Positions 1-64,000 of a stretch of DNA of 64,000 nucleotides are shown in pieces. How positions within the stretch are numbered: position 1 is the stretch's first letter; the number at the start of each line of letters is the position of its first letter. A program made the translations under genes and the position numbers. Source of the stretch: Streptomyces sp. CB02959 (GTDB lineage: Bacteria > Actinomycetota > Actinomycetes > Streptomycetales > Streptomycetaceae); NCBI RefSeq assembly GCF_002803155.1, contig NZ_NNBP01000013.1:158514-222513 (forward strand). Direction: 5' to 3'. Under the pieces are notes generated by a model. It did no database searches. It worked only from the letters and a program-made list of their open reading frames with translations, and was not told the origin of the DNA.

Positions 1-841
1 CGGTGTGGTCCCGCTGGCGGTCGTCGTAGTCCCGGACGGCGGGGAAGCGGGACTCCAGGCCCGCCAGCACGTCCCGCACCAACTGCCGGGCGCTCCCGGC
101 GACCAGCGTGTATTCCTGGTCCGCCAGGTGCGGCAGGTCGTCGAGCACCTGGTGGTCCGATGCCCGGCGGGCCAGGGGGCGCCGCAGCCGCTCGGCGGCC
201 TGCCGGGCGTCCGGTGCCCAGGCATCGGCACCCAACTGGTGGGCGTGGCGGCCGTCGCTCCCGAAGACCGCGCCGCCCACCAGCACCGGGACACCGGTGG
301 CCTGACAGGCGGTGAGGGTGGCGTGCGCGGTGGGCAGCCGGGTGACCAGGGAACCGGACAGCGCCACCAGATCGGGGTTGGTGAGGTGGAGGTGGGCGAT
401 CAGATGCGGGGCCGGTACCTGCGCGCCCAGGTAGTCGACCCGCCAGCCGCGCAGCCGGAGCACCTCGGCCAACAGCCGGGCGGGCAGCGCGTGCCACTCG
501 CCGTCCACGCAGGCCACGGTCACCCGGCCGCGCTCCGGTTGTGCGGGGGCGGCATCCGGATGCTGCGCGAGCATGGCGATGACGCGGTCGTTGATCGCGG
601 TGGCGGCGTGCTCCTGCGCCACGGTCAGCCGGTTCGCGGCCCACTCCACGCCGACCTTCCGCTGGACGCGGCCGATGACGTCCAGCAGCAGGGTCTCCGC
701 GGGTACGCCATCGGCCAGGGCGGCACGGGCGCCGGCGGCGTGTTCGTCACCGCTGCGGACCGCCTGCCACAACCGGTCGGCGTGCCGGGCGACTTCGTCT
801 CCGGTCGTCGCCGGGGGCGGGACTGTCGAGGACGTCGTCAT
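1..841 (-). CDS. Cobalamin-binding domain protein (C-terminus runs off the window)
   Basis: The start codon overlaps the stop of the upstream SpoIIE phosphatase gene as ATGA, so the two are probably translationally coupled. The first ~90 residues are a helical region like the B12-binding cap domain (EHAATAINDR), followed by a Rossmann-like B12-binding domain from about residue 110 (ACVDGEWHALPARLL). The His of the usual DxHxxG cobalamin loop is present as DGEWHAL, but the glycine position is altered, so base-off cobalamin binding is likely but not certain. A glycine-rich VGGAVFG strand-turn follows. At least 280 residues are visible, and the C-terminus lies beyond the left edge. By inference it is a cobalamin (possibly light) sensor feeding the partner-switching phosphatase. 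It shows no methyltransferase or mutase catalytic domain. Confidence 0.75.
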   Translation of the reverse strand, partial: MTTSSTVPPPATTGDEVARHADRLWQAVRSGDEHAAGARAALADGVPAETLLLDVIGRVQRKVGVEWAANRLTVAQEHAATAINDRVIAMLAQHPDAAPAQPERGRVTVACVDGEWHALPARLLAEVLRLRGWRVDYLGAQVPAPHLIAHLHLTNPDLVALSGSLVTRLPTAHATLTACQATGVPVLVGGAVFGSDGRHAHQLGADAWAPDARQAAERLRRPLARRASDHQVLDDLPHLADQEYTLVAGSARQLVRDVLAGLESRFPAVRDYDDRQRDHT

Positions 842-2559
842 GCACCGGGTCCGTCCGTCGGGGGAGCGTCGGCCGTGGGGGAGGGAGCGCCTCGGGGCGC
901 GGTGACGGTGACCACGGCCATGTCGTCGTGCTTGTTCGGACCGACCCACTCGGCGGCGAGCATCTGGACGTGTTCGGCCACCGCCTCGGCGGGCATCCCC
1001 GCGCAGTGGGCGAGGGCCCGCCGCAGCCGCGCGTCGCCGAAGAGTTCGTCGCCCAGCGGGCCGCCTCTGGACTCGGTGATGCCGTCGGTGAACAGCACCA
1101 GGGACTCACCTGGGGCGAGGGTGAGCGGGGCGGTCACCGCATTGATCTCCGGCAGGACGCCGACGAGGTTGCCGAGGGTCTCGGCCTCCGCCACCCGGCC
1201 GTCCGCGCGGACGACCAGCGGAGCGGGGTGCCCGGCGCAGGTCACCCGCAGCTCCACCCGGTCCGCGCGGCGGCGTGCCGAGGCGACGACGAGCGTCGCG
1301 AACCGGGTGTGATGGGAGCTGAGCAGTGCGCCGTTGAGCAGCCGGAGCATCCGGACGTGGTCCCCGGCCATCGGCAGCAGCGCGTGCAGGGTGTTGCGGA
1401 TCTTGCCGGTGAGCACCGCGGCGTCCAGCCCCTTGCCGCACACGTCGCCCAGCACCACCAGGGACTCGTCCCCGGACACCGCGGCCGGGTGGATGTCGTA
1501 GAAGTCGCCGCCGACCCGCTCGCCGTCCTTGGCCGCACGGTAGCGGGCCGCGAACTCGATCCCGTCGACCTGGCCGACGCGCGGAGGCAGCAGGTCGCGC
1601 ATCAACGTCTCGGTGATGTGGGCCTGTTCCGCGTAGAGCCGGGCCGCGGACATCGCCGCCCCGGCCCGCGCCGCGAACAGCCGGGCGAAGACCTCCTCGC
1701 TCTCGCTGAACGCGGCGTGCTGGGCGCGCCTGAGCAGGACCAGCGCGCCGGCCGGGACACCGTGGCCGGGCAGCGGGGTGACCACCATCGCCCCCACCGG
1801 CCCGAAGCCCTCGGGCACCAGCCACTCCGGTGCCGCCGCCGGATCGATCCACCGGGAGGCCACCGGCGGAAAACCCTGCAGGGCCTCCGCGAGGCCGGGG
1901 GCCATCTCCGGTGTGACGCCGGTCAGTTGGCGGGCGGACGTCCCGGTGGCGTCGGCGGACACCATCGGCAGTACCCGCCCGCGCGGGGGCGCGATGACGA
2001 CGGCGGCATCCGCGAGGTGGGCGGCCGCCAACCGGCCGGCCACCTCCATACAGCGGTCGAGGTTGAGCGATGACAGCAGTTCGTTGGAGGCCCTGGCCAG
2101 GAACGCGGTCCGACTGCGCTCCTGGAGCAGCTGCCGCTCGGCCAGCCGGACGTCGGTGTCGTCGGTCAGCCACCACACGACCTCGCCGTCGGGCAGGCGG
2201 GTCGCATGGGCCTCGAAGCTGCGCCCGGCGACCTCGCCCCGGGGTGGCGGGGCGTGCGGCGCGGGTGTGGTGGGGAGGCGGTCGTGGGCCAGGAAGAGCC
2301 AGTCGGGCAGTACTTCGCGCAGGGTGCTGCCCTCGACGGCGCCGGGTACCAGCCTGCCGAACGCCTCGTTGGCCCGACGCACCGTTCCCACGGGGCCGGC
2401 CACGAGGGCCGGGTAGGGTGCCGCGTGCAGGGCTGCGTCACTCCAGGTACTGTCGGCGGAGCGGTTGGCGGAGTTCACCACATGTCGGGCTCCGGGCCTT
2501 CCGGAGCCGCTCACCTTCCGTGGTCGTGCGTGCGAGGGGGCTGCCGCCCACCATTCCAC
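838..2559 (-). CDS. PAS-GAF-SpoIIE family PP2C phosphatase
   Basis: This 573-residue protein has a PAS-like domain at ~40-130 (RRANEAFGRLVPG), a GAF domain at ~135-310, and a C-terminal SpoIIE/RsbU-type PP2C domain at ~340-555. The metal-binding motifs are visible: GGDFYDI, LGDVCGKG, FTDGITE and a terminal DDMAVV. Such enzymes dephosphorylate STAS anti-anti-sigma proteins and so release alternative sigma factors. A suitable STAS partner is transcribed divergently at 2741. The downstream cobalamin-binding gene overlaps by 4 bp and may supply the input signal. The first 26 residues are basic and Pro-rich and look unlike a conserved domain. A GTG at 2481 is a reasonable alternative start. Confidence 0.9.
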   Translation of the reverse strand: MEWWAAAPSHARPRKVSGSGRPGARHVVNSANRSADSTWSDAALHAAPYPALVAGPVGTVRRANEAFGRLVPGAVEGSTLREVLPDWLFLAHDRLPTTPAPHAPPPRGEVAGRSFEAHATRLPDGEVVWWLTDDTDVRLAERQLLQERSRTAFLARASNELLSSLNLDRCMEVAGRLAAAHLADAAVVIAPPRGRVLPMVSADATGTSARQLTGVTPEMAPGLAEALQGFPPVASRWIDPAAAPEWLVPEGFGPVGAMVVTPLPGHGVPAGALVLLRRAQHAAFSESEEVFARLFAARAGAAMSAARLYAEQAHITETLMRDLLPPRVGQVDGIEFAARYRAAKDGERVGGDFYDIHPAAVSGDESLVVLGDVCGKGLDAAVLTGKIRNTLHALLPMAGDHVRMLRLLNGALLSSHHTRFATLVVASARRRADRVELRVTCAGHPAPLVVRADGRVAEAETLGNLVGVLPEINAVTAPLTLAPGESLVLFTDGITESRGGPLGDELFGDARLRRALAHCAGMPAEAVAEHVQMLAAEWVGPNKHDDMAVVTVTAPRGAPSPTADAPPTDGPGA

Positions 2560-2740
2560 TGGCCGGCTCCCGCGCGCAATCCGCCCCCGGCCAATTCTTC
2601 CGCGCGGCGTGCCGCCCGACTGCCTGGCGCCCGGCCACGACCCGCCCCGGGTCGGGAAGTCGCGTCATGTGCACGCTTATTCCGGCCGTACCGTGATCTC
2701 CGGGAGCCCTGCGACCACCACCCGTGACATCCTGTCACTC

Positions 2741-3091
2741 ATGCACGCACCCACACCGGCCGTGGTCACCCACGCAGTTGAGGATCAGGTGTTCGTCATC
2801 CGCGTCACCGGCTCCCTCGACCACGAGAGTGCCGCTCTCCTGGAAGAGGCGTGTGCGTTGGCGGAGTCGCACGACGCCCGACGGACCGTGGTCGACCTCT
2901 CGCTCACCGACTTCGCGGACTCCACCGTCCTGCACGTCCTGCTCGGCGCGCAGCGCGCCCACCACCGCCGGCAGGGCAAGCTGCTGGTGGCGGGCCCGTT
3001 CCAGGCGGTGGTCCGGCGGCTCTTCGAGGTCACCGGGACCGCCGACTACTTCACCCTCGTCGACAACGTGCCGAGCGCCGTGCGGGAGTGA
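2741..3091 (+). CDS. STAS-domain anti-sigma factor antagonist
   Basis: This is a 116-residue single STAS domain. The conserved phosphorylation loop is visible as DFADSTVL, with the candidate Ser at residue 61, preceded by the strand RRTVVDLSL. In this family a switch kinase phosphorylates the Ser to inactivate the antagonist, and a SpoIIE phosphatase reverses it. The divergent SpoIIE phosphatase (838-2559) is the obvious partner. No RsbW-type kinase or sigma factor lies in the window, so the rest of the switch must be elsewhere. The ATG at 2741 is chosen because it places the STAS domain at the very N-terminus. Upstream in-frame sequence is low-complexity. Confidence 0.88.
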   Translation: MHAPTPAVVTHAVEDQVFVIRVTGSLDHESAALLEEACALAESHDARRTVVDLSLTDFADSTVLHVLLGAQRAHHRRQGKLLVAGPFQAVVRRLFEVTGTADYFTLVDNVPSAVRE

Positions 3092-3140
3092 CCCGGCCGC
3101 CACGGTGACAGCGCCGTGCCGGGGCCGTGCCAGGGCCGTG

Positions 3141-4205
3141 TCAGAGGGCGCCGTACTCGGCGAGCCGGCGGGCCAGCGCCTGCACGAGGTCGCGCAGTTC
3201 CGCCGGGCGTTCGATGACGAACGGGCAATCCAGAGCGGCCAGTACGGGGGGAATCCAGTCCAGTCGCTCGGCTCGCATCCGAACCCGGACCCAGCCGTTG
3301 TGCGGGTCGGCGGCGGGGTCGGCAGCAGGGTCGGCGGAACCGTCCGGCGGGGCTTCGCCGCCGTCCGGCGGGCCGGTGCCGTCGACGGCGGCGGTGGCAG
3401 GGATCGCGGACAGGGTCGCGATGCCGGGCGGGAGGCGGCTGCGGACGTGTTCGGCGCTGCCGCGGATCCGCAGCGACACCTCGTGGGTCCAGGGCGTCCG
3501 CGCGAGGCCCTCCAGCACGTCGGCCACCGGGTCGAACGCTGCCGGGACGGCGAACGAGCCGGACCGCACGGTCATGGCGGTGATCCGGTCCAGTCGGAAG
3601 GTCCGGGTGTCGCCGTCGGCGGCGGCCGGGTCCGCAGCGGTGAGGTACCAGCGTCCGGAATGCGCCACAAGGCCGTAGGGCAGGACGGTGCGCTCGCTCC
3701 CGCGGCCGGTCCGGTCGGTGTAGGCGATCTCCACCGGCCGCTGGTGGAGCGTGGCCTCCGCAAGGCCGAGCAGTACCTCCGCCTCCGGAGCGGCGGCGGG
3801 GCGGGGCCGGGCGGTGAAACCGGCCGTGTCCAGCAGTGCCTCCAACCGCCGCGCCAGGGCCTTGGGCAGGACCCGCCGGAGTTTCGCCGCGGCGCTCTCG
3901 GCCGCAGCGGCGGACGCGGTCACCAGCCCGGCCCGCTGCGCGGCCAGGAGGCCGAGGACGACGGCCAGGGCCTCCTCGTCGGTGAGCATCAGCGGCGGCA
4001 TCCGATAGCCGGGGGCGAGCCGGTATCCGCCGTAGCGGCCACGCACCGAGTCGACGGGCACGCCGAGATCCAGCAGGTGGCCGACGTACCGGCGGACGGT
4101 GCGTTCGTCCACGTCGAGGAGGGCGGCCAGGTCGGGGACGGTGCGGATGCCGCCGCCCTGAAGGATCTCCAGCAGGGCGAGCACCCGGGTGGTCGATGTG
4201 GTCAC
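3141..4205 (-). CDS. HTH-WYL transcriptional regulator
   Basis: This 354-residue protein has an N-terminal DeoR/HTH_11-type winged helix (TVPDLAALLDVDERTVRRYV, ~18-40), a linker with GRYGGYRLAPG, and a WYL domain at ~185-270 (VAHSGRWYLTAAD, FRLDRI). WYL domains bind ligands or nucleic acid and control the attached helix-turn-helix. An Ala/Asp-Pro-rich insertion near residue 300 separates the C-terminal part. It is divergent from the VOC protein gene at 4325 with a 119-bp gap, an arrangement typical of a regulator and its single target. An inverted CCGGTATC motif in the gap (around 4223-4250) could be an operator. Confidence 0.88.
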   Translation of the reverse strand: MTTSTTRVLALLEILQGGGIRTVPDLAALLDVDERTVRRYVGHLLDLGVPVDSVRGRYGGYRLAPGYRMPPLMLTDEEALAVVLGLLAAQRAGLVTASAAAAESAAAKLRRVLPKALARRLEALLDTAGFTARPRPAAAPEAEVLLGLAEATLHQRPVEIAYTDRTGRGSERTVLPYGLVAHSGRWYLTAADPAAADGDTRTFRLDRITAMTVRSGSFAVPAAFDPVADVLEGLARTPWTHEVSLRIRGSAEHVRSRLPPGIATLSAIPATAAVDGTGPPDGGEAPPDGSADPAADPAADPHNGWVRVRMRAERLDWIPPVLAALDCPFVIERPAELRDLVQALARRLAEYGAL

Positions 4206-4324
4206 CCGGACAAGTCTGCCTCCGATACCGGGCGGATTCTGTCCGGTATCGGTCCTAGCGTTCGAGGCGTCCCTTCAACCGGTGCCCCTTCCCCGGCGCC
4301 GCCTCTCACAGGAAGCAAGTCCTC

Positions 4325-4741
4325 ATGAACTTCGTCTCGATCCGCGTGATCACCCACGACGTCGCCCGCCTGGTCGCGTTCTACGAACAGGTCACCGCCG
4401 TCTCCGCGACCTGGTCGACACCTGACTTCGCCGAACTCGTCACCGCGTCATGCACGTTGGCGATCGCGAGCGACCGCACGGTGGCGCTGTTCGGCGGGGA
4501 CTCGGCCCAGCCGGCCGCCAACCGCAGCGTGATCACCGAGTTCCGGGTCGTCGACGTCGACGCCGAGTACCGGCGATTGACGTCGCTGGCCTGCGAGTTC
4601 GTTCAGCAGCCGACGACGATGCCGTGGGGCAACCGCTCCCTGCTCTTCCGGGACCCCGACGGGAACCTGATCAACTTCTTCACGCCCGTCACCGCCGACG
4701 CCGTGCAGCGGCACGATCGCCAGGAGACCGCCGCCCATTAG
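4325..4741 (+). CDS. VOC (glyoxalase/bleomycin-resistance fold) family protein
   Basis: The 138-residue protein has the two beta-alpha-beta-beta-beta modules of the vicinal-oxygen-chelate fold. The first opens with IRVITHDVARLVAFYEQV. The second ends with the signature LLFRDPDGNLINFF. Members bind or transform small molecules (isomerases, dioxygenases, drug-sequestering proteins), and the substrate cannot be read from the sequence. An AGGAAGC ribosome-binding site precedes the ATG. It is transcribed away from the WYL regulator, which probably controls it. Confidence 0.87.
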   Translation: MNFVSIRVITHDVARLVAFYEQVTAVSATWSTPDFAELVTASCTLAIASDRTVALFGGDSAQPAANRSVITEFRVVDVDAEYRRLTSLACEFVQQPTTMPWGNRSLLFRDPDGNLINFFTPVTADAVQRHDRQETAAH

Positions 4742-4814
4742 GAAGTCGGCGGATAGGGTCGACGACGTCCACGAGATCACCGAAGTCCCGCTTCCGGATA
4801 CCGAGGAGTCGTCG

Positions 4815-5894
4815 ATGCACCACCCGGATCCGGGCCATCCCGCGCGGCTCGCCGCGTACGGAACCGTCGCCACCCGCCTGGCGCTGCTCAGCGACCGCCG
4901 GCTCGGCGGGATGGTGGCCGCCGCGGTCCCGCTCGGGTCCGGTATCGGCGGGCGGTCGGCGGAGCTGGACATCGACGGCACGCGGGTGTTCGTCAAGCGG
5001 GTCCCCCTGACGGACACCGAGTTGCGGCCGGAGAACGTGCGGTCGACGGCGAACCTCTTCGGACTGCCGATGTTCTACCAGTACGGGGTGGGCTCGGCCG
5101 GGTTCGGGGCCTGGCGCGAGTTGGCGGTGCACGTCATGACCACCAACTGGGTCCTGGGCAACGCCTACGAGGGCTTTCCGCTGATGTACCACTGGCGGGT
5201 GCTGCCCGACTCCCCTCCCGAAGGGTTCGCCGACGGGCTCGGGGGCGTCGACGGGGCGGTCGCGCACTGGGAGGGCTCCGCGGCCGTGCGCAAGCGCCTG
5301 GAGGCCATCGGCCGGGCTTCGGCCAGCCTGGTGCTCTTCCTGGAACACGTCCCGCAGACCCTCGGCGACTGGCTGCACGACCACCGGACCGCCGCCCCGG
5401 ACGGCGGGCAGGGCTCGCCGTACCTGTGGGCCGAGGACGCCCTGACACGCGGTGCCGCCTTCATGAGCTCAAAGGGACTCGTCCACTTCGACGCGCACTT
5501 CGCCAACGTCCTGACCGATGGGCGGCGGCTGTACTTCGCGGACTTCGGACTCGCGCTGAGCTCCGACTTCGAACTGACCCCGGCCGAGGCGGAGTTCCTC
5601 ACCGACCACCTCGTCTACGACCGCTGCCACACGGTGAGCCATCTGCTCCGCCACCACCTGCCCGAGGAGCTGTTCGGCGGGAGGGAACGCGACGCCTTCC
5701 TGCGGGAGTGGATCGCCGGCCACCGGCCCGACGGCGTTCCGCGGGAGCTCGCCGCGCTCGTCGACCGGCACGCCTCGGCCGCCGTGGTGCTGGGCGAATT
5801 CCACCGGCGGGTGCTGACCGAGAGCAAGCGGACGCCCTTTCCGGCCGCCGAGATCGGGCGGGCCCTGGACAGCGTGGCCGCGGCGCCCCGCTGA
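4815..5894 (+). CDS. Atypical protein kinase-fold protein
   Basis: This 359-residue soluble protein carries recognisable kinase residues. Lys61 lies in VFVKRV. A catalytic loop of the HxDxxxxN form is seen as HFDAHFANVL, with Asp226 and Asn231. A DFG motif has Asp243. The glycine-rich loop is weak (GSGIGGRS). There are no PASTA, FHA or membrane segments, so it is not a standard Pkn receptor kinase. A small-molecule (APH-like) kinase is an alternative. A GAGGAG ribosome-binding site fixes the ATG. The preceding VOC gene is 73 bp away and in the same direction, so co-transcription is possible. Confidence 0.72.
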   Translation: MHHPDPGHPARLAAYGTVATRLALLSDRRLGGMVAAAVPLGSGIGGRSAELDIDGTRVFVKRVPLTDTELRPENVRSTANLFGLPMFYQYGVGSAGFGAWRELAVHVMTTNWVLGNAYEGFPLMYHWRVLPDSPPEGFADGLGGVDGAVAHWEGSAAVRKRLEAIGRASASLVLFLEHVPQTLGDWLHDHRTAAPDGGQGSPYLWAEDALTRGAAFMSSKGLVHFDAHFANVLTDGRRLYFADFGLALSSDFELTPAEAEFLTDHLVYDRCHTVSHLLRHHLPEELFGGRERDAFLREWIAGHRPDGVPRELAALVDRHASAAVVLGEFHRRVLTESKRTPFPAAEIGRALDSVAAAPR

Positions 5895-5950
5895 GGCCCG
5901 CACCGGCCCCGGGCAGGGTTCTCGGCTCGGCCGGGGAGCGGGCGTTCGCG

Positions 5951-6964
5951 TCAGGGGGAGTGTTCCGCCAGGTCCAGGGCGATGTCCACGATCAGGTCCT
6001 CCTGTCCGCCCACCAGGCCCCGGAATCCGGCCTCGACGAGGATGTCGCGGGTGTCCAGGCCGTAGCGCCCGGCGGCGTCCTCGGCGTGGCGGAGGAAGCT
6101 GGAGTAGACACCGGCGTAGCCCAGCGAGAGGGTTTCCCGGTCGACCCGGACCGGTCGGTCCTGGAGCGGGCGGACCAGGTCGTCGGCCGCGTCCATCAGA
6201 CGGAAGGTGTCGCAGCCGTGCCGCCAGCCCATCAGGTCGGCGACGGCGGCGAAGGCCTCCAGGGGGCAGTTGCCCGCGCCCGCTCCCATGCCCGCGAGGG
6301 AGGCGTCCACCCGGCGGGCGCCGTGCTCCACCGCGACCACGGAGTTGGCGACGCCCAGCGCGAGGTTGTGGTGGGCGTGGATGCCGATCTCGGTGTCGGC
6401 GTCCAGGACGTCGCGGTAGGCGCGGATCCGGTCGCGGACCCCGTTCATGGTGAGGCGGCCGCCGGAGTCGGTGACGTAGACGCAGTGGGCGCCGTAGGAC
6501 TCCATCAGCTTGGCCTGCGCGGCGAGGGTCGCCGGGTCGGCCAGGTGGGACATCATCAGGAACCCCGCGACGTCCATGCCCAGTTCGCGGGCGGTGCCGA
6601 TGTGCTGGGCGGCGGTGTCGGCTTCCGTGCAGTGGGTGGCGACGCGGACGGAGCGCACGCCCAGGGCGTACGCGCGCCTGAGTTCGGCGAGGGTGCCGAT
6701 GCCGGGCAGCAGGAGGGTGGTGAGGGTGGCGCGCCGCACCACCTCGGCGGCGGCCGCGATCCACTCCTCGTCGGTGTGCGCGCCGGGGCCGTAGTTGACG
6801 CTGGAGCCGGCCAGGCCGTCGCCGTGGGAGACCTCGATGGCGGCGACCCCCGCGGCGTCCAGGGCCCGGGCGATGGCGCGGACGTCGTCGAGGCCGTACT
6901 GGTGCCGGATGGCGTGCATCCCGTCCCGGAGGGTGACGTCCTGCATGTAGAGGTCGTGGGTCAT
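5951..6964 (-). CDS. nbaJ: 4-hydroxy-2-oxovalerate aldolase
   Basis: The 337-residue protein matches the DmpG/BphI/MhpE aldolase family. It has the DRE-TIM start [10 protein letters not shown] with catalytic Arg13-Asp14 and His17, the metal-binding HAHHN loop near residue 200, and a C-terminal helical domain. It cleaves 4-hydroxy-2-oxovalerate to pyruvate and acetaldehyde, normally in a channelling complex with the acylating acetaldehyde dehydrogenase. That dehydrogenase is encoded immediately upstream (6961-7884) with a 4-bp overlap. It is the last gene of the 3-hydroxyanthranilate operon. The gene symbol follows the 2-nitrobenzoate (nba) nomenclature, and dmpG is the orthologous name. Confidence 0.95.
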
Positions 6965-7884
6965 CGGGTGGCCAGCCTTTCCGCGACGCGCAGTGCTGCG
7001 GACGTCATGATGTCCAGGTTGCCGGCGTAGGCGGGCAAGTAGTGGGCGGCGCCCTCGACTTCGAGGAACGTCGAGACCAGCTGCCCGCCGCCGGCGAGTG
7101 CGGCGAGCGGGTCGCCGGGGCCGATCGGGCGGATCTGGACCGGTTGTTTGAGCCGGTATCCGGGCACGTAGGCGGCGACTTCGGCGACCATGGCGCCGAT
7201 GGCCTCGGTGAGGGCCGCGCCGTCGGCGCCGGCGCCGACCACGCAGTGGACGGTGTCGCGCATCAGCGGCGGTGGGTCGGCGGGGTTGAGGATGATCACC
7301 GCCTTGCCGCGGGCCGCGCCGCCGACCACCTCCAGGGCGCGGGCGGTGGTTTCGGTGAACTCGTCGATGTTGGCGCGGGTGCCCGGTCCGGCGGACCGGG
7401 ACGAGATCGAGGCGATGATCTCGGCATAGCGGACGGGCGTGATCCGGGAGACCGCGGCGACGATCGGCACGGTGGCCTGGCCGCCGCAGGTGACCATGTT
7501 GAGGTCGGGCGCCCGGAGGTGCTCGTCGAGGTTGACCGGCGGGACGACGAACGGGCCGACGGCGGCCGGGGTGAGGTCGATCAGCTGCTTGCCGTAGGGC
7601 TCCAGCACGGTGGCGTGGTGCTGGTGGGCGGCGGCGGAGGTGGCGTCGAGGATGATGTCGATCGCGTCGAAGTCGGGGCGGGCCAGCAGGCCGCCGACGC
7701 CGTCGTGGGTGGTGGGGACTCCCAGACGACGGGCCCGGGCCAGACCGTCGGAGGCCGGGTCGATGCCGGCCAGGGCGGCCACGCTCAGTACGCCGGAGGT
7801 CCTGAGCATCTTGATCATCAGGTCGGTGCCGATGTTGCCGGACCCGATGATCGCGACCTTGGTACGGGGCGGGGCGGGGCTCAT
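6961..7884 (-). CDS. nbaI: Acetaldehyde dehydrogenase (acylating)
   Basis: The 307-residue protein has an N-terminal Rossmann motif ([13 protein letters not shown]) and the catalytic cysteine at residue 133 (VTCGGQAT), as in DmpF/MhpF/BphJ. It converts acetaldehyde, NAD+ and CoA to acetyl-CoA while complexed with the aldolase encoded next. The ATG overlaps the amidohydrolase stop as ATGA, and its own stop overlaps the aldolase start the same way. This supports tightly coupled translation of the last three genes. Confidence 0.95.
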
Positions 7885-8942
7885 CGCGCGCCCGCCGCCG
7901 GGCCGAAGAAGCGGCGGGCGTTGCCGCCGAGCAGCGCCGCGCGGTCCGCGTCGGTCAGGCCGGCGCAGGCGCGGATGGCCGCGCCGGGTTCCTGCTCGCC
8001 GAGCGGGAAGGGGAAGTCGGTGCCGAGCATGACCCGTTCGGTACCCATCACGTCCAGCAGCAGGCGCAGCGCCCTGGGGTCGAAGACGGCCGAGTCGACG
8101 GAGAAGCGGTCGGTGTAGAAGGAGGGCGGGTGAGGGGAGTCCTCGCGGACGATGTCGCGGTGGTGCCAGGCGTTGTCGGCCCGGCCCAGGAGGTAGGCGA
8201 AGCTGCCGCCGCCGTGGCAGAAGCACATCCGCAGCGAGCGGGGGAGCCGTTCGAATCCGCCGGACAGGATCAGGGAGAGGAGCGAGAGTTGGGTTTCGGC
8301 TGCCATGCCCACCAGCCACGGCAGCATGTACCCGCGGGCCATCCGGTCGGCGCCGAGCATGTCCCACGGGTGGACGAGGACCGGCATGTCCTCGTCGGCG
8401 CAGTGGGCGAGGAACGCGAGGAGGTCGGCGTCGTCGAGGTAGCGCTGCCCGACGTGGTTGCCGATGTGCACTCCGCGGTGGCCCGCGGCCTTGGCCCGGG
8501 TGACCGCCGCGGCGGCCGACGCGGCGTCCTGCAACGGGACTTGGCACAGTGGCAGCAGCCGGTCCGGGGCCTGGCCGCAGAAGTCCAGGATCCGCTGGTT
8601 GACCAGCTCGCACCAGTCGGTGGCGCGGGCCGGGTCGGCGGCGTAGCCGAACAGCAGGGGGGTGGAGGAGACCGCCTGGACGTCGACGCCGGAGCGGTCC
8701 ATGGCGGCCAGTCGGCTGCCGGGCTCCCACAGTTCCGCGCGGACCGGGCGGTAGTCGTCGGCGCCGCTCATCATCATGCCGGTGCCGTCGCCCACCTCCC
8801 GCAGCCAGGGCTCCCCGGCACCGCCCAGGATGCGGCTCTCGGCGCGGGAGATCCTCGGGAAGAGGTGGGTGTGGACGTCGATGACGGCGGCACGGTCGTG
8901 GCGTTCGGTGGGGTTGCGGGGGTGGATGTCGCTGACGGTCAC
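7881..8942 (-). CDS. nbaD: 2-amino-3-carboxymuconate-6-semialdehyde decarboxylase
   Basis: This 353-residue amidohydrolase-2 family protein carries the metal-binding HxH ([11 protein letters not shown]) near residue 25, a conserved VHPWD segment, CHGGG with the catalytic-region His, and GTDFPFPLG with the final Asp. This pattern fits ACMSD. Its neighbours (3-hydroxyanthranilate dioxygenase upstream, aminomuconate enzymes further upstream) make the assignment specific: it removes the carboxylate from the ring-cleavage product before that can cyclise to quinolinate. It starts 106 bp after the dioxygenase gene, and the gap contains a strong hairpin. Confidence 0.9.
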
Positions 8943-8960
8943 GGGACTCCGTTTCGAAGG

Positions 8961-9001
8961 CCCGTGGGCGGGCGGGACGGGGCGCCTGGCCCGCCCACGG
9001 G
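8961..9001. promoter_or_regulatory. Intercistronic hairpin in the 3-hydroxyanthranilate operon
   Basis: Two perfectly complementary 13-bp arms (8961-8973 and 8989-9001) flank a 15-base loop. They sit in the only sizeable gap of an otherwise overlapping operon, between the dioxygenase and decarboxylase genes. There is no U-tract, so a mRNA-stabilising or processing stem, or an attenuator, is more likely than a full terminator. The GC-only stem would be very stable. Confidence 0.6.
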
Positions 9002-9048
9002 GGCATGGTGGGCCCCGTACAGGGGCGGAACGGGGGACGACCCCCGGG

Positions 9049-10107
<1,059 letters not shown>

Positions 10108-10111
<4 letters not shown>

Positions 10112-10863
10112 ACCGTCGTCACCGCCACACTGCCCAGGCCCGCCCCGGTGACCCGGACGTGCGCGTTCCGGGGGAGCGGTACGGCGGCGGTGGCGGCGCC
10201 CGCCAGTACCACCCAGCCCGGTTCCAACGGGGTGCCGGCCTGTTCCGCGAGGCGGGCCGCGGCGCGCAGCGAGCGCATCGGGTCGCCGAGGATCGCGGCC
10301 GACGAACCGGTCTGGGTGAGCCGCCCCTCGATCTCCATCACCAGGCCGATGTTGTCGATGCCGCCCAGGTCGCGGGGATCGTGCCAGGCACCGATGCCGA
10401 AGGCCGCGGCGGAGGCGTTGTCGGCGATCACGTCGGGCAGGGTGAACGCGAAGTCGCGGTAGCGGGAGTCGAGCACCTCGTAGCCGACCGCGACGCCCGC
10501 GACCGCGGCGTCCGCCTCGACGGCCGAGCGGACCCGGCGGCCGATCAGGAACGCGATCTCCGGCTCGATCCGCGGCTGGATCAGGCCGCTCAGGTCCAGC
10601 GTCGACTCGACGAGCATGGTGTCGGTCAACTGCCCCCAGATGACGTCGTCGACGCCCATCTGGACCATCTTGGCCCGGCTGGTGAAGCCCATCTTCACGC
10701 CGATCAGCCGCTCGCCGCGGGCTTTGCGGCGGGCGAGGACGGCCCGCTGGACCCGGTAGGCGTCCGCGACGCCGAGCGGCCCGGTCTCGGTGAGCGGGGC
10801 TATCGCCCGGACGCCGCGCTCGGCGTCGTCGAGCGTCGCGGCCAGCTCCTGGATGTCGGTCAT
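10108..10863 (-). CDS. nbaG: 4-oxalocrotonate decarboxylase
   Basis: This 251-residue member of the hydratase/decarboxylase family (DmpH/DmpE, FAH-like fold) has conserved blocks [18 protein letters not shown], the metal-binding [11 protein letters not shown], and [17 protein letters not shown]. It converts 4-oxalocrotonate to 2-oxopent-4-enoate in complex with the hydratase, whose paralogous gene is directly upstream and overlaps by 4 bp. It is distinguished from the hydratase by the GFTSRAK context and gene order. The two could in principle be swapped, but both activities are required by the pathway. Confidence 0.88.
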
Positions 10864-11711
10864 GCCGTGGTGCCTTCCTCGGTCGTCCTCGCGTCGTCGG
10901 CCGCATCGTCCCGGGCGAACGCGACCCGGACATCCCCCAGGCCCTCGATCCGGGCCTCCAGCACGTCGCCGGGCGCGGTGCGGACCATCGGGCCCAGCGC
11001 CCCGGTCAGCACGGTGTCCCCGGCACGCAGCGGTCGACCGCACCGCACCAGGGTGTCGGCCAGCCAGATCGCCGCGTTCAGCGGATGGCCCAGGCAGGCC
11101 GCGCCGGCGCCGGTGGACACCTGCTCCCCCCGCCGTTCGAGGACCATCCCGCACAGCCGCAGGTCCAGGTCGGCCAGCCGGGCCGGGCGGTTGCCGAGCA
11201 CGTACATCCCGCAGGAGGCGTTGTCGGCGATGGTGTCGGTCAGCGTGATGTCCCAGTCACGGATGCGGCTGCCGACCACCTCGATCGCCGGCAGCGCGAA
11301 CGCGGTGGCGCGCAACACGTCGGCGACGGTGTGCCGTTCGTGGGTCAGGTCCCGCTCCAGGACGAGGGCCACCTCGGCCTCCGCCCGGGGCTGCAACACC
11401 GCGCCGGCCGGCACCTCGGCGCCGTCCGGTACCGCCATGTCGCTGAAGAGCACCCCGAAGTCCGGGCTTTCCACGCCCAGTTGGCGTTGGACGCTGCGGG
11501 AGGTCAGTCCGATCTTGCGGCCCACGGGCCGGCGGCCGGCGGCCAGCCAGGAGCGGGCCAGGATCTCCTGCACGGCGTACGCCTCGTCCACGCCGTCGAT
11601 CAGATCGCGCACCGGGTCGCAGGGCGTACGGGTGGCGTGGGCGGCCAGCAACTGCCGGGCGGCGGCGCTGACGCCGACCTCGCGGGTGGTGGTCGTCGGG
11701 GCTGTCCGCAT
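10860..11711 (-). CDS. nbaH: 2-oxopent-4-enoate hydratase
   Basis: This 283-residue paralogue of the decarboxylase downstream has the hydratase hallmarks [17 protein letters not shown], the metal-site [10 protein letters not shown], and [15 protein letters not shown]. It hydrates 2-oxopent-4-enoate to 4-hydroxy-2-oxovalerate for the aldolase. The ATG at 11711 has a GGTGGG site at good spacing. A GTG at 11720 overlapping the aldehyde dehydrogenase stop is an equally plausible start. Confidence 0.9.
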
Positions 11712-11716
11712 CGCGC

Positions 11717-13174
11717 TCACCCACCGATCCGGACGCAGATGTTGGTGGGCTCGGAGAAGAATTCCAGTGAGTGTTCGCCGCCCTCCCGGCCGATCCCGGA
11801 AGCCTTCCGCCCGCCGAACGGGGTGCGCAGATCGCGCAGGTTCCAGCAGTTCACCCAGACGATGCCGGCTTCGATGCGCGGCGCCACCCGGTGCGCCCGG
11901 GACAGGTCGCGGGTCCAGACGGTGGCCGCCAGGCCGTAGGGGCTGTCGTTGGCGAGCCGGACCGCCTCCTCCTCGGTGTCGAACGGGGCGATGTGGCAGA
12001 CCGGCCCGAAGACCTCCTCGCGGACCGCGCGGGCGGTCGGCGGCAGCCCGGTGAGCACGGTCGGCTCCGCGTAGAAGCCGCGGTCCCGTCGGTCGCCGAA
12101 GACCGGGGCGCTGCCGCCGGCGACGACGGTGGCGCCCTCCTCGACGGCGAGCCGGAAGTACGACAGCACCTTGTCGCGGTGGCGCGCGGAGATCAGCGGC
12201 CCGTAGCCGGAGAGCTTGCGGGCCCGGGCGCCCAGCGCGGTGACGAACGCGTCGAAGACCGGGCGCTGGACGTAGACCCGCTCGGTGCACAGGCAGATCT
12301 GCCCGGAGTGGGTGAACGCCGACCGGACCGTGCCGGCCACCGCCTCGTCGAGGTCGGCGTCGGCGAAGACCACCGCGGGGTTCTTGCCGCCGAGCTCGAA
12401 GGAGACCGGGGTGACGTGGTCGGCGGCCGCCCGCATGATGGCGGTGCCGGTCGCCGACTCGCCGGTGAACGCGATCGCGTCCACGTCCGGGTGGCCGGTG
12501 AGGAACTCGCCCGCGGCGCCCGGCCCGTGCCCGTGGACGACGTTGAACGCACCGTCCGGCAGCCCCGCCTCGTCGATCACGTCGGCCAGCAGGGTCGCGG
12601 TCGAGGGGGTCTCCTCCGACGGCTTGGCGACCACCGCGTTGCCGGCCGCCAGCGCGGGGGCGACCTTCCAGGTGAGCAGCAGCAGTGGGAGGTTCCATGG
12701 CGCGATCACCGCGACCACGCCAAGCGGGCGGCGGACGGTGTAGTTCAGTGCCTGTCCGGCGGCGCCGCTCCAGCCGGGGACGTCGGTGAGGTAGGCCCGT
12801 TCCGCCTGTGCGGAGAGCAGGTCGGCGTAGGAGCGGAAGTTGCCGATGGCCCGCGGGATGTCGACGGTCGAGGCCAGCTCGCGGGGCTTGCCGGTGTCGG
12901 CGCACTCGGCCGCCACGAACGCCTCGAAGCGCCGCTCGATGCCGTCGGCGATCATCCGCAGGGCGGCCGCCCGCTCGGGTACCCCGGTCGCGCCCCACGG
13001 GCCCCGCAGTGCCTGGCGCGCCGCCCGCACTGCGGCGTCGACCGTCTCGCGGGACGCCTCCGGAACCCGTCCGACGACCGCCCCGGTCGCCGGGTCGACC
13101 AGCGGGAAGCCGCCGCCGGACGCCTCGGGCTCCGGGGGCAGGAACGCCCCGCCGATGTAGTGAGCCGGCTGCAT
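11717..13174 (-). CDS. nbaE: 2-aminomuconic-6-semialdehyde dehydrogenase
   Basis: This 485-residue NAD-dependent aldehyde dehydrogenase has the NAD-site [13 protein letters not shown], the general-base Glu in [10 protein letters not shown] and the nucleophilic Cys in [12 protein letters not shown], all at standard spacing. It oxidises 2-aminomuconate semialdehyde to 2-aminomuconate. It is the first gene of the eight-gene operon and is divergent from the LysR regulator. A GGAG site precedes the ATG at 13174. Close relatives act in meta-cleavage of catechol, but the neighbours favour the amino-substituted pathway. Confidence 0.93.
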
Positions 13175-13337
13175 ACCGATACCGCTCCTCTCGGTGGTTC
13201 CCGGGCCGGTTGGGGTTCCGGCCCGTGGGATCATCATTCGCGGTGCGGGATATGCTCGTCCAATACCAATTCACGAGTCTGATATAGCCACTTGGGTATG
13301 TCAGGGAAGGGGCGGGCCCGGTGGGGGTGAGTGCGGA
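13175..13337. promoter_or_regulatory. Divergent promoter region of the 3-hydroxyanthranilate operon and its LysR gene
   Basis: This 163-bp gap includes the most A/T-rich stretch nearby (13245-13300). It contains an ATACC half-site at 13263 facing a GGTAT half-site at 13295, plus two GATAT words. LysR proteins bind dyads with a T-N11-A core in such gaps. The exact operator is not determined. Confidence 0.45.
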
Positions 13338-14276
13338 ATGGATCTGCTGAACAGTCGGTTGAAGCTGCGGCACCTGGTGCTGGTGGTGGCCGTCGAGGAG
13401 CACGGCAGCGTGCTGCGCGCCGCCGAACACCTGCGACTGGCGCAGCCCGCGGTCACCCGGAGCCTGCGTGAACTCGAAGGGATCCTGGGCGTGGAACTGT
13501 TCGTCCGCGGCCCCCGCGGGGCGACGCCGACGCTGTTCGGTACGGCGTTCACCGAGCACGCCCGGTCGGTCCTCGCCGAACTGCGGCGGGCCGGCGACCG
13601 GATCAGCGGCCTGGCCGACGGCGAGGTCGGCACCGTGACCGTCGGCACCCTGGTCGCCGGTTCCAACGTCCTACTGCCCAGAGCCATCGCGGCACTGAAG
13701 GCGGCCCGGCCCGGCATCACCGTGGTCGTCCAGGAAGCCACCTTCGACGCCCAGGTGCCACGGCTGCTCGACGGCGAGGTCGACCTGGTCCTGGGCCGGC
13801 TCAACCCCATCGACGACCAGCCGACGCTCCGCCAGATCACCCTCTACAGCGAGCCGGTGCTCCTGGTCGCCCGCCCCGGCCACCCGGCCCGCTCCCGCCC
13901 CGGCCTGACCCTCGCGGACCTGCTCGACCACCCGTGGGTCGTGCCGCTCCGGCAGACCGCCTTACGACAGGAGTTGGAGCAGGTCTTCCACGGCGCGGGC
14001 CTGCCGCTGCCCACCAACCTGGTCGAGTGCAGCTCGGCACTGGCCGTCCGCACCCTCGTCCGCGACACCGACATGATCGCGGCACTGCCCGAGCTGGTGG
14101 CGCGCACCGACGGGGAGATCGCGCCGCTGCCCGTGGCGCTGGAACCGGTGCGCCGCACGGTCGGCGTCACCCTGCCCGACCGGCGGCCGCTCACCCCCTC
14201 GACCCGCCTGATGCTGGATCACCTGCGGGCCCAGGCCGCCGAGCTGACCCGGCCGCGGGCGGACCCACCGGAGTGA
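13338..14276 (+). CDS. LysR-type regulator of the 3-hydroxyanthranilate operon (contains a TTA codon)
   Basis: This 312-residue LysR protein has its winged helix-turn-helix at ~8-65 ([20 protein letters not shown]) and an effector-binding domain from ~95. It is divergent from the aldehyde dehydrogenase gene, which makes it the probable activator of the catabolic operon. The effector would be 3-hydroxyanthranilate or a muconate intermediate. Codon 209 is TTA (13962-13964), so translation may depend on the bldA leucyl-tRNA. The ATG is placed so that the HTH starts at the usual distance from the N-terminus. Confidence 0.9.
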
Positions 14277-14388
14277 CCGGACCCGCAACCGGCCGACTCC
14301 CTGGCGGCCGCTGGCCCGGATCGCCGCCTCCGGGATAGAACGTCCGGAGCAGGTGAGCGGAACACGCGACCCACGAAAGGCGAGCACC

Positions 14389-15879
14389 ATGACGCAGGAC
14401 AGCGACCAGGTCGTGGCCACGAACCAGGGCCGGGTCCGGGGGCGGAGCCACGAAGGGGCGGTGGCCTACCGGGGGATCCCGTACGCCGCGTCCCCCGTCG
14501 GCGCGTTGCGGTTCGCCCCGCCGCGGCCCGGCCCGCGGTGGCCGGGCATCCGGGACGCGGAGCACGCCGGACCCGCCGCGCCCCAGGGCCCGTCCCGGCT
14601 GGAAGCGGTCATGGGGCGCCGCACCCCGGACTGGAACGAGGACGGCTGCCTCACCCTGAACATCTGGCACCCGCACGGATCCGGCGCGGACGGGACGGCC
14701 CGCCCGGTCCTGCTGTGGTTCCACGGCGGCGGGTTCAGCAGCGGCTCGGGCGGCTGGGACTGGTACGACGGAGCCCGGCTCGCCGCCCGCGGCGACCTGG
14801 TCGTGGTCACCGCCAACTACCGCCTGGGACCGCTCGGTTACCTCCACCTCCCCGAGATCGGCGCGGCCAACCTCGGCGCGCAGGACCAGGTCGCGGCGCT
14901 CCACTGGGTGCGGGACAACATCGCCGCGTTCGGCGGCGACCCGGACGCCGTGACGGTCGGCGGCCAGTCCGCCGGCGCGTTCTCGGCGCTGGCGCTCGCC
15001 ACCGAGCCGCGGACCGCCGGACTCGTCCGCCGCGTCCTGCTGCAGAGCGGCCCCTGGGGCCTGTCACCGCAGGACCCGGACCTGGCCGCCGAGCACGCCG
15101 GGGCATACCTCCGCCTCCTGGACGTGACGGACCAGGCCGACCCCGGCAAGGCCCTCCGCGCCCTGCCCGCCGAACAACTCATCGCCGCCTACGGCACGTT
15201 GGCGTCCCAGGTCGCCCGGGCAGGCGGTGTCGCCCCGCCGATGTACCCGGTGCTCGGCGGCGTCGGCGCCGTCCGTGCCCGGCGCGACGCACTCACCGCC
15301 GGCGCCCTGGACGGCAAGGACGTGCTGATCGGCACCACCCGCGACGAGATGACCTCCTTCATAGGACTCGACCCGAACATCCAGGCCCTCAGCCGCGACG
15401 GCGCACTGGCCCTCCTGACCCGACAGGCCCCCGGCGAAGGGGAGGCGGAACAGCTCTACCAGCGGTACGCCGGGCAGCTCCCGCACGCCACGCCGGGCCG
15501 GATCGCCATCGCCGCCAAGACCGACGCGGAGTTCCGCGACGGCGCACTGGAGATCGCCGACCACCACGCCGCCGCCGGCAACCACACCTACGTCTACCAG
15601 TTCGACCGCGCCGCCCCAGGCGCCGGCAACGTCCTCGGCGCCTGCCACTGCAGCGAACTGCCCTTCCTCTTCCGCACGTTCGACAGCTACCCCGACAGCC
15701 CCATGCTGGGCCGCCCGGACGCCGCCGACCGGGCGCTCGGCGACGCCTTCGCCGACGCCGTCGCCACCTTCGTCACCACCGGCACCCCGCAGGGCATCCC
15801 CGCCTACGAACCGGCCACCCCCACCCGGATCCGCCACTTCGCGGCGGCAGCGGCGGGCCCGGACGACGCCGGGAACTGA
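14389..15879 (+). CDS. Type-B carboxylesterase
   Basis: This 496-residue alpha/beta hydrolase of the carboxylesterase/cholinesterase family shows GIPYAASPVGALRFAPP near residue 35, the EDGCLTLNIW signature, the oxyanion hole FHGGGFSSGS, and the nucleophile elbow GGQSAGA with Ser194. It has no signal peptide, so it is probably cytoplasmic and hydrolyses aliphatic or aryl esters. The start is set by a GAAAGGCGAG site. It begins 112 bp after the LysR gene on the same strand and is otherwise not functionally linked to it. Confidence 0.92.
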   Translation: MTQDSDQVVATNQGRVRGRSHEGAVAYRGIPYAASPVGALRFAPPRPGPRWPGIRDAEHAGPAAPQGPSRLEAVMGRRTPDWNEDGCLTLNIWHPHGSGADGTARPVLLWFHGGGFSSGSGGWDWYDGARLAARGDLVVVTANYRLGPLGYLHLPEIGAANLGAQDQVAALHWVRDNIAAFGGDPDAVTVGGQSAGAFSALALATEPRTAGLVRRVLLQSGPWGLSPQDPDLAAEHAGAYLRLLDVTDQADPGKALRALPAEQLIAAYGTLASQVARAGGVAPPMYPVLGGVGAVRARRDALTAGALDGKDVLIGTTRDEMTSFIGLDPNIQALSRDGALALLTRQAPGEGEAEQLYQRYAGQLPHATPGRIAIAAKTDAEFRDGALEIADHHAAAGNHTYVYQFDRAAPGAGNVLGACHCSELPFLFRTFDSYPDSPMLGRPDAADRALGDAFADAVATFVTTGTPQGIPAYEPATPTRIRHFAAAAAGPDDAGN

Positions 15880-15909
15880 GCGCGCCCCAACCCCGGCGGG
15901 CGCCCCCGG

Positions 15910-16371
15910 TCAGAGATCGGCGAGGCCCGCCGTGGCGGCCCGCGCCACCAGCACCCGCTGCTGCGCCAGCAGCACCACACCGAAGTAGAACAGGACACTG
16001 ACCTCGCCGATCCCGGCCGCGATCGCGGCGCTGATCAGGAAGTGCTGGCCAAGACCGGCGACCCACAGCGCCGCGGTGAGCGGCGTACCCTTCCGCACGA
16101 CCCGGTCCCCGCGCACCGACAACCGCACGGTGTACGCCCGCACCGCCGCCAGCGCCACCCCCACGGCCAGGCTCACGGCGGCCAGCACACCGTCCCGCAG
16201 GGACAGCGGATGAGCCGTGACGTACCAGCCGGTCTCCAACCCGCCGATGACGATCAGGACCAGACCGACCGGGGACCTCTCCCGCAGCGGGCGCTCCACC
16301 AGCTGACGGGACAGCAGCCACCCCAGCACGACGACGGTGACGGTGAGGTTGGTGACGGTGGGATTGTCCAT
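15910..16371 (-). CDS. DUF1453/CcdC-like membrane protein
   Basis: This 153-residue protein has four or five predicted transmembrane helices (for example TVTVVVLGWLLSRQLVERPL at the start and VLFYFGVVLLAQQRVLVARA near the end). The arrangement resembles DUF1453/CcdC-family proteins. No catalytic residues are apparent and the function is unknown. It is divergent from the sensor kinase at 16537, which could control it. Confidence 0.65.
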   Translation of the reverse strand: MDNPTVTNLTVTVVVLGWLLSRQLVERPLRERSPVGLVLIVIGGLETGWYVTAHPLSLRDGVLAAVSLAVGVALAAVRAYTVRLSVRGDRVVRKGTPLTAALWVAGLGQHFLISAAIAAGIGEVSVLFYFGVVLLAQQRVLVARAATAGLADL

Positions 16372-16536
16372 GACCCAGAACCTTCTGTGCGACGACGAGC
16401 GGGGCGGCGGCGCGCCGCCCCCTCCCACCCTGCGGGCCGGGCCGCCCGCCACGGATCGACCACCGGGTTGGAGAAAAGGGTGGAGAACGCGACCGCCGGG
16501 CACGGCACTCCGGGCCGTCACCGGCAAGATGGGGCC

Positions 16537-17697
16537 GTGCGGAACGACAACGACATACCCAGGCGGCCCGCCGGCGGGTTCCGGGACGGCCTCGACAAGG
16601 CACGGCTCCGCCGGCTGGCCCTGCACGTCCTGGCCATCGCCTTCGCCGTGGTCCTGCACACCTTCACCGCCCACCCGCCCTGGAACACCGCACTGGTCTG
16701 CGCGCTGCTCGCACTGTGGACGGTGACCGCCATCGTCCGGCACGTCCTCGCGCCGCCCTGGCCGGACGTGGCGTGGAGCGTACTGCTGGTCGGCGGTGCG
16801 GTCTGCGCCGGGCTCAGCCCCACGGACCCGTCCGCCCCGGCCTTCGTGGGCGCGGCCGGCCTGTTCCTGCTGATCTCGGCCGTCGAAACGCCCGCACTGT
16901 GGATCAGCGTCGCCCTCACGGCCGGCGTCGCCGGCTTCGTCGTCGCCCACGACGCCGCCGGCGGCGGACCCCGGGTGGCCGTCTCGGTGCTGATCTCCGC
17001 CACGACCGCCAGCGGCTTCGGCTTCCTCGGCCGCCTGAGCGGCCTCGACCGCCGTACCGAACGCGGCGCCGCCGAGCGCCGGGCCGAACAAGCCGTACAG
17101 GAGGAACGCGCCAGGATCGCCCGGGACATCCACGACGTCCTCGCCCACTCGCTGGGCGGCCTGGTGATCCAACTGGACGCGTTGGAAGCGGTCTCGGTGG
17201 CCCGTGGCGCGGACGAGGACGTGGTGGCCCGGGTACGCGGCGCACGCGTCATGGCGGCCGACGGCCTGGTGGCCGCCAAGCACGCCGTGGACGCCCTGCG
17301 CCGGCTCCCCGCCGGCATCGACGCGGCGCTCGGCGAGATCGTCACCGGCGCCCGCGCGCTGGGGATGACGGTCGACGTCGACGTGCGCGGCGAGTCGGCC
17401 CGGGTGCCCGTCCCGGTGGGGGAGGTGATCGCCTCCCTGACCGTCGAGGCACTCACCAACGCCCGCAAACACGCACCCGGCACCCCCGCCACCATCACCG
17501 TCGAGGCGGGCCGGGACGCCGTGCTGCTACGCGTGGCCAACCCACTGGCACCACCGGCCGAACGCCCGGAACCAGGCATCTCCGGCGGCCACGGCATGCC
17601 CGGCATGCGGGAGCGCGCGGAGATCGTCGGTGGCAGACTGACCGCCGGCCCAGCGGAGGGAGAGTGGATCGTGGAATGCCGGGTGCCCTATGAGTGA
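16537..17697 (+). CDS. NarL-type sensor histidine kinase
   Basis: This 386-residue protein has five or six N-terminal transmembrane helices up to ~residue 165, a HisKA_3 dimerisation domain with the phospho-acceptor His199 (RDIHDVLAHSLGG), and a HATPase domain (LTNARKHAPG, then GGHGMPGMRERAEIVGG). It phosphorylates the response regulator encoded next, whose gene overlaps by 8 bp. There is no large extracellular sensor loop, so the signal is probably membrane-associated. The GTG start at 16537 is the best-placed initiation codon ahead of the first helix. Confidence 0.9.
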   Translation: MRNDNDIPRRPAGGFRDGLDKARLRRLALHVLAIAFAVVLHTFTAHPPWNTALVCALLALWTVTAIVRHVLAPPWPDVAWSVLLVGGAVCAGLSPTDPSAPAFVGAAGLFLLISAVETPALWISVALTAGVAGFVVAHDAAGGGPRVAVSVLISATTASGFGFLGRLSGLDRRTERGAAERRAEQAVQEERARIARDIHDVLAHSLGGLVIQLDALEAVSVARGADEDVVARVRGARVMAADGLVAAKHAVDALRRLPAGIDAALGEIVTGARALGMTVDVDVRGESARVPVPVGEVIASLTVEALTNARKHAPGTPATITVEAGRDAVLLRVANPLAPPAERPEPGISGGHGMPGMRERAEIVGGRLTAGPAEGEWIVECRVPYE

Positions 17698-18346
17698 CCG
17701 ACCGGTCCGGGTGATCGTCGCCGACGACCAGGCCGCGGTCCGCGACGGCCTGGTGACCATCCTCGACCACGAACCCGACGTCGACGTGGTCGGTTCCGCG
17801 GCCGACGGTGCCACCGCCGTCGACCTGGCGCGACGCCTGGCTCCGGCCGTGGTGCTGATGGATCTGCGGATGCCGGGGGTCGACGGGATCGCCGCGACCC
17901 GCGCCCTCACCCGACTCGACCCGGCACCGGCGGTGCTGGTCCTGACGACCTACGTCGACGACGCCTCCATCGTCGGCGCGCTCAAGGCGGGCGCCGCCGG
18001 CTACCTCACGAAGAGCGCCGGCCGGGCCCAGATCGTCTCCGCGATCACCGCGACCGCCGACGGGCACCGCACCTTCGCCCCGGAGATCGCCTCGGCCATG
18101 GTGCGCGGCCTGACGCACCGCACGGCGCTGGAGCGGATCGCGGCGGCGTACGCCCTGACGGTGCAGGAGACCCGGGTCCTGGAACTGCTCGGCGAGCGCC
18201 GCACCAACCGCGCCATCGCCGAGACCCTCTACGTCTCCGTCGCCACCGTCAAGACCCACGTCAACAACCTCTTCGCCAAGCTCCGGGTCGGCAACCGGAC
18301 GGAGGCCGCGGCCCTGGTCGAGCGGGTACGCGAGCACGGCCTCTGA
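17690..18346 (+). CDS. NarL/LuxR-type response regulator
   Basis: The 218-residue protein has a receiver domain with Asp58 as phosphorylation site (VVLMDLRMPG), acidic residues ADD at 11-13 and the Lys of LTKSAG. A C-terminal LuxR-type helix-turn-helix follows (TNRAIAETLYVSVATVKTHV). It is translationally coupled to the kinase upstream. Targets are not visible. The divergent DUF1453 membrane-protein gene and the convergent P450 gene are neighbours only. Confidence 0.95.
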   Translation: MSDRPVRVIVADDQAAVRDGLVTILDHEPDVDVVGSAADGATAVDLARRLAPAVVLMDLRMPGVDGIAATRALTRLDPAPAVLVLTTYVDDASIVGALKAGAAGYLTKSAGRAQIVSAITATADGHRTFAPEIASAMVRGLTHRTALERIAAAYALTVQETRVLELLGERRTNRAIAETLYVSVATVKTHVNNLFAKLRVGNRTEAAALVERVREHGL

Positions 18347-18422
18347 CGCTCCGTCCCCCCCCGGCCCGGACGCCGACCGCGGGCACCGCTCCTGCTCCGG
18401 CTCATCCCACCGACACAGGCGC

Positions 18423-19787
18423 CTACACCGGCGCCGACACCGGCCCGGGCGCCGACGTCGGCACGGACACGGGCAACCGCCGGAGCGCATGCGACCGGAA
18501 CGACTGCCGCCACTCCAACTCCGTTTCAGATACGGCCAGTCGGATACCAGGAAACCGTTCGAGCAACGTGCTCAGCGCGGTACCGATCTCCATCCGGACC
18601 AGCGACGCCCCCAGGCAGTAGTGCAGGCCGTATCCCAGGGCGAGATGGGACGTGTCCGCCCGGTCGATGTCGAAGCGGTCCGGCTCGGGATAGCGGGCCG
18701 GATCGCGGTGTGCCGAGGCGAGTGCCAGCAGCACGGTGTCCCCGGGCGGGATCCGCGTCCCGGCGATCTCGACGGCCTCGGTGGGGAACCGGCGGACGGC
18801 CATCTGGTTGGCGTGGGCGTGGCGCAGCAGTTCCTCGACGGCGTCCGGCATGCGTTCCGGTCGTCGGCGGAGCGCCGTGAGCTGCTCGGGGTGGCGCAGC
18901 AGGGCGAGCAGTCCACCGCTGATGAGGTGCTGGACGTTCTCGGTGCCGGCCATCAGGAGGAGGAAGGCCAGCGAGACCAGTTCGTCCTCGCTCAGCCGGT
19001 CGCCGGCGTCCCGCGCGGCGATCAGCGAGGACAGCAGATCCTCCCCGGGAGCCGCCCGGCGCACCCCGATCAGGCCCAGCAGATAGCGGTGGATGTGTTC
19101 GATGGCCTCGGCGGTGTGACCGGGGTGCGCAGGCGCGAACATGGCGTCGACCCAACCGGAGAACGCCCTGCTGTCCGGCTCGGGAACGTCCAGGAGGTAG
19201 CCGATGACGACCAGCGGCAGCGGATTCGCGAACTCCGCGACGAGATCGGCCTCTCCGTGCTCCGCGAGACGGTCGGCCAGGCGGTCGGCGTAGTGGGCGG
19301 CCGCCGCGACGACACGGCCGCGGAGCCGCTCGACGTGCCGCGGCGTGAACCCCTTGGAGACCAGCCGGCGCAGACGGAGGTGGTCGTCGGGGTCGATGTT
19401 GAGGAGGTTGGCGTCCAGGGCGGGCGGCAGGGAGAAGCCCTGGTAGCCGTTGCGGGAACGCGCCTTGTTCACCGACAGCCGCGGATCGCTGAAGGCGGCC
19501 CGGACGTGCTCCTCGCGGGTGACGAGCCAGGCCCGGGTTCCGTCGGGCAGGGCGACCTTGAGGACCGGGCCTAAGCTCCGCAGCCGGGCGTACACCGGAT
19601 GGGGATCGCGGAAGAACTCCGCGTCGAATGGCCGGTGGACCGCCGTGGCGTCGTCCCGCGTGGATCGTCCGGCCTGCTCGAACTCATCCATCTGCGCGGC
19701 CTGTTCGGTATTCTCCGTCTGCTCGGCCTGGTCGATCTGCTGGGTCTGTTCGGTCTGTTCGGTCTGCTGGGTTGTGGGTCGTGTCAT
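18423..19787 (-). CDS. Cytochrome P450 with a Gln/Glu/Thr-rich N-terminal tail (contains a TTA codon)
   Basis: This 454-residue bacterial P450 has the I-helix AGTEN at 280-284 in place of the common AGxET, the ExxR pair Glu319/Arg322, and the heme loop LGYGLHYCLGASL with Cys391. Residues ~7-35 form a low-complexity QTEQ-repeat tail absent from ordinary family members, and the fold proper starts near residue 50. Codon 72 is TTA (19572-19574), so expression may be bldA-dependent. No ferredoxin or reductase gene is adjacent. The substrate is unknown. A GGAG site 8 bases upstream supports the ATG at 19787. Confidence 0.92.
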   Translation of the reverse strand: MTRPTTQQTEQTEQTQQIDQAEQTENTEQAAQMDEFEQAGRSTRDDATAVHRPFDAEFFRDPHPVYARLRSLGPVLKVALPDGTRAWLVTREEHVRAAFSDPRLSVNKARSRNGYQGFSLPPALDANLLNIDPDDHLRLRRLVSKGFTPRHVERLRGRVVAAAAHYADRLADRLAEHGEADLVAEFANPLPLVVIGYLLDVPEPDSRAFSGWVDAMFAPAHPGHTAEAIEHIHRYLLGLIGVRRAAPGEDLLSSLIAARDAGDRLSEDELVSLAFLLLMAGTENVQHLISGGLLALLRHPEQLTALRRRPERMPDAVEELLRHAHANQMAVRRFPTEAVEIAGTRIPPGDTVLLALASAHRDPARYPEPDRFDIDRADTSHLALGYGLHYCLGASLVRMEIGTALSTLLERFPGIRLAVSETELEWRQSFRSHALRRLPVSVPTSAPGPVSAPV

Positions 19788-20046
19788 GGTGTCTGTCTCC
19801 GGAGGGGGCGGGCGGGTCGATGGCGTACCGGCCGGGGCGGCCGTGCTGATACGGCAGGCCGTGGCCGACGGCGATGATCGCAGAAGGCAACCCGTGGGCC
19901 GCCATCGGCGTCTCGTTCCGGGGGAGTCGGTTGCGCCGGGCGTGTTCATGGTCGCAGCTGCCCTGATGTGATGTCTGAAACGCGGGATTCCGCAACGCGA
20001 CGCGAGTGACCGAACCGTCGTGGTGAACGTAGACGAAGGAGAGTTC

Positions 20047-20304
20047 GTGACCGACAAGCAGCCCGAAGCCCAGGACCCGATGCCGGTCGGCAGTGACCCG
20101 TGGTGGGCGGGGCTGGGGCCGGTCGGTGGTGGGGTGCTCGTCCTGCTCGGCCTCGGCATCGGGGCGGTCGTCTTTCTGCGTGCTCCCGACTGGCTGGACG
20201 GACTGCCGCACCTCTACGGGGCCGCCAAGGTGCTGGTCATCGGCCTTGTGGTCGGCGGTACGGCCCTGTTGGCGCGCCGGCGCCGCGGCAACCGGCCCGA
20301 GTAG
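20047..20304 (+). CDS. Small two-helix membrane protein
   Basis: The 85-residue protein begins at a GTG directly behind an AAGGAG site. After an acidic, Pro-rich N-terminus it has two hydrophobic helices (~35-52 and ~63-80) and ends in a strongly basic RRRRGNR tail, consistent with an inner-membrane protein. No family is recognised. A hairpin just downstream could terminate it. Confidence 0.65.
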   Translation: MTDKQPEAQDPMPVGSDPWWAGLGPVGGGVLVLLGLGIGAVVFLRAPDWLDGLPHLYGAAKVLVIGLVVGGTALLARRRRGNRPE

Positions 20305-20313
20305 GCGCCGCCG

Positions 20314-20360
20314 CGGCAGGGGGCTTCGACAGCGTTGACATCGCGCGAAGCCTCCTGCCG
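20314..20360 (+). terminator. Hairpin downstream of the small membrane protein gene
   Basis: Fifteen-base arms (20314-20328 and 20346-20360) pair with one mismatch around a 17-base loop, starting 10 bp after the stop codon. There is no U-tract, which is common for Streptomyces terminators. Confidence 0.55.
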
Positions 20361-20425
20361 CCAGGGATGACGGTCAAGGCCGGTGCCAGGGACTCCCACT
20401 CCGCCGGGGACTCCAACCCTCCGAG

Positions 20426-20449
20426 GTATCCGTATCCGTATCCGTATCC
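20426..20449. repeat. Hexanucleotide tandem repeat (GTATCC)4
   Basis: Four perfect GTATCC units sit just upstream of the truncated acyl-CoA dehydrogenase frame, near the point where its homology is lost. Confidence 0.9.
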
Positions 20450-20455
20450 GTCTAC

Positions 20456-21184
20456 GTGCTCGGCGGAGCACTGCGCATCGACGAACTTCCACCTCTCCCG
20501 CATCTTCCGGAACTCGCCCAGGCACCAGGACCCTTGATAGCTCCAGGCACTCCGCATCCACCCAAGGAGCGTCACCGCCTCGTCGAGCACGGCCCCGGTC
20601 TGACGGTCTCCCGCGATCTGCCCAAGCTCGGCTACAAGGGCGTCGAGAGCTGCGAGCTGACCTTCGAGGACTACCGGGCACCGGCCGACGCCGTGCTCGG
20701 CGGCGTCGAGGGCAAGGGGTTCGGGCAGATGATGAACGGGCTGGAGACCGGCCGGCTCCAGGTCGCCGCCCGGGCACTCGGCGTCGGGCGCGCGGCACTG
20801 GCGGACGCGCTGGCCTACGCCCAGCAGCGGGAGACCTTCGACAAGCCGATCTGGCAACACCAGTCGATCGCCAACTACCTTGCCGATATGGCGACTTCGC
20901 TGACCGCCGCTCGTCAGCTCACCCTCTACGCGGCCCGGGAGGCGGACGCCGGACGGCGCGTCGACATGGAAGCGGGTATGGCCAAGCTCTTCGCCTCCGA
21001 GACCGCTCTGAACATCGCCATCAACGCCGTCCGCATCCACGGCGGTTACGGCTACTCCACCGAATTCGACGTCGAACGCTACTTCCGCGACGCGCCGCTG
21101 ATGATCGTCGGCGAGGGCACCAACGAAATCCTACGCAACGTCATCGCCCGCCAGCTCGTCCGGCGCGGTGGACTCGATGCCTGA
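20456..21184 (+). pseudogene. Acyl-CoA dehydrogenase remnant lacking the N-terminal half
   Basis: Recognisable family sequence starts only at about 20591 (GPGLTVSRDLPKLGYKG). It continues through the C-terminal helical domain to the end: QRETFDKPIWQHQSIANYL, IHGGYGYSTEFDVERYFRD, GTNEILRNVIARQL. The N-terminal helical domain and most of the central beta domain (about 190 residues) are missing. The preceding 45 codons are Pro-rich and unrelated. The catalytic-base region is present, but without the FAD-binding half the protein cannot be a normal dehydrogenase. It is most likely a degraded gene left by a deletion. A reading frame of 242 codons is nevertheless open. Confidence 0.8.
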
Positions 21185-21219
21185 GCGGGACCGGGGCGCC
21201 GTGCGTCACCCGGCGCGGC

Positions 21220-21705
21220 TCAGTCCAGCGCCAGTGCCCAGCACAGGCAGCCCAGTGCGACGGTGGCCGACACCGTGCGCACGGTGTGCCAGCGCACCCA
21301 GGCGGCCTCGAAGCGCTGCCGCACCGGTGCGGGATCGGCGAGTTGCCCGGGCGGTCCGGCGGCGGCCAGTTCGGCGTTGAGTCGGAGGTTGAAGCGGCGC
21401 GTGACGCCCAACACGGACAGGTACAGGACGAAGGCGGCGACGACCGGGTACAGGGCCGGTCGTCGTGTGCCGACCAGATGCAGTGCCAACGCCAGTCCGG
21501 TCAGCAGCAGCGTGCCGACGAAGCCGAGGAAGAACCACCCGTTGAGGATCGCCACGTTGATCCGCTGCATCACCTCGACGAACGTCCGGTCGTCCGTCCG
21601 GCGCAGCGCGGGCATCACCGAGCAGGCGTAGCCGTAGAGGAGGCCCGCCACCAGCCCCATCGTGATCGTCGCCGCCATCAGTGAAGCGGTTCGAGCCCAA
21701 TCCAT
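21220..21705 (-). CDS. DUF1772 / anthrone oxygenase-like membrane protein
   Basis: This 161-residue protein has four hydrophobic helices and the family pattern: GLLYGYACSVMPALR in helix 1, FVEVMQRINVAILNGWFF, and a C-terminal WVRWHTVRTVSATVALG. DUF1772 members include small cofactor-free anthrone oxygenases, but the usual role in bacteria is unproven. It is divergent from the F420-type oxidoreductase gene at 21938, and the shared gap carries a candidate ArsR operator. Confidence 0.8.
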   Translation of the reverse strand: MDWARTASLMAATITMGLVAGLLYGYACSVMPALRRTDDRTFVEVMQRINVAILNGWFFLGFVGTLLLTGLALALHLVGTRRPALYPVVAAFVLYLSVLGVTRRFNLRLNAELAAAGPPGQLADPAPVRQRFEAAWVRWHTVRTVSATVALGCLCWALALD

Positions 21706-21861
21706 CGGTCATCCCCTCCCGTTGCCGGACCCGCACATCAGATCACGGGAACGGCGCCCGGGTGCCCCTTATGGATTTCTCCAGGCACCTTCGCCCATGG
21801 GACGGGCGTCCATCGGCCCGGATCGCGGACGTCGCGGCGTGGCGAGGTGACTTGCGTGTCA

Positions 21862-21887
21862 CATCGAAATTCTGCGATAGTTCGATG
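21862..21887. promoter_or_regulatory. Candidate ArsR operator 1
   Basis: Seven-base inverted arms CATCGAA and TTCGATG are separated by 12 bp, 50 bp upstream of the LLM oxidoreductase start. The left part (CATCGAAATTCT) recurs with one change ahead of the ArsR gene. Confidence 0.5.
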
Positions 21888-21937
21888 CGTTCTTGATCGG
21901 CGGCGGAGTGTCGGCGACGTGCACGAGGGGATGCGCC

Positions 21938-22831
21938 ATGGGTGGCATTGACGGGCTGGATCTCGGAACGTTCGGGATCTACACCTTCGACTTCGAGAAC
22001 CAGCCGGCGGCGCAGTTGCGCGAGTCGATCCAGGAAGTGGAGGAGCAGGGGTGGCGGGCGTTCTGGATCCCTGAGGTCGGCGGACGCGAGGCGCTCACGC
22101 ACGCCGGCTTCCTGCTGTCCAGTACCGAGCGGATGCACGTCGTCAACGGCATCGCCCGGATCTGGTCCCGCGGTGCCCGCTCGGCGTACGGCGCGAGTCT
22201 CCTCCTGGCCGATGCCTATCCCGACCGGCATGTGCTCGGCCTGGGATTCGGCGGCGAGCCGCGGCCCGGGGTCAAGCCCGTTGCGGCGATGGTCGAGTAC
22301 CTCGACGAGATGGACGCCCTCGCGTCCGACAACCCTGCGCCCCGGGCCCCGATGCGCCGGGTCCTGGCCGCGTACGGACCCAGGATGCTGGAGCTGGCGC
22401 GCGACCGTTCGGCCGGTGCGCACACCTATCACGTCAATGTGGCGCACACCGCGCAGGCGCGGGAGATCCTCGGCCCGGACGCGTTCCTCGGGGTGGAGCA
22501 CCCGGTGCTGTTCGAGTCCGACCCCGCCACGGCCCGCGCCGTCGCCCGCGAGCACCTCCAGGGCTACCTGGCGACCCCGTACAACATCGCGAAGTTCCGT
22601 CGCCTCGGTTACGCGGAGGAGGAGATCGCCCACGGCGGCAGCGACCGGCTCGTCGACGACTTCGTGTTCTGGGGGGACCTGGACGCCATCGTCGAGAAGC
22701 TGCACGGCCACGTGGAGGCGGGCGCCGACCACGTCGGCGTGCAGGTGATCGGGATCGAGCCGGGCCGCTCCGCGCTGCCGTACTGGCGCAGGCTGGGGGA
22801 GGCGCTGCTGCCGCGCGGCGGGGGTGCTTGA
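21938..22831 (+). CDS. LLM-class F420-dependent oxidoreductase
   Basis: The 297-residue protein has the luciferase-like TIM barrel layout with LGTFGIYTFDF at the start, GWRAFWIPEVGG, and PDRHVLGLGFG. It resembles the TIGR03620 subgroup of F420-dependent enzymes typical of actinomycetes. The cofactor assignment comes from family knowledge and no binding assay residue is diagnostic here. A GAGGGG site precedes the ATG at 21938. The ArsR-family gene follows after 75 bp, and similar dyads precede both genes, so the pair is probably one regulatory unit. Confidence 0.87.
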   Translation: MGGIDGLDLGTFGIYTFDFENQPAAQLRESIQEVEEQGWRAFWIPEVGGREALTHAGFLLSSTERMHVVNGIARIWSRGARSAYGASLLLADAYPDRHVLGLGFGGEPRPGVKPVAAMVEYLDEMDALASDNPAPRAPMRRVLAAYGPRMLELARDRSAGAHTYHVNVAHTAQAREILGPDAFLGVEHPVLFESDPATARAVAREHLQGYLATPYNIAKFRRLGYAEEEIAHGGSDRLVDDFVFWGDLDAIVEKLHGHVEAGADHVGVQVIGIEPGRSALPYWRRLGEALLPRGGGA

Positions 22832-22860
22832 TCTTCCGCGGTGCAGCTGCGGTGACCTCG

Positions 22861-22878
22861 CATCGAGATTCTTCGAAA
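22861..22878. promoter_or_regulatory. Candidate ArsR operator 2
   Basis: The sequence CATCGAGATTCTTCGAAA matches the left part of the site at 21862 in 11 of 12 positions and contains a TCGA...TCGA dyad, 28 bp before the ArsR start. Autoregulation is inferred. Confidence 0.45.
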
Positions 22879-22906
22879 CGTCGGTGGCGGCCTGTACGCT
22901 GGTTCC

Positions 22907-23251
22907 ATGACGGACACCGCGACGGCGACTGCGACCTCACCGGATCCCGACCTGGTCGATGCGTTGCGGGCGTTGTCGAACCCGATGCGGTTGCAGATGC
23001 TGCTGTGGTTGCGGGATCCCGCGCGCCACTTCGCAGGCATGCAGCCGATCGCCGACCCGGTCGAGGTGGGTGTCTGTGTGAGCCACATCCAGGCCAAGGC
23101 GGGGCTCGCCCAGTCAACGGTGTCGGCGTACATGGCCGAACTGCAGCGGGCGGGGCTGGTGCGGGCGACCCGAGTGGGCAAGTGGACCCACTACAAGCGC
23201 GACGAGCAGCGCATCGCCCAGTTCGTCGCCCTGCTCGGACAGACGTTGTAG
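22907..23251 (+). CDS. ArsR/SmtB-type winged-helix regulator
   Basis: The 114-residue protein has the ArsR fold: ALRALSNPMRLQMLLWL at ~20-36 and the recognition region LAQSTVSAYMAELQRAGLV at ~70-88, ending in a basic wing (RVGKWTHYKRD). It lacks the classic ELCVCDL metal site. A single Cys near residue 57 (GVCVSHI) leaves redox or small-molecule sensing open. It lies between the LLM oxidoreductase and the NmrA-like gene and probably controls one or both. Confidence 0.88.
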   Translation: MTDTATATATSPDPDLVDALRALSNPMRLQMLLWLRDPARHFAGMQPIADPVEVGVCVSHIQAKAGLAQSTVSAYMAELQRAGLVRATRVGKWTHYKRDEQRIAQFVALLGQTL

Positions 23252-23481
23252 GAAGCCCGGCCTGGCGTGGCCTGGTCTCCGGGCCTGGGCGGCTCCATGC
23301 CTCCCGGCCTGCGGCGCCGCGCGCATGTCACGTCCGCAGTGGTCGGCGCGAGGTCCGCCGCGCCGCCCGGGCACGGGAGGGCGCCGCGCCGATGCGGTTC
23401 ACCTCACCGACCCGCAAAGGGTGTTGCAGGGCGCTCCGTAGCGCCCGTCGTGCTGGATGGTGTCGAGGGAGGGAGCCGTCG

Positions 23482-24357
23482 ATGACTGTGTTGGTGGCCA
23501 CGCCGCTCGGAGCGGTCGGCCGGTATGTGACCGAGGCGCTGCGCGACCGGAGCGATGTGCGGTTCCTGGTGCGTTCGGCGGCGAGCGCCGGGGCGTTGGA
23601 CGGGTCGGTGCGCGGTGAGGTCTTCCGGGGGGATGCCGCGAACGCCGCGGATGTGCGCCGTGCGGTCGTGGGCGTGGACCGCCTCTTCCTCGCGCACCCC
23701 TTCGCCGAGGGCCAGATCGCCGCGGAGACCGCGCTCGGTGTGGCCGCCGTCGAAGCCGGTGCCCGGCGGATCGTCAAGCTCGGTGCCCGGCGGTTCGGCG
23801 GTGACCTCGTTCCCGACGCGGTCACCGGCAACCACGACGTCATCGCCGACCGCCTGCGCGCCGCCGGCGTCGAGGAGTTGACGGTCCTGCAACCCGACCG
23901 CTTTCTGCAGAACTTCCTGCCGTCCGCACCCGCCCTCGCACGGGGCACGCTGGCCGACCCCGCCGGGCCCGGTGCGCGCGGCTATGTCGACGTTCGGGAC
24001 ATCGCCGAGGTCGCGGTCGCCGAACTCCTCGCGGACCGTCCCACCGGCGGCGAGATCGAGATCAGCGGCCCCGCGGCACTGACCCTTGCCGAGCTCGCCG
24101 CGTCCTTCGCAACCGCGCTCGGCACGCCGGTGCGGTATGTCGACGTACCGCTGGACGATGCCTGGCGCGCCGGGCTGGCGGAGCGCGGGGTTGCGCCCCG
24201 GATCGTCGACGGACTGCACGACCTGTACGCGAACTACCGCCGCGAGGGCGTGGCGGGACTGGGTGACGGAGTCCAGCGCGTCCTCGGTCGAGCGCCGCGC
24301 ACGGCCGGGGACTTCGCCGCCGAGCTGCTGCGGCCGACCGCATCGGGAACCGCCTGA
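23482..24357 (+). CDS. NmrA-like NAD(P)-binding protein
   Basis: This 291-residue atypical short-chain dehydrogenase has the Rossmann start VLVATPLGAVGRYVTEAL, in which the usual GxxGxxG is modified to TPLGAVG. It also has the NmrA-like body VFRGDAANAADVRRAV, VLQPDRFLQNFLP and YVDVRDIAEVAV. It lacks a YxxxK catalytic pair, so a redox sensor or quinone-reductase-like role fits best. A GGAGGGAG site supports the ATG at 23482. It lies 230 bp after the ArsR gene in the same orientation. Confidence 0.85.
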   Translation: MTVLVATPLGAVGRYVTEALRDRSDVRFLVRSAASAGALDGSVRGEVFRGDAANAADVRRAVVGVDRLFLAHPFAEGQIAAETALGVAAVEAGARRIVKLGARRFGGDLVPDAVTGNHDVIADRLRAAGVEELTVLQPDRFLQNFLPSAPALARGTLADPAGPGARGYVDVRDIAEVAVAELLADRPTGGEIEISGPAALTLAELAASFATALGTPVRYVDVPLDDAWRAGLAERGVAPRIVDGLHDLYANYRREGVAGLGDGVQRVLGRAPRTAGDFAAELLRPTASGTA

Positions 24358-24374
24358 CCGCGGTCGCGGTCGGG

Positions 24375-24416
24375 GTGGCTGTGGCTGTGGCTGTGGCTGT
24401 GGCTGTGGCTGTGGCT
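24375..24416. repeat. Hexanucleotide tandem repeat (GTGGCT)7
   Basis: Seven perfect GTGGCT units are followed by a degenerate GTGGCG and two GGTTGC units. They begin 17 bp after the NmrA-like stop codon, in non-coding sequence. Slippage-prone repeats of this kind vary in copy number between strains. Confidence 0.92.
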
Positions 24417-24866
24417 GTGGCGGTTGCGGTTGCGGCGTGGGGGAGGGGAGCGGCGGCCGGGGAGAGTGCGGTGGGCCTCGCCGAACCGGGCGATGTGCGG
24501 CGCGCCGCCACTTCGGGGCGTCCGGTCGGTGTCCGGTCGGCGTCCGCATCGTTCGACGCGGGTCCGGAAGGCCGGGGCAGGGCGGCGAGGGCGTTCCACG
24601 GACCCAGGGCAAGCCTTTGCCGTAGCTCGGTGTCTCCTTGACGCAGGGTTCACTACTTTTCCATAAAGCCACCACTCACCGGGGTGGCATCAGTGAGTGC
24701 ACGTGCGCAACTCATCACCGGCGGACTGACGCACCCCTGACGGGGCGTCATGGCTGCATCTGCCGCAACGTGTCATGTTCTTGACATCTCTGCACCGAAG
24801 AGCATGGCACGGCAGGTGTCTCCGGAGCGTCGACCGTCGGCCACTTCCCCCACGGAGGTCGTTCCC
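24417..24866. other. Non-coding leader region ahead of the sedolisin gene
   Basis: About 450 bp with no supported gene. It holds two small dyads: CACTCAC/GTGAGTG arms at 24673-24699, and a TGACG..CCCC/GGGGCGTCA hairpin at 24728-24751. A TTGACG word near 24639 and a TTGACA word near 24781 are possible -35 elements without convincing -10 partners. A GGAGG site at 24854 marks the translation start of the protease. Confidence 0.5.
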
Positions 24867-26156
24867 TTGCGTTCCCTACGAAAGGGCAGATCCGATCGCA
24901 CGAGCGGACTGGCGCGTCGCGCCGTCCCGACCCTGCTGTCGGCGGCAACCCTCGTCATCGGCGGCGTGATCGCCGCCGGCCCGTCCCACGCCGCACCGGC
25001 GGCGCCCGCACCCCACACGTCCACCACCGCATCCGCGGCCCACGCCAACGTCCCCATCCACCGGCTGTGTGCGGAACCGGCCAAGCCCGGCTACATGGCC
25101 TGCAACGCGGTGGCCCGCACCGACGTCAAACAGCATCTGTCGCTGCGGCCGCACGTCGCCCCCTCCGGCTTCGGCCCCAGTGACCTGCAGAGCGCCTACA
25201 ACCTGCCCCAGTCGGGCGGCTCAGGTCAGACCGTGGCGATCATCGACGCCAACGACGACCCCAACGCCGAACAGGACCTGGCGACCTACCGCTCCCAGTA
25301 CGGCCTGCCGGAATGCTCCACCGCCAACGGCTGTTTCCAGAAGGTCGACCAGAACGGCGGCACCAGCTACCCGGCGCCGGACGCCGGTTGGGCCGGGGAG
25401 ATATCCCTCGACGTCGACATGGTCAGCGCGTCCTGCCCCTCCTGCCACATCCTGCTGGTCGAGGCGAACAGCGCCAGCATGGACGACCTGGGGGCGGCGG
25501 TGAACCGCGCGGTCACCATGGGCGCCAAGTTCGTCTCCAACAGCTACGGAGGTCCGGAGGACTCGACCGACACCACGTCCGACGAGCAGTACTTCAACCA
25601 CCCGGGCGTGGCGATCACCGTCAGCTCCGGTGACAGCGGTTACGGCGTCGAGTACCCGGCGGCCTCGCAGTACGTCACCGCGGTCGGCGGCACGTCACTC
25701 CAGCAGGACGGCAGTGCCCGTGGCTGGAGCGAGAGCGTCTGGGGCTCCTCGGCAGGCGGCGAGGGCGCCGGCTCGGGCTGCTCCCAGTACGACGCCAAGC
25801 CGGCCTGGCAACAGGACACCGGTTGCGCCAAGCGCACCGTCGCGGACGTCGCCTCGGTCGCCGACCCGGCCACCGGCCTCGCGGTCTACGACAGCTACCA
25901 GGCCAGCGGCTGGAACGTGTACGGCGGCACCAGCGCCTCCGCCCCGTTCATCGCCGGCGTCTACGCCCTCGCGGGCACCCCGGGCGCGTCCGACACCCCG
26001 GCCTCCTACCCCTACTCCCACGCTTCGGCGCTGAACGACGTCACGTCCGGCTCCAACGGCTCCTGCTCGCCGTCGTACCTCTGCACCGCGGGCGACGGCT
26101 ACGACGGCCCGACCGGCCTCGGCACCCCGAACGGCACCGCGGCCTTCACGCCCTGA
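24867..26156 (+). CDS. Secreted sedolisin (S53) serine-carboxyl protease
   Basis: The TTG at 24867 is chosen because it lies 8-10 bases after GGAGG and gives a standard signal peptide: basic RSLRKGRSDR, hydrophobic TLLSAATLVIGGVIAAG, then a SHA-A cleavage site. The mature part shows the S53 catalytic set: Glu178 and Asp182 (GEISLDVDM), the oxyanion Asp256 (SSGDSGYG), and the nucleophile Ser356 (GGTSASAPFIAG). It lacks the long N-terminal prodomain of many sedolisins; only ~65 residues separate the signal peptide from FGPSDLQSAYN. It is presumably exported by Sec and digests extracellular protein. A strong terminator follows. Confidence 0.9.
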   Translation: MRSLRKGRSDRTSGLARRAVPTLLSAATLVIGGVIAAGPSHAAPAAPAPHTSTTASAAHANVPIHRLCAEPAKPGYMACNAVARTDVKQHLSLRPHVAPSGFGPSDLQSAYNLPQSGGSGQTVAIIDANDDPNAEQDLATYRSQYGLPECSTANGCFQKVDQNGGTSYPAPDAGWAGEISLDVDMVSASCPSCHILLVEANSASMDDLGAAVNRAVTMGAKFVSNSYGGPEDSTDTTSDEQYFNHPGVAITVSSGDSGYGVEYPAASQYVTAVGGTSLQQDGSARGWSESVWGSSAGGEGAGSGCSQYDAKPAWQQDTGCAKRTVADVASVADPATGLAVYDSYQASGWNVYGGTSASAPFIAGVYALAGTPGASDTPASYPYSHASALNDVTSGSNGSCSPSYLCTAGDGYDGPTGLGTPNGTAAFTP

Positions 26157-26275
26157 GGCGATGCGAACCGGCGCCAGGCACGGTGAGCACGCGGTGACAC
26201 GGAAAGCCGTCGCGTAACCGAGCGCCACCACCGACTGCCGTCACCAGGCGCCACCACCAAGTGTCACCAACGCCC

Positions 26276-26313
26276 GTCACAGTCCGGCGGCTTTCGAGCC
26301 GCCGGACTGTGAC
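26276..26313 (+). terminator. Perfect-stem terminator with TTCG loop
   Basis: Seventeen-base perfectly complementary arms (26276-26292 and 26297-26313) enclose a TTCG tetraloop, 120 bp after the sedolisin stop. It is the strongest hairpin seen in the window and should also shield the convergent DinB gene. The surrounding 26157-26467 gap holds nothing else recognisable. Confidence 0.85.
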
Positions 26314-26467
26314 GCGGGTTCGGCGTCCCGGGCGCCGGTCGGCCGGGCGCAGGGGGCGGCGGCCGTGCACCGCGGCGGGCCGAGGACCAACTGATCGTTT
26401 CAGAACGAGTTGAGCTCTGGACCTCGCGTTTGACGATCTTGGTCGGCAGAGCAGATCGGCCCTTCCG

Positions 26468-26965
26468 TCAGGTGACAACCAACCTCTGCCTGCCGTCGAT
26501 GAGTTCGCGCACGGCGTCCAAGTGGCCGGCGTGGGTGGCGGTCTCGGTGATCACGTGCAGGATGACCTCGCGCAGGTTGTCGAGGCGCCAGTTGCCGAAG
26601 AAGTCCGGCCACCAGCTCGGGGCCGCGTTCAGGTCGGCGCCGGCCAGGAAGGTGTCGGCGAGCTCCCCTTCCTTCCGGTAGAGAGCGAAGATCTCCTCGG
26701 CTGTCTTCTCCGGGGCGGGCTGCCACGCGTTCTCCCCGGAGCCGAGGATCTCTTCGATCGCCGCCTGCTCCCCCGCGGCGACCGCACGGAACCAGAACTT
26801 CTCGTCGTCCAGAGCGAGATGGTGCACCAGTCCAAGGCATGTCCAGCCGGACGGTAGAACCGGGCGCCGCAGAGCCTCCTCGTCCAGGCCCTCCAGGATG
26901 CCCAGGACGTGCTTGCGCTTGCTGTTCAGGACGCCGAGCAGCGTCGTCAGTTCAGTGTCAGCCAT
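26468..26965 (-). CDS. DinB-family (mycothiol-transferase-like) protein
   Basis: This 165-residue four-helix protein has the DinB metal-site histidines in place: one in LGLVHHLALDDEKFWF near residue 50 and a C-terminal pair in ITETATHAGHLDAVREL. In actinomycetes this DUF664-type group often acts as a mycothiol- or bacillithiol-dependent transferase or isomerase. The substrate is unknown. The ATG at 26965 is preferred over an upstream in-frame start at 27004 because conservation begins there. Confidence 0.85.
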   Translation of the reverse strand: MADTELTTLLGVLNSKRKHVLGILEGLDEEALRRPVLPSGWTCLGLVHHLALDDEKFWFRAVAAGEQAAIEEILGSGENAWQPAPEKTAEEIFALYRKEGELADTFLAGADLNAAPSWWPDFFGNWRLDNLREVILHVITETATHAGHLDAVRELIDGRQRLVVT

Positions 26966-27120
26966 GGGCCGGACCCTATGCGGCCCCACTGACATCCGGC
27001 TCACTGAGCGTTTCGACCCAATCTGAAACGGTCAGTAAGCCCTGAGCAGGGTCGCCGACCGGGCCGCCGGACCACCCGCGTACGTTCGTTGGCCGGGTGG
27101 AGACGGACGGGGGAGAACAC

Positions 27121-28422
27121 ATGGGATACCACCGCAACAACTGGCGCCAGGTCGCCGATGTCGCCGCACCTTTCATTCCCGGCGGCCGCGCGCTGATGGA
27201 CGCCGTGGGCGTGGTGCAGGGATTCAGCGACAGCGCCGGACTCGATCGGCTCCAGTACGTGCGGGGCGGCCACCCGGTGGTCGAAATGCCCTGGCAGCCA
27301 GCCGGTCCCCCGCCGGACCCGCAACGGGCCGAAGCGGTCGGCCGCCAGGCATGGGGTGTGCTGTTCGCCGACGAGCAGCAGTACAGCGCCAGGTCACTGC
27401 TCGACCAGGTCGGTAATCTGCTGATGCCGCTGCCGCCCACCGAACTCGACATGGTGATCCGCCGGTTCGGGACCCAGGGCCTGGACCGCTGGGACTCCCT
27501 CGCCCACGTCGAGGACGCGCAGGGGGCGCCCGCCTACGACTGGCGGCGGCAGCAGGAACTCTTCAGCTGGCTGCTCCGCACGGTCAGCCCGTACGGCGCG
27601 ATGCTGGTCGGCACCGGGATGCCGTGCAGTCAGCCCGACTACGATGCCGGGTGCGACTGCGGCGACCACGGCTGGGTACTGCCCGAGGGGCCGTTCGCCC
27701 AGGTCGACGGCGCGTACGTCACCGAGAACTGGCAGTGGGTCTCGGCCTCGACCGAGGCGATGTCCTGGCAGGACATGGGCCAGGGCCGGTTCGACACCTG
27801 CTGGCTGCTGACCAGCATGCAGGCCGTGCTCCAGGCCAACGCGCAGTACGCCCCGCGCCACCTCCGGCTGGAGGCCAACGGCACGGTCACCGTCACCGTC
27901 ACCCTCTACGACCAGGGCAGCCCGGTGGCGATCACGCTGGTGCCCGACCTGCCGTACGGCCATGGCGGTCTGTGGGGCGCCAAGGGCCACACCAACGATG
28001 CCCGCTACGCGGAGACCTGGCCGGGCTACTTCGAGAAGGCCGCCGCCCAGTTGCTCGGCAACTACCACGACGTCGCGAGCGGCGGCAGCGTCGCCGTCGC
28101 GCTGGCCCTGATCACCGGTCGCGAGGGACAGCGGCTCGACCTCAATTCACCATGGCTCGTCCAGGAGATCGCCGATCGCAGGGCGCGCGGTCAGGCACTC
28201 GTCGCCACCACACCCGGCACCAGCGACCGCGAGACGATCGCGGACGGCCGACTGGCCGCCAACCACGCCTACTTCATCAAGGACGTGGACCCGGTCGGCG
28301 GCCGGATCTGTCTGGGCAATCCGTGGGGCGACGGGGCCACCCGGAAGATGTGGGAGTGCTGGCTGACGCTTCAGGAGGTGGGCTACCACCTGGTGCTCAT
28401 CGACGCCGTCGACACCTGGTGA
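27121..28422 (+). CDS. Calpain-like (C2) cysteine protease
   Basis: The 433-residue protein has a calpain-type catalytic triad in correct order: Cys227 in GQGRFDTCWLLTSMQAVL (calpains: QG..DCWLL), His382 in ANHAYFIKDVD, and Asn400 in LGNPWGDG. The N-terminal ~200 residues are unrecognised and contain a cysteine-rich CDCGDHG near 180. No C2 or EF-hand calcium domains and no signal peptide are visible, so it is probably cytoplasmic. The ATG at 27121 follows GGGGGAG. A toxin or effector role is conceivable because several bacterial calpain-like proteins are secreted, but no secretion or immunity gene is adjacent. Confidence 0.8.
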   Translation: MGYHRNNWRQVADVAAPFIPGGRALMDAVGVVQGFSDSAGLDRLQYVRGGHPVVEMPWQPAGPPPDPQRAEAVGRQAWGVLFADEQQYSARSLLDQVGNLLMPLPPTELDMVIRRFGTQGLDRWDSLAHVEDAQGAPAYDWRRQQELFSWLLRTVSPYGAMLVGTGMPCSQPDYDAGCDCGDHGWVLPEGPFAQVDGAYVTENWQWVSASTEAMSWQDMGQGRFDTCWLLTSMQAVLQANAQYAPRHLRLEANGTVTVTVTLYDQGSPVAITLVPDLPYGHGGLWGAKGHTNDARYAETWPGYFEKAAAQLLGNYHDVASGGSVAVALALITGREGQRLDLNSPWLVQEIADRRARGQALVATTPGTSDRETIADGRLAANHAYFIKDVDPVGGRICLGNPWGDGATRKMWECWLTLQEVGYHLVLIDAVDTW

Positions 28423-28531
28423 CGCCCTTCCGCGAGCACCTCGGCCGCACCGTGCGCAGGGAGGTTCGGCCGGCCGGCGGCGGCATCGGCACCGTGACTG
28501 GGACTGGGGGCGGGAGTGATGGGGGCGGTCT

Positions 28532-29449
28532 TCATTCGCCGAGGGTGCGGGAGGCCGGGACGCGGGGCGGCATGCGGAGCCGGCCCGTCAGGGCCAGGAA
28601 CGCGACCAGCGCGCCCATCACGATCCAACCGGGCCAGCCGGTGAGACCCATGCGCAGCGGGTCCAGCGCGGCGTCGGGGTCGGCGAACCGCTTGACCATG
28701 CCGACGCTCGCCGTGCTGACGAAGGCGTGCGCGAGGACGGCGGGCAGGACCGAGTCGGAGCGCAGCCGCAGCCATGTGAAGACCGGCAGGACGAGCGTGC
28801 AACTCACCAGCATCGCGGGCACGGCGACGTACCACGGCCGGCCCGGATACTGACCGCCCATCAACAGTGTGGGCAGGTGCCAGAGCGCGAAGGCGCAGCC
28901 GGTGAGGAGATACGCCGACACCAGGCGCTTCCCGCCACCGCCCCGGGCCAGTCGCGGGAACAGGTAGCCCTGCCAGCCCAGTTCCTCGCCGAAGAACTGC
29001 GGCAGCGACACCACGATCTGCACCACCATGCCGCCCGACCAACCGGCCACCGCGCTCCATCGCAGCTCACCCACCGGATAGGCCCCCGCGGCGGCGCCCA
29101 TGGCGAGCGCGGCGACGGTCAGGCCGGCGGGCACGGCGAGCCCTGCCAGACAGTGCCGCACGCCGCGTCCCCACGGCCGCGGCCAGCGCAGCGCGAGCGC
29201 GTCCCGCACCCGGCCACCGGGCTCGATCAGGCGGATCACGAGGAGCGCGGCGAGCGCGGGCGCGCACATCGCCGCGGTGATGCAGACCTCCGCCAGTGCA
29301 CCGGTCTCCTCCCGCGCGTCACCGCGCTGGAAGCCGCCGAGCAGCAGCGGCGACATCGCCACCCACATGCCCAGACAGGCGATCGCCAGGTACACCACGG
29401 GCCCGCGACGCCTTCGCACGGGCTGGCCTGCCGCTGAATGATTGATCAT
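28532..29449 (-). CDS. CPBP-family intramembrane metalloprotease
   Basis: The 305-residue protein has about eight transmembrane helices. The CPBP/Abi motifs are visible as EELGWQGYLFPRL, FALWHLPTLL and a later HAFVST. These supply the glutamates and histidines of the intramembrane active site. Related proteins process prenylated CaaX proteins in eukaryotes and are linked to bacteriocin immunity or membrane signalling in bacteria. The target here is unknown. It is convergent with the calpain-like gene. Confidence 0.88.
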   Translation of the reverse strand: MINHSAAGQPVRRRRGPVVYLAIACLGMWVAMSPLLLGGFQRGDAREETGALAEVCITAAMCAPALAALLVIRLIEPGGRVRDALALRWPRPWGRGVRHCLAGLAVPAGLTVAALAMGAAAGAYPVGELRWSAVAGWSGGMVVQIVVSLPQFFGEELGWQGYLFPRLARGGGGKRLVSAYLLTGCAFALWHLPTLLMGGQYPGRPWYVAVPAMLVSCTLVLPVFTWLRLRSDSVLPAVLAHAFVSTASVGMVKRFADPDAALDPLRMGLTGWPGWIVMGALVAFLALTGRLRMPPRVPASRTLGE

Positions 29450-29641
29450 GAAAGCGACGCTACGGAGACCCGTCGCGCGACAGAATCCGGCCGGCACCCC
29501 AATGCCCCGTCGAGCCCTGTCCACCGGACGAGGTGTAGTGCGCTCCACCCGACCGCCCGGGCACGGACGTCAGGAACCTCCCGGCGGCCGGCCGCCACCT
29601 CGGCAACCAGGCATCCATCACGACTTCAACTGCCCTACCGA

Positions 29642-30700
29642 TCAAAGGAGTCGGAGCAGTTCGTCGGTGAAGTCCGCGGTGCCGGCGGTGCCGCCCAGGT
29701 CCGGTGTGCGGACGTCCGTCGTGGCCAGGACGGAGGCGAAGGCGCGGGTGATGTCGTCGGCCGCCTCCCGGTGACCCAGGTGGTCGAGCATCAGGGCCGC
29801 CGACCAGATGGCCCCCAGGGGGTTGGCGACGCCCAGGCCGGCGATGTCGGGTGCGGAGCCGTGCACCGGCTCGAACATCGAGGGGAACTCGCGCTCGGGG
29901 TTGAGGTTGGCGGCCGGGGCGATGCCGATCGAGCCGGCCACGGCGGCGGCCAGGTCGCTGAGGATGTCCCCGAACAGGTTGGAGGCGACGATCACGTCGT
30001 AACGGGCCGGATCGAGGACGAGTTTGGCCGCCAGCGCGTCGATGTGTTCCTGGTCCCAGGCGACGCGGGGGTGGCCGGTGGCGCATTCGGCGACCAGCTC
30101 GTCCCAGAACGGCAGGGTGTGCACGATGCCGTTCGACTTGGTGGCCGAGGTCAGCCGCCCGCTCCGGCCCGCCGCCAGGCCGAAGGCGTAGTCCACCACG
30201 CGGGTCACCCCGGCCCGGGTGAACACCGCCTCCTGCACGGCCAGTTCTTCGGGGAAGCCCCGGTTGCGCCGCCCGCCGGCCTCGCTGTACTCACCCTCGG
30301 TGTTCTCGCGGACCACCACGAGGTCCACCGCCCCGGGGACCGCACCGCGCACCGGGCTCTCGACGCCCTCGAACACCCGGATCGGCCGCAGGTTGACGTA
30401 CTGCCGGAAGGTGCGGCGAATCGGGATCAGCAGCCCCCACAGCGACACATGGTCCGGTACGTCCGGGTGGCCGACCGCGCCGAGCAGGATCGCGTCCTGG
30501 TCGCGCAGCCGGTCGAGGCCGTCCTCGGGCATCATGGCGCCCTCCCGCAGATACCGCGCGCACGACCAGTCGTCGTATGAGGTGTAGGAGAGGCCGAAGC
30601 CGTGCCGGCAGCTGACGGCGTCGAGCACGCGCCGCGCCGGAGGCAGCACCTCGGTGCCGATGCCGTCGCCGGGAATGAGGGCGATGTGATGGGTGGTCAT
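29642..30700 (-). CDS. Tartrate / isopropylmalate-type dehydrogenase
   Basis: This 352-residue beta-decarboxylating dehydrogenase has IALIPGDGIGTEV at the N-terminus, the Arg pair and Tyr in NLRPIRVFEGV, VVRENTEGEYSEAGG, the metal-site DILSDLAAAVAGSIG, and the adenosine loop FEPVHGSAPDIAG. The ENTEGEYS form and lack of leuCD neighbours favour tartrate or D-malate dehydrogenase over leucine biosynthesis. It is transcribed downstream of the truncated LysR-like gene (73-bp gap), which would once have regulated it. Confidence 0.88.
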   Translation of the reverse strand: MTTHHIALIPGDGIGTEVLPPARRVLDAVSCRHGFGLSYTSYDDWSCARYLREGAMMPEDGLDRLRDQDAILLGAVGHPDVPDHVSLWGLLIPIRRTFRQYVNLRPIRVFEGVESPVRGAVPGAVDLVVVRENTEGEYSEAGGRRNRGFPEELAVQEAVFTRAGVTRVVDYAFGLAAGRSGRLTSATKSNGIVHTLPFWDELVAECATGHPRVAWDQEHIDALAAKLVLDPARYDVIVASNLFGDILSDLAAAVAGSIGIAPAANLNPEREFPSMFEPVHGSAPDIAGLGVANPLGAIWSAALMLDHLGHREAADDITRAFASVLATTDVRTPDLGGTAGTADFTDELLRLL

Positions 30701-30772
30701 GCGTCCGATTGCAGCAATCGCCGCTCGGCCCGTCCAAGACGCAATCCCGATCTGCGTCATCGGCCGCGCCTA

Positions 30773-31504
30773 TCAGTTGCCGGGGGTCGACGAGTCCAGG
30801 GCGGTCGTCACGAACGCCCGTGCCGCCGGGGACAACCCGGAGCGACGGCTGACCAGCCCGATCCGCAGCGTGGTCCGCGGTTCGATGTCCAGCACCCGGG
30901 CGCCGGCCCGTTCGGCCAGGCCGCGCCAGGACTCGGCCAGCACCGCCACTCCCACTCCGGCCAGGACGAGCGGGAGCACGGACACTCGGTGTTCGGTCTC
31001 GGCGGCGACACTGAAGGTGATCCCGCGCTCCCGCAGCCCGTCCACATACGCCCGCATCCCGGTTCCCCGCTGCCCGACGATCAGCCGTTGGCCTTCCAGC
31101 TCCTCGCATTTCACGGTCTGTCGGCCGACGAACGGAGCACCGTCGACGCCGCCGCGCACCACCAGCACGAAGCGTTGCTCACCGACTGAATGCGCGACGA
31201 CGTCCCCCTCCGGCAGTGGGCCCGGCACGGCCAGCAGCCCCAGCTCGGCCGCGCCGGTGCGCACCATGTCCACCACGTCCCGGGAGGTGAAGGCCGCCTT
31301 GACCGCCACGGACACCCCCGGATAGCGCCCGCTGAAGGCGCGCACCATGGTCGTCAGCGGCTCGACCGCCTGCGACGGCATCGACGCCACGTCCAGTCGC
31401 CCGTCCCGCAGCTCGTGTACGGCGGCAACGCTCGCCCGTGCCGTCTCCAGACTGCGCACGGCAGCGCGCGCCGGCTCGATCAGCGCCAACTGTCGGATGT
31501 CCAT
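30773..31504 (-). CDS. LysR-like protein with its DNA-binding domain deleted
   Basis: The 243-residue product starts MDIRQL, the usual opening of a LysR helix-turn-helix. It then jumps directly to ALIEPARAAVRSLETA, the linker helix normally found ~55 residues later. The effector-binding domain is complete (VSVAVKAAFTSRDVVDMV, AGVGVAVLAES). The reading frame is intact, so an in-frame internal deletion has removed the helix-turn-helix precisely. Without it the protein cannot bind DNA as a LysR regulator. It could be inert, or act as a ligand-binding or dominant-negative partner. It lies upstream of the tartrate-type dehydrogenase gene. Confidence 0.75.
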   Translation of the reverse strand: MDIRQLALIEPARAAVRSLETARASVAAVHELRDGRLDVASMPSQAVEPLTTMVRAFSGRYPGVSVAVKAAFTSRDVVDMVRTGAAELGLLAVPGPLPEGDVVAHSVGEQRFVLVVRGGVDGAPFVGRQTVKCEELEGQRLIVGQRGTGMRAYVDGLRERGITFSVAAETEHRVSVLPLVLAGVGVAVLAESWRGLAERAGARVLDIEPRTTLRIGLVSRRSGLSPAARAFVTTALDSSTPGN

Positions 31505-31630
31505 GCTGCGCATTCTCACGCGTCACGCGCCGACCGAACTGGGCATTCCCACCCGTCACCCGTCACCAGTCACCAGTCACCCGTCACACGACAACCGGCT
31601 CAGCGCGGCGACCGTCCGGCGGCCGTGCCC

Positions 31631-32029
31631 TCAGGAGGCCGCCGGTACCACCGCCCACGCCTCGACCTCGGCCCGGAACGCGGGGTTGACCAGGCCGGAG
31701 ACCTGGACCAGCGAACAGGCCGCGGGGCGTGCGGCATCCTGGTACTGGTCCCGGACGCGACGGAACGCGTCGAGGTCCGCGAGGTCGGTGAGGTACACCG
31801 TCAGCTTGACGATGTGGTCGAGGCCGGAGCCGGCCGCCTTCAGAGCGGTGGCCAGGTTCGCGTAGATCTGGTGTATCTGGGCTTCGGCGTCCCCCTCACC
31901 GACCAGTCGGCCGTCCTGGTCCAGGGGGACCTGGCCGGAGACCACGACCATCGGCCCGGCGAAGGCCACCGCATGGCTGTAGCCGTTGACCGGCGGTGCG
32001 CCCTCGGGCCGGATGAAGTGCTGCATCAT
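31631..32029 (-). CDS. RidA-family protein
   Basis: The 132-residue protein has RidA signatures SHAVAFAGPMVVVSGQVPLD and the C-terminal PAFRAEVEAWAVVP. The usual Arg that holds the substrate carboxylate in the IECVA context is replaced, because the tail reads RAEVEAWAV, so imine deaminase activity is uncertain. It is distinct from the pathway-specific RidA at 9641. An AGGAGAC site precedes tandem ATG codons at 32029 and 32026. It follows the TetR gene on the same strand across a repeat-bearing 151-bp gap. Confidence 0.85.
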   Translation of the reverse strand: MMQHFIRPEGAPPVNGYSHAVAFAGPMVVVSGQVPLDQDGRLVGEGDAEAQIHQIYANLATALKAAGSGLDHIVKLTVYLTDLADLDAFRRVRDQYQDAARPAACSLVQVSGLVNPAFRAEVEAWAVVPAAS

Positions 32030-32057
32030 GTCTCCTCGTTGCTCGTTGCTCGTCGCC

Positions 32058-32111
32058 GGAAGCCCCGGAAGCCCCGGAAGCCCCGGAAGCCCCGGAAGCC
32101 CCGGAAGCCCC
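32058..32111. repeat. Nine-base tandem repeat (GGAAGCCCC)6
   Basis: Six perfect 9-bp units lie between the RidA and TetR genes. They are followed by degenerate units (GGAGGTGGG and further CCGG-rich words) to about 32165. The length of nine preserves any reading frame, and on the minus strand it would read Gly-Leu-Pro, but the RidA start lies downstream of it. Confidence 0.93.
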
Positions 32112-32180
32112 GGAGGTGGGGAGGTTCCGGGGACTCCGGCGGTTCCGGGATTTCCGGAAGTCTCGTTGTCCGGGCGGTCC

Positions 32181-32825
32181 TTACCGTGCCAGCGGTGCGA
32201 TATCACCGGGCAGCGACAGACCGCCGAGGTGGGTCACCAGCACATCGCCGCAGGTCTGCGGATCGAGGACGTCGGGGTGCAGGACGGCGCTGAGGCCGAG
32301 TCCGTCCAGGAGTGCCGTCAGCCGCTCGGTCTCGATGGTGAGGTCGAGGCCGGGGCGCAGGGTGCCCGCGTCGTCGAGCCGGGTGAGCACGCCGCGCACC
32401 AGTCGTCTGGTGCCTCGGGCGGCCTTGCGTGACAGGTCGCCGAACGCCGGGTTGGTGCGGGCGGCGGCGTTGAAGTCCAGGAAGACGGTGACCTCGGCGC
32501 GCCGGTTCTCGTCGAGGGGCAGGAGTTCGGCCAGGAGTGCGGCGGCGAGCCGGAGTTGTTCCGTGCGGGGGCGGCGGCTGAGGCCGTCGATCGGCTTGAG
32601 GTGCGCGAGCAGGCGGCTGCTGACCCGGTCGATCATCGACTGCATCGCGAACTGCATCAGGTCGTGCTGACTGGCGAAGTAGTGCCGCAGGGAGCCGATG
32701 TTGAGTTCCGCCTCGGCGGCGACGGCGCGCAGCGAGGTGCGTTGCAGACCGTCTCGGACGACGACGCGGAACAGTGCGTCGACCACGAGGCGTCGGCGGG
32801 CCTCCGGATCCACGTGCTTGGGCAT
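32181..32825 (-). CDS. TetR-family regulator
   Basis: The 214-residue protein has an N-terminal TetR helix-turn-helix (LQRTSLRAVAAEAELNIGSL, RHYF) and an all-helical ligand domain resembling the TetR_C_6 / BetI type. Two TATCACA-type dyads immediately upstream of its start (32836-32851 and 32871-32886) are convincing operators shared with the divergent small membrane protein genes. It probably represses both itself and those genes. Confidence 0.92.
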   Translation of the reverse strand: MPKHVDPEARRRLVVDALFRVVVRDGLQRTSLRAVAAEAELNIGSLRHYFASQHDLMQFAMQSMIDRVSSRLLAHLKPIDGLSRRPRTEQLRLAAALLAELLPLDENRRAEVTVFLDFNAAARTNPAFGDLSRKAARGTRRLVRGVLTRLDDAGTLRPGLDLTIETERLTALLDGLGLSAVLHPDVLDPQTCGDVLVTHLGGLSLPGDIAPLAR

Positions 32826-32835
32826 GGCACCGTTC

Positions 32836-32886
32836 TATCACACCTGTGATACAACGGAGTGGCAGGGAAATATCACAGGTGTGACA
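32836..32886. promoter_or_regulatory. Paired TetR operators
   Basis: Two 16-bp dyads of the form TATCACA-NN-TGTGAYA occur at 32836-32851 and 32871-32886, 35 bp apart (a little over three helical turns). They lie between the divergent TetR and small-membrane-protein starts. The arms of the first are perfect, and the second has one change. Confidence 0.8.
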
Positions 32887-32906
32887 GAACGGGTGGAGGC
32901 TTCCTC

Positions 32907-33146
32907 GTGGAGACGTACCTCAATTTCATGCTCGTCAGGTTCGGTGTGATCGTGGGCGGCGTGGTGGTGCTGGCGCTGCTGGTCTTCGCCGTCGCGCTGA
33001 CCCTCAAGCGCCGCGGGCGGCTCGACGACGTCCGCCGGTACGCCGACCCCGTGGTGCGCGCCGGGCTGCGTGCCGCCGCCCGACGGTTCGAGGGCGGCGG
33101 AAGGCGCGGTACGTCCGGGTCGCGGCAGCGGGACGGCCGGCGATGA
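32907..33146 (+). CDS. Small single-pass membrane protein
   Basis: The 79-residue protein starts at a GTG after GGAGG. It has one strongly hydrophobic helix (~10-33, GVIVGGVVVLALLVFAVALT) and a basic, Arg/Gly-rich cytoplasmic tail. No family is recognised. It overlaps the next small membrane gene as ATGA and lies behind the TetR operators, so the two small proteins are probably a TetR-controlled unit. Confidence 0.75.
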   Translation: METYLNFMLVRFGVIVGGVVVLALLVFAVALTLKRRGRLDDVRRYADPVVRAGLRAAARRFEGGGRRGTSGSRQRDGRR

Positions 33147-33301
33147 CCGGCCTCGCCGCGGGGTCGTCCGACCTCCTTGCGCACCTGTTGCTGGACCGCG
33201 TCATCAAGATCGTCATCGTGATCGCGGCCCTCGGTGTCCTGGCGTGCGGCATGACGCTGCTCTGGCGGAAGGCCGGACGGACGAAGGACCGGCGCGACTG
33301 A
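33143..33301 (+). CDS. Very small membrane protein coupled to the preceding gene
   Basis: The 52-residue product begins at the ATG that overlaps the previous stop codon (ATGA). It has a single hydrophobic helix (IKIVIVIAALGVLACGMTLL, ~22-41) and a basic KAGRTKDRRD tail. The coupling and the shared architecture (helix then basic tail) suggest that the pair forms one membrane complex. Function is unknown. Confidence 0.65.
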   Translation: MTGLAAGSSDLLAHLLLDRVIKIVIVIAALGVLACGMTLLWRKAGRTKDRRD

Positions 33302-33404
33302 GCCGCCGGGCACCGTCGAAGAGTTGGTGGGGAGGGCTGCCTGCGGCCCGGGCCGGGCCGCTCGGTCCCTAAGCGGTCGAGTTCGTAAATCCTTCGAGGG
33401 TTGA

Positions 33405-33790
33405 TCACGCTGCCAGCGCGGTGGAGGATTCTGCCTGGTGATCGGCGGTGTGCTGGTCGAGCCTGGCCGGCAGATCGTTCAGGCCGGAGGTGTGAACTTC
33501 CACTGGAACTGCTGTGCCGTGGCGTTGTAGCGGTCTTCGAAGGCTCGGAGCCGGTCCCCGACGTGGGTCAGGTCGGTGAAGTCGTTGGGTGAGACGACCT
33601 TGCGCTGCACGACGGAGAAGTAGACCTCCACCTGGTTCAACCATGAAGCGTGCACGGGGGGGACCATCACCGCATTCGGGAACGCCGCGGCCAACCGGTC
33701 GGCGGCCTTCTGGCCGCGGTGGGAGGAGCCGTTGCCCACGATCCAGAACACCCGCTTGGCACTGGCGTAGGGATCCTGGAGGATGCCCTG
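33405..33790 (-). pseudogene. IS630-family transposase C-terminal remnant
   Basis: Only the C-terminal catalytic part is left: DPYASAKRVFWIVGNGSSHR, then HASWLNQVEVYFSVVQRKVV. In functional relatives the second catalytic Asp sits in VDNGSSHRG, whereas here it is Gly. A frameshift near 33487 splits the tail: one frame stops after WKFTPPA, and another continues SGLNDLPARLDQHTADHQAE to the true end at 33405. The N-terminus is lost at a breakpoint around 33790. It is not functional. Confidence 0.85.
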
Positions 33791-33905
33791 CTACCCACCG
33801 GCAGCCCAACAAGCACCCCCGCAGACGCGCTCGACTGCGCCTGCCGACTCCACCTCGCCGCCCTCGACACCTGACCACACGCCAGCCACAGCACCGCCTC
33901 CCACG

Positions 33906-33939
33906 CCAACCCCCGAAGGACAACCGAGCCGACCACCAA
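33906..33939 (+). repeat. Repeat motif copy A (intact)
   Basis: This 34-bp copy has outer blocks CAACCCCCGAAGGAC and GAGCCGACCACCAAG that recur at 34664-34681 and 36127-36146, where the second copy is split by an insertion element. Weaker similarity extends ~50 bp upstream in both copies. What the motif belongs to is not recognised. Confidence 0.8.
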
Positions 33940-33988
33940 GTCACTGGCATCGGGCATGAATCCGTGTGTCCAGGTTTCCGGGGTCACC

Positions 33989-34531
33989 TCAGGCGCGGTA
34001 GCGCTCGGGGTCGACGACGGTGGCGAGGCCGTTGAGGATGAGCCTGGTGCCGCCGCGGAGGTGGGCGGTGTCCTGCATGCCGTCGCCGCTCAGGACAAGG
34101 TAGGTGTACTGCTCTGTCCAGTCGAGGCGGGTTCCGCCGTCCTGTGCGGTGAGTTCGATCGTCACCAGGGAGACCCAGCGGCGCACGCCGTCCACGTGTG
34201 CCTCGTAGACGTACACCAGGCGCCGCGCCGGGACCAGGTCGACGAACCGCGAACGGTACTCCAGGCGCTCCTGGATGTCCCCGGAAACGAAGAGGTTGCG
34301 GGCCGTCTCGCCGCCGCCGACGCGGAAGTCCAGTTCGTGTTCGGCCGTCTGGGACTCGCCTGGGAGGCGGAACCAGCGGACGCGAAGCTCGGGTTCGGCG
34401 AACGCCGCGTAGACCCGCTCGGGCGGAGCGGAGAAGGTCACATCGAGGGCGAACGAACCATGGCTGGCCCGTTGATCCTCGCCGAACTGGGGTGCGTCCT
34501 GGTCGACGCGATCGACGTTGCCCGGGCTCAT
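33989..34531 (-). CDS. SRPBCC / AHSA1-type protein
   Basis: This 180-residue START-like fold protein has FALDVTFSAPPERVYAAFAE at ~25-44, LRVRWFRLPG, RLVYVYEAH and the closing helix HLRGGTRLILNGLATVV. It matches the activator-of-Hsp90-homologue group often paired with ArsR regulators, but no ArsR gene is beside it. The ATG at 34531 is chosen over an upstream start. It sits between two mobile-element scars, so it may have arrived with them. Confidence 0.87.
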   Translation of the reverse strand: MSPGNVDRVDQDAPQFGEDQRASHGSFALDVTFSAPPERVYAAFAEPELRVRWFRLPGESQTAEHELDFRVGGGETARNLFVSGDIQERLEYRSRFVDLVPARRLVYVYEAHVDGVRRWVSLVTIELTAQDGGTRLDWTEQYTYLVLSGDGMQDTAHLRGGTRLILNGLATVVDPERYRA

Positions 34532-34663
34532 GCCGCGGACAGTAGCACGCTGATCATTCGGCTCGGGCTTCACCCTCTACCTCGCCGGCAACGACAAGTA
34601 GTACCTCGCCAACCTCGGGCACCTGAGCGGACCAGACACCAGGCACCACACCGGCTCCGGAGT

Positions 34664-34681
34664 CAACCCCCGAAGGACTTA
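34664..34681 (+). repeat. Repeat motif copy B, left part
   Basis: CAACCCCCGAAGGACTTA abuts the left end of the insertion element. Its final TTA is the target-site duplication. Confidence 0.8.
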
Positions 34682-34699
34682 CGACCTTGGGGGCAATTG
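34682..34699 (+). repeat. Left terminal inverted repeat of the insertion element
   Basis: These 18 bases are the exact reverse complement of 36109-36126. Confidence 0.92.
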
Positions 34700-34857
34700 A
34701 GGAGGTGAGTCATATCCTCTGATCGATCTTGCTGTCGTGCTGGCAGCCGGGCGTCTCGTCGTGAGGATCGCGGCGGGTCCTCCATCGCGAGTCATGCTTG
34801 GCCGCCGATGGGGCCCGTGGAGGAACCAGTCGGGTGGGTGCAGGCGTCCTGAGGGGC

Positions 34858-35391
34858 ATGAAACAAGGTGTCCGACTGCGTGAGGCGACCGCCGAGGACG
34901 CCGACGTCCTTGCCGACGTGCACACCCGGACCCGGACCGCGTACTACACCGCGGGCGGCATGCCCGAGGAGGAACTCGCCGACCCGAGTGCATGGGGCGA
35001 ACGGCGCGACGCCTGGACGAGGGTGCTGGCCGCGCCGGCGCGCGCCACGCTGGTCGCGGAAGACTTGGACGGGACGGTGGTCGGGCTGCTTGCTGCCGGG
35101 CCACCGCACCACGAAGACCTGGACTCCTCGACGTACTACGAGCTGTACCAGATCGGGGTACTGGCGCACGCCTGGGGGCGCGGGGTGGGTGGGGCTCTGC
35201 ACCGGGAGTTCGTTGCGCTGGCCGCGGCCGCCGGCTGCGCCGAGGGTGTGCTGGAGTGCTGGGCGTCCAACACCCGTGCGCAGCGTTTCTACGCCCGAAA
35301 TGGGTGGCGGCCGGACGGAGTGCGCTGTCCAGGACCGCTGGACTGTGACTACGTTCGGTTGCGGCTGGAGCTCGTATCGCACAGCTTCTGA
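34858..35391 (+). CDS. GNAT N-acetyltransferase (element passenger)
   Basis: The 177-residue protein has the GNAT fold: RLREATAEDADVLADVHTRT at the start, a central VVGLLAAGP strand, and the acetyl-CoA loop YQIGVLAHAWGRGVGGALHR (Q/RxxGxG/A as RGVGG). The motif-B end is SNTRAQRFYARNGW. The substrate is unknown; relatives acetylate small amines, antibiotics or proteins. It lies wholly inside the inverted repeats of the insertion element, in the same direction as the transposase, and so travels as cargo. ATG 34858 is preferred; GTG 34834 sits nearer a GGAGG and is possible. Confidence 0.85.
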   Translation: MKQGVRLREATAEDADVLADVHTRTRTAYYTAGGMPEEELADPSAWGERRDAWTRVLAAPARATLVAEDLDGTVVGLLAAGPPHHEDLDSSTYYELYQIGVLAHAWGRGVGGALHREFVALAAAAGCAEGVLECWASNTRAQRFYARNGWRPDGVRCPGPLDCDYVRLRLELVSHSF

Positions 35392-35436
35392 GCGAGGCTG
35401 ACGCAATGTCAGAGTCGGGCGGCACGATCGGGAGAT

Positions 35437-36066
35437 GTGACTGCTGCCCTGGATCGTGTCGCCCTGTCCCATCACGCCTTCACTGGTGTGACACGCCAAC
35501 ACTTCGCCGACCTGATAGTCCAGTTGGCGACACCCTGGGAGGCGGCGCGGGAGTCGGATCGGGCCGAGTGGCGTGGGGGTCTTCGGAAGCGCCTGGCCGG
35601 GGCGGGACGCAAGGTGAAGCTGGTGTTCACCGACCGGCTGCTGGTCACGCTGATCTGCCTGCGTCACCAGCTGCCGCACGCCGCGTTGGCGGATCTGTAC
35701 GGGGTGGACCGCTCCACCGTCTCGGCGGCGGTGCGGGAGATACGGTTCCTGCTCGCGGCCCGCGGCTTCGCCGTCCCCGACCAGATCAGCGCGCCGCCGA
35801 AGAAGCCCGGCGAGGATGCTTGCGAAGGCGAACACCGGGCCTGGCGGGAGGCCAAGCGACGGCAGTCCTCGGTGAGGATCTGCATCGAGCACACCAACGC
35901 CGAGCTGAAGAAGTGGCGCCCGCTGCAGCGATACACCGGACGCCGCGAGAGCTACGGAGAAACCCACGCCGCGATCGCCTCCCTCGTCTCCGACCGCTCC
36001 GTCAGGCGCGCCACTCGCCGCAGGACCAGCACCGCGCTCGTGCCCGTCCGCACCAACACCTGCTGA
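35437..36066 (+). pseudogene. IS5-family transposase lacking its central catalytic region
   Basis: The N-terminal region is intact (SHHAFTGVTRQHFADLIVQL, then the HTH ALADLYGVDRSTVSAAVREI). So is the C-terminal region (WREAKRRQSSVRICIEHTNA, then LQRYTGRRESYGETHAAIAS). The frame jumps from LLAARGFAVP straight to DQISAPPKKPG. In full-length relatives these segments are separated by roughly 90-100 residues containing the two catalytic Asp of the DDE triad. Only the Glu region (EHTNAE) remains. The 209-codon frame is open but cannot encode an active nuclease. It may still bind the element ends. Confidence 0.82.
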
Positions 36067-36108
36067 CTCATCCATCAGCCGAAACCCCAGGCCAATCTGC
36101 CCCGACCC

Positions 36109-36126
36109 CAATTGCCCCCAAGGTCG
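36109..36126 (+). repeat. Right terminal inverted repeat of the insertion element
   Basis: These 18 bases are the exact reverse complement of 34682-34699, followed by the TTA duplication. Confidence 0.92.
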
Positions 36127-36146
36127 TTACGGAGCCGACCACCAAG
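36127..36146 (+). repeat. Repeat motif copy B, right part
   Basis: TTACGGAGCCGACCACCAAG continues the motif interrupted by the insertion element. The GAGCCGACCACCAAG block matches copy A exactly. Confidence 0.8.
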
Positions 36147-36211
36147 GAAGGGAGAGGCCGCCGGTCGCCGTCCGCGGCCTGGCCACTCGTCGTCCCGTCA
36201 CCCCTCGCCCG

Positions 36212-36991
36212 TCACCCCTGCTCCGGGTCGGTCAGTGCGGCGGCGGTGGCCCGGGCGAAGGCGTCCGGGTTGTCCAGCATGATGTTGTGTCCGCAGTCCG
36301 GGATCGGGACCACGTCCACCCCGGCCTCGACGAGTGCGGCGGCGCCGGGGAGCGGGCCGTCGGCTGCCGGCAGCAGGTAGGTGCGCGGAACCTTCAGGTC
36401 CAGCAGGAGTTCACGCATGGTGGGCACGGTGCCGCGGGTGAGGTTGACCGCGCTGCGGTGCAGGGCCTCGCGGCCGGCCAGGCGCATGGTGGACCACCAG
36501 TGCGCGCCGACCCGGTCGCGCACCTCCGCCCAGCCGCCGGCGAGGAACTCCGGCTCGGAGTAGCCGGCGATGCCGCTGCTGCCGCCCGCGCCGGGGCGGT
36601 GCGGAATCGGGTCCAGGTTGGCGTCGATCAGCACCAGCCGGGAGACCAACTGCGGGTGCCGGGCGGCCAGGACGATGGCCACCGAGCCGCCCATGCTGTG
36701 GGCGATCAACTGCGCACCGGTGGCCCCCGCCGCGGTCAGGGCGTTGGCGAGGGCGTCGGCGTGGGATTCCAGGGTGTAGTCGAAGTCCGTCGGGCGGTCG
36801 CTGATGCCGTGGCCGAGCAGGTCGACCAGCAGCGAGCGGTGACCGGTCAGCAGCGGATGGACGGCGCTCTCCGTGAAGTAGGCGGGGGAGGTGGAGCCCA
36901 GGCCGTGCAGGTAGACGCGGACCGGCTCCCGGCCCGGCAGTTCGACCCAACGGATCCGGTCACCTTCGGTTGTCACTACGGCGTTGCGCAC
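36212..36991 (-). CDS. Alpha/beta hydrolase
   Basis: The 259-residue protein has a canonical fold: HG oxyanion segment YLHGLGST near residue 28, LLGHGISDRP, the nucleophile elbow AHSMGGS with Ser99, acidic residue in the LIDANLD/LLPAAD region, and His235 in DCGHNIMLDNP. No signal peptide is present. The substrate is unknown; lactonase, esterase and epoxide hydrolase relatives share this layout. It is divergent from a non-coding stretch and unlinked to the MFS gene. Confidence 0.9.
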   Translation of the reverse strand: MRNAVVTTEGDRIRWVELPGREPVRVYLHGLGSTSPAYFTESAVHPLLTGHRSLLVDLLGHGISDRPTDFDYTLESHADALANALTAAGATGAQLIAHSMGGSVAIVLAARHPQLVSRLVLIDANLDPIPHRPGAGGSSGIAGYSEPEFLAGGWAEVRDRVGAHWWSTMRLAGREALHRSAVNLTRGTVPTMRELLLDLKVPRTYLLPAADGPLPGAAALVEAGVDVVPIPDCGHNIMLDNPDAFARATAAALTDPEQG

Positions 36992-37124
36992 GGTCCGGGC
37001 CCCCTGGAATCACGATCGACGGAGGACGAGGGTAACTGCCGGTCCGCGGCGCCGTGGCGGGAACCCCGCACGGGTGCCGGCCGCCCCCGTCGGCGGGTTC
37101 GGTCCGCGCGGAGTCCGTGGCCGG

Positions 37125-38405
37125 TCAGGCCGCCGCACCGGCGTCATCCGGGGCGGCGGCGGTGTGCCGGGGGCTGCGGCCGGGGCGCAGGATCCCGGCC
37201 GTGGTTGCGGCCACGAGGCAGCACGCCACGGGCAGCAGGAGGGTGAGGTTGAGCGGTACGACGTGGGTCAGGGGGCCGATCACGGCGGGGCCGGCGAGCA
37301 TGCCGAGGTAGCCGAGGCCGGCGACGCGCGAGACGTTGGCGCCGGCGTTGTCCGGGTCGGTGTGGCCGGCGGCGCTGAAGAGTTGGGGGACGCAACCGGA
37401 CAGTCCGGCGCCGAACACCGCCCACCCGGCCAGGGCCAGGGGGATCCAGGGGGAGAGGGCCGCCGCGGTGAGGCCCGCGGCGGCGGTGGCGGCGCCGTAG
37501 CGGAGGATGGCCACCGGGCCCAGGCGGGCGGCCGCCCGGTCGGCCAGCAGCCGGCCGAGCGTCATGGTGGTGGCGAACGCCCCGTAGGCGAGGGCGGCGG
37601 TGGCGGCGGGCGCGTCCAGGACCGTGCGGAGGTGGAGCGCGCTCCAGTCGTTGGCCACGCCCTCGCAGAGCATGATCATCAGGGCGAGGGCGGCCAGGAC
37701 CCAGATGTGGCGGGGTGTGCCGCGCCGGGCCCGGACCGAGCCGGTGACGGCATCCGGGCCGGTGGAGCCGGGGGGTGCCGCGTCCGGGGCGCGGTTCGGG
37801 CGACTGGTGGCCGGCAGCAGCGCCGGAGCGGCCAGGGCGGCGACGACCAGGCCCAGGAGGGCCACCGCGCCGAGGGCCACCGCCGGGCTCCAGCCCAGGG
37901 CGAGGGTGCGCGCGCCCGCCGCGGCGGCCAGTACGCCACCGATGGAGAAGGTGGCGTGGAAGGTGGACATCACGGGCCGCCGGTAGCCGCCTTCGACCTG
38001 GACGGCGTGCGCGTTCATGCTGACGTCCAGGCAGCCGTTGCCGAGCCCGAGCAGCAGCAGCGCCGCCCCCAACGCCCAGGCGTGCGTGGCCAGTCCGGGC
38101 AGGACCAGGGTGAGGCTGCACAGTGCCGCACTGAGGGGTACGACAGTGCGGGCGCCGAAGCGGTCGGTGAGCGGCCCGACGAGCTGCATTCCGACGAAGG
38201 CGCCCGCGCCGAGCAGCAGCAGGAGCCAGCCGAGCACCGCATGGCTGATCCCCACCCGGTGCTCGATGCTGGGGATGTGGACGATCCACATCCCCATCAG
38301 AAAGCCGTTGAGTGCGAAGTAGGCGAAGGTCGCCGCCCGCCCGGCCCGCAGCCGGGTCCCCGGTGAGGTGCTCGGGCGCGTCTCCGGTCGTGTCCGTGTC
38401 TCCAT
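37125..38405 (-). CDS. MFS transporter
   Basis: The 426-residue protein has 12 predicted helices and MFS loop motifs. The helix 2-3 loop reads GPLTDRFGARTVV and its repeat in the second half is LGRLLADRAAARLG. STFHATFSIGG in helix 5 is typical of the YbjJ/FucP-like group. Substrates in that group are sugars or small metabolites, and efflux is also known. It is divergent from a DeoR-family repressor at 38478, which probably controls it. Confidence 0.9.
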   Translation of the reverse strand: METRTRPETRPSTSPGTRLRAGRAATFAYFALNGFLMGMWIVHIPSIEHRVGISHAVLGWLLLLLGAGAFVGMQLVGPLTDRFGARTVVPLSAALCSLTLVLPGLATHAWALGAALLLLGLGNGCLDVSMNAHAVQVEGGYRRPVMSTFHATFSIGGVLAAAAGARTLALGWSPAVALGAVALLGLVVAALAAPALLPATSRPNRAPDAAPPGSTGPDAVTGSVRARRGTPRHIWVLAALALMIMLCEGVANDWSALHLRTVLDAPAATAALAYGAFATTMTLGRLLADRAAARLGPVAILRYGAATAAAGLTAAALSPWIPLALAGWAVFGAGLSGCVPQLFSAAGHTDPDNAGANVSRVAGLGYLGMLAGPAVIGPLTHVVPLNLTLLLPVACCLVAATTAGILRPGRSPRHTAAAPDDAGAAA

Positions 38406-38477
38406 GAAGCAAACATAACGAACAAGAAAGATGTGCGGAAGCTTGCATTTCAAACACACGCGATGTTCAATCTGGGT

Positions 38478-39233
38478 ATGTCCGGTACAGAGCGACTGAG
38501 GCGGATCACCGAGGCCGTACGTGAGGCGGGGCGCATCGGCGTCGCCGAACTGGCCGAGCTGACCGGTGCCTCGGAGATGACCATCCGCCGCGACCTGGAG
38601 GCGCTGGCCGCCCAGGGCGTCATCGAGCGCTACCGCGGGGGAGCCAGGAGCCTGCTGCTGCGCGGCGCGGAGCCCCCCTTCGCGTTGCGCGCCCAGGAGG
38701 GACTGGAGGCCAAGCGGCGGATCGCCGCCGAGGTCGCCGGACTGATCGCCGACGGCGAGTCGGTCGTCCTCGACAGCGGTACCACCTGCCTGGAAGTGGC
38801 CCGCGCACTGGGCGACCGCCGACTGACCGTCATGCCGCTCTCCCTGCACGCCGTCAACGCCCTGGCCGACGGCCCGCACCTCACCCTGCTGGTGCCGGGC
38901 GGCCGACCCCGGCCCGGGGAACTCGCGCTAACCGGCCCGCTGACCGAGGCGTCACTGACCGCCCTGCGCTTCGACACCGCCGTCCTCGGCTGCTGCGGCC
39001 TCACCGCGGAGCACGGCCTCACCGCCTACGACCTGGACGACGCCGCCATCAAACGCACCGCGATCGGCTGCGCCCGCCGGGTCATCGCCGTCGCCGAAGC
39101 CGGCAAGCTCTCCCGCACCGCCCTCGCCCACGTCGCCCCCGCCGCCGCCCTGCACGCCGTCGTCACCGACGCCGCCCCGGACGACCGCACGGACCGGCTG
39201 ACCGCGGCGGGCGTGACCGTTCGGACGGTGTGA
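38478..39233 (+). CDS. DeoR-family transcriptional repressor
   Basis: The 251-residue protein has the DeoR helix-turn-helix (GVAELAELTGASEMTIRRDL, ~23-42, then GVIERYRGGA) and a sugar-phosphate-sensing C-terminal domain (DSGTTCLEVARAL, GCCGLTAEHGLTAYDLDDA, KLSRTALAHVAP). Effectors in this family are phosphorylated sugars. An alternative ATG lies at 38463. The 72-bp gap to the divergent MFS gene would hold the operator. The HAD gene follows 3 bp after its stop. Confidence 0.92.
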   Translation: MSGTERLRRITEAVREAGRIGVAELAELTGASEMTIRRDLEALAAQGVIERYRGGARSLLLRGAEPPFALRAQEGLEAKRRIAAEVAGLIADGESVVLDSGTTCLEVARALGDRRLTVMPLSLHAVNALADGPHLTLLVPGGRPRPGELALTGPLTEASLTALRFDTAVLGCCGLTAEHGLTAYDLDDAAIKRTAIGCARRVIAVAEAGKLSRTALAHVAPAAALHAVVTDAAPDDRTDRLTAAGVTVRTV

Positions 39234-39236
39234 CCG

Positions 39237-39896
39237 ATGACGCCCGGCACCGTTCTCTTCGACCTCTTCGGCGTCCTCGCCTGCCCGCAGTCCACCGACG
39301 GCCGACAGCGCCTGGTCCGCACGGCGGGCGTGCCCGCACCGGACTTCTGGGACGCCTACTGGGCCGTGCGCCCGCCGTACGACCGCGGCGAGACCGACGG
39401 GCCCGGCTACTGGCGGCAGGTCGCCGACCGCGTCGGTACCCGCTTCGACGACCGGCGGATCGCCGCACTGATCGCCACCGACATCGCGAGCTGGAGCGCG
39501 GTCGACGGGACCATGGTCGCCCTGGTCGAGGAGTTGGCGGCGCGCGGCCGGCGGATCGGCCTGCTCTCCAACATCCCCGAGGAACTGGCCCGCCACTACG
39601 CATCCCACCACGCCTGGCTCCGCCACTTCGACGTCTGCGCCTTCTCCTGCCGCATCGGCCACGCCAAACCCGACCCGGCCGCCTACCACTGGTGTCAGCG
39701 AGCGCTGTCCGATCCGCCGCACCGCATCCTCTTCGTCGACGACCGCCAGGAGAACGTCCGCGCCGCCGAAGCAACCGGGATGCGCGGGCACCTCTTCACC
39801 ACCCCGGCTCGACTGCGGGACCGCCTCGACCGCTGGGACGCCGGTGAGGGCGGACCGGACCCACTCGGGAGAAGGCGGCCACCCACGCCTGGCTGA
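39237..39896 (+). CDS. HAD-superfamily hydrolase
   Basis: This 219-residue HAD-IA protein has the nucleophile Asp9 in VLFDLFGVL, the Thr/Ser motif GLLSNIPEELA, the Lys in GHAKPDPAAYHW and the acidic pair FVDDRQENV. The usual second Asp two residues after the nucleophile is Phe, so phosphatase chemistry may be altered. Sugar-phosphate phosphatase activity would suit its position in an operon with a DeoR repressor. The ATG lies almost against the DeoR stop codon. Confidence 0.9.
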   Translation: MTPGTVLFDLFGVLACPQSTDGRQRLVRTAGVPAPDFWDAYWAVRPPYDRGETDGPGYWRQVADRVGTRFDDRRIAALIATDIASWSAVDGTMVALVEELAARGRRIGLLSNIPEELARHYASHHAWLRHFDVCAFSCRIGHAKPDPAAYHWCQRALSDPPHRILFVDDRQENVRAAEATGMRGHLFTTPARLRDRLDRWDAGEGGPDPLGRRRPPTPG

Positions 39897-40086
39897 TGCG
39901 GTGGACGAGACCTTCCGGGAAGGCGCACGGCGGCTGCCGGCCGCCGCACCGGAGCCCGAAGTCAACTCCTGCACAGTCGAATTGGCTGACGAGCGCGACG
40001 GCGAGGGGCGTCGACGGGCGGTCCGCAACGGCGCGCAGGGGCGCCCCGGTGTGCCGACTCGTCGAACGCCCTGAGATGGTCACGGC

Positions 40087-40605
40087 GTGAGTACCCTTGC
40101 GGCCCAGGCCATCAGCACCAGGCGGCTGGACCTGCTGCCGCTGCACGTTGCACACACCGAGGAGATGGCCGCGGCGCTGTCCGATCCGGCCCTGCACACC
40201 TTCATCGGCGGCACTCCGGACACCCCGCAAGCCATGCGCGCTCGTTACCGGCGCATGACCGCAGGCCCTCCCGACCCGGCCGTGTCCTGGCTGAACTGGG
40301 TGATCCGGCTCCGTGCCGAGTCCTGCCTGACAGGCACGGTCCAGGCGACGGTCAGCCCCACCGGCCGCGGCCCCATCGCCGAGATCGCCTGGGTGGTGGG
40401 GACCCCGTGGCAGGGAAGAGGCATCGCCACCGAAGCAGCCCGCGGACTCGTCACCTGGCTCAGCCGGCAGCCGGTGCACACTGTCATCGCGCACATCCAC
40501 CCCGAACATCGGGCATCCGCCGCCGTCGCCACTGCCGCCGGGCTCACCGCCACCGGCGAACGGCACGAAGGCGAGATCCGATGGCATCGCCACATCAGCC
40601 GATGA
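40087..40605 (+). CDS. GNAT N-acetyltransferase
   Basis: The 172-residue protein starts at a GTG and shows the RimJ-like GNAT pattern: STRRLDLLPLHVAHTEEMAA at the start, the acetyl-CoA loop WVVGTPWQGRGIATEAARGL, and IHPEHRASAAVATAAGL. The target is unknown. The preceding 190 bp contain open frames on both strands but nothing recognisable. Confidence 0.87.
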   Translation: MSTLAAQAISTRRLDLLPLHVAHTEEMAAALSDPALHTFIGGTPDTPQAMRARYRRMTAGPPDPAVSWLNWVIRLRAESCLTGTVQATVSPTGRGPIAEIAWVVGTPWQGRGIATEAARGLVTWLSRQPVHTVIAHIHPEHRASAAVATAAGLTATGERHEGEIRWHRHISR

Positions 40606-40713
40606 CTTCGACGATCCACCGACTGTGGCTCCCGCCGGTGAACCGCGCGGGGGAACGGCTGTCAGACCCTGCCTATACGCTGCGAGCGATCTACGACCAG
40701 CCGACCGGAAGAC

Positions 40714-41505
40714 ATGATGACCCGCACCCCCAGACCGTCAGTCGAAGCGATACTCGCCGCTCTTCCCGAACTCGCTCCCTACGCTCGCGACGCAGTCGTA
40801 CTCCATCCCGAGCAAGCGGAGCCGGACCACCGGAGCAGCTCCATCGGCGGCCCGCTGCTGTGGCCGAGTGACGAGCCGTGGCCCGAATGCTCCCTGCCCG
40901 ACGAGAACAGCGAGGACGGCGTGCCCGCCACGGCCATGGTGCCGGTCGCACAGATCTTCCGCAGCGACGTGCCGGGACCCTGGTGGCCCGCCGACATCGA
41001 CCTCCTGCAGATCCTCTGGTGTCCCAACGAACACTGGGATCCTCCCGCCCCGCAGGCCGACATCAGCCCGGTGGTCGAGTTGCGCTGGCGGCGGGCCGCC
41101 GACGTGCTCAGCCCGTTGTCGACTCTGCCATCGCCCTCGCGGTGGGAGGAGGACGGCTATCTGCCGCGGGCGTGCGCCATCACCCCTGAGCAGGTGACCG
41201 ACTTCCCCTTCCGCGAGGAGCTGCCGGCGGAACTCCATCCGCGGCTGGAGGAACTGGTCCGCGCGACCGGCGACGGCGGTGACGCCATCACCCGCCTCGC
41301 CGGCTGGAAACTCGGCGGCTGGCCGACCTGGCACCTGACGCAGCCCGCAACCTTTGCCTGCGAAGACTGCGGCACGGCCATGACGCTCCTGTTCACCGTG
41401 GCCAGCGACGACGAGACCGGCGTCATCATCGGCCGGTGGGGCGACTTGCGCATCTTCACCTGCCCTGCCGACCACCGTCACGGGTTCCGGGTGGACCAGC
41501 ACTGA
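40714..41505 (+). CDS. DUF1963-family protein
   Basis: This 263-residue protein has the YwqG/DUF1963 pattern. SSSIGGPLLWPSDEPWPECS at ~43 corresponds to the conserved GGxPxxP block, followed by MVPVAQIF, DLLQILWCP, and KLGGWPTWH near 205. A CEDCG motif near 222 with a later Cys/His may bind metal. The biochemical role of the family is unknown. Confidence 0.82.
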   Translation: MMTRTPRPSVEAILAALPELAPYARDAVVLHPEQAEPDHRSSSIGGPLLWPSDEPWPECSLPDENSEDGVPATAMVPVAQIFRSDVPGPWWPADIDLLQILWCPNEHWDPPAPQADISPVVELRWRRAADVLSPLSTLPSPSRWEEDGYLPRACAITPEQVTDFPFREELPAELHPRLEELVRATGDGGDAITRLAGWKLGGWPTWHLTQPATFACEDCGTAMTLLFTVASDDETGVIIGRWGDLRIFTCPADHRHGFRVDQH

Positions 41506-41515
41506 CCTGCGCTCG

Positions 41516-42322
41516 TCACCCGCGGCGCGGCCCACCGGACGGGCCCAGGTCGTCCGAGTTCCCAGCCGACGGCGGTACCTCGACGACGAAGAACAGAAAG
41601 GTGGCTTTGGTCGACAGACTCCGGAAGTCGTCGTCGGGGAACAGCTCACGGGCGGCCGGGTCGGGCTGCGGCTCGTCGATGACGGTGAGGCGGAAGCCGG
41701 CGGTGGTCAAGGCATCGATCATCGCGTGCAACGGCCTGCGCCAGAACTTCATCGGGACGGACTGCCCGTTGAACGCCCAGTCGAAGGTATAGCTCGTGGT
41801 CGCGAAGTAGTCGGGCCGAGGATCCTGGAAGGTGTAGGCCACGATGGGGTGCTCCACCGACGCGATCAGCCGGCCGCCGGGCCTGAGCACTCGCCGCAAC
41901 TCGGCCAGCGTCGGCCCCCAGTCCTCCAGATAGTGCAGCACCAGCGACGCGACCACGTCGTCGAACGCGCCGTCGGCGAACGGCAGGTGGTCGCTCAGGT
42001 CGCCCACGTGCAGGGCTGCGTCGGCACCGAGCCGCTGCCTGGCCAGTGCCACCATCCCGGCGCTGGCGTCGATGCCGGTGACGATCGCACCGCGGTCGCG
42101 CAGTGCGGCGGACAGCGGGCCCGAGCCGCACCCGGCGTCCAGGATCCGGCGGCCGGCCACGTCGCCGGCGAGGGCCAACATCGCGGGCCGCTCGTAGTAC
42201 GCGTTCACCAGGCTGTTCTCGGCTTCCGCCGAGTACGCCGCGGCGAAACTGTCGTAGTGGTTCGCCCGGGCTGGGTCCGCAGGCCGGGAGGGACTCTCGG
42301 GCACGTCGGTTGCGCGTTCCAT
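41516..42322 (-). CDS. Class I SAM-dependent methyltransferase
   Basis: The 268-residue protein has the SAM motif ILDAGCGSGPLSAAL near 60, acidic GIDASAGMV for the ribose, GDLSDHLPFADGAFDDVVAS, and LRRVLRPGGRLIASVEHP. It resembles methyltransferase domain 11 proteins acting on small molecules. The substrate is unknown. It lies head to tail with the LysR gene upstream, 9 bp apart, but with no clear common function. Confidence 0.9.
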   Translation of the reverse strand: MERATDVPESPSRPADPARANHYDSFAAAYSAEAENSLVNAYYERPAMLALAGDVAGRRILDAGCGSGPLSAALRDRGAIVTGIDASAGMVALARQRLGADAALHVGDLSDHLPFADGAFDDVVASLVLHYLEDWGPTLAELRRVLRPGGRLIASVEHPIVAYTFQDPRPDYFATTSYTFDWAFNGQSVPMKFWRRPLHAMIDALTTAGFRLTVIDEPQPDPAARELFPDDDFRSLSTKATFLFFVVEVPPSAGNSDDLGPSGGPRRG

Positions 42323-42331
42323 CGGCGCAGC

Positions 42332-43276
42332 CTAGTGGTCACCCGCCCCACCGGACCGAACCTGTCCCGGTGCCCCGGCGGTATCCGGTCGGGCGGACCG
42401 CTGGGTGAGGAGGTCGGTGATCAGGGCGAGCGGGGGCCAGTCCAGGCGGCCGTGGCGGGCGACGGCGTACGCGCGCAGCACCGCGTCGGGGGCGGTCAGC
42501 GGGACGAGGCGCACCTCGGGGAAGGTGGGGATGCCGGCCGGCAGCAGGCCCACGCCGAGGCCCGCGGTAATCATGCCCTGCACCAGATCGAGATTGTCTG
42601 CGCGGTGGGTGATGCGCGGGGTGAAGCCCGCCAAGGAGGCGAGCGTGCGGATGACGGTCTCGTCCGCCGTGTTGCGGGAGTTGACGATCCAGTCGTGGGC
42701 GGCGAACCGGGCGAAGACCTCGACCGTCGTCCCGCCTTCGGTCGCGTCCTGCGCCGGGACGCCCAGGCCCCAGGGAGCCGTCCACAACGGCGTGGCGCGC
42801 ACCGCGGGGTCGAAGGTGGCGGGCGCGAGGTTGTAGTCGTAGGTGAGCGCCAGGTCCGTCTCGTCCGCGGCCAGCAGTGACAGCGCCTCGGCGGGCTCGT
42901 GTTCGCGGATGAGGAGGTGCACCCGCGGATGGCTGGTGGCCAGCTCGGTGACCAGGGGCAGCAGGTGGGCGCGGATGGCGGTGGCGAAGCCGGCGGTGCG
43001 CAGGGTGCCGTTGGGTTCCGCGCCGGGGGCGAGGTCGAGGTGGGCGGCCTCCACGGCGCCCAGGATGGTCACGGCGTGTTCGGTCAGGCGGCGCCCGGCC
43101 GGGGTGAGGCGGACCCGGCGGCCGTGCGGTTCGATCAGCGCGGCGCCCGTCTCGCGGGCGAGGACGGCGATCTGCTGGGAGACGGTGGAGGTCGTGGTGC
43201 CGGTGGCCTCGGCGACCGCGCGCATCGACCCCAGCCGGGAGAGCTCCACCAGCAGTTGCAGTCGGCGTGTTTCCAT
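42332..43276 (-). CDS. LysR-type regulator beside an EamA transporter
   Basis: The 314-residue protein has the LysR helix-turn-helix (SMRAVAEATGTTTSTVSQQI, ~17-36) and an effector domain with AGLGVGLLPAG. It is divergent from the EamA exporter gene at 43360 with an 83-bp gap. This classic LysR-exporter pair probably responds to the exported metabolite. Confidence 0.92.
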   Translation of the reverse strand: METRRLQLLVELSRLGSMRAVAEATGTTTSTVSQQIAVLARETGAALIEPHGRRVRLTPAGRRLTEHAVTILGAVEAAHLDLAPGAEPNGTLRTAGFATAIRAHLLPLVTELATSHPRVHLLIREHEPAEALSLLAADETDLALTYDYNLAPATFDPAVRATPLWTAPWGLGVPAQDATEGGTTVEVFARFAAHDWIVNSRNTADETVIRTLASLAGFTPRITHRADNLDLVQGMITAGLGVGLLPAGIPTFPEVRLVPLTAPDAVLRAYAVARHGRLDWPPLALITDLLTQRSARPDTAGAPGQVRSGGAGDH

Positions 43277-43359
43277 GCCTCCATTGTTCGGGATTCCCGA
43301 ACGGAATGTCCATGATCAGCACGTGGACACGAACGATGCCCAGGGCATCTACTGAACCC

Positions 43360-44331
43360 ATGAGCGCGTTCGACCCCCAGCGTCCCCAGGGCGGCCCCCT
43401 GCCCCGCCTCCGTACCGCCACCCGCGGCCGACTGCGCCCCGGAGGTGCCGAGACCGGCTTCCTGATGGCGGTCGCCTCGATGACCTCCATCCAGCTGGGG
43501 CTGGCCCTGGCCGTCCCGCTGTTCGGACAGCTCGGCGCGCTGGGCACGGCGGGGCTGCGACTGGCGTGGGGCGGACTTCTCCTGCTGGTCCTCATACGCC
43601 CCCGCCTGCGCGACTTCACCCGGCAGGACCTGCTCGCCTGCACCGTGCTGGGGGTGGCGACCGCCGGCATGATGCTGTTCTTCATGCTCGCCGTCGCGCA
43701 CCTGCCGCTGGGCACCGCGAGCGCACTGGAATTCCTCGGCCCGCTGGCCGTCTCCCTGTACGGACCGGGCGGCGGACGGAAACTGTGGACGGCCCTGGCC
43801 GCGCTCGGCGTGCTGCTGCTGACCGAGCCCTGGCGCGGTGGCCTGGACGGAGTCGGCCTGGTCTGCGCGCTGGCCGCCGCGGGCTGCTGGGCCGTCTACA
43901 TCCTGCTGACCCAGCGCGTCGGCGACCGGGTCACCGGCCTCGGCGGCCTCGCCGTCTCCATGCCCGTCGCCGGCCTGATCGGGACGCTGATCGCCGCCCC
44001 CGGGCTGTGGGGGCACCTGACCTGGCAGGCGGTCGGGATCATGCTGGTGCTGGCCGCGGTGAGCCCGGTACTGCCCTTCGCCCTCGAATTCCTCGCCCTG
44101 CGCCGCCTGACCACCGCCGCCTTCGGCACGCTGATGAGCCTGGAACCCGCCATCGCGCTGCTGATCGGCCTGCTGGTGCTCGGCCAGACACCGGGCCTGA
44201 CGTCCGCGGCCGGCGTGGTCCTGGTCGTCGTCGCCGGGGCCGGTGCGACTCGCGCCGGTGCCCGCACGCCGGCCGCGACCGACGAGGGCGGCGCGCCCGA
44301 GCCGCGGCCCCGCGCCGCGGAAACGGTCTGA
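43360..44331 (+). CDS. EamA/RhtA-type DMT exporter
   Basis: The 323-residue protein has ten predicted helices in two EamA repeats (ending in LGTASALEFLGPLAV, and in LTTAAFGTLMSLEPAIALLI). The second is a hallmark of the RhtA-like amino-acid or metabolite exporters of the drug/metabolite transporter superfamily. It is divergently paired with a LysR regulator. Confidence 0.92.
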   Translation: MSAFDPQRPQGGPLPRLRTATRGRLRPGGAETGFLMAVASMTSIQLGLALAVPLFGQLGALGTAGLRLAWGGLLLLVLIRPRLRDFTRQDLLACTVLGVATAGMMLFFMLAVAHLPLGTASALEFLGPLAVSLYGPGGGRKLWTALAALGVLLLTEPWRGGLDGVGLVCALAAAGCWAVYILLTQRVGDRVTGLGGLAVSMPVAGLIGTLIAAPGLWGHLTWQAVGIMLVLAAVSPVLPFALEFLALRRLTTAAFGTLMSLEPAIALLIGLLVLGQTPGLTSAAGVVLVVVAGAGATRAGARTPAATDEGGAPEPRPRAAETV

Positions 44332-44361
44332 GGGTCCGGGCGCGAACGGGCCGACGGCCGC

Positions 44362-45237
44362 TCAGCCCAACGGCTTCGTGACCTCGGCGCGAATCTTTCC
44401 GGCGGTGTCCGCGAACTCCTGGAGGTCCACCGACCGCGGGTCCTTCGTCAGGTCGGCGGCGTCGGTCCGGGCCAGGTTCACACTCGTACGGAAGTCCGCC
44501 CAGACGCAGAACGCCAGAGTGATCTTCTGGCCCATCTCCTGGCGCACATCGACCCCGCAGGTCACCGGGGCGCCGCCACCGCGGGGCGTGAAAATCTTCT
44601 CCGGCACCGCGACCTGGGTGCCGGAGTCGTCCTTCATGCCGCGGATGGAGTGGTCGACGGTGGTCTGCGGGTCGTCGATCGTGCCGTAGAGCCCCACCAT
44701 CACCAGCGACACGGTCCCGCTGGTGTACTGCCCGCCCACGGAGGTGATGCCGTGCTCGTTGGCGCCGTCCCGGGGGACGGAGGCGCCGGCCTGCTGGGAG
44801 ATGTCCTTGGTGAGGGTGTACGTGCCGCCCGCCAGTGTCTGCGGCACCGTGATCCGGTACTTCGGTCCGGACGCGGCGCCGGTGCCGCCGCCCCCGCCAC
44901 CGCCGCCGAAGACCAGCGCGGACGCGATACCGCCGACCACGAGGACGCCCGCGACCGCCCCGATGATGCCCCAGACCTTCCCGGTGTTGCGCCGGGGCGG
45001 GACCGGCGGGGGCATGCCCGGACCCGGGTATCCGTACGGGGCCTGCGGTGCCCCTCCGTAGGGCGCCTGCGGAGTGCCGTAGGGGCCGGGGCCGTAGGGT
45101 GCCGCCCCCGGCGCCGGGGGACCGCCCGGTATCTGCGGCGGGGGACCGGCCGGCGGTCCGGGGTACGGGCTGCCGCCGGGCGCGCCGTATCCGGGCGTGC
45201 CGCCGAAATCCTGGGGCGAGGGCTGAGGTGTCGTCAC
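44362..45237 (-). CDS. Pro/Gly-rich single-pass membrane protein
   Basis: The 291-residue protein has a cytoplasmic Pro/Gly/Tyr-rich tail (~1-85, repeats such as PYGTPQAPYGGAPQAPYG), one transmembrane helix (~88-110, VWGIIGAVAGVLVVGGIASA), a poly-Gly linker and an external domain of ~165 residues. This layout is common among Streptomyces proteins of unknown role. The outer domain has two cysteines (CGVDV, AFCVWAD) that could pair. No enzymatic motif is seen. Confidence 0.8.
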   Translation of the reverse strand: MTTPQPSPQDFGGTPGYGAPGGSPYPGPPAGPPPQIPGGPPAPGAAPYGPGPYGTPQAPYGGAPQAPYGYPGPGMPPPVPPRRNTGKVWGIIGAVAGVLVVGGIASALVFGGGGGGGGTGAASGPKYRITVPQTLAGGTYTLTKDISQQAGASVPRDGANEHGITSVGGQYTSGTVSLVMVGLYGTIDDPQTTVDHSIRGMKDDSGTQVAVPEKIFTPRGGGAPVTCGVDVRQEMGQKITLAFCVWADFRTSVNLARTDAADLTKDPRSVDLQEFADTAGKIRAEVTKPLG

Positions 45238-45246
45238 CTGCGTACC

Positions 45247-45753
45247 CTACCCAGCGTCACCTTCTTGGTGATCATGGCCGGAATCCGCCGGGGAATCCGT
45301 TGCGGCCGGCGCTCCCTGGACCGCCCGGTGGAGCAGGGCGAGGAACTGCTCGCGTTCCTCGGGGGAGAAGTCGGCCAGGATCTGCTCGTTCACCGAGAGG
45401 ACCGCGGGGGCGAGGTCGGTGGCCCAGGTGCGTCCGCCGCCGGTGATGCGGATCATCTTGCGGCGGCGGTCGGCCGGATCCTTGGTGAGTTCGACCAGGC
45501 CCCGTCGCCGCAGGCGGTCCAGCAGGGGTGCGGCGGTCGACTTGTCGAGGTGGGCGAGGGCGCCGAGGGTGCCCTGGTCCATGTCGCCGTGGGTGTGGAG
45601 CAGGCTCAGGACGGTGAACTGCGGGCCGGTGAGGTCGCGGTCCACCTGGTCGTGCCAGAGCCGGGTGTGCAGTTGGTTCAACTGCCGGGCCAGCGGCCCG
45701 ACTCCGGTGATCGCGGCGGCCACGTCCCGCGCGTCTTCCTCTTTCCGTGCCAT
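45247..45753 (-). CDS. MarR-family regulator of the decarboxylase locus
   Basis: The 168-residue protein has the MarR winged helix: LTGPQFTVLSLLHTHGDMDQ, recognition region LGALAHLDKSTAAPLLDRLR, and the wing DPADRRRKMIRIT. It is divergent from the ubiX remnant and UbiD decarboxylase gene. Two inverted copies of an ACGTACACGT-type site lie between them. This parallels the PadR/MarR control of phenolic-acid decarboxylases in other bacteria. The ligand is probably an aromatic acid. Confidence 0.92.
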   Translation of the reverse strand: MARKEEDARDVAAAITGVGPLARQLNQLHTRLWHDQVDRDLTGPQFTVLSLLHTHGDMDQGTLGALAHLDKSTAAPLLDRLRRRGLVELTKDPADRRRKMIRITGGGRTWATDLAPAVLSVNEQILADFSPEEREQFLALLHRAVQGAPAATDSPADSGHDHQEGDAG

Positions 45754-45796
45754 TGCTCCCCGCATTCGTCCGGTGCCGGCCACCCGCTTGATTAGG

Positions 45797-45839
45797 ACGT
45801 ACACGTACTTTACCGTGGAGCCAGATAGGACGTGTACGT
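45797..45839. promoter_or_regulatory. Paired MarR operator sites
   Basis: ACGTACACGT at 45797-45806 and its exact reverse complement ACGTGTACGT at 45830-45839 lie between the divergent MarR and ubiX starts. Both are preceded by TAGG. They are good candidates for MarR dimer sites. Confidence 0.65.
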
Positions 45840-45877
45840 CGTAAATGGCTGCGGGGGCGGAAGAGGAGGACGGTGCC

Positions 45878-46140
45878 ATGCGCCTCGTCGTCGCGATGAC
45901 CGGTGCCACCGGCGCGCCCATCGGAGTGCGCCTGCGCGGATGGGCGCCGTCGTGCTGCCCCCCGTCCTCACCTTCTACAACCGGCCCACCGGCATCGACG
46001 ACCTCGTCGCCCGCATCCTCGACCAGTTCGGGCTGGACCTCCCCACCGCCCGGCGCTGGAACGGCATGCGCCGGGACGCGGCCGACCGGACGGCGGAGCC
46101 GGACGCCGGGGCCGCCGGCCCACCGGCGCGCCCGAGCTGA
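45878..46140 (+). pseudogene. UbiX/BsdB-type flavin prenyltransferase remnant (internal deletion and frame change)
   Basis: A good ribosome-binding site (GAGGAGG) precedes an ATG that encodes the true UbiX N-terminus MRLVVAMTGATGAPIGVRLR. After 20 codons the sequence jumps, in another frame, to the C-terminus of the same family starting at 45940 (MGAVVLPPVLTFYNRPTGID, then ILDQFGLDLPTARRWNGM). About 110-120 central residues, including the FMN and dimethylallyl-phosphate sites, are gone. The C-terminal 66 codons remain open. In BsdBCD/VdcBCD-type operons this gene supplies prenylated FMN for the UbiD enzyme encoded next. Here it cannot do so. Confidence 0.85.
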
Positions 46141-46228
46141 CGCCCGCGCCGTCCCTCCCCACCCCGGCCTCCGCGCCGGCACCCCTTGCTTCCCTCCGTT
46201 CGCCTCCCCTCCGTGAGAAAGGTTCGCC

Positions 46229-47740
46229 ATGCCCCAACGCGGCAGTGCCCTCAACTTCCGGGACTTCGTCGACGAACTGCTCGCCGTGGGCGACGCGGTG
46301 GACATCCGCCGACCCGTCGACCCCACCCTCGAAGCCGCCGCCGTCACCCGGCGCGTCTACGAGACCCGCAGCCCCGCCCCGCTGTTCGGGAACCTGACCG
46401 GCACCGAGCCCGGCTTCCGCCTGCTCGGCGCGCCCGCCGGCCTGAGCAGCCGCACCTCCGGCACCTACGGCAGGCTCGCCGCGCACTTCGGAATGGCGCG
46501 CGACACCACACCCCGGGAACTGCTGGAGAAGCTGATCGCCGCCATGCACGCCGAACCCGTCGCCCCGCGCGTCGTGGAAACCGGCCCCTGCAAGGAGCAC
46601 GTGCTCCGGGGCGACGCGGTGGACCTGGAGCGGTTCCCGGTCCCGCTGCTCCACCAGCAGGACGGCGGCCGCTACTTCGGCACCTACGGCTTCCACGTCG
46701 TGCGCACCCCGGACGGGCGCTGGACGAGCTGGTCGATCAGCCGCAGCATGCTCCACGGCCCCACCACGCTGGTCGGCCCGGCCATGCCCCAGCAGCACCT
46801 CGGCATGATCCACCGGATGTGGCAGGAGAAGGGCGAACCCACACCGTGGGCCATGGTGCTCGGCGCCCCGCCCGCGGCGCTGGCCGCCGCCGGCATGCCG
46901 CTGCCCGCCGAGGTCGACGAGGACGGTTACGTCGGCGCGCTGACCGGCAGCCCCGTCGAGGTGGTCCGCACCGAGACCAACGGCCTCCACGCCCCGGCCA
47001 ACGCCGAGATCGTGCTGGAGGGGTACATCAGCCCCGACGAGACCGCGCCCGAGGGGCCGATGGGCGAGTACCACGGCCACACGTTCACCGAGCGCAAGCC
47101 CCAACCCGTCTTCCACGTCGAGGCCGTCACCCACCGCTCCGATCCGATCCTGCCGATCTGCGTCGCGGGCCTGCCGCCGGAGGAGAACCACACCATCTGG
47201 GGCACGATGATCTCCGCCGCCGCCCTGGACCAGCTGCGCGCCGACGGCCTGCCGGTCGATCTGGCCTGGTGTTCCTACGAGGCCGCGACGTGCTGGATCG
47301 TGGTCTCCATCGACCTCCGGCGACTGGCCGAAACCGGCATGGACGAACGGCGGTTGGCGGACGCGGTGGCCGGCAGTCTCTTCGGTTCGCACGCCGGATG
47401 GCTGGTGCCCAAGGTCATCCTCGTCGCCGACGACATCGACATCACCGACATCGACCAGGTGGTGTGGGCGATGGCCACCCGCTACCACCCCGGCGCCGGC
47501 GAGTACACGTACCCCGACGCGCCGGGCATCCCGATGGTCCCCTACCTGACCGCCGAGGAAGCCCGCTCCGGCCGGGGCGGCAAGGCCGTCGTGAGCTGCC
47601 TGCTGCCCGAACACTTCACCGGGCGCACCCACGGCGTCCCCACCGACTTCCGCCACGCGTATCCCGCCGCGCTCCAACGGAAGGTGCTCGACCACTGGGC
47701 CGACTACGGCTTCGCCGCGCCGGGGCGACCGGCCCGCTGA
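46229..47740 (+). CDS. UbiD-family decarboxylase, Fdc1 (ferulate/cinnamate decarboxylase)-like
   Basis: The 503-residue protein matches the fungal ferulic acid decarboxylase Fdc1 along its whole length: DPTLEAAAVTRRVYET, then RLAAHFGM, GPCKEH, PVPLLHQQDGG, and VLDHWADYGF at the end. The catalytic triad of prenyl-FMN UbiD enzymes is present as Arg172 (SISRSML), Glu275 and Glu280 (EGPMGEYHGH), almost the same numbering as Fdc1. It should decarboxylate aryl- or alkenyl-acrylic acids to styrenes, or a related aromatic acid. It requires prenylated FMN, yet the adjacent ubiX gene is broken, so the cofactor must come from another locus. The MarR protein probably regulates it. Confidence 0.9.
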   Translation: MPQRGSALNFRDFVDELLAVGDAVDIRRPVDPTLEAAAVTRRVYETRSPAPLFGNLTGTEPGFRLLGAPAGLSSRTSGTYGRLAAHFGMARDTTPRELLEKLIAAMHAEPVAPRVVETGPCKEHVLRGDAVDLERFPVPLLHQQDGGRYFGTYGFHVVRTPDGRWTSWSISRSMLHGPTTLVGPAMPQQHLGMIHRMWQEKGEPTPWAMVLGAPPAALAAAGMPLPAEVDEDGYVGALTGSPVEVVRTETNGLHAPANAEIVLEGYISPDETAPEGPMGEYHGHTFTERKPQPVFHVEAVTHRSDPILPICVAGLPPEENHTIWGTMISAAALDQLRADGLPVDLAWCSYEAATCWIVVSIDLRRLAETGMDERRLADAVAGSLFGSHAGWLVPKVILVADDIDITDIDQVVWAMATRYHPGAGEYTYPDAPGIPMVPYLTAEEARSGRGGKAVVSCLLPEHFTGRTHGVPTDFRHAYPAALQRKVLDHWADYGFAAPGRPAR

Positions 47741-47790
47741 GGGGCCGCTGCCCCCACCGCCGGCCCCCGGCGCCCGCCGGAGCGTCCCGC

Positions 47791-48894
47791 TCAGGGGAAG
47801 CGCAGTACGGGCTTGACGACCTCGCCCGCGGCCGCGGCCCGCGCGGCGTCCTCGATCTCGTGGAACGGGAACTCGGTGATGATCTCGTCGAGCGGGAGGA
47901 CGCCCTCGCGGTACAGGTCGACGAGGCGGGGGAGGAACGCCGCGGGATCCGCGTCCCCTTCGATGACGCCGCGGATCCGGATGCCCTTCGTCAGCACCGT
48001 CATGATGTCGAATTCGGCGCGGCCGCCGACCCCGACCAGGGCCAGCGTGCCGCGCTGGGCGAGCGCCGCGATGGCCTGGGAGATCACCCCCGACTGCCCG
48101 GTGGTGTCGATGGCGAAGCGGGCGCCGCCCCCGGCGTGGTCGCGGACCGCGGCCCCGACATCCGCCACCGCGGTGGGGTCGACGGCCGCCACGGCACCGA
48201 ACTTCAGGGCCTTGTCGCGCCGGGCCGCCAGTGGATCGACGGCGATGACCCGGCAGCCCTCGGCGACCGCGGTCATGACGGAGGTGAGCCCGACACTGCC
48301 CGCGCCGAAAACCGCCACCGACGCCCCCCGCGGCGGACGCAGCACGTTGAGGACCGTGCCGGCCCCGGTCTGCACGCCACAGCCGAGCGGCGCCGCAACG
48401 GCCGGCGGCAGGTCCGCGGGCACCTTGACGACGTTGCTGGTGTGCGCGAGGGCGTACGTGGCGAAGGAGGACTGGCCGAAGAAGCTGCCGTAGACGGTGC
48501 TGCCGTCCCCGGCCCGGGACAGCGGACTGGTGCCGTCAGGCCGGGTGCCGCCGGCGTTGAGGGCGAAGATGCCCGTCTCGCAGTAGGCGGGGTGGCCGGC
48601 CGAGCACTGGCCGCAGGTGGTGCAACTGCGGTAGCTCAGGCACACGTTGTCGCCCGGCCGTACGCCGGTCACCCCGTCGCCCACCGCCGCCACGACACCG
48701 GCGCCTTCATGGCCGAAGACCATCGGGCAGAGCTGCCGCGGCCACTTCTGCCGGCTGCTGAGGTCGGTGTGGCAGATACCGGCCGCCGCGATCCTGACCA
48801 GGACCTCGTCGGACCGGGGCGAGTCGATGACGAGGTCGTCGCGAAGGGTGAAGGGTCCGCCGGGAGCTTCCACGACGGCTGCCTGAATGCGCAT
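47791..48894 (-). CDS. Zinc-dependent aryl-alcohol-type dehydrogenase
   Basis: This 367-residue medium-chain dehydrogenase has the catalytic zinc ligands in AGICHTDLS and FGHEGAGVV. The structural zinc lobe is CTTCGQCSAGHPAYC and the NAD motif is VAVFGAGSVGLTSVM. It resembles benzyl/aryl-alcohol dehydrogenases (XylB/AreB type) that interconvert aromatic alcohols and aldehydes. It is convergent with the UbiD gene (50-bp gap), which supports an aromatic-compound theme but not co-transcription. The ATG at 48894 starts the conserved N-terminus. Confidence 0.9.
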   Translation of the reverse strand: MRIQAAVVEAPGGPFTLRDDLVIDSPRSDEVLVRIAAAGICHTDLSSRQKWPRQLCPMVFGHEGAGVVAAVGDGVTGVRPGDNVCLSYRSCTTCGQCSAGHPAYCETGIFALNAGGTRPDGTSPLSRAGDGSTVYGSFFGQSSFATYALAHTSNVVKVPADLPPAVAAPLGCGVQTGAGTVLNVLRPPRGASVAVFGAGSVGLTSVMTAVAEGCRVIAVDPLAARRDKALKFGAVAAVDPTAVADVGAAVRDHAGGGARFAIDTTGQSGVISQAIAALAQRGTLALVGVGGRAEFDIMTVLTKGIRIRGVIEGDADPAAFLPRLVDLYREGVLPLDEIITEFPFHEIEDAARAAAAGEVVKPVLRFP

Positions 48895-49045
48895 CAGTTT
48901 CTTTGGCTTTCCGGGGTGTTGGCGGTGCTGGCGAAGGTGGAGCGGTCGGTCCGAGGGTATGCCGGGACGCCCGGGCGGTGCAGCCCCGCGCCCCGCGGAA
49001 CGGGGCCCGTGAAGGCCGCCTTGAGGCCACCGACACCTGACCAAC

Positions 49046-49390
49046 TCAGGCCCACACCGCCTTGACCACGGCGTGGCCCGCTGCGGCCGCCCGCGCGTAG
49101 AACCCTTGGAGGCCCCGGTGATGGTCGAAGAACTCCTGCCCGACCTGCGCCTCGTCCCCTCCGTAGCCGCTGAACCCGGCACCGGCGGCGTGCCACAGCT
49201 CGTCGAAGGCGACACTCGCGAGGAAGCCCGCGGCCTGTGACACCCCCGGCGGATCCAGCAGCATCAGGGGCGGGTCAAAGGTGTCGGCATCGGCGCCGTG
49301 TGCCACGGGGCGCCCGCCGTAGATCGGCAACGTCCAGGATGCGTCGGCCTCCGCATCGAGGGCATCGGCGGCGGCGTAGAGGTCGTTGAC
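49046..49390 (-). CDS. DUF1877-like protein, short form
   Basis: The 114-residue product resembles the middle and end of DUF1877/YfbM proteins (PPLMLLDPPGVSQAAGFLAS, and HHRGLQGFYARAAAAGHAVV). The usual N-terminal strand region is missing. The GTG at 49390 is a guess, and an upstream frame reaches 49489 without adding recognisable sequence. It may be a truncated gene. Function is unknown. Confidence 0.5.
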   Translation of the reverse strand, partial: VNDLYAAADALDAEADASWTLPIYGGRPVAHGADADTFDPPLMLLDPPGVSQAAGFLASVAFDELWHAAGAGFSGYGGDEAQVGQEFFDHHRGLQGFYARAAAAGHAVVKAVWA

Positions 49391-49485
49391 GGAGTCCCGA
49401 TGTCCCGTCTCCTGGCGCGGAATCCCAGGTGCTGCCGAGACGCCCTCCGACCCCCGAGCGCCGTGTGACGTCCTCCTTGCCGCGA

Positions 49486-50028
49486 TCAACGAGTGGTGGT
49501 GACGTACTGATCCGACGACAGCTCGAACACCCGGACCGGCCGGCCGCTGGTGGGATGGACGGTCTCACGGACCGGGTGCATCCCCAGTTTGGTCATGATC
49601 CGTTCGGAGGCGTCGTTGCCCACGTGAGTGATGCTGACGATCCGCTCCAGCCCCCGCTCTTCGAACCCGAACCGGACAGCGGCCGCAGCGGCCTCGGTGG
49701 CCAAGCCCTGCCCCCAGTGGGAACGTCCCAGCCGCCAGCCGACCTCAACCGCCGGCAGTACCTCCGGCAAGAAGTGGGGTACCGAAAGGCCGGTGAACCC
49801 GGCCAGTTCGCCAGTGGCCCGGATCTCCACAGCGAACAGGCCGAAGCCCCGTGACTCCCACTCGCTCTCCCATGCCTGGATCCCGTCGCGAGTCTGCTGT
49901 TCGTCACGGACGCTGCCGTCACGGATCCACCGCATGACCTCGGGGTCGGCATTGATGGCAGCCATGGGCGCAACATCTTCCGCGCGCCAGCGACGCAGGA
50001 TCAAACGGGAAGTCTCAAGCGTGACCAT
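49486..50028 (-). CDS. RimJ-like GNAT N-acetyltransferase
   Basis: The 180-residue protein has the RimJ/RimL pattern: LETSRLILRRWRAEDVAPMA, EVGWRLGRSHWGQGLATEAA for the acetyl-CoA loop, and ITHVGNDASERIMTKLGM. These enzymes acetylate protein N-termini or small amines. The ATG at 50028 starts the conserved MVTLETSRL. The gene has no evident partner. Confidence 0.9.
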   Translation of the reverse strand: MVTLETSRLILRRWRAEDVAPMAAINADPEVMRWIRDGSVRDEQQTRDGIQAWESEWESRGFGLFAVEIRATGELAGFTGLSVPHFLPEVLPAVEVGWRLGRSHWGQGLATEAAAAAVRFGFEERGLERIVSITHVGNDASERIMTKLGMHPVRETVHPTSGRPVRVFELSSDQYVTTTR

Positions 50029-50092
50029 CGAACCATTCTGGATCACACAATGGGCTCTCCGCCATCCTCACCAGGCACTTGCGATACGCGCG

Positions 50093-50656
50093 TTAGTCCG
50101 GTGCGATGGCTTTGACCCAGTCCCCGACGGTCAGGACGTCCGCCCACTGCGGGAACAGTCTTTCGGTGAGGGTCCGGTGCACCTCGGGGTCGGTGTCGAG
50201 GCAGGCATCCGCCAGGACGGTGAGGCCGAAGTCCAGGTCGTTGGCCTGGCACAGGGTGTACAGCACGACACCGCTGGTGGCGATGCCGGTGAGGACGAGG
50301 CTGTCGATGCCGCGGGACCTGAGCACCAGGTCGAGGTCGCTGCCCGAGAACGCGCTGGCCCGCCGCTTGGTGATCACGACGTCGCCCTCCTGGGGCGCGA
50401 CGTCGTGGTGGATCTCCGTACCGGGGGCTCCCTCGGTGAACAGGCCGTCCCGCACCGCGGCGGTGAGCACCTTGTGGCGAGGGCTGACGTCGGGCCGGCC
50501 CGGGCGGAGCCCGATGATCACGTAGATCACGGGGATGCCGGCCGCCCGGGCGCCGTCGATCGCTGTGCGCAGGCGCGGCAGGTATCCGGAGCCGTCGTCC
50601 GCGATCGCCACGATGTCCTCTTGGACGTCCATCACGAGGAGAGCGCTGTGCGCCAT
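50093..50656 (-). CDS. Isochorismatase-like protein lacking the nucleophilic cysteine
   Basis: This 187-residue cysteine-hydrolase-fold protein retains the catalytic-triad Asp (LLVMDVQEDIV, ~10) and Lys (DVVITKRRASAF, ~95). At the active-site loop, where active members read TxxCV, it reads GIATSGVVLYTL, with Val at the Cys position. Hydrolase activity by the standard mechanism is therefore unlikely, though a distinct actinobacterial subgroup appears to share this loop. It lies 148 bp downstream of the KAS II gene on the same strand and may be read from the same transcript. Confidence 0.82.
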   Translation of the reverse strand: MAHSALLVMDVQEDIVAIADDGSGYLPRLRTAIDGARAAGIPVIYVIIGLRPGRPDVSPRHKVLTAAVRDGLFTEGAPGTEIHHDVAPQEGDVVITKRRASAFSGSDLDLVLRSRGIDSLVLTGIATSGVVLYTLCQANDLDFGLTVLADACLDTDPEVHRTLTERLFPQWADVLTVGDWVKAIAPD

Positions 50657-50804
50657 GGTCGCCGTCCCTTCTTCGGTGGGGCACGAGAACGGTTCTTCGC
50701 GATCGGCCGGGGCGGCGTGGGAACGGCCGCTGCACCGCCGTGCCGAGGGCGAAGGTGTCGAGCACACCATGCTCGGTATCGGCCGCCCGCACAACTTCCC
50801 GGCG

Positions 50805-52049
50805 TCAGAGCGCCGGTCGGAAGGCGAGCACCGTGGTGTGGCCGCCGAAGCCCAGGGAGTTGCTGAGGGCGAGGCGGACGGGCTGAGGCCGGGGACGGCC
50901 GGTGACCAGGTCGAGGGCGGGGAGTTGGGGGTCGCGGCGCCGGAAGTTGGCGGTGGGCGGGACGAGTTGGTGTTTGACGGTCAGTGCGGTGAGCGCGGCC
51001 TCGATCGCCCCGGCGGCGCCCATGGTGTGGCCCAGGACTCCTTTGGCCGAGGTCACCGAGGGCGGTGAGGCGCCGAACAGCTGGTCCAGGGTGGCGGCCT
51101 CCGACCGGTCGTTGAGGGGGGTGCTGGTTCCGTGGGCGTTGATGTGGGCGACGTCGGCCGGAGCGGCTCCGGCGGAGCGCAGCGCCTCCTGTGTGGCCAG
51201 GCGCAGGCCCCGGCCCTCCGGGTCGGGGACCACCGGGTGGTGGGCGTCGGCGGAGAGGCCGTAGCCGGCGAGGCGCGCCTGGACCGGTGCCCGGCGGGCG
51301 GCGGCGTCCGCGGCACGTTCCAGTACGAGCACCCCCGCGCCCTCGGCGAGCACGAAGCCGTCCCGGTCCGCGTCGAAGGGGCGGGAGGCGCGGGCGGGGG
51401 TGTCGTGGCGGCGGGACAGGGCGCCCATGCGCGCGAACGCGGTGGCGCAGAGCGGGGTGACCATGGCGTCGGTGCCGCCGGCCACGGCGATGTCGCAGGC
51501 ACCCGCGGACAGCAGCAAGGCGGCCAGCGCCACCGCGGCGGCGCCCGATGCGCAGGCCGTCGCGGTGTGCAGGACCGGGCCCCGGGCGCCGAGGGCGATG
51601 GCCAGTTGCCCCGCGGCCATGTTGGGCAGGAACGCGGGGAGGGTGAGGGGGGAGACGGCTCGGGGGCCGCCGTCGGTGAGTTTGCGGTGCTGCTCCTCGT
51701 AGGTGCCCACGCCGCCGGCCGCCGATCCCAGGATCACCGCGACCCGGGCGGCGTCCCAGGAAGCCGGGTCCAGTCCGGCTGCGGAGACCGCCTCGTGGGC
51801 GGCGGCCAGGGCGAACTGGGTGCACCGGTCGTACTGCCAGGGCCGGGCACCGGGTACCTGGGTGCGCGGGTCGAAGTCGGGGACGCGGCAGGAGAATCCG
51901 ACCGGCAGGCCCGCCAGTTCGGGGTCCGGCGCCGCGGTGCCCCGCCCGGCGCAGACCCCCGCCCAGGTCGCCGCGGTGCCGGAACCGGCCGGGGTGACCA
52001 GGCCGATTCCGGTGACCGCGAGACCCGCGTCGTCGCCTGGGACGCTCAC
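50805..52049 (-). CDS. Beta-ketoacyl-ACP synthase II (FabF/RedR-like)
   Basis: The 414-residue protein has the KAS II triad Cys166 (TATACASGA), His306 (INAHGTSTPLND) and His341 (KGVLGHTMGAAG). The Cys shows it is a condensing enzyme, not a chain-length factor. It should extend a short acyl-ACP with malonyl-ACP. The gene overlaps the ACP gene as ATGA, giving the order KAS III - ACP - KAS II seen in redP-redQ-redR. It is the last gene of the cassette. Confidence 0.93.
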   Translation of the reverse strand: MSVPGDDAGLAVTGIGLVTPAGSGTAATWAGVCAGRGTAAPDPELAGLPVGFSCRVPDFDPRTQVPGARPWQYDRCTQFALAAAHEAVSAAGLDPASWDAARVAVILGSAAGGVGTYEEQHRKLTDGGPRAVSPLTLPAFLPNMAAGQLAIALGARGPVLHTATACASGAAAVALAALLLSAGACDIAVAGGTDAMVTPLCATAFARMGALSRRHDTPARASRPFDADRDGFVLAEGAGVLVLERAADAAARRAPVQARLAGYGLSADAHHPVVPDPEGRGLRLATQEALRSAGAAPADVAHINAHGTSTPLNDRSEAATLDQLFGASPPSVTSAKGVLGHTMGAAGAIEAALTALTVKHQLVPPTANFRRRDPQLPALDLVTGRPRPQPVRLALSNSLGFGGHTTVLAFRPAL

Positions 52050-52318
52050 CGCGGGGCTCCTCCCCGGTCGGCGGCGGCGCCCGCGCCGGACAGCTGTGCC
52101 GTCACGGCCTGCGCCACCTGTTCCAGGGTCAGTTCGGCGGCGGAGTCGTCCTCCTCCAGCGGGACGCCCCAGTGTTCCTGGAGGGTGACGTAGAGCTCGA
52201 CGACGGCGAGGGAGTCGAGTTCCAGCGCGGCCAGGGTGCTGCCGGGGCGGACTTCCTCGGCGTCGACCTCGAACTTGTCGGTGAGGACGGTCACGAGGTG
52301 GTCGTAGACAGGGTCCAT
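52046..52318 (-). CDS. Acyl carrier protein
   Basis: The 90-residue protein has the phosphopantetheine attachment site Ser36 in LELDSLAVVEL (usual GxDSL) and an acidic four-helix pattern. It is flanked by, and overlaps, the KAS III (28 bp) and KAS II (4 bp) genes, so it should be the dedicated carrier of this assembly line. No phosphopantetheinyl transferase is nearby. Confidence 0.93.
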   Translation of the reverse strand: MDPVYDHLVTVLTDKFEVDAEEVRPGSTLAALELDSLAVVELYVTLQEHWGVPLEEDDSAAELTLEQVAQAVTAQLSGAGAAADRGGAPR

Positions 52319-53391
52319 GAGTTCCTCCGGTGCGTGGGACGGGTGGTGGAGATGGTGCTGTGGGGTTCCGGGGGGAGGTCGCGGGGCCGGACCGCCGGCC
52401 AGGTCAGGGCGGCGGAGGCCCAGGTCAGTCCGCCGCCGAACGCGGTCAGCAGGGTGGGGGTCCCGGGGCGGATGCGACGGTGGGCGGCGGCGTCGGCGAG
52501 GGCCAGTGGGATGGACGCGGCGGCGGTGTTGCCGACGTCGCGGAGGTTGCCGAAGCAGCGGCGGGGCGGGATGCCGACCCGGTCGGCGACCGAGTCCAGG
52601 ATCCGCTGGTTGGCCTGGTGGCCGATGAACGCCCCGACCGCGGCGGGCGGCCAGCCGGACTTCGCCAGGACGGCGCGCGAGGACACGGTCATCCGGCGCA
52701 CCGCCTGCCCGTACACCTCGCGGCCGCGCATCCGGAAGTAGTGGTCGTCGCGGCACAGCCGGCGCCCCGGGTCGGGCTGTCGGGCACCGCCCGCGGCGAT
52801 CGCGATGAGGTCGCTGCCGGCGCCGTCGGAGCCCCAGTCGGTGCCGGCGATCGCGCCGGGCTCGGTCCGGTCCCCGGCGCGCAGCAGTACCGCTCCGGCG
52901 CCGTCGCCGAAGATCACCGCGGTGTCCCGGTCCAGCGGGTCGATGATGCGGGAGTAGGTCTCGGCGCCGATCACCAGGGGTCGGGTGCAGACGCCGGTGC
53001 GGATCAGCGCGGTGGCGACGGTGAGGCCGTAGAGGAAACCGGAGCACACCGCCGCCAGGTCGAAGGCGGGCACGGTGCCCAGGCCCAGGCGGTGGGCGAC
53101 CTCCGGCGCGGTCGCCGGGCAGCGCCGGTCGGGGGTGGTGGTGGCGACCAGCACCAGGTCCGCCGGGGCCTGCGCGGAGTCCTGCGCGGCCCGGCCGGCG
53201 GCCACCGCGAGGTCGCCGGTGCTGGTGTCGTCCTCGGCGGCCCGGCGCCGGGCGATACCGGTGCGGGAGCGGATCCACTCGTCGCTGGTGTCCAGGACGC
53301 CGCGGCGCCGGACGTCTTCGTTGGTCAGCACCCGCGGGGGCAGGCAACTGCCGATGCCGTCGATCACGGCGGTCGGGCTCACCGTTGTCAT
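52291..53391 (-). CDS. Beta-ketoacyl-ACP synthase III, copy 1 (RedP-like)
   Basis: The 366-residue FabH-like protein has Cys116 (DLAAVCSGFLYGL), His258 (GHQANQRI) and Asn288 (GNTAAASIPLAL), the full KAS III triad. It should start chains from an acyl-CoA and malonyl-ACP. Its C-terminal ~20 residues are basic and Ser/Thr-rich and overlap the ACP start in another frame. It and the copy at 54258 are clearly different in sequence, so they probably use different primers or perform different reactions. Confidence 0.92.
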   Translation of the reverse strand: MTTVSPTAVIDGIGSCLPPRVLTNEDVRRRGVLDTSDEWIRSRTGIARRRAAEDDTSTGDLAVAAGRAAQDSAQAPADLVLVATTTPDRRCPATAPEVAHRLGLGTVPAFDLAAVCSGFLYGLTVATALIRTGVCTRPLVIGAETYSRIIDPLDRDTAVIFGDGAGAVLLRAGDRTEPGAIAGTDWGSDGAGSDLIAIAAGGARQPDPGRRLCRDDHYFRMRGREVYGQAVRRMTVSSRAVLAKSGWPPAAVGAFIGHQANQRILDSVADRVGIPPRRCFGNLRDVGNTAAASIPLALADAAAHRRIRPGTPTLLTAFGGGLTWASAALTWPAVRPRDLPPEPHSTISTTRPTHRRNSWTLSTTTS

Positions 53392-53418
53392 GGTGGTATC
53401 CCTCGATTCGCGGGGCGG

Positions 53419-54261
53419 TCAGGCGGTGAACGGGGACGGCGGTTTGGGGATACCGGCCAGTCCGCCGTCGGGCACGGAGACCCCGCCGTCGAGCACCAGC
53501 GCCTGCCCGGTCAGGTACGACGCGGCGGGGGAGGCGAGGAACAGCGCGGCGCGGGCGATCTCGTCCGGTTCCGCCCAGCGGCCCAACGGGACGTGCGCCA
53601 TCAGCCACTCCGACAGCGGCGCCAGGGAGTACGCGAAGGCCGTCATGTCGGTGCGGGTCCAGCCCGGGCACAGCGCGTTGACCCGGATGCCGTCGCGCGC
53701 CCAGCCCACCGCCAGACTGCGGGCGAGCGCGATCTGCGCCGCCTTGGAGGCGCCGTACGCCTCCATCCGGGGGGTGCCGGCGACCCCGGCCAGCGAGGAC
53801 ATCAGCACCACACTGCCCAGGGACGAGCCGGTGAGGTGGCGGTGGGCGCGCCGGCACAGTGCCGCGGTCGCGTTGAGGTTGACCGACACCACATGGTCCC
53901 AGTCGGCCTGTGCGGAGTCCTGGAGGGGCACCAGGGTGGGGGTGCCGTCGTCCTGGGCGGGCAGCACGCCCGCGTTGTGGACGATGACGTCGAGCCCGCC
54001 GAGCGGGGCCGCCGCCTCGTCCACCACCGCCTCCGCGGCGCCCGGTTCGGCGAGGTCGCCGGGGACCAGGACCGCGGTGCGGCCCTCCTCCTCCACCAGC
54101 GCGGCGGTCTCCTTGAGCGCGCCCGAACTCCGGGCGGACAGCGCCAGATCGGCGCCGGCCCGGGCGAGGGCCACCGCGGTGGCCTTGCCGATGCCGCGGG
54201 AGGCGCCGGTGACCAGGGCTCGGGCGCCGTCGAGCCGGAACGGGTCGTGCGAGGTCGTCAT
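53419..54261 (-). CDS. FabG-like short-chain dehydrogenase/reductase
   Basis: This 280-residue SDR has the cofactor loop ALVTGASRGIGKATAVAL, NAGVLP, a catalytic Ser in MSSLAG, YGASK for Tyr and Lys, and NALCPGWTRTDM. It is most simply the 3-ketoacyl-ACP reductase of the cassette. Its start overlaps the upstream KAS III stop as ATGA. A C-terminal extension, GIPKPPSPFTA, is unusual but short. No dehydratase or enoyl reductase is encoded alongside. Confidence 0.92.
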   Translation of the reverse strand: MTTSHDPFRLDGARALVTGASRGIGKATAVALARAGADLALSARSSGALKETAALVEEEGRTAVLVPGDLAEPGAAEAVVDEAAAPLGGLDVIVHNAGVLPAQDDGTPTLVPLQDSAQADWDHVVSVNLNATAALCRRAHRHLTGSSLGSVVLMSSLAGVAGTPRMEAYGASKAAQIALARSLAVGWARDGIRVNALCPGWTRTDMTAFAYSLAPLSEWLMAHVPLGRWAEPDEIARAALFLASPAASYLTGQALVLDGGVSVPDGGLAGIPKPPSPFTA

Positions 54262-55367
54262 GAGGAACTCCTTTGCAACGGGGGAGCGGAGGCGGGGGAA
54301 GCGGCGAGGGAGGCGCCGGCGTGCGGTACCCGGGTGGGTGCGATGCGGATGGTGGGCGCCCCGGTCCAGGTCAGCAGGGCGCTGCCCCAGGTCACACCCG
54401 CGCCGAAGACGGCCAGCAGGATCCGGCCGCCGCGCGGCAGCAGCCCGCGGGCGGCGGCACCGGCCAGTGCGTACGGGGCGCTCGCGGCGCCGATGTTGCC
54501 GACCTCGTCGCCGACGATGACCAGCCGCCCGGGCGGGATGCCGATCCGTTCGCCGAGGCTGCGCAGCAGGACCGGGTTGGGCTGGTGGGTGATGAACGCG
54601 TCGATGTCCTGGAGCCGCAGGTCGTTGGCGGCCAGGCTCTCCCGGACCAGCCGGGGGAAGATCTCGACGATGAAGTCCCGGACCGCACGGCCGTCCATGT
54701 GGATGTGGTGCCGGTGGTCGCCGAGCGTGGCGGGGCTGGCCGGGACGCGGCTGCCGCCGGCCGGGATCAGGACGTGGTGCGCGCCGGTGCCGTCCGAGCC
54801 GAGGCGGAAGTCGGTGAATCCGGCGCCGTCCGGGACGGGGCCCAGCACCGCGGCCGCCGCCCCGTCGGCGAAGAGCACCGCGGTGCCCCGGTCGGTCGGA
54901 TCGAGGAACTTGGAGTACGCCTCGACGCCGACCACCGCCGCGTACCGCGCGCCGCCGTGCCCGCGCAGCCAGTCGTGCGCCACCCGGGCCGCGAACAGCC
55001 AGCCGGCGCAGGCCGCGCTGACGTCTAGCGCCACCGCGTGCCGGGCGCCGGTCAGCGCCTGGACGCGGCAGGCCGTGGAGGGGCCCAGCTCGTCGGGGGT
55101 GGAGGTGGCGGCGATCAGCACGTCGAGCTGGTCGATGTCGATACCGGCGGCGGCGACCGCGGCCCGGACCGCGGCCGCCGCCAGATCGGACGCGGCCTGG
55201 TCGGGATCGGCGACATGCCGGGTGTGCACGCCGGTGCGCTGGGCGATCCACTCCGGGGTGACGCCGGCCGCGGCCGCGACGTCCTGGTTGGTGCGGGTGC
55301 CGGACGGGAGGTAGGTGCCCATGCCCAGCACGCCGATGCGCGACACGGGGGAGGAGTACGGGTTCAT
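54258..55367 (-). CDS. Beta-ketoacyl-ACP synthase III, copy 2
   Basis: The 369-residue protein has Cys120 (DVSAACAGWLFA), His261 (ITHQPNPVLL) and Asn291 (GNIGAASAPYAL). The lack of the standard SGF after the Cys and the changed HQAN motif (HQPN) set it apart from copy 1. FabH-like enzymes of this sort can prime chains, or act as acyltransferases or thioester-forming enzymes. Its C-terminal ~30 residues are a Pro/Ala/Ser tail. It lies 13 bp after the acyl-CoA-oxidase-like gene. Confidence 0.9.
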   Translation of the reverse strand: MNPYSSPVSRIGVLGMGTYLPSGTRTNQDVAAAAGVTPEWIAQRTGVHTRHVADPDQAASDLAAAAVRAAVAAAGIDIDQLDVLIAATSTPDELGPSTACRVQALTGARHAVALDVSAACAGWLFAARVAHDWLRGHGGARYAAVVGVEAYSKFLDPTDRGTAVLFADGAAAAVLGPVPDGAGFTDFRLGSDGTGAHHVLIPAGGSRVPASPATLGDHRHHIHMDGRAVRDFIVEIFPRLVRESLAANDLRLQDIDAFITHQPNPVLLRSLGERIGIPPGRLVIVGDEVGNIGAASAPYALAGAAARGLLPRGGRILLAVFGAGVTWGSALLTWTGAPTIRIAPTRVPHAGASLAASPASAPPLQRSSS

Positions 55368-55380
55368 GACGCCTTTCCGA

Positions 55381-57225
55381 TCACCGGTCGAGGAAGTCGT
55401 ACAGGGCGGCGGCGTAGTCGTCGGCCCCCAAGGGCGCCGGCACCGCGCCCGACGGCGCGCCCATCGCCTCGCACAGCAGCGGCAGATGGGGCAGCAGGCG
55501 GTCGCACAGGTCGTCGATCACCGCGGGCAGCGCGCGGACGGCGGCGGGCGCGAGGGTGCCCGCGGCCAGCAGCCGACCGGCCGTCCTTCGCGCCTCGACG
55601 GCTCCGTACAGGGCCGCCAACGGGCGGAGTGCGGAACGGAGTTCGGGATCGTGCACGGCCTCGACGGCGGCGGCCGTGGCATCCGCGACGAGCCGGGCGC
55701 CGTACGCCTCGCCGAGTCCGTGCGCGGTGTCCAGCAGCGGATTCCACAGCTCCAGCCCCGTCCGCCCGGCCTGGACGCCCCGCCGGACCGAGCGCTGCAA
55801 CTCGACCCGCAGGCAGCCCCCCTGGGCCCGGGCGACCGCCGGCCACCACCCCGGCTGATCCGCGGGCACGTCGACCGGGGGCACGGTGCCGCCCGCCCCG
55901 CCACCCCTCTCCTGGGCGAGGGCCCGCCCGGCGTCCAACAGGATCAACTGGCTGTCGCCGCCCGCGGTGTCGAAGGCGTGCGCGAAACCGTGGTAGCCGT
56001 CGAGCAGGTTGGGGTGCAGGAACCCGGCCAGCCCGCAGCGGTGCTGGCACTCGGCGGCCACCCGCGCGGCGCCGCGCACCGTGACGGCCTTGAGCACCGC
56101 CAGCGGCCGGTCGACGGCCGTCCACGGGGAGAAGGTCATCCCGTCCGTGCGGCGCGCCGGGGCGCCGCGCGCCGCGGCGGTGCGCGACCGGGCCCAGATC
56201 TCCCGCGCGGTCCGCCCGGCGCAGGTCAGGGCGAACGACTCGGCCAGCGCACCGAGCAGCGCGTGCTGCTGATTGCGGAGCTCCAGCACGCGTGCGCCGG
56301 GGGCCAGCCGACCGTGCGCCCGGCGGTGCGCGGAGAAGCGCAGGGACGTCACCGCGGACTGGCGGGCCATCGCGGCGACCGCCGAGGGCAGGGTGGCCCA
56401 CAGGATCCGTCCGACGGACAGGGTCCGTTGGAGCCGGGCGTCCGGGCCGCCGAGCGGATCGTGGAAGGCGCCGTCCGCGTCGATGCGCGCCCGATCGCGC
56501 AGCCACTGGACGTACGGCACCCGAACGCCGTCGAACCGCACCAGCGAGTAGTCCAGCGGCAGCGACGGCACGCCGATGCTGCGCGAGACCGATACGCCCG
56601 GCAGCGGGCCGACGGCGTCGGTGAGCTCCACCACGAACGAGAACACCCCGCGTGCGGTCCCGTCGACCACGAGGCGGGCGCACACCACGGCGCTCTGCGG
56701 CCCCCCGGAACCACCGACGCCGGAGAACTTCGCCGCGCCCACCACCGGCGTGTCGAGCACGAACTCCCGGGTGTCCGGGTCGAACCGGGCGGTGGTCCGG
56801 ATACCCAGATGGCTGCTGGCGTCGCCGACCTCGGTCACCAGGAAGACGCCCTTGGCGCGACCGCTGGTCAGGGCCTGCCACGGGCCGCCGATCACCGCCG
56901 GGTCGTCGGCCAGCGTGACGACGGAACCCAGGCAGAGCGCGTAGTGGTTGAGGACGGCCATGTACAGCGGCGGGTCGGCGAGCGCCACACACTCGCCGAC
57001 CACCGCGAGCTGCTCCGGGTCGCGGAACAGCTCGCCCACCGTCGGCAGGTTGTCCACGATCAGCCGCAGCCGCCGGTGCACCCGGCGGGCGGGGCCCTCG
57101 GAGGCGTGCGCGGACTGCTCACGGTCGGCCGCCAGGGCGGTCAGCAGGCGGCTGCGCAGGGAGTAGGGGCGGGACCCGTTGACGATCTCGCCGAGTTCAC
57201 CGAGGGGTTGCGTGTACGTGGTCAT
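55381..57225 (-). CDS. Acyl-CoA oxidase-like flavoenzyme (HxcO-like context)
   Basis: The 614-residue protein has the length and pattern of acyl-CoA oxidases: FLVTEVGDASSHLGIRTTAR near 145-165 corresponds to the TELGHGS...GLETTA block of that family, followed by FVVELTDAVGPLPGV and a long C-terminal helical region. It probably uses FAD and O2 to introduce a 2,3-double bond into an acyl thioester. In the CDA lipopeptide cluster a similar oxidase (HxcO) beside FabH, FabF and ACP genes also epoxidises the chain. That comparison is contextual. It overlaps the acyltransferase gene by 29 bp. Confidence 0.85.
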   Translation of the reverse strand: MTTYTQPLGELGEIVNGSRPYSLRSRLLTALAADREQSAHASEGPARRVHRRLRLIVDNLPTVGELFRDPEQLAVVGECVALADPPLYMAVLNHYALCLGSVVTLADDPAVIGGPWQALTSGRAKGVFLVTEVGDASSHLGIRTTARFDPDTREFVLDTPVVGAAKFSGVGGSGGPQSAVVCARLVVDGTARGVFSFVVELTDAVGPLPGVSVSRSIGVPSLPLDYSLVRFDGVRVPYVQWLRDRARIDADGAFHDPLGGPDARLQRTLSVGRILWATLPSAVAAMARQSAVTSLRFSAHRRAHGRLAPGARVLELRNQQHALLGALAESFALTCAGRTAREIWARSRTAAARGAPARRTDGMTFSPWTAVDRPLAVLKAVTVRGAARVAAECQHRCGLAGFLHPNLLDGYHGFAHAFDTAGGDSQLILLDAGRALAQERGGGAGGTVPPVDVPADQPGWWPAVARAQGGCLRVELQRSVRRGVQAGRTGLELWNPLLDTAHGLGEAYGARLVADATAAAVEAVHDPELRSALRPLAALYGAVEARRTAGRLLAAGTLAPAAVRALPAVIDDLCDRLLPHLPLLCEAMGAPSGAVPAPLGADDYAAALYDFLDR

Positions 57226-58276
57226 CGTGATGGCTCCAGAAAGCGGCGGAGAGTCCGGCGTTCGGCCGGTCGGCGGCCGGGGCACCGGGCCGCGGCCAGG
57301 GGAAGGTGGGATCGGCGAGCGGCGCGCGGGCGCCGGCCGTGTCGGGCGGCAGGGTCTGCCGGATGCTGCGGGTCAGTGCCCGGCCGGTGCCCGCTTCGAA
57401 GAACAGGGTGCGGCTGCCGGCGGTCATCCCGCGGAGCACCGGCGGCAGGCGGACCGGGCGCACCAGGCAGTCGGCCAGGCCGCGGTGGACGTCGTCCCGG
57501 GGACCGTAGGGGCCGCCGCGGACGGCGGAGTGCACGGGGATCCGGGCCGGGCGGGGGCGGAGGTCACCGATCGCGGCGGCGAAGGCGTCCGCCGGTCCGG
57601 TGAGGGACGGGTGGTGGGAGGAGAACGGCAGCCGGAGGCGGGAGGCCGGGACGCCCTGCCGCGCGGCCACCCCCTCCAGGGTTCGCAGGGCGGGCAGCGG
57701 GCCGCTGACGACGGACTCGTCGGGAGCGTTGACGCAGGCCAGGGCGAGGGTGGGGGAGCCCGCGCCGCGCAACAGGGCCGCCGTGCGGTCCTCTCCGGCG
57801 CCGATGAGCGTCAAACCACCTGCACAGCAGGCAAGTTGGCGGGCCAGGAGGCAGGCGATCCGGGCGCCCTCGGGGACCTCGAACACACCTGCCGCGGTGA
57901 GGGCGGCGATCTCCCCGAAGCTCACCCCGAGCACCTGGTCGGGCGGCAGTCCCGCGGCGCACAGGGCACGGTGCACCGCCACCGACGAGCAGAACAGAGC
58001 GAGTTGCAAGGTGCCCACGCTGCCGGCGGAGAGCTCACGGCCGCTCGGCGGCGTATCGCTCAGCAATGCCTTCGCCAGCGGTACGATCCCGAATTCATCA
58101 CCGACTTCTTCGGCTTCCTCGAATACTTCACGGACCGCTTTTCGTACGGTTGTGTGAGTGCGTAGTGCGCGGCTGAGCGGACTTACCGAGAAGTCGCCCT
58201 GCCCGGGAAAAACATGGACGATGCGGAGCGGCGTCGAGTGGCGATTCCCGTTTCCGGGCGCGGCAGCATCACGCAT
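57197..58276 (-). CDS. Discrete malonyl-type acyltransferase with altered GHSxG motif
   Basis: The 359-residue FabD-like protein has the N-terminal VFPGQGDF, the nucleophile loop LGVSFGEIAALTA with Ser119 (usually GHSxG, here GVSFG, so the His before the Ser is Val), and a catalytic His in the SSHHPSL segment (221-222). It should load malonyl or another extender onto the ACP. The Val replacement may change selectivity. The ATG at 58276 follows GGGGTGAGG; upstream ATGs at 58327 and 58357 exist. It is the first biosynthetic gene, 126 bp after the regulator gene on the same strand. Confidence 0.85.
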   Translation of the reverse strand: MRDAAAPGNGNRHSTPLRIVHVFPGQGDFSVSPLSRALRTHTTVRKAVREVFEEAEEVGDEFGIVPLAKALLSDTPPSGRELSAGSVGTLQLALFCSSVAVHRALCAAGLPPDQVLGVSFGEIAALTAAGVFEVPEGARIACLLARQLACCAGGLTLIGAGEDRTAALLRGAGSPTLALACVNAPDESVVSGPLPALRTLEGVAARQGVPASRLRLPFSSHHPSLTGPADAFAAAIGDLRPRPARIPVHSAVRGGPYGPRDDVHRGLADCLVRPVRLPPVLRGMTAGSRTLFFEAGTGRALTRSIRQTLPPDTAGARAPLADPTFPWPRPGAPAADRPNAGLSAAFWSHHDDHVHATPR

Positions 58277-58402
58277 TTCCTCACCCCATTTCCGGTGGAT
58301 TCCGGTCGGTGTTGTGCCATTCAACATCCGCCGCCCGGTCCGTGGTCTTCGTTTCACGTCCGAGACTGTTGAAAGGGGTGAACGCGCAGGCGACGCGGCG
58401 TC

Positions 58403-59767
58403 TCAGGAGTGCTGAGACGGTGACGTCACGGCGAACGCACGGTGCAACACCGCGTTCGCCACCGGGAGTTTCCGGAAGGGCGTCAGCAACTGCCGCAACC
58501 GGCCCGTGGCGAGATCCGCCGTCCCGGACCGCAGCTGGACGTAGTGGTCGAGAAAGGAATTCCAGGAGGCACAGGCCTCTTCCACATGGCCGAGGCCCAT
58601 GAGGATTTCCGCGTGCTGGGCATGGCTCAGCGCCATGCCCCGGTGGTCCCCGGCGGACCGGTGGGCCAGCGAGTTGGCCAGGGCGGTGCGTGCGGCCGGC
58701 AGGTCCCCCGTATATCTGAGGACGTCCGCGCTCTGGAATTCCAGGGAGCCGGCAGAGTAGGAGGTGAAAGGTTCCGCCGTGCCCGCGCGCTCGCCCGTCG
58801 TCAAGGCGCGTTCGGCCCGGTCCAGGGATTCCCGTGCCACCCGGTGGAGCCCGCACGCCGCCTGCGCCACGGCGAGTTGGGACAGCAGGAACGCCCGGGC
58901 CGGGCCCTCGGACGCCCGGGTCGCGGCGGCGGCCTCGGCGGCGTGCAGGGCGATGCGCCGGTGGCCCAGCGCGAGCGCCTGGGCGCTCAGCCCGCGCAGG
59001 ACGACGGCGCGCGCCGTGGCGTCCCCGGACTCCTCGGCGAGCCGCAGCGCGGTGGTGAAGTGCCGCTGCGCGAGCCCGTGCACGGAAGCGTCCTGGTACA
59101 TCCGGGCGAGCAGGAACGACAGCCGGGACGCCTCCACCAGCAGGTCGCGGCGCGGCTGGTGGCCCTCCCGCTCGCGCAGCAGCGGAGCGATGTCGTCCGC
59201 GAGGTAGACGGCCAGCGCCGAGCGCGCCCGGCGCCCACCGTGCGCGTCGAAGGAGGCGGAGTAGAAGCGCACCGCGAGCCGGACGACGCCGAGGTCGTCC
59301 CCGGCGTCCCGCTCCCCGCGCGGCACCGCGGGCACCCGCGCCCGGTCCGCGGACCCGGCCGCCGCCCTCGCCAACTCCGCTTCCCGGTACGGCACCATGC
59401 GGGCGGCGGCCCGGCGCGCGGGATCGTTCTCCATGCTGCACAGCTCGGTGAGCGCGGAGCCGACCGGAAGGTCGGAGAGGGGGAGCCGCCCGCCCGCCGG
59501 AGTGGACGGCTCCCCTGCGAGCCCCGTCGCGGCGGGGGAGACCGAGCGGCCCAGCCGCCGGGACAGCGCCTCGGCGATCAGCTCCGGTACCGGTGGCGCC
59601 GGGCGGGTCCCGCTGAGCCAGTGCGCCACGGCCGTGCGGTCGTAGTTCAGGTCGAGGTCTATCTCCGCGGCGAGGGCATTGACCGTGCGCGCCAACGCCG
59701 CCTGTGTCCAGCGGGCCTCTGCCAGCAGGGCCCGCAAATTCTCGTTACGGCGGCGGGACGGCGGCAC
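58403..59767 (-). CDS. HTH-TPR regulator upstream of the fatty-acid-like cassette
   Basis: The 454-residue protein has an N-terminal helix-turn-helix-like region (LLAEARWTQAALARTVNALA, then YDRTAVAHWLSGTRP) and about 300 residues of TPR-like helical repeats (LAQRHFTTALRLAEESGDAT, LPAARTALANSLAHRSAGDH). This architecture occurs in Streptomyces regulators such as NsdA-type proteins. It is oriented so that it could be co-transcribed with the acyltransferase and synthase genes. A paralogue diverges from it at 60198. Confidence 0.8.
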   Translation of the reverse strand: MPPSRRRNENLRALLAEARWTQAALARTVNALAAEIDLDLNYDRTAVAHWLSGTRPAPPVPELIAEALSRRLGRSVSPAATGLAGEPSTPAGGRLPLSDLPVGSALTELCSMENDPARRAAARMVPYREAELARAAAGSADRARVPAVPRGERDAGDDLGVVRLAVRFYSASFDAHGGRRARSALAVYLADDIAPLLREREGHQPRRDLLVEASRLSFLLARMYQDASVHGLAQRHFTTALRLAEESGDATARAVVLRGLSAQALALGHRRIALHAAEAAAATRASEGPARAFLLSQLAVAQAACGLHRVARESLDRAERALTTGERAGTAEPFTSYSAGSLEFQSADVLRYTGDLPAARTALANSLAHRSAGDHRGMALSHAQHAEILMGLGHVEEACASWNSFLDHYVQLRSGTADLATGRLRQLLTPFRKLPVANAVLHRAFAVTSPSQHS

Positions 59768-60197
59768 CTACGGCTCCCGGCACGGTAGTTCGGGCGGTCT
59801 TCCGACTAATCCGCCCGCGTCATTCCGCGTCAATTCCACGGTCATGTCGTGGACGCCCGGAGGAGGGGAACCCGAGAAACAGATGGTGCGAAAGGAGTTC
59901 ATGGGGTGTGATGTCCGTACCTGGTTTTGCCGTTGTGCCTGATCGATTTCCGAACAACCGCTGCCGGAGTCCTTGAGAGTGTCCCCGGAATCCCTCCGGG
60001 GCAGTCTTACGGTGGCCGGAAAGGCGCCTTGCGGACCGCTGAGCCGTAGCCAACAGCGGTCCATCAACGGAACCATGAATCCAGCCGAGGCGGAACGCCG
60101 GACCGCGGCGGGAAGCGTGAACGTGTTGAAAGACACCCCCGTGACACCGCGCAACTCCCAGCCGGACGGCCTGACCAGTGAGCGAGGCAGACTGACC
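59768..60197. other. Divergent promoter region between paralogous regulators
   Basis: These 430 bp carry no supported gene. The region lies between the two divergent HTH-TPR genes and must hold promoters for both, and for the cassette if that is read from the regulator. No clear dyad or -10/-35 pair stands out. An upstream in-frame extension of the plus-strand gene to 59973 is open but not convincing. Confidence 0.5.
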
Positions 60198-61547
60198 ATG
60201 ACGCCCCCGCGCCGCCCCAACCGCATGCTCGCGGCACTGTTGGCCGAGGCCGACTGGACCCCCGCGGACCTCTCCCGCGCCGTCAACGCCCTCGGCGCAG
60301 CCCATGGGTTACGCCTGCGCTACGACCGCACCTCGGTGGCCCGCTGGCTCAACGGGGCCCGCCCCCGGCCGCCCGCCGGGCAACTGATCTGCCAGGCGCT
60401 GAGCCGCCGCATCGGCCGCCGGCTGACCCCCCGGGACACCGGGTTCGCCGACCCCGACACCACCGGCGGCGCGCTCACGTCCGCCCTGCGCGGCGGCGAC
60501 CCCGTCCACCGCCTCGCCGCCCTCTGCCGCGCCGAGACCCACCCCGCGCGCCGGGCGGACCTCGCCCGCACCGTCCTCTCCGCCCCGCCTCCCGTGTTCA
60601 CCGGCTGGGGGAGCCGGCCCCCGGCGCTGCCCCCGGCCGACCCGCGCGCACCGCAGGCATCCGCGGCGGCCCCGGCACGCCTGGAGGCCGTGGCCGTCCG
60701 CAGTGCCCAGCTGGGCGAGCGGTACGGCGGCGCCCACGGCCGAACCGCGCTGGCGGGGTACCTCACCACCGAAGTGGCGCCGCTGCTCACCGCCCCGGCA
60801 CATCCGGCGGTCCGACGCGCCCTCCTCACCGGCGGCGCCCATCTGACCCTCCTCCTGGCCGGCCGCACCTCCGAGACCGGCCACCCCGCCCTCGCCCAGC
60901 ACTACTACGACATCGCCCTCGAACTCGCCCACGCGGCCGGCGACCGCGGCTCCTACGCGATCATCCTGCGCTGCCTGAGCGTGCAGGCGCACCAGCTCGG
61001 CGACCACCACCAGGCCCTCGCCCTCGGCGAGGCCGCCACCGACATCGCGGGATCCGCGGTACCCAGCGCTGTCCGCGCCTACCTGCACGCGGGGCGCGCC
61101 GTCGTCCGGGCCGGCGCCGGCCAGAGCCGCGCCGCGACCGCGGACCTGCTGGCCGCGGAGCAGCACCTGGCCCGCGCCACCGGCCCCGAAGGACCCTTCA
61201 CCAGCTACCCGGAGACCGCACTGCGCTACCAGCGCGCCGAAGTGCTCTCATACCTGGGCGACCACCAGGCCGCCCTGGCCGAACTGGGGAACTCCCTCGC
61301 CTGCCGACCCGCCGACCACCACAAGGCCCGCACCCTGCTGCACGCCCAACTCGCGCACACCCTGCTGGCCCTGCACGACGTCGACGCGGCCGTGGACCAC
61401 TCCCTCCACGCCCTGCGCCACCACCGGCAGCTGACCGCGGGGTCCGTGCACGGCACCCTGCCCCGGCTGGCCCAACGGCTCGCGCCGCATCAGCGCAACC
61501 CCCACGTCAAAGCCTTCCGGGAGCGTCTGCGCGCGACGGCCCGGTGA
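60198..61547 (+). CDS. Paralogous HTH-TPR regulator containing a TTA codon
   Basis: This 449-residue protein is colinear with the divergent protein at 58403. It shares LLAEADWTPADLSRAVNALG, YDRTSVARWLNGARPRPP, ALSRRIGRRLTP and TPR-like repeats (LAQHYYDIALELAHAAGDRG). Codon 38 is TTA (60309-60311) within the DNA-binding region, so translation may depend on bldA. TTA codons are typical of cluster-situated regulators. It probably acts with or against its paralogue on the synthase cassette. The ATG at 60198 aligns with the paralogue's start. Confidence 0.82.
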   Translation: MTPPRRPNRMLAALLAEADWTPADLSRAVNALGAAHGLRLRYDRTSVARWLNGARPRPPAGQLICQALSRRIGRRLTPRDTGFADPDTTGGALTSALRGGDPVHRLAALCRAETHPARRADLARTVLSAPPPVFTGWGSRPPALPPADPRAPQASAAAPARLEAVAVRSAQLGERYGGAHGRTALAGYLTTEVAPLLTAPAHPAVRRALLTGGAHLTLLLAGRTSETGHPALAQHYYDIALELAHAAGDRGSYAIILRCLSVQAHQLGDHHQALALGEAATDIAGSAVPSAVRAYLHAGRAVVRAGAGQSRAATADLLAAEQHLARATGPEGPFTSYPETALRYQRAEVLSYLGDHQAALAELGNSLACRPADHHKARTLLHAQLAHTLLALHDVDAAVDHSLHALRHHRQLTAGSVHGTLPRLAQRLAPHQRNPHVKAFRERLRATAR

Positions 61548-61999
61548 GGTCGGAACCGGCCCCCTCCGCAGCACCCGGACCACGCCACCGCCCGTCCACC
61601 GACCGGCGATCCTCCCCCTCGGCGGCCGCACGCACCGCGGTGAACCCGCCCAGCAACACCATTGCCACGTCCACAGGATCGGTCACAAGGCTATAAGGGG
61701 GAGAAGGCGCCCCGTTTCGAATCCCGGCGCGCCCACCCGACCACACCATTCACCCGGAAGCACGCAGCCCACCGCCCCACCGCCCCACCGGACCACGCCC
61801 CGCCCACCGCACCACGACGGTGCGGTGGGAAGCCGACCGCGCCGACCGCGGGCCCGGCCCAACTACCGGCAATCCAGAGCTGGTTGCCGCGCTGATCCGC
61901 CTCCGGGCACAGTCACGCCCACCGTTGCGACGGCCGGTCACCCCGCCGTGGCCGTGCCGGGAAGCGACGCTCGCGGGCGATGCGGCGCAATGGGACGCG
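61548..61999. other. Gene-free stretch with a tRNA T-arm-like fragment
   Basis: These 452 bp lie between convergent genes. Both strands have weak open frames without recognisable products. At 61714-61737 a TTCGAATCCCGGC string followed by GCGCCCACC looks like the 3' end of a tRNA, but no matching 5' acceptor or anticodon arm is present. Confidence 0.45.
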
Positions 62000-62734
62000 T
62001 CAGCGGCCCGACGTGCGGACGGCGACGAACAGGCCGCGCTGCTCCGTGCCGTCGTCCGACTGCCAGACACCGGTGACCGAGGCCAGGTGCCCCGGGGCGC
62101 CGGCGGCCCGGCCGGCGACCTCGGCCCCGGCCAGCGGTTCCAGTACGCGAGCGATGTGGAGGGTGACGGCGGTCCGGGCCGGCTCCGACCGGTCGTCGGG
62201 CTCGGCTCCCTGCTCCGTGGTGGTTTCCACGGTGAGGTCGGTGCCGTGCGGACCGTTGGCGACGGCGACCATCCCCACCATGCTCGACGAGCCGAATCCG
62301 CTGTCGTCACCGACGTGACAGGTGACGGATTCGTCCCGGACGTCGCTGGCGTCCTGGTCCTGCGGTTCCGCGTGCCCCTGGAGCAGGGCGAGCAATTGGG
62401 CGCTGAGCACGGGGTCCTGGGATCCGTCGTATATCCAGCGCCGGCCCAGCACACCGTGCTCGGTGGTGCCGACGAGGGCCTGCTCGGCGTCGTCGAGCGG
62501 CGCCCCGCGGTAGGTGAGCGGGAGGAAATAGGAGCGCGGAACGTCACCGGACCGGTCGGTGACCACCATGCATTCGATGCCCACCTCGCCCTGCGGATCG
62601 TCGATCCGGAAGCCGCCTGCCTTGGCCAGCTGGGGTGCCTGGGGGTCGCCCTGGTACCAAGGCCGGCCCGGCAGCCAGGCGGTGAGGAGCTCCAGCTTGG
62701 TGGGCTTGAGAGATGTGTTGTGGATAACAGCCAT
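62000..62734 (-). CDS. Maltokinase N-terminal cap-like protein
   Basis: The 244-residue protein resembles the cap domain of mycobacterial/actinobacterial maltokinases found alone in Streptomyces: IHNTSLKPTKLELLTAWLPG at the start, KAGGFRIDDPQGEVGIE, YFLPLTYRGAPLDDAEQAL, and TTEHGVLGRRWIYDG. The kinase domain itself is absent, so the phosphotransfer activity is missing. A regulatory or carbohydrate-binding role is possible. A tandem repeat lies just upstream of its start. Confidence 0.8.
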   Translation of the reverse strand: MAVIHNTSLKPTKLELLTAWLPGRPWYQGDPQAPQLAKAGGFRIDDPQGEVGIECMVVTDRSGDVPRSYFLPLTYRGAPLDDAEQALVGTTEHGVLGRRWIYDGSQDPVLSAQLLALLQGHAEPQDQDASDVRDESVTCHVGDDSGFGSSSMVGMVAVANGPHGTDLTVETTTEQGAEPDDRSEPARTAVTLHIARVLEPLAGAEVAGRAAGAPGHLASVTGVWQSDDGTEQRGLFVAVRTSGR

Positions 62735-62768
62735 ACCCCGCCAACATCATCCCGACGAAGATCATTCC

Positions 62769-62832
62769 CCGACAGCGGAACTCGCCGACCGCGGAACTCC
62801 CCGACAGTGGGATCCCCCGGCAGCGGAATCCC
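62769..62832. repeat. Four-copy 16-bp tandem repeat
   Basis: Four successive 16-bp units with consensus CCGACAGCGGAACTCC, each differing by one to four bases, occupy the gap between the cap-like protein gene and the LysR gene. They lie about 35 bp upstream of the former's start and could contain its promoter or operators. Confidence 0.85.
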
Positions 62833-62872
62833 CCAGCCACAACGCTCCGGACGGGGGCACCGTCACCGTCCT

Positions 62873-63820
62873 TCAACGGACTCGACCGCCCTCCCCGGCC
62901 GGCCCGTTGCCGGCGTCCGGGCCGCCCGAAGCCCCCAGTCCGTCCAGGCAGCACTGGACGAAGTCCGAAACCACGGGGTTGGCGTCGTCGGCCGGGGCCC
63001 AGGCGACCCCCACCTGACTGGGGCTGACGCCGGTGACCGGCCGATAGGTGATGCCGGGGCGCGCGTAGAAGCGGGAGGCGGATTCCGGGGCGAGGGCGAT
63101 GCCGTAGCCGTTGGCGATCGCGGTGAGCCAGTCGTCCGGCTGGTCGGTGACGGCGCCGATGCGGACCGGGTGCCCCTCGCGTTCGTCGGCGGCCAGCCAG
63201 TAGTCCCGCCAGCGGCCCGTCTCCGGTGGGGCGGCGACGAACGGCTCGTCCCACAGCTCGTGGAACGGGATCACCTCGTGCGCGGCCAAGGGGTGGGCAT
63301 CGGCGAGCGCCACACAGCGGGGTTCGCTGAACAGCGCCGCCACGCGCACCGCGTCCTGGCCGGGGAACGGCAGCCGCACCAGGGCGACCTCGACCTCCGC
63401 GTCGGCCAGTCCGGCCGACGGGTCGGACCAGGTCGCCTGCCGCATCTCGGCCCGCCAACCCGGTCGGCGCCGCGCGAACTCCGCGACGATGCGCGGCGTC
63501 GCCTCGTTGGCGGCACTGGCCACGAAACCGACCCGCAGCACGCGTTGCGCCCGGCTCGCCGCGGCCTTCGTCGCCCGCAGCGTCCGGTCCCAGTCGGCCA
63601 GCAGCGCGGGCACCCGGTCCGCCAGGGCACGCCCTGCCTCCGTCACGGCCATACCGGTCCGGGACCGGGTGAACAGGCGCACGCCGAGCTGCGTCTCCAA
63701 TTGCCGGACCTGCTTGGTCAGCGCCGGTTGGGACACGAACAGGCGCTGCGCGGCACGGGTCAGGCTCCCCTCCTCCGCCACGGCGACGAAGTAGCGCAAC
63801 AGCCGGGTGTCGACGTCCAT
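62873..63820 (-). CDS. LysR-type regulator
   Basis: The 315-residue protein has a standard LysR helix-turn-helix (SLTRAAQRLFVSQPALTKQV, ~19-38) and effector domain (LRVGFVASAANEATPRIVAE, and NGYGIALAPESASR). Its likely target would lie beyond the right edge of the window, or is the cap-like gene downstream. The remaining 180 bp to the window end carry no recognisable gene. Confidence 0.92.
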   Translation of the reverse strand: MDVDTRLLRYFVAVAEEGSLTRAAQRLFVSQPALTKQVRQLETQLGVRLFTRSRTGMAVTEAGRALADRVPALLADWDRTLRATKAAASRAQRVLRVGFVASAANEATPRIVAEFARRRPGWRAEMRQATWSDPSAGLADAEVEVALVRLPFPGQDAVRVAALFSEPRCVALADAHPLAAHEVIPFHELWDEPFVAAPPETGRWRDYWLAADEREGHPVRIGAVTDQPDDWLTAIANGYGIALAPESASRFYARPGITYRPVTGVSPSQVGVAWAPADDANPVVSDFVQCCLDGLGASGGPDAGNGPAGEGGRVR

Positions 63821-64000
63821 GCCGTCAGGTTATAGCCGCAGGTATTGGACGTCGGAGCGCGGCACGACGAGCCTGGTCGCAGAAGGCCCGCGCGGGACGG
63901 GGCGGACGGTACCGACCGCACCACGGGGTGGGCAGAACGGGCGGGCCACCCGAGGCGGCACCGCTACCGCGACCGTCCGGCGGCCTCGTCGCACCGGGCA

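Follow-up and report, generated by a model that had tools for sequence, protein, structure and literature searches.

The window analysed here is a stretch of 64,000 nucleotides from a Streptomyces genome. In it, a GNAT-type acetyltransferase gene and a shortened transposase frame lie together between two short inverted repeats. This arrangement raises the question of whether the parts form a single mobile unit and, if so, how an acetyltransferase gene came to be inside an insertion sequence (IS). We consider it highly probable that the feature is an internally deleted, non-autonomous, passenger-carrying IS ("transporter IS") belonging to an IS5-type DDE_Tnp_4 group of Streptomyces. Its parts are as follows (positions of the window).

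34650–34681, plus strand: left half of the interrupted target motif; the right half is at 36127–36150.
34679–34681, no strand: left target-site duplication, TTA; a single TTA in the empty sites L189, L190, L191, and L196.
34682–36126, plus strand: whole element, 1445 bp, as against 1794 bp in full-size relatives.
34682–34699, plus strand: left terminal inverted repeat, CGACCTTGGGGGCAATTG; L004, L005, L036, L037, and L162 carry the identical 18-mer at their left end.
34858–35391, plus strand: passenger gene, GNAT N-acetyltransferase of type GNAT-A, 177 aa (PF00583, 1.4e-13).
35437–36066, plus strand: 209-aa remnant of the transposase, with its HTH and C-terminal part but with the centre deleted.
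35774–35782, plus strand: scar of the deletion, with TCCCCGACC present once; in L005 and L162 it occurs twice, at a spacing of 348 bp.
36109–36126, minus strand: right terminal inverted repeat, the exact reverse complement of CGACCTTGGGGGCAATTG (direct reading and repeat search).
36127–36129, no strand: right target-site duplication, TTA (direct reading and empty sites).

The order on the plus strand is left repeat, GNAT gene, transposase frame, and right repeat. By direct reading, the terminal repeats are complementary at 18 of 18 positions, and the coordinates given for these perfect repeats in an earlier note on this DNA were right to the base. A repeat search returned slightly longer arms (34681–34702 and 36106–36127; 22 nt, 95% complementary).

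We examined the target site using a query in which the two flanks were joined at one TTA (34603–34681 plus 36130–36197). The starting point was a weak 30-nt match from a left-flank search. The joined query matched 66 of 179 Streptomyces genomes, the window's own included, and 23 plasmid records; many matches spanned the junction and others lay on one side only. Ten loci were read base by base. Four of them (L189, L190, L191, and L196) were uninterrupted with a single TTA at the junction, and six (L192–L195, L197, and L186) had a different triplet there, as did the window's own second motif copy at 33852–33940 (77% match). The single TTA of the empty sites indicates that insertion in the window duplicated TTA. 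The proposed 3-bp duplication was thus supported, both TTA copies being present around the element and one in empty sites elsewhere, and the contrary case, that TTA and the repeats are fixed ancestral sequence, did not hold, as TTA is single in the empty sites. No site with both neighbouring genes and no element was detected among the 41 genomes of the left-flank search. The right-flank gene encodes a widespread hydrolase, for which the listed matches start close to the stop codon of that gene. None of the GNAT-A copies lay in a clearly interrupted gene.

The target itself is a motif of about 60 bp. It recurs in many Streptomyces genomes, several of which have opposite-orientation pairs within about 4 kb, and possibly represents one end of a further mobile element. 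The motif copy at 33852–33940 is near an IS630-type transposase fragment (33479–33751). Immediately to the right of the element, an alpha/beta hydrolase gene (36212–36991) shares its family with the L120 passenger (genome G189), with an 83% DNA match.

The same GNAT and ends recur, in an element of 1794 bp, at four further Streptomyces loci, so that the full-length relative with identical ends and cargo foreseen in the earlier note does exist. The plasmid DNA search gave two records covering the whole query: L004 on the NBC_00053 plasmid (flanks TAA/TTA, transposase frame without a stop) and L005 on the NBC_01471 plasmid (TTA/TTA, one stop in the transposase frame). A scan of genome contigs gave L036, L037, and L038; its GNAT query was the overlapping +2 frame at 34874–35388, by which distant relatives are under-found. 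L036, in MspMP-M5, has TAA/TAA flanks, a right repeat matching at 17 of 18 positions, and a transposase frame without a stop. L162, from genome G478, came from the order-level transposase search and has TAA/TAA flanks and a transposase frame reported to be without a stop. The frame is therefore open in three of the four full-size relatives (L004, L036, and L162). L037 is truncated, with the left end, GNAT, and 140 transposase codons present. The arrangement of GNAT and transposase without flanking repeats was never seen among these loci; the truncated L037 has the left repeat only.

The flanks of the window element, L004, L005, L036, and L162, compared over up to 1.5 kb per side, showed no similarity between loci, and the sole match was that of the two flanks of L036 to each other. 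The passenger regions of L004 and L162 were 99.6% identical despite the unrelated flanks. Because the same GNAT and ends occur at five loci with unrelated flanks, the comparison indicates that the GNAT-bearing unit has moved and that the passenger moves with the element. In the proposed mechanism, the full-size form (left repeat, GNAT, transposase, right repeat) would insert at TTA/TAA and duplicate the target, and its transposase would move the whole unit, GNAT included. We infer the action of the transposase on these ends, cross-mobilisation, and a benefit from the GNAT.

Some details fit this mechanism less well. The flanks of L004 are unequal (TAA/TTA), as are those of several plain copies, and a faithful 3-bp duplication would not predict unequal triplets without later recombination or mutation. 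In addition, L005 has a stop in its transposase frame and L037 is incomplete. One TAA and one TTA flank were seen at L004, L112, L140, L144, L148, L151, L153, and L160, with repeats matching at 17 or 18 of 18 positions. Unequal triplets may reflect recombination between copies or the handling of the target's middle base.

Transposase relatives at E ≤ 1e-60 were present in 81 of 392 Streptomyces genomes, in 29 of 197 genomes of the order (two of six genera; this sample overlaps the Streptomyces one), and on 53 plasmid records. We read 94 loci (70 and then 24), a non-random set chosen mainly for long matches. Among the first 70, 42 had an inverted pair matching at 13 or more of 18 positions with equal TTA/TAA flanks; controls for which equal flanks were required reached at most 11 of 18 (reversed) and 10 of 18 (direct orientation). 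These 42 comprised 22 plain elements of 1034–1107 bp, with 109–123 bp before the transposase match, and 20 elements with 548–2234 bp there. The other 28 loci of the first set had no equal-flank pair, 12 of them being without usable ends, as were 12 of the 24 in the second set. Together with L004, L112, L115, and L122, which have unequal or off-consensus flanks, 11 elements from the second set, and the window element, the 20 made up 36 passenger-size elements. Two were dropped: L156, a doubtful case of 3160 bp, and L118, in which no gene could be recognised.

The remaining 34 elements, the window's included, carry 23 passenger kinds between the left repeat and the transposase, 20 of them in elements with equal TTA/TAA flanks. 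Six kinds recur, with ends, in at least two genomes. GNAT-A was present in five elements; a pentapeptide-repeat membrane protein in three elements from three genomes (L093, L102, and L167, all with TAA/TAA flanks); alpha/beta hydrolase A in three; and GNAT-F, GrpB, and a MarR regulator with an unknown protein in two each, the last in the window's own genome (contig C8) and on plasmid pS1D4-14.1. The other kinds are NIPSNAP, a membrane protein without a Pfam match (L088), a HAD hydrolase with GNAT-B, hydrolase B, a cold-shock protein, an AraC regulator with a Cass2/GyrI-like domain (L123), GNAT-E, ASCH, PadR, a glyoxalase-annotated gene without a Pfam match, a PNPOx-type flavoprotein, three kinds of unknown protein, GNAT-C (L115; flanks TAG/TAA, repeats 14 of 18), GNAT-D (L122; CAA/TAA, 15 of 18), and GNAT-G (L172; TTA/TAA, 13 of 18). 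GNAT-C, GNAT-D, and GNAT-G are known solely from elements with unequal or off-consensus flanks. As chance partners also reached 13–14 of 18 in a search without the flank rule, L115 is the weakest case.

Seven kinds include a GNAT, and these are mutually dissimilar, the closest two being 34% identical. The genome of the window has 112 PF00583 matches, about 1% of its genes if some 9000 are assumed. Seven of 23 kinds with a GNAT corresponds to a binomial probability of 7e-9 at a background of 1.2% and 4e-6 at 3%; for the firmer kinds (4 of 20), the values are 9e-5 and 0.003. Part of this excess may reflect gene size, as small genes fit the slot better. The expectation that a GNAT passenger would be unusual for an IS5-type element thus failed: this one slot is used by 23 passenger kinds, of which seven include a GNAT.

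In quick transposase trees with SH-aLRT supports only, seven changes are required to explain the passenger and plain labels, six being the minimum by the starred branches; for this reason, we conclude that passengers were gained or lost repeatedly. A clade of ten passenger elements with eight kinds, one of them degraded, had a support of 88 in the first tree and was not recovered in the second. Broken-frame rows lay on very long branches, L090 in the first tree and L175 in the second, and L090 was left out of the second tree for that reason. Taken by these sequence comparisons, the elements look like a gene-ferrying IS group rather than a one-off.

Several further copies were observed. The second element of the window's own genome (contig C8, 81289–83319; L090, 1290–3320) carries the MarR regulator, an unknown 153-aa protein, and a broken transposase. 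Its passenger pair has 96% DNA identity to the pair in the L177 element, which has TTA/TTA flanks and lies on plasmid pS1D4-14.1. At L097 (1554–1745, genome G166) there is a MITE-like unit of about 190 bp with the group's repeats at both ends and unequal flanks; it is similar solely to the right-end part of the element. Genome G478 has three transposase copies of equal score (L163, L164, and L165), 77% to that of L004, at three sites, and no repeat pair with TTA/TAA flanks was found at any of the three.

How a gene enters the slot was addressed by comparing the outer left ends of the elements with their own right ends. In L087, L088, and L180, the right-end sequence is found again in inverted form at the outer left end, where it extends past the repeat, over 97, 104, and about 48 nt, respectively. 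None of 500 letter shuffles reached the score in any of the three, and windows within the passenger scored 17–19 versus 104, 188, and 59. In L087 and L088, the inverted copy extends into the 3' coding end of the transposase, and the same left-end stretches match the right ends of many other elements. L088 (15 of 18) and L180 (16 of 18) also retain an inner copy of the left repeat, behind a TAA at −123, its position in plain elements. L185 and L132, which share a passenger, show a match of 22–24 nt set apart from the repeat (0 and 1 of 500 shuffles), and L131 and L089 were marginal (4 and 6 of 500). In the direct orientation, comparison of the outer left ends with their own leaders gave no clear case.

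These ends suggest a compound origin, in which the element would be the remnant of a compound transposon whose second IS was cut down to its end, and the passenger slot of the group would have arisen likewise. This reading concerns the origin of the element, not its structure. It is favoured by the inverted right-end copies at the outer left ends of L087, L088, and L180 and by the inner left repeat retained behind TAA in L088 and L180. The inner repeat, however, also makes a plausible plain element, so that these two may be a plain IS beside a solo end, and only three clear cases emerged among the 35 other elements tested. For the window type, the similarity stops at the repeat arms: no inverted right end was detected beyond them, and shuffles did as well in 327 of 500 trials for the window and 245 of 500 for L004. 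An origin of the window's left end from an inverted right end was therefore rejected. On balance, we give a compound origin a little under an even chance, and for elements other than L087, L088, and L180, the window type included, we can offer the capture route only as an inference.

For the passenger-carrying IS itself, the capture model would run as follows. A gene beside a plain IS would be trapped when a second, inverted copy landed on its far side, and the pair would move on its two outward right ends. The second copy would then shrink to its terminus, leaving an end, the gene, the transposase, and the right end. Passengers would be retained for host use and spread on chromosomes and plasmids. 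It is conceivable, with a probability that we put just short of one half, that this IS5-type group of Streptomyces is a general system of single-gene capture and exchange, with integron-like spread and no integrase, whose passengers are retained for host use.

The window copy differs from the full-size form in its transposase. It is 349 bp shorter: the 5' leader lacks one base and the transposase 348 bp. The latter loss corresponds to 116 codons and leaves an open frame of 209 aa. The remnant matches HTH_Tnp_4 and part of DDE_Tnp_4, and 116 codons are missing relative to full-length relatives, which bears out the description of a GNAT gene followed by a transposase frame without its central DDE part. 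Compared with L004, the lost segment contains LRIDGTE and GRMHDQT, which we take to hold the first two acidic sites of the DDE region of IS5-type transposases; NAELKKW, with its E, is retained. Because these two presumed catalytic acidic residues are lost, the copy is most likely non-autonomous, as the earlier note proposed, and the existence of the 1794-bp relatives agrees with its derivation from a full-length element. A direct repeat is found at the breakpoints, of 9 bp (TCCCCGACC) in L005 and L162 and of 7 bp in L004. A deletion at this short direct repeat probably removed the 116 codons in the lineage of the window. Against such a deletion, a mismatch breaks up the repeat in the closest relative, L036 (8 of 9 bases matching). 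The transposase had been called precisely shortened; it is shortened in frame, but its breakpoints coincide with a short direct repeat.

The deleted copy would be mobile only where a cognate transposase was supplied. Full-size copies, the supposed source, occur in other strains, and no intact cognate transposase was found in the window's genome at E ≤ 1e-60 (81 contigs; 5 of 51 and 11 of 51 first-look candidates scored). At this threshold, the sole relative listed there is on contig C8, and its frame is broken. On these scored candidates, we rejected the idea that the genome also houses an active cognate IS; a transposase donor in it is nevertheless conceivable. A search with the 18-mer, allowing up to two mismatches, matched 45 of 392 genomes, chance matches included, and the reversed control also matched.

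The remnant protein, with its HTH present and its catalytic centre gone, could have been retained in frame as a repressor of related elements, a role with which the in-frame loss of 116 codons and the open 209-aa frame would agree. We regard this role as very improbable, since one in three deletions is in frame by chance, just one such copy is known, and no other element with the window's ends was seen in this genome.

The GNAT frame, in contrast to the transposase, is intact in the window copy, and the gene is presumably useful to the host. Its best start is the ATG at 34858, giving 177 aa and a stop. The GNAT-A passengers of L004, L005, L036, and L037 have 90–94% aa identity to that of the window. 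The dN/dS ratio was 0.27–0.59 over ten GNAT-A pairs and 0.30–0.38 for the four pairs with the window, values that indicate purifying selection on the gene. GNATs without IS ends were found at L038 (83% aa identity to the window) and L099 (70%), and the DNA similarity of L038 begins 15 bp ahead of the start codon and ends with the stop codon. These IS-free copies fit the capture of a ribosome-binding site together with the ORF. No resistance-family model scored above its cut-off; five NCBIfam models matched, all far below theirs, including rimI (32.6 of 86.4 bits) and ArsN1a (18.6 of 170). The PDB relatives are five sequences, the best at 2.8e-6, all named just acetyltransferases. That the GNAT adjoins a decayed IS by chance, between fortuitous repeats and with no mobile unit, is extremely improbable: GNAT genes are common, as the 112 PF00583 matches of this genome attest, and exist without an IS at L038 and L099, but recurrence of the same GNAT, ends, and order at five loci with unrelated flanks rules the idea out, and the empty sites with a single TTA and the orientation controls of at most 11 of 18 also oppose it.

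The supposed oddity, the passenger, is common in this IS group, and this is the more interesting result. Passenger-carrying ISs have been described but treated as unusual, and here a passenger slot is common in one Streptomyces group. The group, with its possible capture intermediates, opens to study the entry of genes into ISs, the recurrence of GNATs, and the traffic of small detoxification or regulatory genes between antibiotic-producing bacteria. The annotation of the plasmid records examined treats passenger and transposase as independent genes and marks no element, so that passengers of this kind can easily pass for ordinary genes.

DDE_Tnp_4 is typical of IS5-like transposases. The full-length L004 transposase matched PF13359 (DDE_Tnp_4, 1.7e-19) and PF13613 (HTH_Tnp_4, 1.1e-11); the NCBIfam IS5 model NF033581 matched the window remnant at 0.0019, far below its cut-off. 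By its Pfam domains, short terminal repeats, and TTA/TAA duplication, the group can be assigned to the IS5 type, and it may already be known in ISfinder. A literature search confined to open-licence papers, with ISfinder outside its scope, did not find this group under passengers in Streptomyces or IS5 ISs or passengers with GNATs, and the accessible parts of PMC11092175 and PMC7371123 hold no pointer to it.

Transporter ISs (tISs) were first described for the IS1595 family, and some mobile insertion cassettes (MICs) are without a transposase gene altogether. L004, L036, and L162 each consist of a single IS with an unrelated passenger inside its repeats, as defines a tIS. The window copy has IS ends, a passenger, and no functional transposase, as defines a MIC, with a transposase-derived frame still present. 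As far as the part available to us goes, PMC3129680 describes tISs as IS copies with passenger genes unrelated to transposition and also mentions MICs; the case here differs in being an IS5-type group in Streptomyces with many passengers. QnrD, another pentapeptide protein, is linked to MICs in the part consulted of PMC3913671.

An actinobacterial IS5-family element with TTA (TAA) duplications, as in the window group, is IS1237 (ISLxx6) of Leifsonia xyli, according to the portion available of PMC2516522. It differs in its length of 798–899 bp and its repeats, GAGGTGGTTTCAG... (PMC2516522), a comparison of ends and size and not of transposases. The main text of PMC2516522 does not use the word "passenger". 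Like integron cassettes, the group presents many alternative small genes (GNATs, regulators, and hydrolases) in one slot, and the L123 passenger matches Pfam Cass2, "integron-associated effector binding protein". Unlike them, it has a DDE transposase and terminal repeats, no site-specific integrase, and one or two genes per element.

The closest parallel to the architecture is IS231/MIC231 of the IS4 family in the Bacillus cereus group, where passenger DNA likewise lies between the left repeat and the transposase, as the accessible part of PMC2266710 reports. Variable element size, non-autonomous derivatives, and a distribution mostly within one host group are shared features (PMC2266710, same part); the HTH_Tnp_4/DDE_Tnp_4 transposase in place of an IS4 one and the host are not. 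In that part, the 2008 paper (PMC2266710) states that no other IS family had shown such modularity, possibly for want of a systematic search. Judged from its sequence, the architecture of the window group matches that of transporter ISs and of IS231/MIC231, in another IS family.
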